Part shown: one piece after another, positions 1 to 43,134 of the stretch
Position numbering within the stretch: position 1 is the first letter of the stretch
Layout of the letters: every line of letters starts with the position of its first letter
Assembly (NCBI GenBank): GCA_022827405.1
Contig: JAJDTA010000002.1
Location: 1 to 43,134 of the forward strand
Length of the DNA: 43,134 nucleotides
Direction of reading: 5' to 3'
DNA from: Acidimicrobiia bacterium
Lineage (GTDB): Bacteria > Actinomycetota > Acidimicrobiia > Acidimicrobiales > Bin134
Notes under the pieces: model-generated
Seen by the model: the letters and a program-made list of their open reading frames with translations, nothing else
Databases searched by the model: none
What the model was told of the DNA's origin: nothing
Translations under genes and position numbers: made by a program

Positions 1-74
1 TCGATGCCGTCCGCCAGCCTGCGGCGGTGGCGGCCGGTGTGGAACACGACCCCTCCGGCGAATTGCTCTTATGA
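1..74 (+). CDS. possible 3' end of an upstream gene (partial)
   Basis: In the third forward frame the window opens inside a reading frame that ends at TGA 72-74, giving about 23 residues (D-A-V-R-Q-P-A ... G-E-L-L-L). Third codon positions are mostly G or C, as in the real genes here, which is why this frame is preferred over the other two. The product cannot be named from so short a tail. It would converge on the ATPase gene that ends at 113. The call rests on codon composition only. Confidence 0.3.
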   Translation, partial: DAVRQPAAVAAGVEHDPSGELLL

Positions 75-112
75 CGCTGCATCATGCGTCCTCAGATTGC
101 TCCGGCCGGTCG

Positions 113-1381
113 TCATTTCCATAGTGTGTGGATGGGGCGGAGGTGGAGGCGATCTCCGACGGTGAGGTGTTGGTCGCCGGTGTGGAGCAGGATCCCGGCG
201 CGGAACGCGCCGGGGGACGCGGAGTCGAGCCGGTCTCTCAGCCAGGCAACGTGGCGCATCTGGTCGGCGCTGGGAGAGCTTGTGGCCTTGATTTCCACTG
301 CCACGGCCGCGCCGTCGGCCCGTTCGATCACGAGATCGACCTCGTGGCCTTGGTGGTCTCGGTAGTGGTGTAGCCGCAGCTTGCTGGGAGATGCCGACAG
401 GGCGCCGGCTATCTCGTTGACCACAAACGATTCCAGCAGGGGTCCGGTGGCAGGTGCCGTGGGAACGGTGAGCGCATCGGCGTCGACTCCCGCGAGGCCT
501 GCGGCCAGCCCTGTGTCGGTGATGTGGATCTTGGGCCGCCGTATCGGTCGAGCCGATGGGCTGCGCGACCACGACGGCAGGTGGTGGACCAAGAATACGG
601 TCTCCATCCATGCCAGGTACGAACCGAGTGTCGCCCGGTCGATTCCCAGGCGACTGGCCGCCGACTGCACGTTGAGCTCGCTGCTCGTGCTGGCTGCGAC
701 CCATTCCAGCAGTGTCGGGAGCACATCTCGACGGCGCAGGTCTCCCAGCGCGACCATGTCGCGCTCGATGACCGTCTCCGCGTAGCTCTCGAACCAGCCG
801 GGCCGCAGGTTGGGGGCAAGCGCCACGACTTCGGGGTAGCCGCCGCGGCAGAGAAGCTCCATGTAGCCGCGACGAGAAGTGCCCGTATGCTGAGCGGGAC
901 GAGATCGAGCCGGGCCATCGCCCTCGGGCTCGAACCATGCTTCCAACGTGAAGGGTGCGATGCCCTCCAACTCCGCCTGCGACAGCGGCCAGAGACGCAA
1001 CAGGCGCGCACGGCCGGCCAGCGACTCGCTGATGGCCGGTACGGTCAGAAAGTTGGTGGAGCCGGTGAGCAGGAAACGTCCGGGGGCGGGATCTTCGTCT
1101 ACTGCCTGCTTGACAGCCCGGACCACCCTGTCGCCTCCTAGCTGGACCTCGTCGACGACCAGCGGATGGCCCTGGTCGAGCAAAAAGCCGCGGGGGTCGG
1201 CTAGCGCGGCCTGTCGGGTAGCGTCATCGTCCAGGGAGGTGTAGGTACCGCCTCGCCCGCCGGCAACCAGTCGGGCAAGGGTGGACTTTCCACATTGCCG
1301 CGCACCGTGGAGAACCACTACCCGGAAATGGTCTAGAGCTTCCTCGACCCTGGGCTGCAAGTGCCTCGGCACGATCCGCAT
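113..1381 (-). CDS. AAA ATPase with DUF4143 and nuclease-like C-terminus
   Basis: 422 aa. Residues 26-33 (GARQCGKS) are a Walker A loop and about 74-80 (LVVDEVQ) a Walker B strand. The following LLTGSTNF and the GRARLLRLWPLS segment are typical of the AAA_14/DUF4143 family. The C-terminal part contains EVDLVIE ... AVEIKA, resembling the PD-(D/E)XK fold often found in DUF4143 proteins. These proteins are common in archaea and bacteria, often mobile, and their cellular role is unresolved (NTP-dependent DNA-associated or toxin-antitoxin-like roles have been proposed). ATG at 1381 is chosen over an in-frame start at 1408 because a TATGCT -10 box lies exactly 6 nt upstream. Three direct repeats lie just beyond it. 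The gene is solitary: the next gene leftwards is on the other strand, if real. Confidence 0.85.
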   Translation of the reverse strand: MRIVPRHLQPRVEEALDHFRVVVLHGARQCGKSTLARLVAGGRGGTYTSLDDDATRQAALADPRGFLLDQGHPLVVDEVQLGGDRVVRAVKQAVDEDPAPGRFLLTGSTNFLTVPAISESLAGRARLLRLWPLSQAELEGIAPFTLEAWFEPEGDGPARSRPAQHTGTSRRGYMELLCRGGYPEVVALAPNLRPGWFESYAETVIERDMVALGDLRRRDVLPTLLEWVAASTSSELNVQSAASRLGIDRATLGSYLAWMETVFLVHHLPSWSRSPSARPIRRPKIHITDTGLAAGLAGVDADALTVPTAPATGPLLESFVVNEIAGALSASPSKLRLHHYRDHQGHEVDLVIERADGAAVAVEIKATSSPSADQMRHVAWLRDRLDSASPGAFRAGILLHTGDQHLTVGDRLHLRPIHTLWK

Positions 1382-1387
1382 CACCGC

Positions 1388-1393
1388 AGCATA
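1388..1393 (-). promoter_or_regulatory. -10 box (TATGCT), leaderless start of DUF4143 gene
   Basis: On the minus strand TATGCT is followed by 6 nt and then the ATG at 1381. The spacing equals that of many other genes in this window, so transcription probably begins at the start codon. The direct repeats at 1400-1456 occupy the region just upstream, where RNA polymerase or a regulator would bind. Confidence 0.5.
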
Positions 1394-1399
1394 TCCCCA

Positions 1400-1456
1400 A
1401 ATCAGCAATTTGTCTGACCACTAATCAGCATTTGTACTCCCCACTAATCAGCATTG
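1400..1456 (-). repeat. three direct repeats (AATCAGCAWT) upstream of DUF4143 gene
   Basis: AATCAGCAATTT at 1400-1411, AATCAGCATTTG at 1423-1434 and AATCAGCATTGT at 1445-1456. The second and third share a longer core, CCACTAATCAGCATT. Start-to-start distances are 23 and 22 bp, about two helical turns, so a protein would meet all three on one face of the DNA. They lie directly upstream of the ATPase -10 box. An autoregulatory operator is the simplest reading; iteron-like binding sites of a mobile element are the alternative. Confidence 0.6.
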
Positions 1457-1521
1457 TTACGCTAATGAAGTCGACGTTCCGCTATAGCGGGATTCGTGTC
1501 GGGAGTTAGGCGGGTGGTTCG

Positions 1522-2610
1522 CTACAGCACCCCGGCGGCCATGTCGGCGGCGTGGGCCAGCATGGCGTCTACTCGGCGGGCGATGTCGTGGACGTCGCCG
1601 GTGGTTCCCATGCCACCGGTCATCCCCTGCAAGCGGCGGGCGTAGGCCCCTTCCACGATGCAGGCCTGCTTCCACCAGCTGAACACGGCGTAGTAGCCGA
1701 GGTCGGACAGGTCGAAGCCCGACTGGGCGGCGTAGCGATTGGCCACCTCCTGACGGCGGACGAAGCAGTCCTGAAGGGTGGGCGGATCGGTGAGGAAGCT
1801 CATCTCGTCGCCGGGGTCGGCCCAGTACTGGAGCGACCAGGCGAAATCGGCGATGGGGTTGCCAGTGGTACACAGCTCCCAGTCGAGCACCGCGGCGATC
1901 TTCCATTGGTCGTCGAGCACGGTGTTGTCGAAGCGGTAGTCGCCGTGGGCTAGCGCGGCGGGGGCAACTTCGGGGGGCTTGGCTGCGCTCAGCCGCTCGT
2001 GCAACTCGATGAGCAACGGCACCTCCCGCACTCCAGCGGCCTCCACCTGGCGGCGCCAGCGCTTGAGCTGGCGGCCCACGTAGTCTTCCCGGCGGCCCAG
2101 GTCGCCCAGCCCCACCTCGTCGAGGTCAAGGGTATGGAAGGCGATCTGCACGTCCAACAGGCTCTGGGTGGCGATCTCGGCCTGCTCAGGGGTCATGTCG
2201 GCGGCGGAATCTTGATCCCTCAGGATGCGTCCCTCCACGAAACTCATCACATAGAAGTCGGCCCCGTTCACCGTGTGGTCATCGCAGAAGGCCACCATCT
2301 CGGGCACGGGCACGTCGCTGGCCTCGCCCAGAGCGGCCATGATGCGCCACTCCCGGCCCATGTCGTGGGCGGTGGCCAGCGCCGACCCCACAGGGGGACG
2401 CCGCAGTGCCCACTGGCGGCCGCCGGAATCGGCCAGCCGGAAAGTGAGATTGGACCCGCCCGCCGCGATCAAGTCAAAGGTGAACGGCGGCTCGCTGTCG
2501 GCGATGTTGCCGGCCAGCCAGTTGGTGACCGCTTCTTGGTCGATGCCGGGAATTTCGCTGCTGAAAGACTCCACCGCCTCAGTCTGGTATTCCGCTACGG
2601 TCGGTGCCAT
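1522..2610 (-). CDS. APH-fold kinase (aminoglycoside phosphotransferase family, ACAD10-like)
   Basis: 362 aa, cytosolic. The catalytic loop HGDYRFDN is at 222-229 (H222, D224, N229) and the metal-binding Asp is D243 in LDWELCTTGNP. These are the Brenner and DFG-equivalent motifs of the APH family. The sequence around GGSNLTFRLAD and WALRRPP is typical of the actinobacterial branch found beside acyl-CoA dehydrogenases and CoA ligases, related to the kinase half of eukaryotic ACAD10/11, which phosphorylates 4-hydroxy fatty acyl-CoAs. Substrate here is inferred, and antibiotic resistance is unlikely. The ATG at 2610 is preferred to in-frame starts further upstream because those lie inside the divergent methyltransferase gene. 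Its start codon overlaps that gene's ATG within the palindrome CATG. Confidence 0.85.
   Translation of the reverse strand: MAPTVAEYQTEAVESFSSEIPGIDQEAVTNWLAGNIADSEPPFTFDLIAAGGSNLTFRLADSGGRQWALRRPPVGSALATAHDMGREWRIMAALGEASDVPVPEMVAFCDDHTVNGADFYVMSFVEGRILRDQDSAADMTPEQAEIATQSLLDVQIAFHTLDLDEVGLGDLGRREDYVGRQLKRWRRQVEAAGVREVPLLIELHERLSAAKPPEVAPAALAHGDYRFDNTVLDDQWKIAAVLDWELCTTGNPIADFAWSLQYWADPGDEMSFLTDPPTLQDCFVRRQEVANRYAAQSGFDLSDLGYYAVFSWWKQACIVEGAYARRLQGMTGGMGTTGDVHDIARRVDAMLAHAADMAAGVL
2596..2601 (+). promoter_or_regulatory. -10 box (TACGGT) for MGMT gene
   Basis: TACGGT ends 7 nt before the ATG at 2609, matching the leaderless pattern seen elsewhere in the window. It lies inside the first codons of the divergent kinase gene, so the two genes cannot initiate independently without overlap. 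Confidence 0.4.
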
Positions 2611-3175
2611 GTCTCCAACCGCACTGCTGACCCGCACCGAATCCACTCTGTCCGAGGCTGATGACCTTGGCATCGCCCTGGGGGCGATGGACACGCCCAT
2701 CGGGTATTTGAACCTCGCAGCCACCTCGCGGGGGCTGGTGAGGATGGGCTTCGGCTACATGGAATCAAGGGAGGACATGATGGCCGAGCTGGCCGAACTG
2801 TCCTGTTCAGGCAACCAAGGCGACCTCGCATGGCTGGAGGAGCCTATTGCCCAGATTGGCGAGTACTTCGAGGGTCGCCGGCAACGGTTCGACCTGGCTT
2901 TGGACTGGCGGCTGACCAGCGGGTTTTACCGCCGGGTTCTCGACGCACTGATGACCGTGGACTACGGCACCACGGTGTCGTACGGGGAACTGGCTCGCAT
3001 GGCCGGTTCCTCGAGAGCGGCTCGGGCGGTGGGCACGGCCATGTCCACCAACCCCATCCCTCTCATCGTGCCCTGCCACCGGGTAGTGCGAAGCGACGGC
3101 TCGGTCGGGGAGTACGGAGGCCGTCCCGAGGTCAAGACCTGGCTGATAGAACACGAACGCTCCCACCGCGGTTGA
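2609..3175 (+). CDS. ogt: methylated-DNA-protein cysteine methyltransferase
   Basis: 188 aa. The suicide alkyl-acceptor motif PCHRVV is at 155-160 (C156), preceded by SYGELARMAG (helix-turn-helix, about 124-133) and SRAARAVGTAMSTNPI (135-150). Together these define the DNA-binding domain of O6-alkylguanine-DNA alkyltransferases. The N-terminal TPIGYLNLAA (29-38) matches the family's first strand. It removes alkyl groups from O6 of guanine by one irreversible transfer. Start at ATG 2609 is supported by a -10 box; M27 is an alternative that would trim a non-conserved leader. The stop TGA (3173-3175) overlaps the ATG of the following SDR by one base, so the two are probably translationally coupled. 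Confidence 0.88.
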   Translation: MSPTALLTRTESTLSEADDLGIALGAMDTPIGYLNLAATSRGLVRMGFGYMESREDMMAELAELSCSGNQGDLAWLEEPIAQIGEYFEGRRQRFDLALDWRLTSGFYRRVLDALMTVDYGTTVSYGELARMAGSSRAARAVGTAMSTNPIPLIVPCHRVVRSDGSVGEYGGRPEVKTWLIEHERSHRG

Positions 3176-3954
3176 TGGCCCGACTCAGCAAGCTTGACCG
3201 CTCAGTGGCCGGGCGGGTGGCGGTGGTCACCGGCGCGGCCTCGGGCATGGGCCGGGCCACCGCATGGCTGTTGGCCGACGAGGGGGCCAAGGTGGCCGCG
3301 CTGGACATCGACCACGACGGTTTGAACGAGACGGTCGACGCCATCACTAACGCAGGCGGCACCGCCCTCGCGGCGGTGTGCGACATGGCCGACCTCGAGG
3401 CCATCGACCAGGCGGTGGCCCGGGTACGGGCCGAGTTGGGGCCGGTGGACATCTTGATCAACAACGCAGGTGTGGCTGCGGGCGCTCCGGTGGATGCCGC
3501 CGATTACGAGGATGTGTGGGCCGCGGTGCTCGAGGTGAACCTGGCCGCCCAAATGCGCTTGGTGCGGGCTTGCCTGGACGACCTGAAGCGCAACGGCGAC
3601 GGTCGCATCGTCAATGTGGCCTCCACTGAGGGAATCATGGCCACCCCCAACAACTCTCCCTACACGGTGAGCAAGCACGGCGCGGTGGGGCTCACTCGGG
3701 CGCTGGCCGTGGAGCTAGGCCAATGGGGGGTGACTGCCAACGCGGTTTGCCCCGGGCCCATTCGCACCGGGATGACCGCATCCATCCCCGAGGAGGCCAA
3801 GCAGAAATACGCCCGCCGCCGGGTGCCCGCCCGCCGCTACGGCGATCCCGAGGAAGTGGCCCAGATCACCCTGTCGCTGGTGCTGCCCGCCGCATCATTC
3901 ATCAACGGCGCCGTCGTGCTGGTAGACGGCGGCCTCCACGCCAAGTCCAACTGA
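3175..3954 (+). CDS. short-chain dehydrogenase/reductase
   Basis: 259 aa classical SDR. The cofactor motif TGAASGMG is at 19-26, NNAG at 96-99, and the catalytic Ser150, Tyr163 and Lys167 are in VASTEG and YTVSK. PGPIRTGM follows the active site. D44 in LDIDHD after the second strand suggests NAD(H) preference. Substrate unknown: a hydroxyacyl-CoA or alcohol is likely in this context. The ATG overlaps the stop of the MGMT gene (TGATG), which suggests one transcript, though a DNA-repair enzyme and an SDR need not share a pathway. No transcription terminator is obvious before the toxin-antitoxin operon. Confidence 0.88.
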   Translation: MARLSKLDRSVAGRVAVVTGAASGMGRATAWLLADEGAKVAALDIDHDGLNETVDAITNAGGTALAAVCDMADLEAIDQAVARVRAELGPVDILINNAGVAAGAPVDAADYEDVWAAVLEVNLAAQMRLVRACLDDLKRNGDGRIVNVASTEGIMATPNNSPYTVSKHGAVGLTRALAVELGQWGVTANAVCPGPIRTGMTASIPEEAKQKYARRRVPARRYGDPEEVAQITLSLVLPAASFINGAVVLVDGGLHAKSN

Positions 3955-3983
3955 ACCTCGTCCTTTGCTGGAAACGTAAGAGT

Positions 3984-4026
3984 GGTATCTAGATACCTTG
4001 CATCCATAAATCTAGGTACCTATACT
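3984..4026 (+). promoter_or_regulatory. promoter with palindromic operators of the RHH-Doc operon
   Basis: A consensus-like promoter is visible: TTGCAT (3998-4003), a 17-bp spacer, then TATACT (4021-4026). Two perfect palindromes frame it. GGTATCTAGATACC (3984-3997) abuts the -35, and TAGGTACCTA (4013-4022) spans the spacer into the -10. Their cores TCTAGATACC (3988-3997) and TCTAGGTACC (4011-4020) are also direct repeats 23 bp apart. This is the expected arrangement for an autorepressing ribbon-helix-helix antitoxin. The canonical -35/-10 and the leadered mRNA differ from most promoters of the window, consistent with acquisition by transfer. Confidence 0.75.
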
Positions 4027-4056
4027 CTGAATTGTCCACGACTACAGGAGGAAGTC

Positions 4057-4284
4057 ATGGCACTGCAAGGAGACACCAAGAGCATGACGCTCCGCATGGA
4101 AGAGGATCTCGCCGACAAGGTGAGGACTATTGCGGAGGTCGAAGAGACAACCGTGAGCAACGTCATCCGCGAGGCACTGTCCGAGCTCGTTGAGCAGCGT
4201 CGTAACGACCCTGAGTTTCAGAAGATGCTGAAGCGGAATATGGAGCGTCACCAAGAGCTGCTGAGCTTGTTGGCAGACGGCTGA
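4057..4284 (+). CDS. ribbon-helix-helix antitoxin
   Basis: 75 aa. Residues about 9-45 (SMTLRMEEDLADKVRTIAE ... SNVIREALSELVEQR) have the beta-helix-helix pattern of CopG/Arc-type DNA-binding antitoxins, and the acidic/basic C-terminal tail would wrap the toxin. A strong ribosome site AGGAGG (4046-4051) lies 5 nt before ATG 4057, which decides this start over an upstream in-frame GTG that falls inside the operator palindrome. The Doc toxin gene begins 1 nt after the stop. The product is expected to neutralise Doc and, with it as corepressor, bind the palindromes upstream. Codon use is less GC-biased than in the neighbours. Confidence 0.82.
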   Translation: MALQGDTKSMTLRMEEDLADKVRTIAEVEETTVSNVIREALSELVEQRRNDPEFQKMLKRNMERHQELLSLLADG

Positions 4285-4285
4285 C

Positions 4286-4684
4286 ATGGTCTACCTCGAG
4301 CTTGATGAAGTCCTTGCCATTGCGTGCAAGGTGCTCGGGCTCGAGGTAGACGCGCTTATGCGTGTAGCAGATCTTGGCCTCGCTGATTCTGCGGTAGCCC
4401 GCCCAGGTGCGAGCTTCGGAGGCGAGGAGTTCTATCCCAGTATCGAGGCCAAGGCTGCCTCCTTGTTGTATGGGATCGCACGAAACCACGCATTCATCGA
4501 CGGAAACAAACGCATATCCGTACTGGCGACCCTTCAGTTCTTGAACGCGAATGGGTATGACCTAGACCTTTCGCCTGCTGACGAAGCCTTCAAGACCGTC
4601 GTTCAGGTCGCTTCTGGCAGCCTTTCCTTGGAGGATCTCACCGGATGGATTCAAGGTCGGATGGGGCCCCTGGAAGATGTCTGA
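4286..4684 (+). CDS. doc: Doc-type (Fic fold) toxin
   Basis: 132 aa. The motif HAFIDGNKR (68-76) is the death-on-curing signature H-x-F-x-D-G-N-K-R. The Lys in place of the second Gly of classical Fic (HPFxxGNGR) is what distinguishes Doc, which phosphorylates EF-Tu, from AMP-transferring Fic proteins. Length equals P1 Doc (about 126 aa). The preceding antitoxin gene is 1 nt away, so the two form a bicistronic toxin-antitoxin module. A short frame overlaps its last 8 nt and runs into insertion-sequence DNA. Confidence 0.85.
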   Translation: MVYLELDEVLAIACKVLGLEVDALMRVADLGLADSAVARPGASFGGEEFYPSIEAKAASLLYGIARNHAFIDGNKRISVLATLQFLNANGYDLDLSPADEAFKTVVQVASGSLSLEDLTGWIQGRMGPLEDV

Positions 4685-4943
4685 GCAACAGGTCCTGAGT
4701 TTCGATGCCCCATCTGACGATCCGGTGGCTGCCTACTTGGCGAGTGGGCTTACTTCACTCAACGAAGACCAGATCACGATCATAGGGTCTGTCAGTTTTT
4801 TTGTGGGCGTTCTTATGTGGTCGTTGCACTTGTTTGGTTGGATGCTTCCACCGGCGAGACTGGACGAACAGCGACTGGTAGATCGCCTCATGGGAGATCC
4901 TCATCGCCGCGTCGTCGGGAAAGTCCAAGACCAGCCGCGCTGA
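4677..4943 (+). CDS. short frame overlapping doc, probably truncated by IS DNA
   Basis: ATG 4677 overlaps the end of doc by 8 nt. The first about 36 codons (MSEQQVLSF ... EDQITIIG) look like ordinary coding sequence, but from about 4790 the frame reads the antisense of an IS30-type relic and ends at 4943. A plausible reading is a third cistron of the toxin-antitoxin operon whose 3' part was replaced by the insertion. It could also be chance. No domain recognised. Confidence 0.3.
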   Translation: MSEQQVLSFDAPSDDPVAAYLASGLTSLNEDQITIIGSVSFFVGVLMWSLHLFGWMLPPARLDEQRLVDRLMGDPHRRVVGKVQDQPR

Positions 4944-5270
4944 GGTCTGCTCGGGAGACCACCTCTTTTGGAGCCGCGCTTCGACCTCGCGCTGAAGCCG
5001 CGCATGGCGCGCCAGCTTCGGCTGCTTGGGACGACGAGCCTCATCGAGGGCCCGCCGGTCAGCCGCTGAGGCCCGATACCGCTGTCGGCCGCCGTTGCGT
5101 GCGATCTCCCGAGTGATAGTCGAACACGCCCGGCCCAGACGGCGCCCGATCACCGCACCCGACTCGCCCAGCGCGATGCCGACCGCGATCTCCTGTTCCA
5201 AGAGGAGCCACAAGAGCCCCAAAGATCTCAATGCCAGGAGAACTTCCGTTGTTGGAGGCTTGAGAGTTGG
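4790..5270 (-). mobile_element. IS30-family transposase relic (N-terminal part only)
   Basis: On the minus strand, about 5210 down to 4854 encodes EIAVGIALGESGAVIGRRLG (resembling the IS30 helix-turn-helix, HTH_38), then STITREIARNGG, RYRASAADRRA, RWSPEQTSARL and SHEAIYQSLFVQ. These are landmarks of the N-terminal half of IS30 transposases. The frame then leaves the family and ends near KNAHKKTD at about 4800, so the DDE catalytic domain is absent. The element cannot mobilise itself. I could not find convincing terminal inverted repeats, and the limits given are approximate. It separates the toxin-antitoxin operon from a second antitoxin-like fragment. Confidence 0.7.
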
Positions 5271-5289
5271 AGACTGTGCCCTGACGAGT

Positions 5290-5556
5290 TTAGGCGGTCC
5301 TGCGCCGCCTCCGGCTCCAGAAGACTGCCTCGATCTCGAACTCGTCGATCTCCTCGAAGGCCTCACCATCCTCGGTGTCCCAGAAAGAGTGGGTCTCCAC
5401 GAAGGCGGTGTATTCGGATAGCTGCTTCGGCTCGGGGAGGTCGGGAACATTGCGGAATCGGCCGAACAGATCTTGGCCAACACCAGAGGCGCGCAAAAGA
5501 TAGACGCCGAGCAGATGCACGACGAGATAGGCCCCTAACGCGATCCCGAGTGTCAT
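5290..5556 (-). CDS. small protein with TM segment and CopG-antitoxin-like acidic tail
   Basis: 88 aa. Residues about 2-26 (TLGIALGAYLVVHLLGVYLL) form one hydrophobic helix. The rest is charged: LPEPKQLSEYTAFVETHSF, then a Glu/Asp-rich stretch and RRRRR at the end. The tail resembles the N-terminal region of CopG-type antitoxins (W/F-x-E/D-T-H-S followed by acidic residues and an Arg cluster), and the frame stops where the IS30 relic begins. It may therefore be an antitoxin cut short by the insertion, or a small membrane protein. A TTGTGG-N17-TATAGT promoter lies upstream, supporting expression. Function unknown. Confidence 0.45.
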   Translation of the reverse strand: MTLGIALGAYLVVHLLGVYLLRASGVGQDLFGRFRNVPDLPEPKQLSEYTAFVETHSFWDTEDGEAFEEIDEFEIEAVFWSRRRRRTA

Positions 5557-5568
5557 GCTGTGGACGGC

Positions 5569-5597
5569 ACTATAGGTCCGACATGTGATGTCCACAA
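5569..5597 (-). promoter_or_regulatory. candidate promoter of the small ORF at 5290-5556
   Basis: Minus strand: TTGTGG (5597-5592), 17-bp spacer, TATAGT (5574-5569), then 12 nt to the ATG at 5556. The -10 is close to consensus and the -35 weak. The remaining DNA from 5598 to 5774 holds no gene I can support. Confidence 0.4.
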
Positions 5598-5774
5598 CTG
5601 GTTCACAGGGAAATCCACAATTTGAGTCCGCCCATTCCATATACTTGCCGCTCTCACCCGCAGTTGTTGATTTGATGCAGGTTTGTGAGCAGGCATTTCA
5701 GGTCGAGGCCTGAGCCTGTCGCCTGAACTCCGGTGAGCGCAACTCGGGCTGCTCCGCGACCTAGTTCTATTGTG

Positions 5775-6599
5775 ATGGCCGTGACATCTCCACCCACTGT
5801 TTCGGTTGAAGAGCCCGAATCAGGCATTGCCCTGATCACCATGTCGCGCCCTGAGCGGCTCAACGCTCTTAGCCCCGAGCTCATCACCGACCTGCACAAG
5901 GCTCTGGAAGAAGTGGAGCGGGACCGGTCCCAGCGGGTCGTGGTGCTCACCGGAGCCGGCCGGGGGTTCTGTGCGGGTGCCGACCTCAAGGCCGGGGGCG
6001 ACCAAGACTTCGCCGAGCAGCCTGATCATCGTCGGGTGGGAGCCATCTACGACATGCAACTCGATCTGGCCAATCTCATGCTCAAGATCTACGAGTTGCG
6101 GGTGCCGGTTATCGCCGCGGTGAACGGAGCGGCGGTGGGCGGTGGATTCGCCATCGCCCTGCATTGCGACGTACGCGTGGCCGCCGAATCGGCCCGATTC
6201 GGCTCGGTGTTCATCAAGGTGGGGCTGTCATCGCTGGATGTGGGCAACAGCTACTTGCTGCCCCGGATAGTTGGGGCCGGCCGGGCCCGGGAGTTGATGC
6301 TCACCGGGCGGATCTTCGACGCCGCTGAGGCTGATCGCATCGGGCTGGTGTCCCGAGTCGTACCCGATGGGCAGGTGGTGGACGCGGCCCTCGAGGTGGC
6401 CCGGCAGATCGCGGCTAACAACGAGTACGGGGTGTGGATGACAAAGCTGGGGGCCAACGCCACCCTCGACGCCCCCAGCCTGCGCCACGCCATGGAGTTG
6501 GAGAACCGCACCCAGGTGTTGGGCACATTCACCGGAAACATGTCCGAGGCCTCGGAGGCCTTCCGCGAGGGCCGTGAGCCCCGCTGGAACCCGCTATAG
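5775..6599 (+). CDS. enoyl-CoA hydratase/isomerase (crotonase family)
   Basis: 274 aa. The oxyanion-hole regions are GRGFCAGADLKAG (about 63-75) and NGAAVGGGFAIALHCDVRVA (about 118-137). The segment KVGLSSLDVGNSYLLPRIVG aligns with the second active-site loop, where many members of this branch carry Asp in place of the classical second Glu, so hydration activity should not be assumed. Crotonases act on the alpha/beta carbons of acyl-CoA thioesters (hydration, isomerisation, C-C cleavage). ATG 5775 is preferred to an upstream in-frame ATG at 5733 because the extra residues are low-complexity. A second crotonase gene follows 12 nt downstream, suggesting an operon. Confidence 0.85.
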   Translation: MAVTSPPTVSVEEPESGIALITMSRPERLNALSPELITDLHKALEEVERDRSQRVVVLTGAGRGFCAGADLKAGGDQDFAEQPDHRRVGAIYDMQLDLANLMLKIYELRVPVIAAVNGAAVGGGFAIALHCDVRVAAESARFGSVFIKVGLSSLDVGNSYLLPRIVGAGRARELMLTGRIFDAAEADRIGLVSRVVPDGQVVDAALEVARQIAANNEYGVWMTKLGANATLDAPSLRHAMELENRTQVLGTFTGNMSEASEAFREGREPRWNPL

Positions 6600-6611
6600 G
6601 CTGCCGGACCG

Positions 6612-7385
6612 TTGCTGAAGATAGAAGACCACGGGCGGGTTCGGCTGCTGACCTTGGACCGCCCCGACGCGCTGAACGCCTTCAGCGAAGCCCTGTACGA
6701 CGCCACAGCCCAAGCGCTGATCGACGCTGCCGCCGATTCTGATGTGGCCGTTGTGGTGCTCACCGGGAACGGGCGGGCGTTCTGCGCCGGCACCGACCTG
6801 GTGGAGATGGGAGCTCGCAACCCCGGTGGAGACGGCATAGAGCCCGGCGTCCACGGGTTCGCGGGGATGATCGATCAGATGGACTCGTTCGCCAAGCCGT
6901 TCATCGTCGCGGTCAACGGTCTGGCCATCGGCGTGGGGACCACCATGCTGGGGTTTGCCGATCTGGCCTTCATGTCGTCTGAAGCCCGGCTGAGGTGCCC
7001 GTTCTCCAGCCTGGGGGTGGCCCCCGAAGCGGCCAGCAGCTACACCTTCCCGCTGCTGCTGGGTCGCCAGCAGGCCATGTGGACCCTGCTGAGCGCCGAA
7101 TGGATCAGTGCCGAGGAGGCTCAGGAGATGGGCCTGGTGTGGAAGGTGTGCCCGCCTGAAGAGCTGCTGGATACCACGTTGGCCCACGCCCAGAAGCTGG
7201 CTGCGCTGCCGGTGTCGTCGCTGATGGAGTCGAAGGCGCTCATCACCCACGGCTGGCACGATGGAGTGGCCGCGGCCCGGGAGCGGGAGAACGCCGCATT
7301 CAGCCGTCTGATGGGGGCGCCGGCCAACACCGAGGCCATCGCCGCCTTCATGGAGAAGCGCCCTCCCGACTTCACCGGGCTGTAA
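6612..7385 (+). CDS. enoyl-CoA hydratase/isomerase (crotonase family), second copy
   Basis: 257 aa, TTG start. GRAFCAGTDLVEMG (about 57-70) and NGLAIGVGTTMLGFADLAFM are the oxyanion-hole segments. SSLGVAPEAASSYTFPLLLG contains a Glu in the position used by delta3-delta2-enoyl-CoA isomerases (PEAASS), so isomerase activity is plausible. It is diverged from the preceding crotonase rather than a recent duplicate. The start is the TTG at 6612, which gives MLKIEDHGRVR, the normal N-terminal strand of the family. No ATG lies in range. Probably cotranscribed with the gene before it. Confidence 0.85.
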   Translation: MLKIEDHGRVRLLTLDRPDALNAFSEALYDATAQALIDAAADSDVAVVVLTGNGRAFCAGTDLVEMGARNPGGDGIEPGVHGFAGMIDQMDSFAKPFIVAVNGLAIGVGTTMLGFADLAFMSSEARLRCPFSSLGVAPEAASSYTFPLLLGRQQAMWTLLSAEWISAEEAQEMGLVWKVCPPEELLDTTLAHAQKLAALPVSSLMESKALITHGWHDGVAAARERENAAFSRLMGAPANTEAIAAFMEKRPPDFTGL

Positions 7386-7464
7386 TTGGCCTGTAGCCAC
7401 AGTTTCGGCCCTTTGCCAGCCTGCGCCTACCATCCTCCAAGCGCGCACGCCGACGGGAGGAAAT

Positions 7465-7527
7465 ATGCCTGAGGATCACTACCGCCTTCTCCCAGGTCGC
7501 GGTGTGAGAGCCGATTGGAGAATGTAA
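7465..7527 (+). CDS. 20-codon ORF ahead of the acyl-CoA ligase gene
   Basis: ATG 7465 lies 4 nt after GGGAGG (7455-7460), the best ribosome site in this part of the window. It encodes MPEDHYRLLPGRGVRADWRM and stops at TAA 7525-7527, whose last base is the A of the ligase ATG (TAATG). The first nine bases, ATGCCTGAG, are repeated at the ligase start, so the two starts may derive from a short duplication. It may be a leader peptide that feeds ribosomes into the ligase gene, or a vestigial start. Confidence 0.4.
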   Translation: MPEDHYRLLPGRGVRADWRM

Positions 7528-9092
7528 TGCCTGAGACCGATGTGCTGGGGTTCTGGAAGATCGCTGAGGCCGATCCCGAGCGCCTCGCGGTGGTAGACCC
7601 CGACTACAACGAGATCACCTACGGGGAGCTGGCCGAGCTGACCAACCGCATCGTTCACGGCCTGCGGGCTGCCGGGCTAGAAGTGGGCGATCAGGTGACC
7701 ACCGTGCTGCCCAATGGAATTGAGCAGACGGCCGTGTCCTTGGCCGCCTACCAGGGGGGCTTCTACCTCACCACGGTGAACTGGCACCTGGCCGGCCCCG
7801 AGATCGCCTACATCGTCAACGACAGCGAGACCAAGGCGTTCATCGTTCACGAGGACTTCGCCGAACAGGCCACCAGGGTGCTGGAGGAGAGCGAGGTGCC
7901 CGCCGCCAACCGTTTCTCGGTGGGCAGCATTGACGGCTTCCGCCCCTTGGCTGAGCTGGTTGACTCCCAGCCGGCCAGTCGGCCCGACGACCTCACCACC
8001 GGGTCGTTCATGTTCTACACCTCGGGCACCACCGGGCGGCCCAAGGGCGTGCGGCGGGCTCTGCCCGGCGTGCACCCCGACGAATCCGCCGCCGGCTCCG
8101 GCGGCCTGTTCATGCTGCTGGGGATCATGCCCCACCAAGGCAACGTCCACATCACCCAGGCCCCGCTGTACCACACCGCGGTGAACATCTGGACCACCAC
8201 GTCGCTGCACATGGGGCATCCCGCGGTGCTCATGGGCCGCTGGACCGCCGAAGGGGCGCTGGAGCGCATCGACCGCTACAAGGTCACTCAGAGCCACATG
8301 GTGCCCACCATGTTCCACCGCCTGCTCCAACTTCCCGACGAGGTGAAACAGCGCTACGACGTGTCGTCGCTGCGGCGCATGATCCATGCCGCCGCTCCCT
8401 GCCCAGTTGAGACCAAGCAGAAGATGCTCGATTGGTGGGGCGACTGCATCTGGGAGTACTACGCGGCCACCGAGGGCGGCGGTACCTACATCCCTCCCGA
8501 CGAGTGGCGCCAATACCCCGGCACGGTGGGCCGGCCGTGGCCGGGATCGGAGGTCATCGTGGTGGATGACGACGGCAACCGCCTGCCTCCCGGCGCGAGC
8601 GGCACCATCTACATGAAGATGCCCCAGGGACAGACCTTTGAGTACTACAAGGACAAGGAGAAGACCGACAAGGCCCGCTTGGACGAGGAGTTCTTCACCG
8701 TGGGCGACGTGGGCTATTTCAACGACGACGGTTACCTGTTCCTCAACGACCGGTCCAACGACATGATCATCGTGGGCGGGATGAACATCTACCCCGCCGA
8801 GATCGAGGGCGCCCTGCTCCAGAGCCCGCTGGTGGGCGACGCCGCGGTGTTCGGGATCCCCAACGAGGACACCGGCGAGGAGATCAAAGCGGTCATCGAG
8901 CCCGCCGCCGGTGTGGCTGCCGACGACGGCACCCGGGGGGCCATCATGGCGTTCCTCCGGGATCAGATCGCCAAGCAGAAGTGGCCCCGCTCCATCGACT
9001 TCACCGACGAGATGCCCCGCGACCCCAACGGCAAGCTCTACAAGCGCCGCCTGCGCGATCCCTACTGGGAGGGAAAGACTCGGTCAATATAG
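7527..9092 (+). CDS. acyl-CoA synthetase (AMP-forming ligase)
   Basis: 521 aa. The ATP/phosphate loop YTSGTTGRPKG is at 164-174. YYAATEGGG matches the A5 motif, GDVGYFNDDGYLFLNDR spans the A7-A8 hinge, and the A10 catalytic lysine is K502 in DPNGKLYKRR. The enzyme should adenylate a carboxylic acid and transfer it to CoA. The substrate is not determinable, but the two crotonases upstream and the catabolic content of the window favour a fatty, aromatic or steroid side-chain acid. The start could be ATG 7527 (chosen; overlaps the stop of a 20-codon ORF) or TTG 7515, four codons earlier. The transporter gene follows after 36 nt. Confidence 0.9.
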   Translation: MPETDVLGFWKIAEADPERLAVVDPDYNEITYGELAELTNRIVHGLRAAGLEVGDQVTTVLPNGIEQTAVSLAAYQGGFYLTTVNWHLAGPEIAYIVNDSETKAFIVHEDFAEQATRVLEESEVPAANRFSVGSIDGFRPLAELVDSQPASRPDDLTTGSFMFYTSGTTGRPKGVRRALPGVHPDESAAGSGGLFMLLGIMPHQGNVHITQAPLYHTAVNIWTTTSLHMGHPAVLMGRWTAEGALERIDRYKVTQSHMVPTMFHRLLQLPDEVKQRYDVSSLRRMIHAAAPCPVETKQKMLDWWGDCIWEYYAATEGGGTYIPPDEWRQYPGTVGRPWPGSEVIVVDDDGNRLPPGASGTIYMKMPQGQTFEYYKDKEKTDKARLDEEFFTVGDVGYFNDDGYLFLNDRSNDMIIVGGMNIYPAEIEGALLQSPLVGDAAVFGIPNEDTGEEIKAVIEPAAGVAADDGTRGAIMAFLRDQIAKQKWPRSIDFTDEMPRDPNGKLYKRRLRDPYWEGKTRSI

Positions 9093-9128
9093 GGGCGGGC
9101 GGGTAGTAGCCGAGGACTGGTAGCGCTG

Positions 9129-10739
9129 ATGGCCCGCTTATTCAATCCAGAGTTGGTGGAGCCGGAGGACCTCGCCCCCCGCCAGGTTCACATCATCATG
9201 GTCGCCCTGATGACCGGTATGTTTCTGGCCGCGCTGGACAACTCGGTTCTGGCCACCGCAGTGCCTACCATCGCCGGCGAGCTGGGGGGCCAGGATCAGG
9301 TGGCCTGGATCATCACGTCTTATCTGCTCACCGGCACCATCGCCACGCCGCTGATCGGGAAGCTCAGCGACATCTACGGCCGCAAGCTGGTGTTCCAGCT
9401 CACCATCGGCTTCTTCATCATCACCTCGGCACTGGCCGGCCTGTCCCAGACCATGTTGCAGCTCGTGTTGTTCCGGGCACTCCAGGGGTTGGCCGGCGGC
9501 GGCCTTCTGGCCTTGCCCATGGCCATCGTGGGCGATGTGGTGGCCCCCAACCAGCGGGGCCGCTACCAGGGCTACATCGCGGCCACATTCGGCACGGCCA
9601 GCGTGGCCGGACCGCTCATCGGCGGTTTCTTTGTCGACCACCTGAGCTGGCGCTGGGTGTTCTACGTGAATATCCCGGTGGGCCTGGCCTCGATGGCGGC
9701 CATCGCGGTTTTGTTCAACGTGCGCCTCGACGTGGTACCCCGCCCCATCGACTGGTTGGGCGCCGGGCTGTTGGTGGCGGGTTTCGGGCCCCTGCTGATC
9801 GCCCTCACCTTGGGCGGTGACGAGCTGGGGTGGGCGTCAGAGGAGATGGTGCTGATCCTGATTGCCTCGGCTGCACTGCTGGCCGGGTTCTTCTGGTGGG
9901 AGACAAGAGTCGACGACCCGATCCTTCCGCCCCGGCTGTATGCCAACGGGATCATCCGCTGGTCGATGGTGGTGATGCTGTTCATCGGTTTGGCCATGTT
10001 CGGTGCCACGCTGTTCGTGCCGGTGTTCTTGCAGATCGTCACTGGGGTGAGTGCAACGGGGTCAGGACTGAACATGATGCCCATGTTCATCGGGATCACC
10101 TTCACATCAATCCTGTCGGGGCGGCTCATTACCCGGTTCGGCCGCTACAAGGAGTTCGTGGTTTTGGGCACCACGCTCATGACCATCGGGTTGGCCCTGT
10201 TGGCTCTGTTCATGGCACGGGACACCACCCAGGTTCAGACGGGCCTCATGGTGTTCGTGATCGGGCTGGGTTTGGGAATGACCATGCCGGTGCTGATCTT
10301 GGTGGTGCAAAACGCCAGCGACCACCGCGACATCGGCATGGTGTCGGCGGCCACCAACTTCGTGCGCTCTTTGGGCGGCACAATCGGGGCCGCGGTAATG
10401 GGTGCCATCTATGCCGCCGGGTTGGATTCGGCTTTGGCGCAGAAAGTCACCCCGGCCCAGCGCGCCAGCTTGCCCGACCCGGATCGGCTGCTGGGCAGCC
10501 CCGAACAGATCAGGGCCATCGAGGACCAGGCCACTTTGGAAGCGGTGCTGGACTCCTTCGTCGTAGGCGTGCAGCGATGCTTCGTGGTGGGGGCTCCGGC
10601 AGTCGCCGCGGCGATCCTGGCTGCGCTGCTGATCAAGCAGATTCCCCTGCGAGGCCGAATACGCTCGGATGAGGAAGATGTCGGGGCGGCCGCCCTCCGG
10701 GAGTCGCCATCTTCGGTGCCATGTCCAATGGACTCCTGA
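9129..10739 (+). CDS. DHA2-family MFS drug/proton antiporter (14 TM)
   Basis: 536 aa inner-membrane protein with about fourteen hydrophobic segments. [13 protein letters not shown] in TM1 is the DHA2 motif D1 (LDxTVxNVALPxI-like). [13 protein letters not shown] is motif A between TM2 and TM3, and [22 protein letters not shown] is motif C with its trailing WRW, characteristic of EmrB/QacA exporters. It should extrude small hydrophobic compounds in exchange for protons. The C-terminal tail is hydrophilic and overlaps the cobyric acid synthase start by 19 nt, so the two genes are cotranscribed. Confidence 0.9.
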
Positions 10740-12178
10740 TCCAGGGGACGGCCTCGGGCGTCGGCAAGTCCCTGCTAGTGGCGGGGTTGTGCCGTCTATT
10801 GGCTCGCTCCGGGATACGCGTCGCCCCGTTCAAGCCGCAAAACATGAGCAACGCGTCTGCGGCCTGCCCCTCAGGAGGCGAGATCGGCCGGGCCCAGGCG
10901 CTGCAAGCATTCGCCTGCGGTCTGGAACCGACAGTCGACATGAATCCGGTATTGCTCAAGCCCGAGGCTGACCATCGGGCCCAGCTCGTGGTTTCAGGCC
11001 GGGTTCGGGGGACGCTGATGTCCAGCCGATTCCGAGAAGATCGGGAGGGGCTCTTGGGCGAAGTGCTTGCCGCCTTCCAGCGACTGGTCAAACAGTACGA
11101 CTTTGTGCTGGTCGAAGGGGCGGGATCCCCGGCGGAGCCCAATCTACGGGTTGGCGACATTGCCAACATGGGATTCGCCCAGGCCGCCAGCGTGCCGGTG
11201 TGGCTGGTGGGCGACATCGACCGAGGGGGAGTTTTTGCTTCTTTGCTTGGCACCATGGATTCTCTCGATCCCCCCGACCGCCAACTGGTGGAGGCCCTGG
11301 TTGTAAACCGGTTCCGGGGGGATGCGTCACTGCTCGTAGAAGCCTGCGAATGGCTGCAAGAGCGGACTCGGCGACCGCTGCTGGGCTGCGTTCCCTATGT
11401 TGTCGATTTGGCGCTGCCCGAAGAAGACGCGCCGTATTCGCATCTGGGGGAAGCGCGCAACAGCCGGGAGCAAAACCCACCTTCCGAGTTGCGGGTAGGC
11501 GGCATCCACTATCCCCGGGCCAGCAATACCACCGACCTGGATCCGTTTGCCGCCGACCCGAGAATCGAATTCATCTGGATACCCGACGCCGAATCTCTGC
11601 GTGGACTCGACTTGGTGGTGCTGCCCGGATCCAAGGCAGTGGCCGCCGATTTGTCGTGGCTTCGTCAATACGGCTGGGTGGAGGCTCTGGAGCGCCATGT
11701 TCGCTACGGCGGTCGGGTGCTCGGACTGTGCGGTGGGCTCCAGATGCTCGGCGAGCGCATTCTTGATCCCCTTGGCATCGAGGGACCGGTGGAGACCAAA
11801 GGGCTGGGCTGGCTCCCGGTAGAAGCCGAGCTCAAGCCCGACAAGCTGGTCCGCACCGTATCCGGGCGGTCTCGGTGGCCGAGCGAGCTGGATTTCTCCG
11901 GGTACGAGATCCGCCACGGCGAGAGTCCGCCCGATCCGATGCTCCATCCCTTTGTCGCCCGGTCGGCTGACGGGCGGGTGCTGGGCACCTATGTACACGG
12001 GCTGTTCGATCGGGCTGAGTACCGCCACGCGGTGCTGGATGAGTGGCTGGGCTGGAAGGCATCTCCAGGAGAGGACTTGGAGGAACGCTGGCAGAGAGAC
12101 CTGAATCGACTGGCCGATGCCCTGCGCGACAACCTCGATCTGTCCTGGCTCGAAAATCGGGTAGGCGCGTTGGCCTGA
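10721..12178 (+). CDS. cobQ: cobyric acid synthase
   Basis: 485 aa, the normal CobQ/CbiP length. N-terminal dethiobiotin-synthetase-like domain: GTASGVGKS (9-17) P-loop, FKPQNMSN (37-44), [12 protein letters not shown] (131-142) and [14 protein letters not shown] (165-178). C-terminal class I amidotransferase domain: nucleophile C337 in [11 protein letters not shown], His in YEIRHGE (H399) and in GTYVHGLFD. It amidates the b, d, e and g side chains of adenosylcobyrinic acid diamide using glutamine. It is the only cobalamin gene in the window and its start lies within the transporter gene. Cobalamin is consistent with propionyl-CoA disposal via methylmalonyl-CoA mutase during sterol or odd-chain degradation, but that link is inference. 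Confidence 0.93.
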
Positions 12179-12197
12179 GCTTGAAGATCGGGTTCCG

Positions 12198-13157
12198 CTA
12201 CTTGATGGCCACTGGGTTGACCGGCGAGCCGAGCCCGCCGACGAACGGCTGGGGTGATGCCTCCAGGAAGAAGTCGTACTGGCCGTCTGCTGCGCAGTCG
12301 GCGGCTAGCTCCTCAAGGTCCCAGTTCTGGCCTTGGGTGAGGCCCATGTCCACCAGGTTCAGGCAGTGGATGGCGATGATCGCCCCTTCGAAGGCCGGGT
12401 CGTAGGGCAGCACCTCGAACACGATGTTGTCGGTGGCCACCGCGGCGATGTTGTTGTCGTAGAACCACTCGCAGGCGGTCACGCCGATGCCGGCGGAGCG
12501 CACGATCCCCATCTCGGGAATGGGCTCCCCGTAGTAGTTGTCCAGGTCGCCGGCCCTGGCGTAGGCGAACAGTCCGGTGCGGACCAAGATGATGTCGCCA
12601 GTGCGGATCTCCACCCCTTGGGCCCCAGCCGCGTTGGTCAGGTCTTCGTAGCCGATGGCGTGGCCCGGCTCCAGCACGTCTACCCCGTGGAGCTTGGCGA
12701 TGTCCAGCAGCACGCCCCGCCCGGTGAGGCTCTTGACCTGCTCGATGCCGCACACCGACGCACCCCACTCGGTGATGGTGGAGGCGTCGTGGCCGTTGTA
12801 GAGCTTGCCCCGGTACATGGCATGGCAGAGCCCATCCCAGTGGGTGGCGCATTGCAGGCCCATTGTGACCACGTCGTCGCTGGTGTGGAACATGTCGGGA
12901 TCGCCCATCATGCCGTGGTTGAGCGACACCATCGTTTTCAGCGGGTTCACCCGTCCGGGGATGACGCCGGTTTGGAGGCCGTCTTTGTGGAGGGGATAGG
13001 CCAGCGAGATGCGCTTGCCGGTGCGGATGCACTGGGCCGCCTCCTTCACCACCTCGTCGGTGAGGAAGTTGAGCGTGCCGATCTGGTCGCCCTCGCCCCA
13101 GCGCCCCCAGTTGTTGATGCGAGCGGCGATGTCCAAGACTGCTTGAGGGTATGGCAT
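12198..13157 (-). CDS. cyclase-family metal hydrolase (kynurenine formamidase-like)
   Basis: 319 aa. The putative cyclase family (PF04199) metal site is HWDGLCH (106-112; H106, D108, H112), followed by GRGVLLDIAKLHG and the segment TGDIILVRTGL. The long form with an N-terminal WGEGDQIGTLN region is common in actinobacteria. Known members hydrolyse formylkynurenine, isatin or cyclic intermediates; no substrate can be assigned. It is convergent with cobQ (19 nt apart) and divergent from an SDR gene, with 52 nt between their start codons carrying both promoters. Confidence 0.85.
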   Translation of the reverse strand: MPYPQAVLDIAARINNWGRWGEGDQIGTLNFLTDEVVKEAAQCIRTGKRISLAYPLHKDGLQTGVIPGRVNPLKTMVSLNHGMMGDPDMFHTSDDVVTMGLQCATHWDGLCHAMYRGKLYNGHDASTITEWGASVCGIEQVKSLTGRGVLLDIAKLHGVDVLEPGHAIGYEDLTNAAGAQGVEIRTGDIILVRTGLFAYARAGDLDNYYGEPIPEMGIVRSAGIGVTACEWFYDNNIAAVATDNIVFEVLPYDPAFEGAIIAIHCLNLVDMGLTQGQNWDLEELAADCAADGQYDFFLEASPQPFVGGLGSPVNPVAIK

Positions 13158-13165
13158 GGCCGTGA

Positions 13166-13171
13166 ACTCTA
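13166..13171 (-). promoter_or_regulatory. -10 box (TAGAGT) of cyclase gene
   Basis: Minus-strand TAGAGT ends 8 nt before the ATG at 13157. Part of a compact divergent promoter region shared with the SDR at 13210. Confidence 0.45.
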
Positions 13172-13197
13172 CTCTGAGCCGCGGTGAGCTGATCGGC

Positions 13198-13203
13198 TAG
13201 AAC
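13198..13203 (+). promoter_or_regulatory. -10 box (TAGAAC), leaderless start of SDR gene
   Basis: TAGAAC is followed by TTCGCC and the ATG at 13210, i.e. a 6-nt gap placing the transcription start at the A of the start codon. No ribosome-binding site is present, which agrees with a leaderless message. Confidence 0.5.
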
Positions 13204-13209
13204 TTCGCC

Positions 13210-13956
13210 ATGGGATGTCTTGATGGACGAGTAGCGATTGTGACCGGAGCGGCCCGGGGACAGGGCGAGGCCGAGGCCCGGAAGTTCGTGGAGGAGGGCG
13301 CGTTCGTGGTGATGGGCGATGTGCTCGACGAGGAGGGGGAGGTGGTAGCCGCGGAGTTGGGCGACCAGGCCGTGTATCTCCACCACGACGTGTCCTCGCC
13401 TGAGGACTGGTCCCAGGTGGTGGCCGCCGCGGTGGAGCAGGGGCCGCTGCGGGCGCTGGTGAACAACGCCGCCATCCACTGGACCGCCCCGATTGCCGAT
13501 GAGACCCCCGAGAGCCTGCGTCGCATCTGGGAGGTGAACTACTTGGGTACCTATCTGGGCATCCAGAGTGTGGCCGATCCCATGGCCGGGGCCGGCGGTG
13601 GGGGGATCGTCAACATTTCGTCTATCGCCGGCATGGAGGGAATCGCCCACCACTCGGCCTATGGGGGCACCAAGTGGGCGGTGCGGGGGCTGACCAAGGT
13701 GGCCGCCATCGAATTGGGACCCAGGGGAATCAGGGTGAATTCGATCCACCCCGGTCCGATCGAGACCGCCATGTTGTCGTCCGACCGCCACGGGCGCCCT
13801 GAGCTGTTTGGCCATGTGCCACTGCGTCGGGCCGGGGTGGCCTCTGAGGTGGCCGATCTGGCTTGCTATCTGGTGTCAGACGCCTCGTCGTACCAGACTG
13901 GCCACGAGTACATCATCGACGGGGGCTCCACCGCGGGCATCCCGATGCGAGGGTAG
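13210..13956 (+). CDS. short-chain dehydrogenase/reductase
   Basis: 248 aa classical SDR resembling 3-alpha/3-beta/20-beta-hydroxysteroid dehydrogenases. TGAARGQG is at 12-19, D37 and D40 after the second strand favour NAD(H), NNAA is at 85-88, and the catalytic S138, Y151 and K155 are present. PGPIETAML and the C-terminal GHEYIIDGGSTAG complete the fold. The GQGEAEARKFVEEGA helix is typical of actinobacterial FabG3-like hydroxysteroid enzymes, so a steroid or other secondary alcohol is a reasonable substrate. The VOC-family gene starts 5 nt after its stop, implying one transcript. Confidence 0.88.
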   Translation: MGCLDGRVAIVTGAARGQGEAEARKFVEEGAFVVMGDVLDEEGEVVAAELGDQAVYLHHDVSSPEDWSQVVAAAVEQGPLRALVNNAAIHWTAPIADETPESLRRIWEVNYLGTYLGIQSVADPMAGAGGGGIVNISSIAGMEGIAHHSAYGGTKWAVRGLTKVAAIELGPRGIRVNSIHPGPIETAMLSSDRHGRPELFGHVPLRRAGVASEVADLACYLVSDASSYQTGHEYIIDGGSTAGIPMRG

Positions 13957-13961
13957 GCATC

Positions 13962-14366
13962 ATGAGCGTTGAGGGATTCGACCATCTGGCCATCACCGTG
14001 GCCGATGTGGAGGCCACGGTGGCCTTCTACGCCGAATTACTGGGTGCTGAGCCCATGTATTTGGAGGAGTTCAGGGCCGGGAAGATGCCCATCGTGATGA
14101 TGCAGGTGGGAGCCAACCGCATCAACGTGCATCCCGCGGTCGCCCCGGCCTCCCCCCATGCCCGCCTGCCCACCCCCGGCTCGGTAGACCTGTGCTTCCG
14201 CTGGGGCGGCACCATCGCCGAAGCCCAGGCCCATCTGGCCGCCTGCGGCGTCGAGGTCATCGAAGGCCCCGCCCCCCGCCCCGCCAGCAACGGCGAACGC
14301 GGCCAGTCCGTCTACTTCCGCGACACCGACGGCAACCTCTTAGAACTGCTCACCATCATGGGCTGA
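13962..14366 (+). CDS. VOC-superfamily (glyoxalase/dioxygenase fold) protein
   Basis: 134 aa, a single VOC module pair. DHLAITVADVEATVAFYAEL (7-26) opens the first beta-alpha-beta-beta-beta unit, and VYFRDTDGNLLELL near the end carries the conserved metal-ligand Glu of the family. Such proteins include glyoxalase I, methylmalonyl-CoA epimerase and extradiol dioxygenases; length and sequence do not decide between them. The start is the ATG 5 nt after the SDR stop. It is the last gene before the defence island. Confidence 0.8.
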   Translation: MSVEGFDHLAITVADVEATVAFYAELLGAEPMYLEEFRAGKMPIVMMQVGANRINVHPAVAPASPHARLPTPGSVDLCFRWGGTIAEAQAHLAACGVEVIEGPAPRPASNGERGQSVYFRDTDGNLLELLTIMG

Positions 14367-14409
14367 GCAGCATCGAAAAGGGTGAGAAAAAGTGGTGCCA
14401 GTGAGGAAA

Positions 14410-14432
14410 GGTAGCGTCCAAGCGGCGCTACC
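14410..14432. terminator. hairpin between convergent genes
   Basis: GGTAGCG (14410-14416) pairs perfectly with CGCTACC (14426-14432) around a 9-nt loop. It lies downstream of the VOC gene and overlaps the TAG stop of the minus-strand gene ending at 14428. There is no U-run, so it would be a weak or factor-assisted terminator. Confidence 0.4.
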
Positions 14433-15468
14433 AAGTACTCGCCATCTCCTGGAGAGAGGAAACGTCCAATCCTCGGTCGTGGCACCACCACCAGGCATGG
14501 CTGCGACAAGCGGCGTCGGTCAGATCGTAAGCGTCGGTGGCTTGCTTCAGGTGGTGGACGGAGAGAAACGCCTCGGTGTGGGCATAGACGATCACACCGA
14601 GGTTCCAGCGGTCTTGATCGGCGCTGGCCCACTCCCAGGCATGGGCATAGGTCGCTGTTGCAAGATCCCTCGCCGCGGGAATCACCGTCTCATTCCAATC
14701 GCGTAGAGCCGCAGCCACCTGATCGGTCTCCGCAAGGGTTGGGTCGGGGACATTGGGGTTGTCGCGGGCGGAAAGGTAAGAGTGCAGGTTGGCGGTGTAC
14801 TGCTCCTTACCTAACAGAGCGGACTCAAGGGCAGTGTTCAAAGCACGACGGGCTGAGGCCAGCGCTGGGGGCGCGTCGGGAGGCGGCCATAACACTGGGA
14901 CCGCAGAAGCATGGGCCAATCCGAGGCCGTGCGAGCTGTAGGCAGAAGCATGGTGGGCAAACTCCATTACCGCGTGGCTGGCGAAGTGCAGGCCTGAGGG
15001 CCAGGGTGGCCCAGATTCACAGGATTCAGACAACCGGATGTTGTGGTCGTACAAAATCTCGTCTGGCGCTTCGGGCATGTCGGGGTCGTTGGCGCATTCG
15101 TCAAGAGCCAGATCCCACAAGACTGGGTATGCGCTGCGGCACAGTTCTTCGGGTTCGTAGGAGAATGCCAATCGGCCCACCATCTCCCCCAGCAATTCCC
15201 CGGCCAGGGCCACGCCGAAGTCATCGTCCGTCGATCCCGTCTCAAGACGGCGGGCATTCTGCGGGTCGCCTATCAGAGGACGGTTGTCACACGCTTGGAC
15301 AGCCAATGCCGGCATCTTGTCGCAGGCGTAGGCAACCTTGTCGGGCCACTCTGTTCGGCTGTAGTCGGCAAATGAAGCCGAGGCGGCTTCCTTCGCAGCC
15401 TCCACCAACCATCTGGGCCGAGGTGGCGAGTCAAATGTTGGGAGTATTCTCGGTGCGGTTTTATCCAT
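14428..15468 (-). CDS. uncharacterised protein co-regulated with the R-M operon
   Basis: 346 aa; I do not recognise a family. It is mostly helical by composition and rich in Ala, Asp, Glu and Trp. It has a Pro-rich N-terminus (TFDSPPRPRWLV), a CDKMPALAVQACDNRPL segment, and a Trp/His-rich C-terminal third (YAHAWEWAS, CRSHAWWWCHDRG). No signal peptide or membrane span. The ATG at 15468 is supported by a TAGGGT -10 box exactly 6 nt upstream. Further upstream lies a 16-bp element identical to one before the methyltransferase gene, so it is probably expressed with the restriction-modification system. Less GC-rich than surrounding genes, suggesting joint acquisition. Confidence 0.7.
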   Translation of the reverse strand: MDKTAPRILPTFDSPPRPRWLVEAAKEAASASFADYSRTEWPDKVAYACDKMPALAVQACDNRPLIGDPQNARRLETGSTDDDFGVALAGELLGEMVGRLAFSYEPEELCRSAYPVLWDLALDECANDPDMPEAPDEILYDHNIRLSESCESGPPWPSGLHFASHAVMEFAHHASAYSSHGLGLAHASAVPVLWPPPDAPPALASARRALNTALESALLGKEQYTANLHSYLSARDNPNVPDPTLAETDQVAAALRDWNETVIPAARDLATATYAHAWEWASADQDRWNLGVIVYAHTEAFLSVHHLKQATDAYDLTDAACRSHAWWWCHDRGLDVSSLQEMASTW

Positions 15469-15474
15469 GCCCCC

Positions 15475-15480
15475 ACCCTA
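15475..15480 (-). promoter_or_regulatory. -10 box (TAGGGT) of the unknown gene
   Basis: Minus-strand TAGGGT ends 6 nt before ATG 15468. The 16-bp shared element begins 7 nt upstream of it, at the position of a -35 plus spacer. Confidence 0.55.
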
Positions 15481-15487
15481 AGCAGGA

Positions 15488-15503
15488 GGTATGACAGTTT
15501 CTG
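15488..15503 (-). repeat. 16-bp shared promoter element, copy 1
   Basis: Minus strand CAGAAACTGTCATACC. An identical copy lies at 17536-17551 upstream of the methyltransferase gene. Relative to the predicted leaderless start it covers about -35 to -20, so it would contact sigma factor or a regulator. The two copies also flank the methyltransferase-nuclease pair, so a duplication made during insertion is the alternative. Confidence 0.65.
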
Positions 15504-15531
15504 CCTTCACTGATCTAGCCGACCAACGAAC

Positions 15532-16422
15532 TCACAAAGGCCGCAAGCGGGATACCAGCGCCAATTCGAAGTGCTCTCGGCTGACGGTTTCGGCGGCTTG
15601 GAGGCGTTTGTTGGAGTCTTCCAGGGTGAGCACCTCCCAATGGTCTTGAGCTAGCCGCCAGATACCTGCGGCCGCGCGTTCCAGACGGGTGACGAGCCAG
15701 ATGATGTCGCCTTCGTTGATGTCTTGGCTGGGTCGATCGCTGGTGCCGCCGACAGCGTTGAAGAATGGGCGGTCCACCGCGACGGCGAGCTTGGCACCCC
15801 AGCGACGAAGTGTTGGTGCTTTTATCTCCAGTTGTGGCATCAGGCGCTTGGCGCTTGAGGAACGCCAGTCGGGACGGCGGACCTCCGATGGGTAGGGAGG
15901 TGGTTCGTGGGTGTCGTCTCGCAGTGCTTCGAATTCGCTGGTCATCCCCCTGCCGGAGAAATAGACGGCTTGGATCTCCAATCCATGCCATCTCAAGTTC
16001 CCGCCCTGTACGTGGGCAACGATCATGTCGATCTTGCCAGCAGGCTTGTTCGTCTCTGTGCTCCGCATGAAAGGGACTTCTCTAGCCACTTGGGTCTCTC
16101 CAAGGGGAAATCCAGCAACCTCGGCCAGCCACTTGTTCACGAGGTTCTCCTCTTCGAAGCGGCGTGGACAGGTGATAACTGGCTCGTCCACTGACATGCC
16201 AAGGCGATGGCTTTTGCCTTCCGTGTAGCGCTGGATAGAGCAGACGCCACCCTTCTTCGAGCATGGTGGATGGTTGGGTTGGAAGGGGCAGACAGGCGGT
16301 TCAGCGCCAGCCTCGCCCAGCGCGTGCTCAGCGAAGGTCGCTCGTTGGGTTGCGTTAAGTGATGTGAAGTCCCGCCCGTACCATTCGGCTATCCCGTATC
16401 GGGTTTTCGGTTCATCGGGCAT
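15532..16422 (-). CDS. NotI-like type II restriction endonuclease
   Basis: 296 aa. Four cysteines, C45 (CPF), C54, C61 (GVCSI) and C85 (TCPRRF), match the Fe(Cys)4 site peculiar to NotI. The catalytic core is D132 (GKIDMIV) with E149-x-Q151 in HGLEIQAVYFSG, equivalent to the D/ExQ version of the PD-(D/E)XK site in NotI, where the sequence is very similar (GVLEIQTMDFHG). NotI cuts GCGGCCGC, but the partner here is an adenine methyltransferase, so the target must differ. The gene starts 15 nt after the methyltransferase stop and is presumably cotranscribed. No ribosome site is evident, which may keep its expression below that of the methyltransferase. Confidence 0.82.
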   Translation of the reverse strand: MPDEPKTRYGIAEWYGRDFTSLNATQRATFAEHALGEAGAEPPVCPFQPNHPPCSKKGGVCSIQRYTEGKSHRLGMSVDEPVITCPRRFEEENLVNKWLAEVAGFPLGETQVAREVPFMRSTETNKPAGKIDMIVAHVQGGNLRWHGLEIQAVYFSGRGMTSEFEALRDDTHEPPPYPSEVRRPDWRSSSAKRLMPQLEIKAPTLRRWGAKLAVAVDRPFFNAVGGTSDRPSQDINEGDIIWLVTRLERAAAGIWRLAQDHWEVLTLEDSNKRLQAAETVSREHFELALVSRLRPL

Positions 16423-16437
16423 CGGGAGGACCGTCAG

Positions 16438-17517
16438 TTACTTGAAGACCGCCCGTCGGGTGATGACGAGTTCGGAGATGTGGGCGTGATGAGTGTTCTT
16501 CATAACTACTTCAACGGCGTGGAAACCGTATTCTGCGAGGAGTTCGGCGATCTCCGGGGATCGGTCGTAGGTCATCAGAAAGTCCACTGGGGTTTGCGCC
16601 AGGATCTTGAAGAGTCGTCGGTGGTCTATCTGGCTGTGGCTGTAGAGACGCCTGCCAGCTCGTTTGCCGCCAGCAGTGTACGGAGGATCAATGAAGGCGA
16701 CTGTACCGGGAGCCTCGGCAATGACCTCCAAGAGATCTAGCCCATCGGCTTCACAGAAGTTGATCTGCGGCGCGTGGGCTTCGATGTTTCGCAATCGTTG
16801 GATGATGGTGTCGGGATACCAACGAGATGCGAGACCCTTGTTGTTTTCCCCGGCTTTTGTCAAGGCAGCTCCGGGGGCGAGGATGCCGCCGCGACGGGTT
16901 CGGTTGAGGACCAAGGTGCGGAACCCGTGTTCGAGCAACTCTCGGGGGGCTTGGTTTGCCAGGGCCGATACAGATTCGCGTGTCGGTTCGAACTCAGAAA
17001 CGAGGTGACACAACTCGGCGTTGTGGCGCAGCGCGGCGTGCCAGAACGCAGCCACATCGTGGTCCAGTTCGGCCATGAAGCACTGTTCGACCAAGCTTTC
17101 GCACACGGCCGTGAGAGCAACTATGCCTCCGCCGCAGAACGGCTCGATGAGCGTCCTTGGTCTGGGCTGTAAGGGCGAGAGCCAAGCCCGTATGTGGGGA
17201 ATGAGCCAGGTCTTTCCGCCTGGGTACCGCAGTGGTGAGCGCTGAGGTACCGAGGCAACATTGACAGCCGGGATAGGCGAGGTAGGGAAGCCAGGGCCGT
17301 AGTCAGGCACCGACGATTCGGTCCCGGTTGGCTCTCTTTGCGCCATCATGGCGTTCGCGGCCTTGGACGAGTCGACCTGCGCCTTTGCACTGCTAACCAG
17401 CATGTCACGAAGGCGATCTTCATCGGTGGACCCTTCAGCAGCATGGTGTGTGCTGCCACGACCATTCGGTGCCATCGCTGGAATCTGCATTTGATCGATC
17501 CTTGGCCTCTTCTTCAT
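16438..17517 (-). CDS. D12-class N6-adenine DNA methyltransferase
   Basis: 359 aa. RYPGGK (97-102) is the SAM-binding motif I-equivalent of Dam-type enzymes, EPFCGGG (125-131) the next SAM-contacting loop, and DPPY (277-280) the catalytic motif IV. Spacing is that of the D12 class (Dam, M.DpnII-A). A nonconserved N-terminal extension of about 90 residues is unusual. It should protect the host target of the adjacent nuclease. ATG 17517 is chosen over an in-frame start at 17589 because a TACTCT -10 box sits 6 nt upstream and the shared 16-bp element sits behind it, which would otherwise be inside the coding region. Confidence 0.88.
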   Translation of the reverse strand: MKKRPRIDQMQIPAMAPNGRGSTHHAAEGSTDEDRLRDMLVSSAKAQVDSSKAANAMMAQREPTGTESSVPDYGPGFPTSPIPAVNVASVPQRSPLRYPGGKTWLIPHIRAWLSPLQPRPRTLIEPFCGGGIVALTAVCESLVEQCFMAELDHDVAAFWHAALRHNAELCHLVSEFEPTRESVSALANQAPRELLEHGFRTLVLNRTRRGGILAPGAALTKAGENNKGLASRWYPDTIIQRLRNIEAHAPQINFCEADGLDLLEVIAEAPGTVAFIDPPYTAGGKRAGRRLYSHSQIDHRRLFKILAQTPVDFLMTYDRSPEIAELLAEYGFHAVEVVMKNTHHAHISELVITRRAVFK

Positions 17518-17523
17518 CGTCCG

Positions 17524-17529
17524 AGAGTA
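17524..17529 (-). promoter_or_regulatory. -10 box (TACTCT) of methyltransferase gene
   Basis: Minus-strand TACTCT ends 6 nt before ATG 17517. The geometry with the 16-bp element copies that of the gene starting at 15468, with 6 instead of 7 nt between element and -10. Confidence 0.5.
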
Positions 17530-17535
17530 TGGATG

Positions 17536-17551
17536 GGTATGACAGTTTCTG
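17536..17551 (-). repeat. 16-bp shared promoter element, copy 2
   Basis: Identical to 15488-15503 (minus strand CAGAAACTGTCATACC), placed about 20 nt upstream of the methyltransferase start codon. The flanking bases of the two copies diverge immediately, so the identity is confined to the element. Confidence 0.65.
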
Positions 17552-17661
17552 GTGGGGGTGCTGTTCCTGAGCAGTCGAAGAGGTGGCATTGCCGTGGCTA
17601 GTGGGCCCTAGGCTCTGCCCGCAATTGAAGCTGGGTTCTGGATCGCGAGACGAGGAGACAC

Positions 17662-18462
17662 ATGGCAGATACGCCGGAGTACCTGATCGATGCGGTTGAA
17701 GCGGCCATCGAGCCGTTGCGCAATAGCTCGATGGATGGGGAGCCGGAGGTGATTGACTGGAAGTCGCCGGTGCCTTTCTATGGCGACGCTGCCAACGCGA
17801 AGGTGGCGTCGGTCGCCCTGAATCCCAAAGGCGCTGATGAGAGGCTTACCGACTTGGAGTCTCTAGGCATCCGGAGTTGGGAAGCTGCCAACCGGGACCA
17901 CTATGAAGAAATCGCAGCATCGTGTCAGCGGTAATTCTTGCATCAGCCTGAGTTGAGCCGTCCTGACCCCTGGATGACGTGGTTCGGCCACCCTGACAAG
18001 CTTCTTGGCAAGATCGTGGACGGAGCGTCCTTCAAGGCGGGCACTGCATGCCATATCGATTTGGTGCCCTGGCCTACCTACAAGGTGTGGGCTCAAGTAC
18101 CGTGGCAGACGCAGGAAATGCTGCTTGGACTAGGGGGGCGCGCTGTGACCGCGATGCTGCGCGGAATGCCAGTTGAACTCTTGTGGCTAAACGGAAGAAG
18201 AGTTGTAGGGGGATTCCAGGATCTTGTTGGCAAGCCTCTCGTCGAGGAGCGGGTACCAGATCTGGACCTGGTTTCTCGGAGCGGCAGGAGGAGCAGGGGT
18301 TTCGCCTGGTTTGGAGCCATCGATGAGATCCGCGGAGTCCCGTTGGGTCGCTCGATCAGGGTGTTGGGATGGAACTGGAATCTGCCTTCGTCGCCAGGAG
18401 CCAATGGGAAAGTCGATGAATTCGCGGAATGGGCTAGGAACAAATTGAAGACGGTGTGGTAA
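17662..18462 (+). pseudogene. uracil-DNA-glycosylase-like gene interrupted by in-frame TAA
   Basis: Two frames in the same register, 17662-17934 and 17935-18462, are separated only by TAA (17932-17934). Joined they give 265 residues plus the stop. The first contains VALNPKGADERL, reminiscent of the N-P loop of UDG-fold enzymes. The second has WMTWFGHP, then CHIDLVPWPTYKVW and LWLNGRRVV. The local reading CQR-stop-F suggests that a Tyr codon (TAT/TAC) became TAA. ATG 17662 has an upstream GAGGAG. Family assignment is tentative. It diverges from the methyltransferase gene and may once have been part of the island. Either one nonsense mutation or a base error explains it. Confidence 0.6.
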
Positions 18463-18472
18463 TCAACGTTCT

Positions 18473-19402
18473 ATGCCTGTGGGACCGTTGCGCTTTTTCC
18501 ATGTGAATGTGAACTGCTCCGATCTGGAACGCTCGCTGGCGTTTTATCGGGATCTGGTGGGGTTGCGGACCACGGTTCGGACTCGGCCGGAGCGGCCACA
18601 GCCGGGCGGTGCGTTCGGGTTGGACGAGGTGCAGTGGGATGCCTGGATCATGGCGGGTGACGACGCTCTCGAAGGTGTTGTGCTGGATCTGCTGGAGTGG
18701 CAGGTGCCTTTACCGACGGGGTCGCCGCCCAACTCGGTCACCAAGCTGGGTTTCGGCCGGCTGTGCATTCTCACCGATGACCTGGCTGGCCTGCACCGTC
18801 GGCTCACCGAGGCCGGACACGACGTGTGGTCGCCGCCTGTTCGGGTGAATCTCGGGGCTGGGGGAATGTCGGCTCCTGAGCTCTTCTTGTGCTCCGATCC
18901 CGATGGGACCGCGGTGCAGTTCGTCCAGGCCGACAGCACACGGCTGGCCCATGTCAACGTGAATTGCTCTGATCTGGAGCGGTCGCGCCACTTCTACTGC
19001 GACATACTGGGTCTGAACGCTCGGATTCGCTCGTGTCCTTCGGAGCCTCAGCCCGGCTCGGGGTTCCGGGTAGACGGCGGGGCGGCCTGGGATGCCTGGT
19101 TCATTGGCGCCCCCAACGCCAGCCCTTCTGGGTTCATTCTTGATTTGGTGGAGTGGAAGCAGCCCCGGCCCACCGGCACCGCCCGACGGCAGGCCAACGA
19201 GCTGGGCATCTTCCGGATGGCCCTGCTCACCGACGACATCGACGGGGACTATGCCGCCCTGGTCGACGCTGGGGTGACCTGCTACTCCCCACCGGTGGAG
19301 TTGGAAATGGGCCCCGGTCTTCCCTCTGACCTGCGAGCCCTGTTCTTTGAAGACCCCGACGGCACCTGCGTCGAGCTCATCGAGAGCCCGCCGGTCGAAT
19401 AG
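18473..19402 (+). CDS. two-module VOC-superfamily protein
   Basis: 309 aa made of two homologous halves. HVNVNCSDLERS occurs at 10-21 and again at 160-171, each followed by FY-x-D-L/ILGL. Both halves contain W-D-A-W and LDLLEW/LDLVEW strands and end in DPDGTAVQF or DPDGTCVEL. The conserved Glu of the VOC metal site is clear only in the second half (VELIE); the first has Gln (VQFVQ), so one half may be structural. Extradiol dioxygenases and some glyoxalases share this layout, but the substrate is unknown. It starts 10 nt after the broken glycosylase-like gene and converges on a methyltransferase gene. Confidence 0.8.
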   Translation: MPVGPLRFFHVNVNCSDLERSLAFYRDLVGLRTTVRTRPERPQPGGAFGLDEVQWDAWIMAGDDALEGVVLDLLEWQVPLPTGSPPNSVTKLGFGRLCILTDDLAGLHRRLTEAGHDVWSPPVRVNLGAGGMSAPELFLCSDPDGTAVQFVQADSTRLAHVNVNCSDLERSRHFYCDILGLNARIRSCPSEPQPGSGFRVDGGAAWDAWFIGAPNASPSGFILDLVEWKQPRPTGTARRQANELGIFRMALLTDDIDGDYAALVDAGVTCYSPPVELEMGPGLPSDLRALFFEDPDGTCVELIESPPVE

Positions 19403-19412
19403 CGGCGGTCTG

Positions 19413-20234
19413 TCAGTCAGGCGGGCAGACTCCGATCACCTCGCCGTTCACCCAGGCCCAGAAGCCGTCGGTCTGGACGGCCCATTGGCGGAAGGCTTCG
19501 GAGATTTCCTGTAGTTCATCGCGGGTGGCGAATCCGTTGTTGACGGCGTGTTCGGCGAAATCGCTTTCGATGGCCCGCACCGCCCACATCTCGCCCCACA
19601 CCGTCCGACCCTCTTGGTCGGTGTGGGCGGAGGTGGTGGCAGTGGCCTCGATATCGGTGAAACCGGCCTCCATCACCCACGAGAGCAGATAGCGACCAGC
19701 GTCGGCTTCACCGCCATTGGCCGTCGCAACCTGGTGGTAAAGCTCTCGCCAGCGCTCGATGGCCGGGAAGACGGGGGCGTGGATCATGGTGGCATAGTCG
19801 GAGTCGCGCACGGCCACCAGCCCGCCGGGCCGTAACACTCGCCGGGCTTCCCGCAAGGCCCCGACCGGATCGGAAAGGTGCTGGAGCACCTGATGTGCGT
19901 ACACCACGTCGAAGCTGGCGTCGTCCCACGGCAGTTCGTAAACCGAGCCGACCTCAAAGGATGCGTTGGACAGGCCGAAGTCGTCGGCATGGGCACGGGC
20001 CACATCCACCACGTCAGCCGAAATGTCCAACCCAACCACCCGGCCAGCTCGGCGGGCCAGACCAGCGGTGATGGTGCCCGAGCCGCAACCGATGTCGAGC
20101 ACCTCGGCATCGGACCGAAGTCGAGGCAACAAAAAGGCGGCGCATGACTCGGCAGTGCGCCGGGAGTGCCATCCCACGATTACCTGGTGATAACCGTGGG
20201 TGTAAGTCTCGCCCTCGGGCTGTTGTTCAGCCAA
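19413..20234 (-). CDS. class I SAM-dependent methyltransferase
   Basis: 273 aa. VLDIGCGSGTITAGLA (about 45-60) is motif I, VVGLDIS motif post-I, and FDVVYAHQVLQHLSDP motif II/III. The small-molecule methyltransferase type (Methyltransf_11) is clear, with RRVLRPGGLVAVRD as the usual downstream strand. The acceptor is not predictable; the C-terminal part (WAVQTDGFWAWVNGEVIG) is shared with many UbiE-like proteins of actinobacteria. Start is TTG 20234, overlapping the 3' end of the P450 gene by 8 nt, so the two were one transcription unit. Confidence 0.85.
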   Translation of the reverse strand: MAEQQPEGETYTHGYHQVIVGWHSRRTAESCAAFLLPRLRSDAEVLDIGCGSGTITAGLARRAGRVVGLDISADVVDVARAHADDFGLSNASFEVGSVYELPWDDASFDVVYAHQVLQHLSDPVGALREARRVLRPGGLVAVRDSDYATMIHAPVFPAIERWRELYHQVATANGGEADAGRYLLSWVMEAGFTDIEATATTSAHTDQEGRTVWGEMWAVRAIESDFAEHAVNNGFATRDELQEISEAFRQWAVQTDGFWAWVNGEVIGVCPPD

Positions 20235-21452
20235 CGGGTTCGGGAGTCAAAAGGGCGTCGAGGCGGTCGGGTCCGTTGGCCCAGAACACCGGGGTCTTCT
20301 TGCGAACGCATCCGGGAGCCAGCTCGGCAGATGCCACCCGGTCCAAGAACACCTCCAGTGCCACCCGTCCCTCCAGGCGGGCCAGGCTGGCGCCGGGGCA
20401 GATGTGGGGGCCGCCGCCGAAGGCGATGTGGTCTTTGGGGCGGTTCCGGTCGAGCCGGAACTCGTCGGGATGGTCGAAGTAGTCCTCGTCCCGGTTGGCC
20501 GACGACACGCCGAACACAATCTTGTCGCCGCTGCGCATCGGAGCGCCGAACACATCGGTGTCCGCAGTGCAGTCCCGAATGAGCATGTGGGCGGGGGAGT
20601 CGATCCGCAGCGATTCCTCCACCGCCCGCTCAGAGAGGCTCCGGTCGGCCTTGAGGGTGGCGAACAGCTCGGGGTCGCCGATGATGCGCCACAACAGGTT
20701 GCCGATCAGGTGCCGAGTGGTCTCGTTGCCCGACATGATGAGGAAGGCAAGCTGGGTGCGGATCTCCACATCGGTGAGGCGATGGCCCTCGATCTCGGTG
20801 GTGATGAGCCGGGTTACCAGATCGTCGGGGGCCTCGTCGCTGGCCCGCCGCTCGGCGATCAGGGCGTCGATGTAGGCGCAGAACTCGGGATGGGCGCCGG
20901 CCAGGCCCTCGCCCCGCTCGTTGCGGTTGGTGCGGGGGTAGTCGCCCAGCACCACCTCGTCGGTCCAGGCGTGGAACTGCTCCCAGTCCTCGGCGGGCAC
21001 CCCGATGAGGTGGGAGATCACGTTGATGGGCACCGGGGTGATGAACTCGGTTACCAACTCGCCGTGGCCCCGCTCCAAGATCGGGTCTAGGTACTCGTGG
21101 CACAGATCCCGCACGAACGGCTCGGCCCGCATCGACTTGTGATGGGCCACGGTGGCATTGATGATCCGGCGCACCTTGCCGTGGCGCGGCTCGGGGATTT
21201 CACTGATGAGCTTCTCTTCCTCGGGCACCACCACGCCGGGGTCGCGGAAGCTGACACGAAGGTCTCCACGTCTCTGGTGGCCTCCAGCACATGGTCGAAC
21301 TTGGTGAGGTACCAGCCGGTGGGAGTCCGGGCCACCGGGCACTCCGACCGCAGCTCGGCCAGGGTGTCGATGGGCACCGCCTCGGGATAGGCGAAGGGAT
21401 CGAACGCGTTTTCCTCTTCGGTGCCGGGGAGCGGATCGGACGTCAAGCTCAT
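20227..21452 (-). pseudogene. cytochrome P450, frameshifted
   Basis: The first 67 codons from ATG 21452 read ... DVETFVS. Correct P450 sequence then continues in another frame with FRDPGVVVPEEEK. One missing base at about 21247-21255 explains the break, and restoring it gives about 408 aa, a normal bacterial P450. Landmarks downstream: I-helix MSGNETTRH, EESLR (ExxR), and the haem loop FGGGPHICPGASLA with its axial Cys. The type resembles actinobacterial steroid or terpene P450s, which need ferredoxin partners not seen here. If the shift is real the protein would be lost after about 100 residues. A sequencing deletion is the alternative. Confidence 0.8.
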
Positions 21453-21494
21453 AGATCTAATGGTGCCACGTCTTGCCAAATCTTGCGGCTTTGC

Positions 21495-22172
21495 TCACGA
21501 GGCTGAGAAGACGGCGATGCGGGACCACTGGTTGGGATCTGCCTCGTCAGCGTCGCCGTAAATTGGCCGCAACTCGAAGTACAACTCTGAGATTTGTCCC
21601 TCCAACTGGCGCTGTCCCAGCCATTCGGCGAAGCCGGACTCCTCGAAATGGGCAGAGTTGATCCCGAGCGCGAAACGAGCACCAGGGCTGGCCGCCCGGA
21701 GCAGTTTCAAAATTGTCTCAGGACCGAAGATCCCGTGGGTGAATGCTCCTGAGCTCACGATGCCCGCGTACGCGCCAACGGCCAATTCGGTCTGACCAGT
21801 GAGGTCGGCTTCTATCAATTGGCGGTACACAGGACTGCCGTTGTACGTCTTGGCCGCGGCTTCGGCCAGCATTTCCGGCGAGATGTCGATGCCGTCGATG
21901 ACGGACACGCCCAATTTGGCCAACTCGCCCCCGATGACCCCGGTTCCGCAACCCACATCCAGCAGAGGCTGGCCCGGGTCTGAGAATCCATCGCTGAAGA
22001 CCTTGACCACTTCTTGGTGGTAGACGTATCCGCTGTCAACGATGAAGCCCGACTCGTACGTATTGGCCCAGGATGCGTACAGCTCGCGATTGGCCTCCGG
22101 GCCCTTGGCCGCATAGGCCTTTTCGAGCGCAAGCTCTGTGGCCCTAGATCGTGGCTGTGTTTGCTCCGTCAT
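21495..22172 (-). CDS. class I SAM-dependent methyltransferase
   Basis: 225 aa. LLDVGCGTGVIGGELAKLG (about 68-86) is SAM motif I, DGIDISPEMLAEAA motif II, and the region after it carries AYAGIVSSGAFTHGIFGPE, resembling the METTL27/WBSCR27 group. The YASWANTYESGF segment before motif I is typical of that group. Acceptor unknown. ATG 22172 is taken; a GTG three bases upstream is equally placed relative to the TACCGT -10 box. It is divergent from the acyl-CoA ligase gene at 22234. Confidence 0.82.
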   Translation of the reverse strand: MTEQTQPRSRATELALEKAYAAKGPEANRELYASWANTYESGFIVDSGYVYHQEVVKVFSDGFSDPGQPLLDVGCGTGVIGGELAKLGVSVIDGIDISPEMLAEAAAKTYNGSPVYRQLIEADLTGQTELAVGAYAGIVSSGAFTHGIFGPETILKLLRAASPGARFALGINSAHFEESGFAEWLGQRQLEGQISELYFELRPIYGDADEADPNQWSRIAVFSAS

Positions 22173-22180
22173 CACCCCTC

Positions 22181-22186
22181 ACGGTA
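22181..22186 (-). promoter_or_regulatory. -10 box (TACCGT) of methyltransferase gene
   Basis: Minus-strand TACCGT ends 8 nt before ATG 22172 and 5 nt before the GTG at 22175. Confidence 0.4.
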
Positions 22187-22219
22187 GTGACCACCACGGT
22201 CGGAGCCCCCATCTCCCGG

Positions 22220-22225
22220 TAGTGT
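22220..22225 (+). promoter_or_regulatory. -10 box (TAGTGT) of acyl-CoA ligase gene
   Basis: TAGTGT ends 8 nt before ATG 22234. No ribosome site lies between, consistent with leaderless or nearly leaderless transcription. Confidence 0.45.
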
Positions 22226-22233
22226 GCCCGGCG

Positions 22234-23715
22234 ATGGATCTGGTGATCGGGTCGGTGTTCGACAATGCGGCTGCGACCGTGCCGTCGCTCCCGGCGGTAA
22301 TGCTGGGGAAGGAGTCGCTCACCTATGGGGAGTTGAGTCGGCAGGCGAATCAGATGGGACACGTGCTGGCCGGACTAGGCGTGAGTCGGGGCGATCGGGT
22401 GGTCACCTGGAGCGACAACAACCTGGCGTCGGTGTCTCTGTTTGTAGCTCTGGCCCGGGCGGGGGCGGTGTTCGCTCCGGCCAACGCTCGGCTGTCGCCC
22501 GAGGAGGCCGCCGAGATGGTGGGTCTGGCCCGGCCCCGGCTGCTGGTTGTCGACGCCGACCACGCCGAGGCCGGTCAGTCAGTGGCCGAGACGGTGGGGG
22601 TGCCGCTAGTGCGGCTGGGAGGGACTGGTCCGGGGATCGGTCTCGTGACTGAGGCCCAATCGGCATCGGATACCGCACCAGCGCCATCGGGAGTGGGTGA
22701 GAGCGATCCCCATGTGGTGTTTTTCACCAGCGGCAGCACCGGAAAATCCAAAGGCGTGGTGCTGTCACACCGGTGCAACTGGCTCCGCACCCGCACCCCG
22801 GCGCTGCTGGAGCCGAGGGGTGCCACGGTGTGCATGTTCCCGATGTTCCACATGGGTGCGTGGACCATCGCCCTCCAAGCTTGGCAGGCCCGGGGACTGG
22901 TGGTGTTCACCGACCGGGCCGAGGCCGATGTGCTCATTGATGCCGTATTGAATCATCAGGCGGCTTACATGAACTGCATCCCCGCGGTGTGGCGCAGGGT
23001 GCTGGAAGCCAATCGGCACGACGACCTAGCCACGCTGCGATTTGCCACCTCGGGGACCTCAGCCACCCCGCCCGAGCTGTTGGCCGAATTGAAAGCTGCC
23101 TTTCCCAACGCCCATCGGCGGGTCTTCTACGGGTCCACCGAGGCGGGTTCGGTCACGATGCTGGACGACGCCTACATGGAGTCCCGGCCGGGAAGTTGCG
23201 GTCAGGCCCACACCGGCGCCGAAGTGCGCCTCGACCAGGGAGAGCTCCAGACCCGGTCACCTTTCATGTTCGACGGATATTTCGACAATCCCGACGCCAC
23301 CGCTGAGGCATTCACCGAAGACGGCTGGTTCCGCACCGGCGATCTAGCTGAGGTGGACGGCGACGGCTTCTACTCCATCGTCGGGCGGGTCAAAGACGTG
23401 ATTCGCACCGGTGGGGAGACGGTGTCGCCCGCCGAGGTTGAAGGCCATCTGGCCGACTTCCCCGGTGCAGTCGAGGTGGCAGTAGTGGGCATTCCCGACG
23501 ACCGTTGGGGCGAGGTGGTGTGCGCTGTGTTCGTGCTGGCTCCCGGTGTTGCCCGGCCCACTCCCGATGCCGTGCAAGCCCACCTGAGCGACCGCCTGGC
23601 CCGGTTCAAGCACCCCCGCCGCATCGAGGCCATGGACGCAATCCCCCGAACTCCGGCAACCGGCCAGGTTCGCCGCCGCGACGTGGTGGCGGCCATCCTG
23701 TCAACCGGCCACTAA
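22234..23715 (+). CDS. acyl-CoA ligase-like protein lacking the A10 lysine
   Basis: 493 aa. TSGSTGKSKG (165-174) is the ATP loop, YGSTEAGSVT the A5 motif, TGDLAEVDGDGFYSIVGR the A7-A8 region. At the A10 position, where ligases have PxTGK, the sequence is PATGQ (Q478, codon CAG 23665-23667). That lysine normally contacts the carboxylate and AMP in the adenylation step, so activity may be reduced or altered. Apart from this the fold seems complete. It converges on the 2-hydroxyacid dehydrogenase gene, the stops overlapping within CTAA (23712-23715). Confidence 0.85.
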   Translation: MDLVIGSVFDNAAATVPSLPAVMLGKESLTYGELSRQANQMGHVLAGLGVSRGDRVVTWSDNNLASVSLFVALARAGAVFAPANARLSPEEAAEMVGLARPRLLVVDADHAEAGQSVAETVGVPLVRLGGTGPGIGLVTEAQSASDTAPAPSGVGESDPHVVFFTSGSTGKSKGVVLSHRCNWLRTRTPALLEPRGATVCMFPMFHMGAWTIALQAWQARGLVVFTDRAEADVLIDAVLNHQAAYMNCIPAVWRRVLEANRHDDLATLRFATSGTSATPPELLAELKAAFPNAHRRVFYGSTEAGSVTMLDDAYMESRPGSCGQAHTGAEVRLDQGELQTRSPFMFDGYFDNPDATAEAFTEDGWFRTGDLAEVDGDGFYSIVGRVKDVIRTGGETVSPAEVEGHLADFPGAVEVAVVGIPDDRWGEVVCAVFVLAPGVARPTPDAVQAHLSDRLARFKHPRRIEAMDAIPRTPATGQVRRRDVVAAILSTGH

Positions 23716-24638
23716 TACTCCTCGTCGAGGTTGACGATTCCCTCCAGGGGATGTCCGTCCAAGCGGCGCTGAAGATTGTCGGCGAAGGGGGCCATCAAAA
23801 AGTCCCACGACTCAGGCATGCACCACGACACATGGGCGCTGAGCCGGACCTGGGGATGGTCATATAGCCAGTGGCCCTCGGGCAGGGGCTCAGGCTCCAC
23901 CGTGTCCAATGAGGCCCGGGCGATGTGCCCGCGGTCCAGCGCAGCCCGCAGGGCGTCCTGGTCGATGAGGTCGCCCCGGGCGATGTTGATGATGTGCGCG
24001 CCCGGCTTGGTTTTGGCCAGGGCGTCGGCGTCCAGGAGGTGATGGGTTGCGGCAGTGGCCGGCGCGGCCACCACGATGTGATCGGAGCGCTCCAACAGCT
24101 CTTCCAACGACTGGGCGATCTCCACCCCGGCCATGGGCGAAGGTGCCGCGGTGCGTCGCAAAGCCAGCACCGCCATCTCGAAGGCCAGCGCCCGATGGGC
24201 CACCGCGGTGCCTATGCCCCCTAAGCCGATGAGCCCCAGCGTCTTGCCGTAGAGCGCCCCCAGATCGGCGGTAAACCAACGCTCAGGAGGACTCTGGAGC
24301 CACACGTTGGGCAGGCCCTTCTCGAAGGCCAGCATCATGGCCAGGCACCACTCGGAGATGCCGATGGCCGAGGTGCCCCGAGAGCAGGTCATCACCCGGT
24401 CGCCCAGCAGCTCGAGCGGGAACCCGTCTATCCCGGTGCTGGTCACGTGTACCCACTCCACCCCCCGGTCCAACAGCCCGGCCAAGTTGGGATAGCCCCG
24501 GGGAATGGTCAAAAGCACGTCGCCAGACGCATCATCAGGGATGTCGCCCTGTCGGGGCACGTACACGAAATCCACGGTGTCGAATCGGGCGATGATCGGG
24601 TCGAGCCGCCCATCTTCCATGTGGTGTAGCACTCGCAC
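23712..24638 (-). CDS. D-isomer-specific 2-hydroxyacid dehydrogenase
   Basis: 308 aa. GLIGLGGIGTAVAHRA is the Rossmann GxGxxG loop. The catalytic Arg is in NIARGDLIDQ, the Glu in DTVEPEPLPEGH and the His in LSAHVSW. The N-terminal half carries the substrate domain with VTSTGIDGFP. It should interconvert a 2-oxoacid and its D-2-hydroxyacid using NAD(P)H. The start is placed at GTG 24638 (MRVLHHMED) because a TAGGCT -10 box ends 7 nt upstream; ATG 24620 is the alternative. It is divergent from the broken CaiB gene with 72 nt between starts. Confidence 0.87.
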   Translation of the reverse strand: MRVLHHMEDGRLDPIIARFDTVDFVYVPRQGDIPDDASGDVLLTIPRGYPNLAGLLDRGVEWVHVTSTGIDGFPLELLGDRVMTCSRGTSAIGISEWCLAMMLAFEKGLPNVWLQSPPERWFTADLGALYGKTLGLIGLGGIGTAVAHRALAFEMAVLALRRTAAPSPMAGVEIAQSLEELLERSDHIVVAAPATAATHHLLDADALAKTKPGAHIINIARGDLIDQDALRAALDRGHIARASLDTVEPEPLPEGHWLYDHPQVRLSAHVSWCMPESWDFLMAPFADNLQRRLDGHPLEGIVNLDEEY

Positions 24639-24645
24639 GGGCTGA

Positions 24646-24651
24646 AGCCTA
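24646..24651 (-). promoter_or_regulatory. -10 box (TAGGCT) of 2-hydroxyacid dehydrogenase gene
   Basis: Minus-strand TAGGCT ends 7 nt before the GTG at 24638 and is the main reason for choosing that start. Confidence 0.5.
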
Positions 24652-24698
24652 GAGACTGTCGGCGCTTCCCGACTCGGTTGCCGCGGAATCCGACCGCA

Positions 24699-24704
24699 TA
24701 AGGT
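24699..24704 (+). promoter_or_regulatory. -10 box (TAAGGT) of the broken CaiB gene
   Basis: TAAGGT is followed by CGGGCC and the GTG at 24711, a 6-nt gap. The promoter still looks intact although the gene is not. Confidence 0.5.
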
Positions 24705-24710
24705 CGGGCC

Positions 24711-25911
24711 GTGAAATCTGAGGCTTTGTCCCACATTCGCATCTGCGACTTCACCGGACAGTTGGCCGGAGCCGGGGCCACCCGGTGGATGGCCGCCTTC
24801 GGGGCCGAGATCATCCGCATTGAGGATCCGGTGCGCCTCGGCAAGTGGGATGTGCTCCGGGGAACGTCCCCTTTCGTGGACGACCGCCGGGGCCATGAGT
24901 TCGGCGGGTGCTTCAACAACCACAACGTGGAGAAGCTGGGGGTCACGCTCAACCTCCGCACCGAACGGGGCAAGGAGCTGCTGGCCGAGACCATCGCGGT
25001 GAGCGACGCAGTAACCTAGAACTTCGCCGCCGGAGTGCTGGAGCGCCTGGGTTTCGGCTACGACCGCCTGAAGGAGATCAAGCCAGACATCTTGTACGTG
25101 TCCAACTGCGGGTTCGGCCACGTCGGCCCTTATCGCAAGTACAAGACGTGGGGGCCAATAGTGCAGGCCTGCTGCGGGCTCACCTTCACCTCCGGGCTTC
25201 CCGACATGCCCTCGGCCGGGTGGGGCTACTCCTACATGGACCACCACGGCGGGAACTTCATGGCCATGGCCATCATGGCCGGGCTCATCCACCGCAGCCG
25301 CACCGGTGAGGGCCAGTGGATCGACATGTCGTGTACCGACGCAGGGGCTACCATGCTCGGCCCGGTGGCATTGGACTACACCGTGAACGAACGGCCGCTG
25401 CGGCGCGACGGCATGCCCTACAGCAACCGCAGCCAGTTCCCCAGCCATGGCCCCTCACGGCATCTATGAGGCCGACGGGCATGACGCCTGGCTGGCCCTG
25501 GCTGCCCGGGACGACCGCGATTGGCAGGCTATTGCCGGGCTAATGGGCATCAACGACCAGCGGTTCGACGACCTGGCTGGGCGACTGGCCTATGAGGACG
25601 AGTTGGACGATGCCGTGCGGGCCTGGACATCGGGTCGGGATCGGTTCAAGGCGGCCGCTGAACTGCAAGCCGTCGGCGTGCCCGCTGCCGGAGTAGCCAA
25701 GCCGGAAGACCGAATCGACAACGACCCCAACACCGAGGCTTGGGGATTGTGGCCCACCGTCACCCACGGTGAGATGGGCCGAGTTCGGGTCGACGGTATC
25801 CCCGCCCATTTCTCCGAAACCGACTGGGTGCTGGAACGGGGAGGCCCTCTACTGGGCCAGCACAACCCCCAGATACTCGGGGGCCTGCTCGGTCATTCCG
25901 ACTCAGAGTAG
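24711..25911 (+). pseudogene. CaiB/BaiF CoA-transferase with nonsense codon and frameshift
   Basis: The gene reads from GTG 24711 through SDAVT to TAG (25017-25019) and then, in the same frame, NFAAGVLERLGFGYD. Family members have a Glu at the stop position, so GAG to TAG is the likely change. The frame continues with GPYRKYKTWGPIVQA and the catalytic Asp segment QWIDMSCTDAG. At about 25438-25447 it shifts: the in-frame version ends GPSRHL, while the true continuation APHGIYEADGHDAWLALA is in the next frame and runs to 25911. One extra base explains it. Corrected length is about 399 aa, normal for class III CoA-transferases. Two independent lesions favour a genuine pseudogene. Confidence 0.85.
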
Positions 25912-25940
25912 ACCGACCTGGCGGCCGAGGGGGTGATCTG

Positions 25941-27206
25941 ATGACGGGGAACGACCTGCCGGGCGCACTGTCGGGCATCCGAGTGGTGGAGGTGGCCGGA
26001 GAGGCCTCGGCCTTTGCCGGGTTGCTGTTGGCCGGAATGGGGGCCGAGGTCATCGTGGTTGAGCCTCCCGATGGTCACCACACCCGGGGATTTGAGCCGT
26101 TTCTAGATGACTACCCCGATCCCGAGCGCAGCCTGTGGTGGTGGCACTACAACGCCTCCAAGCTGGGCGTGACCCTGGACCTCGGAGATGAAGACGATCG
26201 AAACCGGTTCCGCTCGCTGGTTGCCACCGCAGATGTGGTGCTGGAATCCGAGCGCCCTGGCCGATTGGCAGGCCTGGGCATCGACCATGACACCTTGCGG
26301 GCCGATCATCCTGAGTTGATCTGGGTGTCGCTCACCCCGTTCGGCCGCAGCGGGCCGCGGTCTCAAGAAGAGAGCATCGACCTAACCGTGCTGGCCGCGG
26401 GCGGGCCGGTGTGGAGCTGCGGTTACGACGACCACGCCATTCCGCCCCAGCGGGGCGGAGGCAACCAGGGGTACCAAACCGGCTCGGTGTTCGCAGTGCT
26501 CTCCACCCAGACCGCGCTGTTGGCCCGAGACCACTCCGGCCAAGGACAATTCGTGGACGTAAGCATGCACGCAGCCGCAAACGTGACAACCGAATTCGGC
26601 TCGGTGCAGTGGCTGGTGGCTGGCGACGAGGTGCAGCGCCAGACCGGGCGGCACGCGGCCATCGAGCCCACCACGTTCACCCGGGCACTGTCGGCGGACG
26701 GCATCGATGTGAACACCGGTTTCCCACCTCGCTCGGCCCGGGACTTCGCCGTGGTAGTGGAGTGGATGGAGAGCCTGGGTTTGAAGGACGACTTTGAAGA
26801 GTTCTTCTTCTTGGAGATGGGAGCGCAGCTCGAAGAGGACCTGCATCTTTCGCAGGTGGGCCAGGATCCCGAGGTGACCGCCATGTTCGGCGCCGCCCGA
26901 GAGGCAGTCCGGTTCATCTCCGAGAACATCACCGCCTACGAGTTCTTCATCGGCGCCCAAGAGCGGGGTTTGGCGGTGGGCATCATCTACTCGCCCGAAG
27001 AAGTGCTGGCCGACCCCCATTTCCAAGAGCGAGGCTTCCCCGTCGAAGTGGAGCACGAGGACTTGGGCCGCAGCTTCACCTATCTGGGAGCGCCGTACAT
27101 TGCCCCCAAATCTCCCTACCGCATCCGCCACCGCGCCCCCCACATCGGCGAGCACAACTCCATCCTCCCCCAACTCTCTCAAGTAGGCCAGGGGGAACAG
27201 ACCTAG
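25941..27206 (+). CDS. CaiB/BaiF (class III) CoA-transferase
   Basis: 421 aa, intact. GALSGIRVVEVAGEASAF and LLAGMGAEVIVVEPPDG form the N-terminal Rossmann part. NASKLGVTLDLGDEDD and SLTPFGRSGP follow in family order. The catalytic Asp that forms the acyl anhydride lies in GQFVDVSMHAAA. FLEMGAQLEEDL and PEEVLADPHFQERGF are the usual C-terminal landmarks. It should move CoA between carboxylic acids; donors are unknown. It lies 29 nt after the broken homologue and is too different from it to be a recent duplicate. ATG 25941 has a G-rich ribosome site (GAGGGGG) upstream. Confidence 0.87.
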   Translation: MTGNDLPGALSGIRVVEVAGEASAFAGLLLAGMGAEVIVVEPPDGHHTRGFEPFLDDYPDPERSLWWWHYNASKLGVTLDLGDEDDRNRFRSLVATADVVLESERPGRLAGLGIDHDTLRADHPELIWVSLTPFGRSGPRSQEESIDLTVLAAGGPVWSCGYDDHAIPPQRGGGNQGYQTGSVFAVLSTQTALLARDHSGQGQFVDVSMHAAANVTTEFGSVQWLVAGDEVQRQTGRHAAIEPTTFTRALSADGIDVNTGFPPRSARDFAVVVEWMESLGLKDDFEEFFFLEMGAQLEEDLHLSQVGQDPEVTAMFGAAREAVRFISENITAYEFFIGAQERGLAVGIIYSPEEVLADPHFQERGFPVEVEHEDLGRSFTYLGAPYIAPKSPYRIRHRAPHIGEHNSILPQLSQVGQGEQT

Positions 27207-27233
27207 GGCCGGGGGGTGGCGCCGCAGGCGGAT

Positions 27234-27253
27234 CTGGCCGCTCCGACGGCCAG
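27234..27253. terminator. GC hairpin after the CoA-transferase gene
   Basis: CTGGCCG (27234-27240) and CGGCCAG (27247-27253) form a perfect 7-bp stem with a 6-nt loop (CTCCGA). It lies between the CoA-transferase stop and the thiolase promoter. No U-tract follows, which is common in high-GC actinomycetes. Confidence 0.5.
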
Positions 27254-27297
27254 GCCGCCGTAGGTGACAGGACCCGCCGGCCCGGATGGAGTATGCC

Positions 27298-27303
27298 TAA
27301 GCT
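27298..27303 (+). promoter_or_regulatory. -10 box (TAAGCT), leaderless start of thiolase gene
   Basis: TAAGCT is followed by GCCCCA and the GTG at 27310, a 6-nt gap. It supports the GTG start and a leaderless transcript covering the thiolase and DUF35 genes. Confidence 0.5.
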
Positions 27304-27309
27304 GCCCCA

Positions 27310-28488
27310 GTGCCTTCCCGACACCCCGTCATATGCGGCATTGGCCTGAGCGACTATCCAGTGGTGCCGCACCTGAACTCGGTGCAGCACCATGCGCTGG
27401 CCGCCCGTCGGGCCATCGCCGACTGCGGTATCGCCAAGTCGGCCATCGACGGCTATGTGAGCACCAGCGGCGGCGGGCCAGGAGCGGGTGACGATGCCGT
27501 GTCCATGGCCGAGTACCTGGGGGTGAACCACCGATACATCGATGGGACCATGGTCGGCGGCTCGTCGTTTGAGTTCCACGTGCAGCACGCCGCCGTCGCC
27601 ATCCGGGAGGGGCTGTGCGACACCTTGCTCATCACCTACGGCTCTGATCAGCTCACCCGCATGGGCCGGGTGCTGGGCACAGGGGGCTTTCAGCGCGACG
27701 CCCAGCCGGTGGCCGGGGCCATGCAGATGGCCACCCCCTACGGATTGCCCCTGGTGGGAGCCTATGCCCTGGCTGCCCGCCGCCACATGCACGAGTTCGG
27801 CACCACCTCGGAGCAATTGGCCGAGATCGCCGTGGGGATCCGGGAGTTCGCCGGGCTCAACCCTGATGCCCGCTACCGGGATCCCATCACCGTGGACGAT
27901 GTGTTGAACAGCCGCATGATCGCCGATCCGCTGCACAAGCTGGACTGCTGCGTGATCACCGACGGGGGCGGAGCCCTGGTGATGACCACCGAGGAGATCG
28001 CCCGCGACCTGCGCCAGCCTCCTATCTATGTGTTGGGCGCGGCAGGCACCCAGACTCACTGGAACATCCATCAGATGCCCGACTTCACCGAGATGGGGGC
28101 GGCGGTGTGCGGGCCGGAGGCTTTCGCCCAAGCGGGGGTGGCACCAGCCGACATCGACACGGCTCAGCTCTACGACAGCTTCACCATCACGGTGATGCTG
28201 ATGCTGGAGGGCTTGGGCTTCTGCGGTCGAGGAGAGGGCGGTGAATATGTGGAGGAGGGCCACCTGCGCCGAGGCGGTTCGATGCCCGCCAACACCGACG
28301 GCGGGGGCCTGTCGTCCAACCATCCAGGGATGCGGGGCATCTTTTTGCTGATCGAAGCGGTTCGCCAGCTGCGGGGCGATGCTGGCGAGGCCCAGGTACC
28401 CGACGCGGAGTTGGCTCTGGCCTGCGGCTCCGGCGGCTGGCTGTCGGCCATCGCCACCGTGATCTTGGGCAAGGACCGGCCGTCATGA
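27310..28488 (+). CDS. SCP2-type thiolase-like protein without nucleophilic Cys
   Basis: 392 aa, GTG start. The fold is thiolase-like, but where thiolases have the nucleophile (NCxSG) this protein has MVGGSSFE (81-88), so it cannot form the usual acyl-enzyme. C-terminal landmarks are AQLYDSFTIT, GGLSSNHPGMRG (the His loop) and ACGSGGWLS. This Cys-less branch includes Ltp2, the aldolase that cleaves the cholesterol side chain and requires a DUF35 partner. The next gene here encodes exactly such a partner and overlaps by ATGA. A retro-aldol cleavage of a hydroxyacyl-CoA is the favoured role. Some members remain annotated only as lipid-transfer proteins. Confidence 0.82.
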   Translation: MPSRHPVICGIGLSDYPVVPHLNSVQHHALAARRAIADCGIAKSAIDGYVSTSGGGPGAGDDAVSMAEYLGVNHRYIDGTMVGGSSFEFHVQHAAVAIREGLCDTLLITYGSDQLTRMGRVLGTGGFQRDAQPVAGAMQMATPYGLPLVGAYALAARRHMHEFGTTSEQLAEIAVGIREFAGLNPDARYRDPITVDDVLNSRMIADPLHKLDCCVITDGGGALVMTTEEIARDLRQPPIYVLGAAGTQTHWNIHQMPDFTEMGAAVCGPEAFAQAGVAPADIDTAQLYDSFTITVMLMLEGLGFCGRGEGGEYVEEGHLRRGGSMPANTDGGGLSSNHPGMRGIFLLIEAVRQLRGDAGEAQVPDAELALACGSGGWLSAIATVILGKDRPS

Positions 28489-28901
28489 GGGTTGTACGTG
28501 ATCTTGAGTGGCAGGGTCCGGTCCCCGCTGGCGAAGGAGAGTACGGAGATTTCTTCGCCGCAGCCGCTGAGGGCCGTTTGCTCATCCAGCAGTGCCCGGT
28601 ATGCGGCCATCGCCAGCACTATCCCCGAGCAATATGCACCTCCTGCGGCGCTGAGCCCGAGTGGATGGAGGCCGCCGGCACCGGCACCGTCTACACCTAC
28701 ACCGTGGTCCGCCAATACGGGGTCCCGGCCTTCGCCGAACTGCCCTACGTGCTGGCCATGATCGATCTCCCCGAGGGAGTGAGAATGTTCGGCGGCCTCA
28801 CCGGCATCGACCCCGAAGCCGTCGAGATCGGCATGGATGTCACCGCCTACGCCCGCACCTACGACGACACCCACGCCATGGTCTTCTGGGAGCCGAGCTA
28901 A
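28485..28901 (+). CDS. DUF35 OB-fold protein with rubredoxin-like zinc ribbon
   Basis: 138 aa. The zinc ribbon cysteines are C37, C40 (CPVCGH), C51 and C54 (CTSCG). The following strands (GTGTVYTYTVVRQYG, LPYVLAMIDLPEGVRMFGGL) form the OB fold. DUF35 proteins bind thiolase-like partners and acyl-CoA; in ChsH2 this domain activates the Ltp2 aldolase. ATG 28485 overlaps the thiolase stop (ATGA), so the two subunits should be made in step. Confidence 0.88.
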   Translation: MRVVRDLEWQGPVPAGEGEYGDFFAAAAEGRLLIQQCPVCGHRQHYPRAICTSCGAEPEWMEAAGTGTVYTYTVVRQYGVPAFAELPYVLAMIDLPEGVRMFGGLTGIDPEAVEIGMDVTAYARTYDDTHAMVFWEPS

Positions 28902-28942
28902 TGGACCTCAACCACGGTTCCTGATCCCTGTCCGACGCGGGC

Positions 28943-28948
28943 CATGAT
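28943..28948 (+). promoter_or_regulatory. -10-like box (CATGAT) of SDR gene
   Basis: CATGAT ends 6 nt before ATG 28955. It departs from TANNNT at the first base, so it is weaker evidence than the other boxes. Confidence 0.3.
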
Positions 28949-28954
28949 GGGGCC

Positions 28955-29755
28955 ATGCATGACGACATCCTTGCTGCGTTTGATATTTCCGACCGGGTGG
29001 CGGTAGTTACGGGGGCGGCTTCGGGGATAGGCCGGGGCACGGCGGTGACGCTGGCCAAGGCCGGAGCCTCGGTGGTGCTGGGCGACGTTGACGCCGATGG
29101 AATGGGCGAGACCGGAGGCGCGCTGGACGAGTTGGGCGCCAGTTGGTCGGCGGTGCCCACCGACGTGAGCGACAAGGCGGCGGTGGATGCCTTGGTGGCT
29201 GATGCGGTGAATCGGCATGGGCGGCTGGACATCATGGTGAACAACGCCGGGATAATCACCGACAACCTCATTGTGGACACCACCCCTGAGCAGCTCGACC
29301 GGGTGATGAACGTGAACATCAAGGGTGTCTACTGGGGCACCGCGGCGGCGGGCCGGGCCATGGCCGACCAGAAGTCGGGGTCGATCGTGAATCTGTCGTC
29401 GGCCGGGGCCGACATGCCCGCCCCGATGATCTCGGTGTACGCCCTCACCAAGGCCGCGGTGAAGATGATCACCCGAACTGCGGCGGTGGAGATGGCCCCC
29501 ATCCGGGTTAATGCAGTGGCGCCTGGTTCCATTGAGACTCCGATTTACGACCGCCACTTCCTCGACGACGACGGCAAGGTGGACCCCGAGCGCCAGAGGA
29601 ACCACTTCGACACCATCGCCCAGATGAATCCCCTTGGCTATGTGGGCAACCCCAACGACATTGCCTACGCCATCCTCTATCTCTGTTCTGAGGCTGGCCG
29701 GTTCGTAACCGGGCAGACCATGCGGCCCAATGGCGGCGTGGTGATGCCGCTGTGA
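28955..29755 (+). CDS. short-chain dehydrogenase/reductase
   Basis: 266 aa classical SDR. TGAASGIG at 20-27, GDVDAD after strand two (NAD-type acidic pair), NNAGIITDN, then LSSAGADMP ... YALTKAAV with the catalytic Ser, Tyr and Lys. PGSIETPIYD and a C-terminal GQTMRPNGGVV close the fold. The substrate is probably a hydroxyacyl-CoA or alcohol of the neighbouring catabolic genes. It lies 53 nt downstream of the DUF35 gene and may share its transcript. ATG 28955 gives the normal N-terminus. Confidence 0.87.
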   Translation: MHDDILAAFDISDRVAVVTGAASGIGRGTAVTLAKAGASVVLGDVDADGMGETGGALDELGASWSAVPTDVSDKAAVDALVADAVNRHGRLDIMVNNAGIITDNLIVDTTPEQLDRVMNVNIKGVYWGTAAAGRAMADQKSGSIVNLSSAGADMPAPMISVYALTKAAVKMITRTAAVEMAPIRVNAVAPGSIETPIYDRHFLDDDGKVDPERQRNHFDTIAQMNPLGYVGNPNDIAYAILYLCSEAGRFVTGQTMRPNGGVVMPL

Positions 29756-29763
29756 TGCGGCCG

Positions 29764-29769
29764 TAGCCT
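29764..29769 (+). promoter_or_regulatory. -10 box (TAGCCT) of the thioredoxin-like lipoprotein gene
   Basis: TAGCCT ends 6 nt before ATG 29776, which favours that start over a GTG two codons upstream that would otherwise be used. Confidence 0.5.
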
Positions 29770-29775
29770 GTGGTC

Positions 29776-30513
29776 ATGAAGTTCAAGCGCACCGTCCACC
29801 GCGTAGTAGCGCTGCTTGCCGCTGTCCTGTTGCTGGCTGCTGCCTGTGGTGGTAACGACGACGAAGCTGCACCGGCTCCCACCGAGGTCGAGACACCGAT
29901 GGCAACCGAGCAGCCGACGCAATTGGCGGCCCCGATGGCAACCGAGCAGCCCACATCCGTCGCGACTGTCCCTGCTACCGAGGTTCCTACGCCGGTAGAG
30001 GTTGCTCCGGTGCAGATCTTCGGCTCACCGCTTGGACCAATTGGGGAATCTCCGGAAGCCGATCCCGCATTCGGCCAACCGGTGCCCGGCCTTTCCGGCA
30101 CTTCCATAGATGGCTCGCCCCTGGAATGGACACCAGGAGAACGGCCGGCCGCCATTGTGTTCTTGGCTCACTGGTGTCCGGCTTGTCAGGCTGAGGTTGT
30201 CGAATTCACCAGCTGGCTAGCCGCGGGCAACAACCTGCCCGAAGGGGTGGATCTTCTCAGCGTGGTCACGCTGGTAGACCCCGACAGGGACTACTACCCG
30301 CCCAGCCAATGGTTGGCCGACGGGGGCTGGCCATTCCCGGTTCTGGTGGACAGCGCCGACAATGAAATAGCGGCCGCCTATGGTCAGGCGGGCACCCCGT
30401 TCTGGGTTTTCGTGTTCGGGGACGGAACGCTGGCCCTCAGAGGAAGCGGCCGGATTCCCCCTGAGGGATTGGCCGAGCTCTTCGACCAACTGTTGGCTCC
30501 AGGCGAAGGGTAG
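29776..30513 (+). CDS. thioredoxin-fold lipoprotein (TlpA-like)
   Basis: 245 aa. A signal peptide (VALLAAVLLL) ends in the lipobox LAAAC with lipidated C24. A Thr/Pro/Ala-rich linker (about 30-80) contains MATEQPT twice (42-48 and 54-60). The thioredoxin domain has the redox pair WCPAC (C134, C137) and the cis-Pro strand GTPFWVFV. It should sit on the outer face of the membrane and reduce or shuffle disulfides in exported proteins. The Cys-rich lipoproteins encoded 8 kb downstream are possible clients, which is inference. Its stop codon TAG is part of the -10 box of the next gene. Confidence 0.87.
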   Translation: MKFKRTVHRVVALLAAVLLLAAACGGNDDEAAPAPTEVETPMATEQPTQLAAPMATEQPTSVATVPATEVPTPVEVAPVQIFGSPLGPIGESPEADPAFGQPVPGLSGTSIDGSPLEWTPGERPAAIVFLAHWCPACQAEVVEFTSWLAAGNNLPEGVDLLSVVTLVDPDRDYYPPSQWLADGGWPFPVLVDSADNEIAAAYGQAGTPFWVFVFGDGTLALRGSGRIPPEGLAELFDQLLAPGEG

Positions 30514-30516
30514 GGT
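30511..30516 (+). promoter_or_regulatory. -10 box (TAGGGT) overlapping the upstream stop codon
   Basis: TAGGGT begins with the TAG stop of the lipoprotein gene and ends 8 nt before GTG 30525, so the SDR can be transcribed without a leader from inside the previous gene's end. Confidence 0.45.
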
Positions 30517-30524
30517 TTTCGCCC

Positions 30525-31427
30525 GTGACTGGATATCTCGAAGGCAAGAACATCGTCGTAACCGGTGCGGGCAATGGCATCGGCCGGGCCATCGCCATGG
30601 GCTGCGCTGCCGCTGGCGCCAACGTCGTGGTAGCCGACTACGGCGTGTCGCTGGATGGGTCCGACCCGTCTTCAGAGGTGGCTGACGCAGTCGTCGCGGA
30701 GATCGAGGCGGCTGGCGGCACCGCCCTGGCCTTGGCCTCTGACATCAGCACCATGGAGGGCGGCGCGGCCGCGGTCCAAGCTGCGGTGGACACTTGGGGC
30801 TCCATCGACGGTGCGGTGTGCGTGGCCGGCATCCTGCGGGAGCGGATGATCTTCAACATGACCGAAGAAGAGTTCGACGATGTGATCCGGGTACACCTCA
30901 AGGGCCACTTCACCGTCTACAAGCACGCCTCGGCCATCATGCGCAAGCAGGAGAGCGGCGGGTCGCTGGTGGGAATCACCTCCGGCGCGTTCACCGGATC
31001 GACCTCCCAGTGCAACTACGCGTCGGCCAAGGGCGGCATCATCTCGCTCACCAAGAGCGCGGCGCTGGCTCTGAAGCGCTATGGGATCAACGCCAACTGC
31101 ATCGCCCCCAGCGCCAAAACCCGCATGTCGGAGAACGTCCCGTTCGAGATCGAGGCCGGAGCCCCTGAAGACGTGGCGCCGCTGGCCGTGTACCTGCTCA
31201 GCGATGCTGCTCGGGACATCACCGCCCAGGTGTACACCGTGGTCGGTCCCCGCATCTCGGTGTGGGCCCAGTTTGGGGAGCTTCGCTCCATGTATGCCCC
31301 CGACAGCAGCTGGACCCCCGAGGGCATCGAAGAGTCGCTGCCCCGCACCATCGGCGTCGAAGAGCACCCCACCATGGCCTTGCTGGCCGCACAGGCCGCC
31401 CAGCGCAAGGCAGCTCAGGGCAGCTGA
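30525..31427 (+). CDS. SDR, multifunctional-enzyme-type hydroxyacyl-CoA dehydrogenase
   Basis: 300 aa, GTG start. VTGAGNGIG is at 12-20, followed by the long loop VADYGVSLDGSDPSSEV typical of SDRs related to peroxisomal HSD17B4. It has CVAGILRERMIFNMTEEEFD, then GITSGAFTG ... NYASAKGG with the catalytic Tyr and Lys. The usual NNAG is replaced by CVAG. Members oxidise 3-hydroxyacyl-CoAs, including steroid side-chain CoA esters. The stop overlaps the ATG of the next SDR (TGATG), and that gene overlaps the third, so three SDRs are translationally linked. Confidence 0.87.
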   Translation: MTGYLEGKNIVVTGAGNGIGRAIAMGCAAAGANVVVADYGVSLDGSDPSSEVADAVVAEIEAAGGTALALASDISTMEGGAAAVQAAVDTWGSIDGAVCVAGILRERMIFNMTEEEFDDVIRVHLKGHFTVYKHASAIMRKQESGGSLVGITSGAFTGSTSQCNYASAKGGIISLTKSAALALKRYGINANCIAPSAKTRMSENVPFEIEAGAPEDVAPLAVYLLSDAARDITAQVYTVVGPRISVWAQFGELRSMYAPDSSWTPEGIEESLPRTIGVEEHPTMALLAAQAAQRKAAQGS

Positions 31428-32320
31428 TGTCCGGCGGCGCGCTCGAAGGGCGGATCGCCGTCATCACCGGTGCCGGGCGGGGGATCGGCCGCCACTACGC
31501 CCTGCTGTTTGCCGCCGAGGGCGCCAAGGTTGTGGTCAACGACTTGGGCTGTGATGCCGACGGTACTGGCGCCGATCCAGCGGTGGCGCAAGCGGTGGTC
31601 GACGAAATCACCGCCGCCGGAGGCACAGCAGTGGCCAACTGCGATGACGTGGCTGAGATGGCTGGCGCCGAATCGGTGCTGGCTCAGACGCTGGACGCCT
31701 TCGGCAGGGTGGACGTGGTGGTGAACAACGCCGGCATCCTGAGGGACAAGATGTTCGCCAGCATGAGCGAGGACGACTGGGACTCGGTGATCCGGGGCCA
31801 CCTCAAGACCACGTTCTGCATGACCCGGGTGTGCGCCGGCTGGTGGCGCGATCAGACCAAGGCCGGGGAGACTGTGAACGCCTCGGTGGTCAACATCAGC
31901 TCCACATCGGGGCTGATCGGCCAGGTGGGCCAGTCCAACTATGGCGCGGCCAAGAGCGCCATCGCCGGGATGACGGTGATAATCGCCCAGGAGTTGGGCC
32001 GCTACGGCGTCCGGGTGAATTGCGTGACCCCCGCGGGCCGCACCCGCATGACCGAGGGGGCGCCGGGAGTGGCCGAGATGGTGGCCAGGCCCGCCGAGGG
32101 ATTCGACGTGTACCACCCCTTCCATCCCGCGCCGGTAGTGGGTTGGCTGGCCACGGCCGACTGCGAGGTGACCGGCCGGGTGTTCATGGCCAAAGGCGGC
32201 GATGTCCGCTGGTACACCCCGTGGCTGCGCCAGGACTTCCTTGACGACGAGCGGGAGTGGACCATCGCTGAATTGGCCGAGGCCATGAAGAATCTGCCGC
32301 CGGCTCCGGTATCGCCGTGA
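31427..32320 (+). CDS. SDR, HSD17B4-like hydroxyacyl-CoA dehydrogenase
   Basis: 297 aa. TGAGRGIGRHYAL near residue 15, VVVNDLGCDADGTG (the NDLG of NAD-dependent HSD17B4-like enzymes), NNAGILRDKMFASMSEDDWD, ISSTSGLIGQVGQSNYGAAK with catalytic Ser, Tyr and Lys, and NCVTPAGRTRMTE. It is related to the preceding SDR (shared GILRxxMxxxMxExxxD segment), so the pair could be a duplication or a heteromeric enzyme. The start ATG overlaps the upstream stop and the stop overlaps the GTG of the ipdF-like gene. Confidence 0.87.
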   Translation: MSGGALEGRIAVITGAGRGIGRHYALLFAAEGAKVVVNDLGCDADGTGADPAVAQAVVDEITAAGGTAVANCDDVAEMAGAESVLAQTLDAFGRVDVVVNNAGILRDKMFASMSEDDWDSVIRGHLKTTFCMTRVCAGWWRDQTKAGETVNASVVNISSTSGLIGQVGQSNYGAAKSAIAGMTVIIAQELGRYGVRVNCVTPAGRTRMTEGAPGVAEMVARPAEGFDVYHPFHPAPVVGWLATADCEVTGRVFMAKGGDVRWYTPWLRQDFLDDEREWTIAELAEAMKNLPPAPVSP

Positions 32321-33099
32321 GCCGGGAAGTGCCCGCCGAACCGCCGGGCCGGGGGCTGTTGGATGGCAAGACCGTGGTGGTGACCGCCGCGGCAGGCACC
32401 GGCCTGGGTTATGCCGCCGCTCGGCGGTGCATCGCCGAGGGCGCCCGGGTGCTCATTAGCGACATCCATGGGCGGCGTATGGACGAGGCCGCCAACCGCC
32501 TGGCCGAGGAGTTCGATGTTCGTCCCGCCACACAAATGTGCAATGTGACGGTGGAGGAGGAGGTCCAAGCCCTGATCGATGCCGCCGTGGCCGAAATGGG
32601 CCACGTGGACGTGATGATCAACAACGCCGGCTTGGGGGGCACCGCCAACCTGGTTGATATGACCGACGAGCAGTGGCAGGTGGTGATCGATGTGACCCTC
32701 AACGGAACCATGCGCACCACCCGGGCGGCCCTGCGCCACATGATGCCCCGGGGCTCAGGAGTCATCGTCAACAACGCCTCGGTGATGGGGTGGCGGGCCC
32801 AAGCCGGCCAGAGCCACTATGCCGCGGCCAAGGCCGGAGTGATGGCGCTCACCCGCTGCGCGGCAATAGAAGCGGCCGAGACTGGGGTCCGGGTCAACTG
32901 TGTGGCGCCCAGCCTGGCCATGCACCCGTTCTTGGCCAAGACATCCAGCCAGGAATTCCTCGACAGCCTGATTTCGCTGGAGGCGTTCGACCGGGCCGCC
33001 GAGCCGTGGGAGGTGGCCAACGTGATGGTGTTTCTGGCCAGCGACTATTCGACCTATATGACCGGCGAGATCGTTTCGGTCAGCTCCCAGCACCCCTAG
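32317..33099 (+). CDS. ipdF: IpdF-like SDR of steroid C/D-ring degradation
   Basis: 260 aa, GTG start overlapping the previous stop (GTGA). The unusual cofactor loop VTAAAGTGLG (22-31), ISDIHGRRMDE, NNAGLGG, then NNASVMGWRAQAGQSHYAAAK (split here as S155, Y168, K172) and the C-terminal end GEIVSVSSQHP closely match the mycobacterial Rv3559c/IpdF protein as I recall it. IpdF oxidises a hydroxyl on the bicyclic CoA ester derived from HIP, the last-ring intermediate of cholesterol. The presence of ipdA and ipdB at the right edge supports the assignment. The stop is shared with the opposing gene in the palindrome CTAG (33096-33099). Confidence 0.8.
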   Translation: MSREVPAEPPGRGLLDGKTVVVTAAAGTGLGYAAARRCIAEGARVLISDIHGRRMDEAANRLAEEFDVRPATQMCNVTVEEEVQALIDAAVAEMGHVDVMINNAGLGGTANLVDMTDEQWQVVIDVTLNGTMRTTRAALRHMMPRGSGVIVNNASVMGWRAQAGQSHYAAAKAGVMALTRCAAIEAAETGVRVNCVAPSLAMHPFLAKTSSQEFLDSLISLEAFDRAAEPWEVANVMVFLASDYSTYMTGEIVSVSSQHP

Positions 33100-33677
33100 C
33101 CGAGAGCGGCAGCCAAAACGGAGCGGTCGGCGGCGTGATACACGTGGGCTAGCTCAAGGTCCACGATCTGCCGGGGCATCTCGGGATCGAACCAGCCGTC
33201 GATGAGTCCCCAATGATGCGGACTCATCATGTAGTCCACCTTGAGCCCGTCAAGGGTGTAGTACTCCTGCTCCCAGCTATGGGTCCACCGGGTGCCCGAC
33301 GGGCCAACCACCCGGCTGAGAGTCCAGTTCACGATGGCCGGGATGTGGTCGGGCATGGCCATGAGGTCCCGTTCGAACGCAGCCACCGAATCGGTCGGGG
33401 CGTTGGGCTCGACCCGAAGCAGGAGGGTGCGTTTGATCTCACCGGTGAAATCGGGGTTGGCCAACGAACCGTCGATGAGCTCCAACTCCACCAAGTCGAC
33501 ATGGGCCACGTCCTCGAAGCCGGGCGGAATCGGGTCGTCGATGCCGTCCCAGGTGTAGTGGCCGCCGCCCACCGTTCCCGGCAGGTGTTTGCCCAGCACC
33601 GCCGCCGATTCCAATTCGGCCACCCGGCTGGTATCAGCCCCATCGGCCAGGGTCACCAGTGCCAGCTTGCGGGTCAT
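33096..33677 (-). CDS. Dabb-type (dimeric alpha-beta barrel) protein, two-domain
   Basis: 193 aa. The length and the two similar acidic/hydrophobic halves (MTRKLALVTLADG ..., then a second half beginning near TGEIKRTLLLRVEPNAP) suggest two ferredoxin-like units. HIPAIVNWTLSRVV and SWEQEYYTLDGLKVDYM resemble the Dabb (stress-responsive A/B barrel) pattern, with HWGLIDGWFDPE near the end. Catalysis is not evident; some members act as small-molecule cyclases or monooxygenases. It overlaps the upstream gene by ATGA and faces ipdF tail to tail. Confidence 0.65.
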   Translation of the reverse strand: MTRKLALVTLADGADTSRVAELESAAVLGKHLPGTVGGGHYTWDGIDDPIPPGFEDVAHVDLVELELIDGSLANPDFTGEIKRTLLLRVEPNAPTDSVAAFERDLMAMPDHIPAIVNWTLSRVVGPSGTRWTHSWEQEYYTLDGLKVDYMMSPHHWGLIDGWFDPEMPRQIVDLELAHVYHAADRSVLAAALG

Positions 33678-34012
33678 CGCCCCTCCTCAGCGGAGGGATC
33701 GCTCACCAGGAACCGCCGCTGTCGCTGCACGCAGCAGGCGTCCACCTCGGCCCAGAACCCGGCCACGGAGGGATCTCGTCCGGCGGCGCCCCGCATCGCC
33801 CACCACGCAGCCGCATCAGGCACCGACCACAAGTACACCAGCGTGTTGGGCTGGTCGAACAGCTCAATCGGCGGTGTCAGCCACGTCTGCTCCAACGTCA
33901 TGCCTCGCGCTTTGGCTCCCGCCATGTAGCCCTCGGTCATTAACCGACGCACCTCGTCTAGCCGTCCGGGCTCGACGGTCAACTCGTCCAGCACATGGAT
34001 CTTCCCGACCAC
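33674..34012 (-). CDS. small ferredoxin-like barrel protein (ABM/Dabb type)
   Basis: 112 aa. Begins GKIHVLDELTVEPGRLDEVRR (quoted in two parts: GKIHVLDELTV, EPGRLDEVRR), a beta-alpha start typical of antibiotic-biosynthesis-monooxygenase or NIPSNAP-like proteins. TLVYLWSVPDAAAWWAMR supplies the next strand and helix. Function not assignable. A TAGCGT -10 box ends 6 nt before GTG 34012, so this GTG is chosen over another two codons upstream. The gene overlaps the downstream Dabb-type gene (ATGA), so both products are probably made together, perhaps as a heteromer. Confidence 0.65.
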   Translation of the reverse strand: MVGKIHVLDELTVEPGRLDEVRRLMTEGYMAGAKARGMTLEQTWLTPPIELFDQPNTLVYLWSVPDAAAWWAMRGAAGRDPSVAGFWAEVDACCVQRQRRFLVSDPSAEEGR

Positions 34013-34018
34013 GACCAC

Positions 34019-34024
34019 ACGCTA
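34019..34024 (-). promoter_or_regulatory. -10 box (TAGCGT) of the Dabb-type operon
   Basis: Minus-strand TAGCGT ends 6 nt before GTG 34012. The operon diverges from the phosphatase gene at 34072. Confidence 0.5.
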
Positions 34025-34071
34025 GTGGTGTTCTAGATTGCAAGGCCGGAGGGAAGACGGGAACTGGAGCA

Positions 34072-34818
34072 ATGAACCATCAGCGGCGCATCCCTCTGGA
34101 AGGGTGCGTGAACTTCCGAGACCTGGGCGGTTACGCCAGCACACTGGGCGGCACCACCAAGTGGGGAGTGCTGTTCCGGGCTGACTCTCTGCACCGTCTC
34201 AGCCCGGCTGACGGCGAGGTGGTCACCGGTCCATTGGGTATCCGCACCGCAGTGGATCTGCGGGCGAACGACGAGCGGGAGCGGGTTGGGGTGCTCGACC
34301 CGACACTTGGTGTCGTCGAGCACCACGTGGGAACCACCGACCGAACCATGCACACCTACGAGCGCCCTGATCCCGACATCGCGAACCGCACATTCGGCCA
34401 GCTCTACGAGAACATGATCAGCAGCGGGGGAGAGCGGTTTGCCGCGGCAATCGATGTGGTGGCCGACCCCGATCAGTGGCCAACTGCCTTTTTCTGCATG
34501 GCCGGAAAAGACCGCACTGGGTGTCTGGCTGCGATGATTCTGGGATTGGCCGGAGTAGATCGCCAAGACATCGTGGGCGATTACGCGGCCACCGCCCCAG
34601 CGGTTCCCTACATCCGAGAGCGGTCCCTGGCCGAGTTGCCCGAGATGGCCAAAGTCTGGGCGAAATTGCCCGACGACATTACCAATGCCCCCATCAGCGC
34701 CATCACCGAGCTACTGGACATCGTCGATGACCGGTGGGGCGGTCTTGAGGGTTACGCCCTCGAGTTTGGAGTCAAGCCTCAAACCATCGAGCGCCTGCGG
34801 GCCTCTTTCCTGGCCTGA
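34072..34818 (+). CDS. tyrosine phosphatase (PF13350 type)
   Basis: 248 aa. NFRDLGGY (14-21) is the substrate-recognition motif of the Y_phosphatase3 family. The P-loop is C142-M-A-G-K-D-R148-T-G, a CX5R site, with the general-acid Asp expected upstream. MptpB of Mycobacterium belongs to this family and dephosphorylates phosphotyrosine and phosphoinositides. There is no signal peptide. ATG 34072 is preceded by GGAG; a TAGATT box at 34034-34039 could serve as -10 with a 25-30 nt leader. Its stop is 6 nt from the convergent alcohol dehydrogenase. Confidence 0.85.
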   Translation: MNHQRRIPLEGCVNFRDLGGYASTLGGTTKWGVLFRADSLHRLSPADGEVVTGPLGIRTAVDLRANDERERVGVLDPTLGVVEHHVGTTDRTMHTYERPDPDIANRTFGQLYENMISSGGERFAAAIDVVADPDQWPTAFFCMAGKDRTGCLAAMILGLAGVDRQDIVGDYAATAPAVPYIRERSLAELPEMAKVWAKLPDDITNAPISAITELLDIVDDRWGGLEGYALEFGVKPQTIERLRASFLA

Positions 34819-34824
34819 TCCCAA

Positions 34825-35781
34825 TCAAGGCTCCACAACCACCTTGAGAGTGGGGGTGTCGCTGGCGGCCAAGGCGAAGGCATCGCCGGCGGCATCAAGG
34901 GGGAAGCGCTGGGTGATCATGGCCTCGGCGATCTCGGGGCGATGGGCCAGCAGGGCTGCGGCGGAGTCGAAGGCTCGGCCCGCGCCGTGGTGGCCGTAGA
35001 ACGTGCCCCACACCGCGGTCAGCTCCTTGAGCACCCAGGGCAGCACCTCGAACAGCTTGTTCTGGTAGTACCCGGCCACCAGCAGCACCGTCCCTCCCGG
35101 GCGGGCCACCTCGGCGGATCGGGTAATGGATCGCTCCGAGCCGTCGCCCTCGATGACCACGTCGTAAGTGCCCGACAAGCCCACCCCGAGGCCCATTTGC
35201 TCGGCGGCGGAGGCATGCAGGTCGTTGTCGGGCTCGACGTCCACGACGCAGCCCCGCCAGCGGGCCGCGGCCCCGCCCAGCAAGCCGAATCCGGTGATGC
35301 CGGGTCCCACTACGGCCACCCGGTGGCGGCTTTCCAACCGCCCCAACATCAGGCTGTGGATGTTGACGGCCAGCGGCTCGCACAAGCAGGCGTTAGCCAC
35401 GTCCAACCCGTGGGGCAATCGCACCAGGCACCGTTCGGGAAGCAGGATCTCGTCGGCCATGCCGCCGTCGAAGGCCACTCCGGCGATCATCTCGTGCGAC
35501 TTCTCGCACCAGTGGTAGTCGCCCATTCCGCAGAACTCGCAGACGCCGCAGGGCACCATCGGCTCAATCGCCACCGGCGTGCCATCGTCAAGCACTCCGG
35601 CGAACTCGTGGCCGAAGGTCATCTCCCTTGGCCCGAACCCCACCATGTTCAGGTCGGTCTGGCAGATGCCCACCGACCGGGGCCGTATGCGCACTCCTTC
35701 GGCGTCGCCCACTGCTACCTGGGTCGGCACCGGCACCTCCACCGGGCGGATGCCCTCGGGCGTGTGGCGCACCGCCCTCAC
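34825..35781 (-). CDS. zinc-dependent alcohol dehydrogenase (MDR family)
   Basis: 318 aa. Catalytic zinc ligands C40 (GICQTD), H58 and E59 (GHEFAG); structural zinc ligands C78, C81, C84 and C92 in CGVCEFCGMGDYHWC. VAVVGPGITGFGLLGGAA is the Rossmann loop. It is somewhat short for the family (about 340-350 aa), with a compressed nucleotide-binding region. It should oxidise a polyol or alcohol with NAD(P). The start ATG overlaps the stop of the upstream SDR by 4 nt, so both form one operon read leftwards. Confidence 0.87.
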   Translation of the reverse strand: MRAVRHTPEGIRPVEVPVPTQVAVGDAEGVRIRPRSVGICQTDLNMVGFGPREMTFGHEFAGVLDDGTPVAIEPMVPCGVCEFCGMGDYHWCEKSHEMIAGVAFDGGMADEILLPERCLVRLPHGLDVANACLCEPLAVNIHSLMLGRLESRHRVAVVGPGITGFGLLGGAAARWRGCVVDVEPDNDLHASAAEQMGLGVGLSGTYDVVIEGDGSERSITRSAEVARPGGTVLLVAGYYQNKLFEVLPWVLKELTAVWGTFYGHHGAGRAFDSAAALLAHRPEIAEAMITQRFPLDAAGDAFALAASDTPTLKVVVEP

Positions 35782-36596
35782 GCTGTCAAGCCCCGCTTCT
35801 TAAATTCGCTTTGGGCGTACACGATGCCGCCCAAGTGCTCGTCGGCGTCGGGCGATGTGGCCAGCCAGGCCACCACTGCGCCGATGGTGGCCGGCTCACC
35901 GCCGGGGTAGGGGAACGATCCCGCGGTGTTGCGGGCCCGGGCGGCCTCGGTGATCACATAGCCGGGGTCGATGCTGAAGCACCGGATGCCGTCGGGGCCG
36001 TGCTCCACGTGGATGTGCGGGGTCATGCGGGTGAACGCCCCCTTGCTCATGGCGTAGGCCATGCCCCAGCCGCCCTTGCCGATGGGGCCGGGCGGGTCGG
36101 TGTAGGCCGAGGCCGAGATCATGTTCACGATGGTTCCCGAGCCCTGCTCCACCATGGCGGCCAGCACCCGCTCGGTGATCGCCATCTGAGCGAACACGTT
36201 TCCCTCGAACAGCTTGTGAACCTCGGGTTCTTCCAGTTCCAGAAACGGGGTCATGCTCACTTTGCCCTGGTAGATGGCGTTGTTCACCAACACATCGAGA
36301 TGGCCGAAATGCTCCAGCGCCCCATCGATGCACGCCGTCACGCTTTCTCGGTCCAACAAGTCCATGGTGAACGCCACTCCTTGTTGGCCCTCGGCTTCGA
36401 TGGCGGCCACGGTGGTGTCAAGCCCGCCGGGAATGGCGAGGTTGGGGTCGTACATGTCCCGGCCTGCACCGTCCACCAAGGTCCGGGCCGACACCGCCAC
36501 GTCAAAGCCGGCCCGAGCCAATGCGATGGCGCTGCCCTTTCCGATTCCCCGGCTGGCTCCGGTGACCAAGGCGGTCTTTCGATCATTGGCGCTCAT
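35778..36596 (-). CDS. short-chain dehydrogenase/reductase
   Basis: 272 aa. TGASRGIGKGSA (12-23) and SARTLVDGAG mark an NADP(H)-type SDR (R after strand two). NNAIYQG replaces the usual NNAG. ISASAYTDPPG ... YAMSKGAF supplies Ser, Tyr and Lys, and DPGYVITEA follows. An insertion of about 20 residues between strands two and three (DMYDPNLAIPGGLD) is characteristic of this SDR subgroup in actinobacteria. ATG 36596 is chosen over the one at 36635, which has no fitting promoter spacing. Operon with the zinc dehydrogenase; divergent from the racemase gene. Confidence 0.85.
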   Translation of the reverse strand: MSANDRKTALVTGASRGIGKGSAIALARAGFDVAVSARTLVDGAGRDMYDPNLAIPGGLDTTVAAIEAEGQQGVAFTMDLLDRESVTACIDGALEHFGHLDVLVNNAIYQGKVSMTPFLELEEPEVHKLFEGNVFAQMAITERVLAAMVEQGSGTIVNMISASAYTDPPGPIGKGGWGMAYAMSKGAFTRMTPHIHVEHGPDGIRCFSIDPGYVITEAARARNTAGSFPYPGGEPATIGAVVAWLATSPDADEHLGGIVYAQSEFKKRGLTA

Positions 36597-36634
36597 CTGG
36601 GTCTCTGCCTTTCGGTTGCTCCGACTCGCAGGCA

Positions 36635-36640
36635 TACCGT
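36635..36640 (+). promoter_or_regulatory. -10 box (TACCGT), leaderless start of racemase gene
   Basis: TACCGT is followed by AGGGCC and ATG 36647, a 6-nt gap. No Shine-Dalgarno sequence is present. Confidence 0.55.
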
Positions 36641-36646
36641 AGGGCC

Positions 36647-37786
36647 ATGGGTCCGCTAAAGGGAATGCGCATCATTGAACTGGCCGGTATCGGGCCGACC
36701 CCGTTTGCCGGCATGATGCTGTCGGACTTGGGTGCCGAGGTGATCCGGGTCGACCGGGTCGGCGGTTCGGGTAACCCGGTGGCCTCGCAGTCGGGTCCTA
36801 TGGAGCGGGGCAAGCGCACCGTGGCCCTCAACCTTAAGCAGCCCGAAGGCGTGGAAGCCGTGCTTCGCCTGGTCGAGGCGTCTGACGGGCTGTTCGAGGG
36901 CTTCCGGGCCGGGGTGGCCGAGCGCCTCGGCGTCGGGCCCGACGCGTGCCTGGCCCGAAACTCCAAGCTGGTGTACGGGCGAATGACCGGCTGGGGCCAG
37001 AGCGGCCCGCTGGCCGATCGGGCCGGCCACGACATCAACTACATCTCCCTGGCCGGGCCGCTGGCCCACATAGGCCGCACAGGCCAGCCGCCGTCGGTGC
37101 CCCTCAACCTGATCGGCGACTTTGGGGGCGGCTCGGTGTTCCTGGTACTGGGCATGGTGGCCGCGCTGTTGGAGGTGGCCCGGGGCGGCGACGGCCAAGT
37201 GGTGGACGCGGCCATGGTGGACGGCGCCGCCTACCTCCTGTCGCCGCTGTACGCAGCCCACGCCAGCGGATTCTGGACCGACGAATACGGGGCCAACTTC
37301 TTGGACTCCGGGGCCTACTTCTACGAGGTGTACGGCACGGCCGATGGCAAGTGGCTGGCGGTGGGGGCCATCGAGCCCCAGTTCCACGCCGAGTTCATGG
37401 CCGGCATCGGCCTGGCCGAAGCCGACGACCTGCCCGACCAGATGGACCGGGACCGATGGCCGGAGATGAAGCAGCGGGTGGGGGAGATCATCGCCACCCG
37501 CACCCAGGACGAGTGGATGGCCGTGTTCGACGGAACCGATGCCTGCGTCACCCCGGTGCTGACCATGGGCCAAACCCCGTCGCATCCTCATGCCCAGGCC
37601 CGTGGTTCATTCTTCGAGTTCAGCGGGGTCCCCCAGCCCCGCCCCGCCCCCCGATTCAACGGCACCCCCTCCGAGCCCGCCGGGCAATCGCAGCCCCCGG
37701 GGGCCGACACCGATGCGGTTCTCGCCGAGTTGGGCTATTCCACCGGGGAGGTGGCCGCGCTCCGGACGTCGGGCGCAGTGGCCTGA
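36647..37786 (+). CDS. mcr: alpha-methylacyl-CoA racemase
   Basis: 379 aa, a CaiB-fold racemase. Catalytic residues match those of mycobacterial MCR: H128 in AGHDINYIS, D158 in LNLIGDFGGGS and E243 in AIEPQF. ELAGIGPTPFAGM, YGRMTGWGQSGP and DACVTPVL are further MCR/AMACR signatures. It epimerises the 2-methyl group of branched acyl-CoAs such as the (25R)/(25S) cholesterol side-chain CoA esters and pristanoyl-CoA, which beta-oxidation needs in the S form. It fits the sterol-catabolic character of this end of the window. The gene is monocistronic, with its own leaderless promoter. Confidence 0.93.
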   Translation: MGPLKGMRIIELAGIGPTPFAGMMLSDLGAEVIRVDRVGGSGNPVASQSGPMERGKRTVALNLKQPEGVEAVLRLVEASDGLFEGFRAGVAERLGVGPDACLARNSKLVYGRMTGWGQSGPLADRAGHDINYISLAGPLAHIGRTGQPPSVPLNLIGDFGGGSVFLVLGMVAALLEVARGGDGQVVDAAMVDGAAYLLSPLYAAHASGFWTDEYGANFLDSGAYFYEVYGTADGKWLAVGAIEPQFHAEFMAGIGLAEADDLPDQMDRDRWPEMKQRVGEIIATRTQDEWMAVFDGTDACVTPVLTMGQTPSHPHAQARGSFFEFSGVPQPRPAPRFNGTPSEPAGQSQPPGADTDAVLAELGYSTGEVAALRTSGAVA

Positions 37787-37862
37787 AATGGCATACCGGT
37801 AATTTCGCCGCTCTTGGCGGAACCGTGAGTACCGTTGGAGCGTCGTTGATGGTGATTGGAAG

Positions 37863-39356
37863 ATGGGTGCCGACATGCGCATATTGAAACTGGTTTTGCC
37901 TTTAGCCCTGGTCTGCTTGATTGCCGCGGCCTGCTCTGGCGATAGCGACGACAGCGCACCGACCGCGGTGGCGACCGAGGCCGGATCCCAGCCCACCGAG
38001 GCTGCCGAGGAATCTGTGCCTGAGCCCACCGAAGCCGCTACTCCGCTCTCTGCCACGCAGAGCGAGCTAGCCGACGCGATATTCGCCGCAATGCTCGAAG
38101 ACGACGAACGTCCAAGCACCATTACCGAAGATCAGGTGCGCTGCCTGGCCGACGGCCTGGCCGGTGTCTTTTCGGACGAACGGCTCGACCAGTTGGGATT
38201 GGACGGCCCGTCGATCACCGCGGTTTACGAGGCGGACCGGGGCTTTGGCCTGTTTGAAGGGTTCGGGATTTCCGATGGCGAGGCTTCAGAGGTAGTGGAC
38301 AGGGCCTTGGGATGTGTCGACTGGAGAGCTGTCTTGGCCGAAGCGGTATCTGGAGAGGGTCTGCCACCGGATCAAGCCAATTGCATCGCCTCTGAAGTCT
38401 CCAGTGACGGAATCCGTGCCTTTGTGTCGAGTGCGCTGATCGCTCAGTCGGAGGACGACTTGGGACTGGGGGAAGTAGAGGTCATGGGAGCACTCCAAGC
38501 TTGCGTCGACGTGCGGGACATGCTCTATGAGACATACGTCCTAGAGGGCCTATCTGAGGACTCCGCCCGATGTGTGGCCGACGGATTGCCCGACGAATTG
38601 GTTGACATGATGCTTGGCGGACAAGAACCCGGGGACGAGGAAGCAACCGCTGAGCTATTCGGCGAATTGATTCAATTGCAAACCCGATGCCTGACGCCCG
38701 AAGAGCTTGAGATGATGGGCGGTTCTGGATTCCAACCAGCCGGTCCCATTCCTGAGGGGAGCATCGGCTCAGGACCATGTCCGCCCGACAATGGGTCGGG
38801 AACCCAGATTCTGGATTTCGACGGTCCCCAGCCCATGTGTTTGGACCCCACGAAGCAGTACACCGCGGTGTTCGACACCACTGCCGGGGAGATGCGAATC
38901 GCCCTCGACACGGTGAACACTCCGGTCACCGCCAACAACTTCGCGGTGTTGGCCCGGTGGCACTACTACGACGGCACGCTGTTGTTCCGGACCGATCCGA
39001 GCATCGGGATCATCCAGGGTGGGGCGCCCCATACGAATTCCCCGTCTGATCCCGGGCCGGGCTACACCATTCCTGATGAGGGCTCAGGGTTCACCTATGA
39101 GCCGGGCCAGCTGGTGATGGCCCGCACCGCGGCGCCCAACAGCGCCAGCGCCCAATTCTTCATCGCCGTAAACGAGAACACCGCCCGCCTCAACAGCCAG
39201 GGCACCTATGTGGTGTTCGGCCAGATGGACGATGCGAGCCTGTCGGTGGCCGAGGCTATTCTGGCCAGCCACGTGGACCAGCCTGACAATCCTCTGGGTG
39301 GGGGCCCCGAGCCTCCTGTGTTCGTCAACTCGGTGACAATCGAGGAATCCGGCTGA
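37863..39356 (+). CDS. lipoprotein with Cys repeats and C-terminal cyclophilin PPIase domain
   Basis: 497 aa. The signal peptide ends at lipobox IAAAC (C24), then a Thr/Ala/Glu-rich linker. Residues about 85-290 hold recurring Cys units: VRCLADGLAGVF, LGCVDWRAVLAEAV, ANCIASEV, LQACVDVRDML, ARCVADGLPDEL and QTRCLTPEE. The C-terminal part from about 325 is a cyclophilin-type peptidyl-prolyl isomerase: AVFDTTAGEMRIALD, NNFAVLARWHYYDGT, FRTDPSIGIIQGG, MARTAAPNSASAQFFI and TYVVFGQM. It should act outside the membrane as a folding factor. The next gene encodes a shorter paralogue of the Cys-repeat region without the isomerase. Start ATG 37863 or 37875. Confidence 0.85.
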   Translation: MGADMRILKLVLPLALVCLIAAACSGDSDDSAPTAVATEAGSQPTEAAEESVPEPTEAATPLSATQSELADAIFAAMLEDDERPSTITEDQVRCLADGLAGVFSDERLDQLGLDGPSITAVYEADRGFGLFEGFGISDGEASEVVDRALGCVDWRAVLAEAVSGEGLPPDQANCIASEVSSDGIRAFVSSALIAQSEDDLGLGEVEVMGALQACVDVRDMLYETYVLEGLSEDSARCVADGLPDELVDMMLGGQEPGDEEATAELFGELIQLQTRCLTPEELEMMGGSGFQPAGPIPEGSIGSGPCPPDNGSGTQILDFDGPQPMCLDPTKQYTAVFDTTAGEMRIALDTVNTPVTANNFAVLARWHYYDGTLLFRTDPSIGIIQGGAPHTNSPSDPGPGYTIPDEGSGFTYEPGQLVMARTAAPNSASAQFFIAVNENTARLNSQGTYVVFGQMDDASLSVAEAILASHVDQPDNPLGGGPEPPVFVNSVTIEESG

Positions 39357-39372
39357 ACCGGAACCTGTCCTT

Positions 39373-40083
39373 ATGCGCCGTGGCTGGTTTCTCTCGATAT
39401 TCCTGGCAGTTCTCATAGCATCGGCTTGCTCGAGCGATAGCGAGGAGAGCGCACCGTCGGTGCCGATCACCCAGGCCCCCACCGTCCAACCCACCGAGGT
39501 GGTCGAAGCCCCCACGCCGCCGCCCACCGATCCCGCTGATCCCGACGCTGCTGATCCTGATAACGGCGAGCAGGCTGATAGCGGCGATCCGCTCGCACCC
39601 AACCGACAAGAGTTGACCGACACATTTGCCGAGTTGGTCTTGGGTGACGAACTGGTCACCACCTTCATGACCCGACAGGAGATCATGTGTCTGGCCGAGG
39701 AGGCCTTTGCCGTATTCACCGACGAACGGCTTGACGAATTGGATCTCAACCCAGAGTCGTTTGCTGAGGCATACCGGCAGCCGGGATTGTTCGTGTTCGG
39801 GGACTGGTTCGACATTTCCGACCGTGAGGCGTTTGATCTGGAGAACCTGTCTTTGGGTTGTGTTGACTGGCGGAACTTCGTGGTGCAGGTCTTGGTCTCA
39901 GAAGGTGAGCCGATAGATCGAGCCCAATGCATCGCCTCCCAAATCTCGGTTGACGGGCTGCGGGCCGTCGTGAGGGATGCCATGGTGGTCGACACGGGAG
40001 AGGGCTTCGGCCAGGCACAGGATGAGGTGGCGTCCGCGCTTACCTCCTGCTACTTGAACGCGTCTCCCGAGACGGTCTCGTAA
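39373..40083 (+). CDS. Cys-repeat lipoprotein, paralogue of the preceding gene
   Basis: 236 aa. Lipobox LIASAC with C19, then an acidic Pro/Asp/Thr-rich linker to about residue 75. The folded part repeats the unit of the previous protein: MCLAEEAFAVFTDERLDEL, LGCVDWRNFVVQVLV, AQCIASQISVDGLRAV and ALTSCYL. Four cysteines follow the lipidated one, enough for two disulfides. Identity with the upstream protein is high in places (ERLDxL, LGCVDWR, CIAS-x-x-S-x-DG-x-RA), so the pair arose by tandem duplication with gain or loss of the cyclophilin domain. Function unknown; cell-surface location is predicted. Confidence 0.75.
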   Translation: MRRGWFLSIFLAVLIASACSSDSEESAPSVPITQAPTVQPTEVVEAPTPPPTDPADPDAADPDNGEQADSGDPLAPNRQELTDTFAELVLGDELVTTFMTRQEIMCLAEEAFAVFTDERLDELDLNPESFAEAYRQPGLFVFGDWFDISDREAFDLENLSLGCVDWRNFVVQVLVSEGEPIDRAQCIASQISVDGLRAVVRDAMVVDTGEGFGQAQDEVASALTSCYLNASPETVS

Positions 40084-40089
40084 TTGAAC

Positions 40090-40125
40090 AGCAGGGGGAG
40101 GCGGCGGCGCTCCGAACCCCCTGCT
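40090..40125. terminator. bidirectional hairpin terminator
   Basis: AGCAGGGGG (40090-40098) pairs perfectly with CCCCCTGCT (40117-40125) around an 18-nt loop. It fills the gap between the convergent lipoprotein and MBL genes and overlaps the TAG stop of the latter. It is the strongest hairpin I found in the window. Confidence 0.6.
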
Positions 40126-41026
40126 AGTTGCGGTAGTACACCGCCTCGGCGGTCGCGGTTTCGTCGGTGCCCACTCGGCCGTCGGCGACCATGGCGATGA
40201 GGTGGGCCAGCACCGAGCGGGCGGCGGGCTCATGCAGTTCTTTGGCCACCTCCGCGTACATCACCTCCACCATTTCCGGGATGGTCTGCGGTCCGGTGGT
40301 CAAGCACTCCATGATCTGTTGTTCCCGGTCCAGGCGGTGGGCATAGAGAGCCTCCACCAACGCATGGGGTTCGGTGACCGGCGGGCCATGGGTGGGCCAG
40401 TACACCCGGTCGTCAGGGGAATCGGCCAATAGGCGCAGGCTGGCCAGGTAGTCGGTCATGTTGCCATCGGGCGGGGGGATGATGGTGGTGGACCAGCCCA
40501 TGATGTGGTCGCCGGTGAACACACCCGCCGCCTCCCGCCAGCGGTAGGCGATGTGGTTGGAGATGTGGCCGGGGGTGTACAGGCACTCGAAGCTCCACCC
40601 CGGCCCCTCGATCACATCGCCGTGGACCACAGCCGCATCGGGGGCGAAGTCGACGTCGCCCCGCTCCTCGCTCTTGCCATCGTCGGTGTCAGCCGCCGGA
40701 TGGGGGCCGAAGCCGTAAGTCTCAGCCCCGGTGGCCTCGGCCACTGCCCGGGACGCGGGGGAATGGTCACGGTGCGTGTGGGTGATGAGCAGGGCTTCCA
40801 CATGCTCGCCGTCAATCGCGGCCAGCACTGCGGTGATGTGGTCGGCGTCGTCGGGGCCGGGGTCAACAATGGCCACTCGGCCTCGTCCCACGATGTAGGT
40901 CCCGGTGCCCCGGTAGGTGAACTTGCTGGGGTTTTTGGCCATCACCCTGCGCAGGTCAGGAGCCATCTCCACCACCGCGCCGTAGTCCACCTCCGGCTCG
41001 GTCAGAAACGGGATGCTCACCGCCAT
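40124..41026 (-). CDS. metallo-beta-lactamase-fold hydrolase (LACTB2-like)
   Basis: 300 aa. The THTHRDH motif (82-88; H83, H85, D87, H88) binds the dinuclear metal site. TPGHISNHIAY and VFTGDHIMGW supply the next ligands, and PTHGPP the last His. The C-terminal helical part (about 225-300) is the winged-helix tail seen in LACTB2-type proteins. Members hydrolyse thioesters, RNA or phosphodiesters; a thioesterase role would suit the neighbouring CoA pathways but is not shown. ATG 41026 lies 11 nt after the SDR stop, so both form one leftward operon. Confidence 0.87.
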   Translation of the reverse strand: MAVSIPFLTEPEVDYGAVVEMAPDLRRVMAKNPSKFTYRGTGTYIVGRGRVAIVDPGPDDADHITAVLAAIDGEHVEALLITHTHRDHSPASRAVAEATGAETYGFGPHPAADTDDGKSEERGDVDFAPDAAVVHGDVIEGPGWSFECLYTPGHISNHIAYRWREAAGVFTGDHIMGWSTTIIPPPDGNMTDYLASLRLLADSPDDRVYWPTHGPPVTEPHALVEALYAHRLDREQQIMECLTTGPQTIPEMVEVMYAEVAKELHEPAARSVLAHLIAMVADGRVGTDETATAEAVYYRN

Positions 41027-41036
41027 TTCGGGGCAG

Positions 41037-41825
41037 TCAGCCTTCCTCGGCGGCCACCTCGCCGGTGGAGACGCCCAGATAGGCCGGCTTCTCTCCGCCG
41101 CCGTGCACCTTGATGTTGGCCCCCGACATCCACCGGGCCATGGGTGATGCCAAGAACAGGCACACGTCGGCCACATCGTCGGGTTGGCCCATGCGGCCCA
41201 AAGCGATGGTCTCGCCCACGGCGGCGATCCCGGCTTCGTCGCCGTAGTAGAGGTGGGCGTCTTCGGTCACGATGAGCCCGACGGTCACGGTCAGCACTCG
41301 TATCTTGGGCCCCCACTCCACCGCCAGGGTCTCGCTCAGGTTCAACAGCCCGGCCTTGGCCGCCCCGTAGGCGATCCCCATGGGGTTGGGCCGAATGCCC
41401 GACACCGACGAGATGTTGAGGATCACCCCGCCGCTGTCCTGGCTCTGCATCACCGGATACACCGCCTGGCTAAACGCCATGGGGGCCATCAGGTTCAGGG
41501 CCATGATCTTCTCGTTGAACCGGGGCGATACCGTGGCCGACTCAGCCGGAGGAGCGCCGCCCGCGTTGTTGATAAGGGTGTCGACCCGTCCGGTGCGCTC
41601 CACTGCGGCAGCCACCACCCCAGCGATCTGCTCGGGGTCCCGCACATCGGCGGCCACGAATAGTGCCTCCCGGCCATCAGCGGCCACCGGCTCATCCGGC
41701 GGACGGCGGGCGCAGATCACCACATCAGCACCGGCAGCCAGAAAGCGAGTGGCCATCCCCCGGCCCAGCCCCTTGGTTCCGCCGGTGATGATGGCGGTCT
41801 TGCCGGTGAAATCGAGGTCATCCAT
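41037..41825 (-). CDS. short-chain dehydrogenase/reductase beside ipdAB
   Basis: 262 aa. TGGTKGLG (14-21), ICARRPPDE (R-type, NADP preference), NNAGGAPPAES, ISSVSGIRPNPMGIAYGAAK with Ser, Tyr and Lys, and TVGLIVTEDAHLYYGD. The C-terminal SGANIKVHGGGEKPAYL is the usual GG-containing end. In mycobacteria an SDR gene is likewise transcribed divergently from the ipdAB operon (KstR2 regulon), so a role in HIP breakdown is likely. The region between the two starts carries a repeated 11-bp sequence. Confidence 0.87.
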   Translation of the reverse strand: MDDLDFTGKTAIITGGTKGLGRGMATRFLAAGADVVICARRPPDEPVAADGREALFVAADVRDPEQIAGVVAAAVERTGRVDTLINNAGGAPPAESATVSPRFNEKIMALNLMAPMAFSQAVYPVMQSQDSGGVILNISSVSGIRPNPMGIAYGAAKAGLLNLSETLAVEWGPKIRVLTVTVGLIVTEDAHLYYGDEAGIAAVGETIALGRMGQPDDVADVCLFLASPMARWMSGANIKVHGGGEKPAYLGVSTGEVAAEEG

Positions 41826-41827
41826 TG

Positions 41828-41895
41828 CTGCCAGTGTGCCCTATGGGGACTGCTGGGAGCATTACCACGCTGAAGGTGGCTCTTCTGCCAGTGTG
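41828..41895. promoter_or_regulatory. candidate operator: 11-bp direct repeat between SDR and ipdA
   Basis: CTGCCAGTGTG occurs at 41828-41838 and 41885-41895. The first copy covers the -10 zone of the SDR gene, and the second lies about 35-45 bp upstream of the predicted ipdA transcription start. One regulator could control both directions, as KstR2 does in mycobacteria, but the sequence is not the mycobacterial KstR2 box. An imperfect inverted repeat (CAGT...CCC TAT GGG...ACTG) surrounds the first copy. Confidence 0.35.
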
Positions 41896-41916
41896 GGCCG
41901 GGTCACAGGCGCGGGC

Positions 41917-41922
41917 TATCGT
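41917..41922 (+). promoter_or_regulatory. -10 box (TATCGT) of ipdAB
   Basis: TATCGT ends 7 nt before ATG 41930, again the leaderless geometry, and it supports that ATG over an in-frame start at 41825. Confidence 0.5.
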
Positions 41923-41929
41923 CGCCGCC

Positions 41930-42784
41930 ATGGTCGACAAGCGGATGACCGAAGACGAGGTCGTCGCCGAACTCAAGGACGGGATGACCATCGGCATCGG
42001 CGGCTGGGGGTCCCGGCGCAAGCCCATGTCGTTGGTGCGGGCGATATTGCGCTCCGATCTCAAGGATCTGACCGTGGTGGCATACGGGGGACCCGACATT
42101 GGGTTGTTGTGCGCGGCCGGCAAGCTGCGCCGGGCGGTGTACGGGTTCGTGTCCCTCGACTCCATCCCGCTGGAGCCCCACTTCCGCCAAGCCCGCCAAA
42201 GCGGGGCCATCGAGTTCACCGAGTTGGACGAGGGCGCCTTCTACCTGGGGCTTTTGGCCGCCGCTCACCGGGTGCCGTTCTATCCCACCCGGGCTGGTTT
42301 GGGCTCCGACATGTTGACCATGAACCCCGAGCTGCGCACGGTGACTTCGCCGTATGACGATGGGGAGGAACTGGTGGCCATCCCTGCCTTCAAGCTCGAC
42401 GCCGCACTGATCCACATGAACCGGGCCGATGCCGCCGGCAACGGGCAGTTCCTAGGCCCCGATCTCTATTTCGACGACCTGTTCGCCATGGCCGCCGATA
42501 AGACCTATCTGAGCACCGAGAAAATCGTCCCCACCGAGAACCTGCTGGACGAGGGGCCGGTGCACACCCTTCGCATCCAGCGCATATTCACCGACGGTGT
42601 CGTTGAGGCTCCCCAAGGGGCGCACTTCACCGAGTGTCCGCCCGACTACGGGCGCGACGAGGCCTTCCAGCGGGAGTACGCCGGCACGGCTCGCGACCCC
42701 GAAGCCTGGGAGGTATTCCGCTCCACATACCTCGACGCTCCCTCCCATGCCGAATACCTGAAGGCGCTGGAGGCCCGGGCATGA
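41930..42784 (+). CDS. ipdA: IpdA, alpha subunit of the steroid last-ring hydrolase
   Basis: 284 aa, class I CoA-transferase fold. GMTIGIGGWGSRRKPM (18-33), VRAILRSDLKDLTVVAYGGPDIGLLC (seen as VRAILRSD and YGGPDIGLLC) and YGFVSLDSIP match Mycobacterium IpdA (Rv3551) closely as I recall it. PDYGRDEAFQ near the C-terminus is a further shared segment. E101 in ELDEG is the likely counterpart of the catalytic Glu reported for this family. With IpdB it opens the final carbocycle of the CoA ester left after HIP degradation. It overlaps ipdB by ATGA (42781-42784). Confidence 0.9.
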   Translation: MVDKRMTEDEVVAELKDGMTIGIGGWGSRRKPMSLVRAILRSDLKDLTVVAYGGPDIGLLCAAGKLRRAVYGFVSLDSIPLEPHFRQARQSGAIEFTELDEGAFYLGLLAAAHRVPFYPTRAGLGSDMLTMNPELRTVTSPYDDGEELVAIPAFKLDAALIHMNRADAAGNGQFLGPDLYFDDLFAMAADKTYLSTEKIVPTENLLDEGPVHTLRIQRIFTDGVVEAPQGAHFTECPPDYGRDEAFQREYAGTARDPEAWEVFRSTYLDAPSHAEYLKALEARA

Positions 42785-43134
42785 GCAGCATTGCCGAAGC
42801 AACCATCGACGAGATCTGCGTGGTGGCCTGCGCCGAGGCCTTCCGGGGCGACGGCGAGATTTTGTGCAACCCCATCGGCACCGTGCCCATCGTGGGCGGC
42901 CGGCTGGCCCGGGCCACCTTCGAGCCCGATCTGGTGTACACCGACACCGTGGCGGTGCTGCCGGCCAACAACTTCCCGGTGGGCGATCCCGATGCCCCCA
43001 AGGTGGTGGAGTCGTGGGTGCCGTACCGCACCGTGTTCGACATCGTGTGGTCGGGCAAGCGCCATGTGTTGATGGGGGCCAGCCAGATCGACCAGTGGGG
43101 CAACCAGAACATCGCCGCCATCGGCGACTTCCGC
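42781..43134 (+). CDS. ipdB: IpdB, beta subunit (5' part, runs off the window)
   Basis: The first 118 codons are present, with no stop before the edge. VVACAEAFRGDGEILCNP, GGRLARATFEPDLVYTD and KRHVLMGASQIDQWGNQN correspond to mycobacterial IpdB (Rv3552), especially the final MGA-x-Q-x-D-x-x-GNQN signature. ATG 42781 overlaps the ipdA stop, as expected for subunits made in equal amounts. The missing 3' half should carry the remainder of the CoA-transferase fold. Confidence 0.88.
   Translation, partial: MSSIAEATIDEICVVACAEAFRGDGEILCNPIGTVPIVGGRLARATFEPDLVYTDTVAVLPANNFPVGDPDAPKVVESWVPYRTVFDIVWSGKRHVLMGASQIDQWGNQNIAAIGDFR

Follow-up and report, generated by a model that had tools for sequence, protein, structure and literature searches.

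A NotI-family restriction-modification operon and a neighbouring orphan gene probably share a RecA-NDp-type DNA-damage promoter in an Acidimicrobiia genus

Two neighbouring transcription units of an Acidimicrobiia bacterium, a predicted restriction-modification (R-M) operon and the gene of a 346-residue protein, lie behind the same 16-nt element, CAGAAACTGTCATACC. Does this element belong to a defence system, and does sharing it make the second gene part of that system? We addressed these questions in a 43,134-nt stretch of DNA (the window), its source assembly and related genomes. The features concerned are as follows.

14428..15468, minus strand: gene of the 346-residue protein, a genus-restricted orphan under purifying selection, found in 6 of 22 family genomes, its own included (intact in 5, a remnant in 1)
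15475..15480, minus strand: -10 box TAGGGT, 6 nt from the ATG of the orphan gene; predicted leaderless start
15488..15503, minus strand: 16-mer copy 1, with the core AACTGTCA at 15492-15499; orphan gene promoter, core present in 5/5 genomes with the intact gene, own included
15532..16422, minus strand: NotI-family restriction endonuclease, 296 aa, second gene of the operon (PF12183, E 9.8e-44)
16438..17517, minus strand: D12-class (Dam-like) DNA adenine methyltransferase, 359 aa with start 17517 (PF02086, E 1.1e-12; TIGR00571 below cut-off; PADLOC PD-Lambda-5_B and MTase_II; PDB 7m6b and 2dpm); start conserved in 8/9 genomes
17524..17529, minus strand: -10 box TACTCT, 6 nt from the methyltransferase ATG; predicted leaderless start
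17536..17551, minus strand: 16-mer copy 2, with the core AACTGTCA at 17540-17547; R-M operon promoter, core present in 9/9 genomes with this methyltransferase, own included

The methyltransferase reading frame can open farther upstream, at 17589; the relatives and the position of the promoter lead us to favour 17517. The nuclease gene starts 15 nt past the methyltransferase stop, and this adjacency of a methyltransferase (PF02086) and an endonuclease (PF12183), both activities being predicted, is that of a Type II R-M system. The nuclease family and the adjacent DNA methyltransferase are as in other NotI-family (PF12183) Type II systems; unlike there, the partner is of the D12 adenine type and a damage-type promoter appears to precede the operon. 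NotI's own partner methyltransferase is of another type than D12.

Two promoters with one element

The initial annotation had noted the 16-mer twice on the minus strand, in the same arrangement at both genes, and this holds. No third copy was found in the window even at three mismatches, and shuffled versions of the window gave a mean of 0.16 matches over 100 shuffles, with two reached in 1 of the 100. The assembly (3.77 Mb in 237 contigs, 95.67% complete) likewise contains exactly these two copies, against none for the reversed control. At copy 1 the element is followed by 7 nt, TAGGGT, 6 nt and the ATG at 15468; at copy 2 by 6 nt, TACTCT, 6 nt and the ATG at 17517. Both boxes have the form TAnnnT. 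By eye, no -35 box is obvious at these promoters.

Two identical 16-mers 2048 bp apart and flanking an operon could also be the trace of a duplication or recombination event near R-M genes, a short direct repeat with no regulatory meaning. We give this next to no credence: in relatives the flanks of the two copies drift independently while core, spacing and -10 box stay, the same box stands ahead of recA at unlinked places, and conservation in 14/14 promoters together with the flank drift refutes a duplication relic.

A conserved core and its spacing

Comparison with relatives showed which part of the element is held. Core and -10 box are kept at all 14 promoters of the R-M operon and the orphan gene in nine genomes, own included, with the ATG at 6 nt in 13 of them. 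Within the 16-mer only AACTGTCA is conserved, followed by Y-N-C-C in 13/14 promoters, and the first four letters (CAGA) read CTGA, CCGA, CCAA, TTGA or CTGT in relatives, so the exact identity of the two 16-mers is partly accidental. The core and its geometry, on this comparison of sequences, are not. The distance from TGTC to TA is 16 nt at the orphan gene in 5/5 genomes; at the methyltransferase it is 15 nt in the window's own genome and six others and 16 nt in G001 and G002.

The same word recurs well beyond this locus. A degenerate motif gave 46 matches in 22 genomes against 1 for its control, and the relaxed core AACTGTCA-N10/11-TAnnnT gave 75 matches in six genomes of the genus, 8 to 19 in each, against 3 for the reversed control. 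When gaps of 3-20 were permitted in four genomes, 55 of 61 matches had a gap of 10 or 11 (reversed control, 11 matches); of the other six, one can be read with gap 11 as well. The TGTC-to-TA spacing was 16 nt at 59 of the 75 sites and 15 nt at 16; a start codon lay 5-8 nt past the -10 box at 40 of them, compared with 10.7% of background positions.

Repair, recombination or topology genes follow 22 of the 75 sites (RecA 5, GyrA 4, RmuC 3, 2OG-Fe(II)/AlkB-like 3, RuvC 2, YraN 2, UvrD 1, SbcD-like 1 and PDDEXK_1 1), the family labels coming from seeds drawn from the fetched sites themselves; no gene could be assigned to 19, and the assigned genes also include GlyRS and IS1595 transposases. Upstream of recA, CTGTCA-N11-TAnnnT was found in 20/20 loci of the genus whose recA start could be read, 57-71 nt ahead of it and in 18 as AACTGTCA; the window's own genome is outside these 20, its recA profile matching at positions 178-262 only. 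TGTCA itself is present at all 14 R-M and orphan gene promoters and all 20 recA promoters, followed by tac at both window promoters and mostly by ctg at recA. In G022, from another family of the class, the sole match in the genome is upstream of ruvC. Elsewhere in the class, 44 genomes with the own one left out gave 26 matches to the AACTGTCA form, spread over 12 of them, and 37 for the control; with no enrichment there, this exact form is lineage-specific.

This company bears on two alternatives. One is that the element is read at the R-M locus alone, by an alternative sigma factor or a regulator specific to defence, with the 346-residue protein as part of the defence system, and the restriction of the exact 16-mer to these two promoters in the assembly fits it, as does the orphan gene's place beside the methyltransferase in 6/6 genomes. 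We consider it very improbable, and in our judgement largely refuted by the company of recA and ruvC: what is conserved is only AACTGTCA and its spacing, common to recA, ruvC, rmuC, gyrA and others; the -10 is sigma-A-like; and the orphan gene is missing from R-M pairs in three genomes. The initial annotation's proposal of a shared regulator or sigma factor thus keeps its first half, a shared regulator, in what looks like a genome-wide RecA-NDp/PafBC damage promoter rather than a defence-specific or alternative-sigma one. A private defence element was rejected because the core also precedes recA, ruvC and others, and an alternative sigma factor because the -10 is TAnnnT. The other alternative takes the box for an ordinary constitutive element in promoters of this lineage, as its presence at GyrA, GlyRS and transposase genes might suggest; we regard this as improbable too, given that the six genomes searched hold just 8 to 19 copies each, that recA, ruvC and repair genes follow some of these, and that the spacing is that of RecA-NDp.

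Likeness to RecA-NDp promoters and PafBC

We conclude that the element is very probably a genus-specific promoter of the RecA-NDp type, which would place both the methyltransferase-nuclease operon and the orphan gene in a LexA-independent damage regulon. Published work describes a mycobacterial consensus, tTGTCRgtg-8nt-TannnT, whose 16-nt TGTC-to-TA distance equals that found here (PMC5656591), and a Streptomyces promoter, termed RecA-NDp by its authors, over which a primer reads CACTGTCAGTGG-N7-TACGGT-N6-ATG (PMC5087735). The promoters described here and these PafBC-activated RecA-NDp/P1 promoters of mycobacteria and Streptomyces have in common a TGTCR core, 16 nt to TAnnnT, a sigma-A-like -10, recA and ruvC among the targets, a leader that is short or absent at many sites, and a pafBC-like pair in every genome examined. 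They differ in that the core here is AACTGTCAY, mostly then N and CC or GG, against tTGTCRgtg; the gtg after the core, whose lower-case letters we take to be the weaker ones, is replaced by tac at the window promoters and mostly by ctg at recA; the spacing is 15 nt at some sites, the window's own methyltransferase included; and the genes behind the promoter include an R-M operon, the genus-specific orphan and further defence genes.

An adjacent pair of WYL genes is present in 22/22 genomes. For the window's own genome, the one pair whose relation to the PafBC complex was examined, the first protein matches a chain named PafC (7p5x, E 1.3e-21; 6sj9 PafBC, E 1.1e-27) and the second the other chain, 'Transcriptional regulator-like protein' (9fnd, E 4.4e-25; 7p5x, E 5.6e-25), which we take to be PafB. 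Single-stranded DNA activates PafBC, a heterodimer of WYL-domain proteins, which adapts the housekeeping RNA polymerase to promoters of this kind. By homology, PafBC is the predicted reader of the box: the activator would bind CTGTCA near -26, 16 nt (15 nt at the window's methyltransferase) from a sigma-A-like TAnnnT, with the start codon often 6-7 nt past the -10, as in both window cases and as expected for leaderless mRNA. Since recognition of the mycobacterial motif has also been reported for ClgR (PMC5656591), PafBC need not be the sole reader.

Other controllers were considered. A LexA SOS promoter was rejected, GAAC-N4-GTTC occurring at neither promoter; its one window match (16921-16932, with 0.47 expected by chance) lies inside the methyltransferase gene. 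For a C-protein controller, no HTH family was found among the nine ORFs of 90-383 aa.

Predicted regulation of defence genes

LexA-independent induction is predicted for both transcription units, each with its own copy of the box, presumably on DNA damage or when single-stranded DNA appears, for example as a phage or plasmid enters. The benefit, we infer, would be more methylation during repair synthesis, more restriction during invasion, or both. This suggests that control of the defence locus belongs to the DNA-damage response. The element also stands before type I-G cas genes, HmaC and further methyltransferases, and it is possible, though slightly less likely than not, that the genus has recruited PafBC as an inducer shared by its immune genes. 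One switch would then answer both damage and invasion, acting on the NotI-type R-M operon and its orphan partner, on type I-G CRISPR effector genes, on HmaC and on several DNA methyltransferases.

WYL transcription factors tied to anti-phage genes are known, among them BrxR and CapW. Three papers describe WYL-domain repressors of defence systems such as BrxR (PMC9122589, PMC9122601, PMC9122588). The defence regulators of this class are described as repressors, whereas we predict regulation in trans by a chromosomal activator, PafBC; as of 2023, according to a further paper, no WYL factor had been described as regulating phage defence in Actinobacteria, and the defence-associated ones identified were repressors (PMC10693628). 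The locus would thus offer an activating case in contrast to the known repressors. A literature search for PafBC together with Acidimicrob found nothing, and one for PafBC with phage and restriction-modification found no PafBC control of defence genes, as judged from titles and the openings of abstracts. Restriction, CRISPR and DNA repair would here be joined by one testable DNA word, and AACTGTCA-N10/11-TAnnnT gives a handle on the damage regulon, as a means of prediction, in a lineage that is represented here by metagenome-assembled genomes.

The 346-residue protein

Because recA, ruvC and gyrA share the promoter too, sharing it is no argument for a joint mechanism, and a common promoter should not be read as belonging to one defence system. 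The suggestion that the 346-residue protein is a third component of the defence system is weak. The gene adjoins the methyltransferase in 6/6 genomes and always accompanies it, but does not always travel with the nuclease: three genomes (G002, G006 and G011) have an intact methyltransferase and nuclease pair without it, and in three others (G001, G009 and G015) it is intact beside a shortened or broken nuclease.

The protein has no match above noise in Pfam, NCBIfam, PADLOC, PHROGs or PDB, and no relatives in plasmids or in viral contigs, where 99 pattern stretches included none. The proposed structure prediction yielded an AlphaFold model, from an alignment of five close sequences, of low confidence (pLDDT 42.6). 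Among 395 genomes of the class the gene occurs in two, the window's own and G020, both of one genus.

A separate question, compatible with a RecA-NDp promoter, is whether the protein is an accessory of the methyltransferase rather than the nuclease, for instance in specificity, in anti-restriction or as a damage-response partner. We regard this as possible though rather doubtful. The methyltransferase occurs without the gene in the three genomes with intact pairs, the protein has no recognisable domain and a poorly predicted fold, and with few genomes and one locus the linkage may be mere inheritance. Speaking for such a role are the co-occurrence in all six genomes (one a remnant), the gene's persistence in the three with a shortened or broken nuclease, its own promoter, and pairwise dN/dS values of 0.13-0.23.

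Two promoters at the restriction-modification locus

A 16-mer, CAGAAACTGTCATACC, had been described in the initial annotation as occurring twice in the window, each copy followed by a -10 box 6 nt from an ATG, and we confirmed both:

15488-15503, minus strand: copy 1, exact match
17536-17551, minus strand: copy 2, exact match

No third copy was found in the window at up to three mismatches, and no exact copy beyond this pair in the 3.77-Mb assembly. Read from the sequence, the promoter of the 346-residue ORF consists of copy 1, 7 nt, TAGGGT, 6 nt and ATG (15468), and that of the D12 methyltransferase of copy 2, 6 nt, TACTCT, 6 nt and ATG (17517); the gene after the methyltransferase encodes a NotI-family nuclease (PF12183, E 9.8e-44). 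The methyltransferase ORF has an alternative upstream opening at 17589; the start 6 nt past the -10 box is retained in 8 of 9 genes, that of the window included, and the methyltransferase of genome G001 has no start codon at this position. The divergent gene upstream of the methyltransferase (17662-18462, plus strand) is split by an in-frame stop at 17932-17934, with no Pfam match for either piece.

Relatives of the locus were gathered by protein homology, without use of the motif, from a family set of 22 genomes (the window's own, G000, included) that carry a single genus label; three relatives came from a named collection, all of them MAGs, under the labels Acidimicrobiia bacterium, Candidatus Poriferisocius aerobius and uncultured Acidimicrobiales bacterium. 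The core AACTGTCA is kept upstream of the methyltransferase in 9/9 genomes, own included, and upstream of the intact 346-aa gene in 5/5, a count that excludes weaker methyltransferase matches elsewhere (24-33% identity; G009, G013, G015, G018, G020) and an 87-residue methyltransferase fragment in G019. Y-N-C-C directly follows the core in 13 of these 14 promoters, TAnnnT lies 10 or 11 nt past it and ATG 6 nt past TAnnnT in 13 of 14, while the leading four letters of CAGAAACTGTCATACC vary among relatives. The element apparently comes in two flavours, with CC or GG at positions 11-12.

Genome-wide occurrence and gene company

Across the 22 genomes, AACTGTCANNCC-N6/7-TAnnnT matched 46 times versus once for the reversed pattern; in six genomes, AACTGTCA-N10/11-TAnnnT matched 75 times versus 3 for the reversed control. 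When any gap of 3-20 was permitted (four genomes), there were 61 matches versus 11 in the control, 55 of them with a gap of 10 or 11; among the six off-gap matches, G020:C1:2999847 was printed with gap 3, and gap 11 fits too. A start codon 5-8 nt past the -10 box opens at least 50 codons at 40 of the 75 sites, versus 10.7% of background positions (1302 of 12114) sampled from the sequence that follows these sites. Judged by these patterns, the element looks like a genome-wide promoter. Outside the genus, the AACTGTCA form was not enriched in 44 class genomes (26 matches versus 37 in the control); in G022, from another family, the genome's sole match sits before ruvC (L215).

We tested the 75 sites by tblastn against seed proteins taken from among these sites and named through Pfam, PADLOC (HmaC) or a separate search (RecA); 56 were assigned and 19 were not. 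Assigned sites are partly orthologues across related genomes and not independent events.

Genes behind the element at 75 sites. AlkB-like, SbcD-like and ComF-like are our readings of matches to 2OG-FeII_Oxy_2, Metallophos and Pribosyltran.
Repair, recombination or topology, 22 sites: RecA 5, GyrA 4, RmuC 3, AlkB-like 3, RuvC 2, YraN/UPF0102 2, UvrD 1, SbcD-like 1, PDDEXK_1 1
DNA methylation or defence, 12 sites: D12 methyltransferase 4, other N6/N4 methyltransferases 5, C5 methyltransferase 2, HmaC-like 1
346-aa gene: 4 sites
DUF222-HNH: 11 sites
Other: IS1595 2, SocA/Panacea 1, DUF4357 protein 1, YgjP 1, ComF-like 1, GlyRS 1

The commonest single family is DUF222-HNH, 13E12-type proteins (G000, G009, G016, G020, G021). 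CTGTCA-N11-TAnnnT lies 57-71 nt upstream of recA in 20/20 loci with a readable start, as AACTGTCA in 18 and AGCTGTCA in 2; two further candidates, an incomplete recA in the window's genome and a weak additional match in G021, were unusable, and recA was not matched in G005. Among the matches of the strict search, the element also precedes Cas7, by 29 and 40 nt, in the two type I-G CRISPR sets of G005 and G012 (L109, L110), which comprise Cas7/GSU0053, GSU0054 and a Cas3-like gene. At G015:C46:15116 and 16555 (L164, L188), a near-identical element and C5 methyltransferase gene start recur 1.4 kb apart; a gene for a DUF4928 protein comes after the full methyltransferase copy.

Resemblance to PafBC-dependent promoters

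The LexA-independent damage promoter has the consensus tTGTCRgtg - 8 nt - TannnT (PMC5656591); its 16 nt from TGTC to TA recur at the 346-aa gene and recA, although the letters gtg are not matched at the window promoters. A Streptomyces promoter termed RecA-NDp by its authors, with a primer reading CACTGTCAGTGG-N7-TACGGT-N6-ATG, has the same spacing and start-codon distance as the present promoters (PMC5087735). Promoters of this type are read by PafBC, a WYL-domain heterodimer: PafB binds the -26 motif, PafC contacts sigma-A domain 4 and ssDNA activates the complex (PMC11804915), and the mycobacterial regulon includes RuvC and RecA (PMC8223512). An adjoining WYL gene pair is present in 22/22 genomes of the genus, with a third WYL match only in G018; in the window's genome, the two members of the pair match the two chains of solved complexes, one the chain named PafC and the other its partner chain. 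Against the parallel stand the gtg mismatch, the lack of enrichment of the AACTGTCA form outside the genus, and ClgR, which is likewise reported to recognise the mycobacterial motif (PMC5656591). The shared regulator proposed for the two window promoters is supported, in the different and broader sense of a genome-wide RecA-NDp-like promoter.

What is shown here is the promoter anatomy, its conservation, the gene company and a pafBC pair in the genome. By the mechanism inferred, ssDNA from damage or incoming DNA would activate PafBC, which would recruit sigma-A RNA polymerase to both window promoters and yield more leaderless transcript of the methyltransferase-nuclease operon and of the 346-aa gene. 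The benefit may be additional methylation while repair synthesis yields unmodified DNA, or additional restriction during invasion. A tentative reading, of nearly even odds, is that several defence systems share PafBC as their inducer; it draws on matches found through the motif itself in few genomes. In G027 (L206) and G024 (L230), both from outside this family but within the class, a GAAC-N4-GTTC palindrome lies downstream of the element, which suggests combined control by PafBC and LexA.

The 346-aa gene

Neither family nor structure searches gave the 346-aa protein a match above noise. Its gene, so far found in this genus only, is intact in five and a remnant in one of the 22 family genomes; among 395 class genomes, which were sampled from a larger group and do not evidently include G001, G009 and G015, two carry it, the window's own and G020. 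By a simple counting method, its dN/dS is 0.13-0.23 (10 pairs), that of the methyltransferase 0.05-0.13 (conserved 265-codon part; 36 pairs, 9 genomes) and that of the five intact nucleases 0.07-0.14 (10 pairs).

Locus states in nine genomes.
G000, G020: methyltransferase, nuclease and 346-aa gene all intact
G001, G009, G015: 346-aa gene intact; nuclease shortened or broken
G018: methyltransferase intact; nuclease and 346-aa gene a fused remnant
G002, G006, G011: methyltransferase and nuclease, without 346-aa gene

These states indicate that the 346-aa gene travels with the methyltransferase and not with nuclease function. It makes a weak candidate for the third defence component it had been proposed to be: it always accompanies the methyltransferase, but pairs of methyltransferase and nuclease exist without it. 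In G011, only 16 bp separate the nuclease stop from the end of the glyoxalase gene that, in the window, is found past the 346-aa gene, so that the 346-aa gene and its promoter are cleanly absent. This absence more probably reflects loss than late gain, because by dS the G011 methyltransferase is nearest to the G009 and G000 enzymes. Beside the operon in G006 (L201:414-4449), ORFs were recognised by eye as putative Cas9 (1040 aa) and Cas1.
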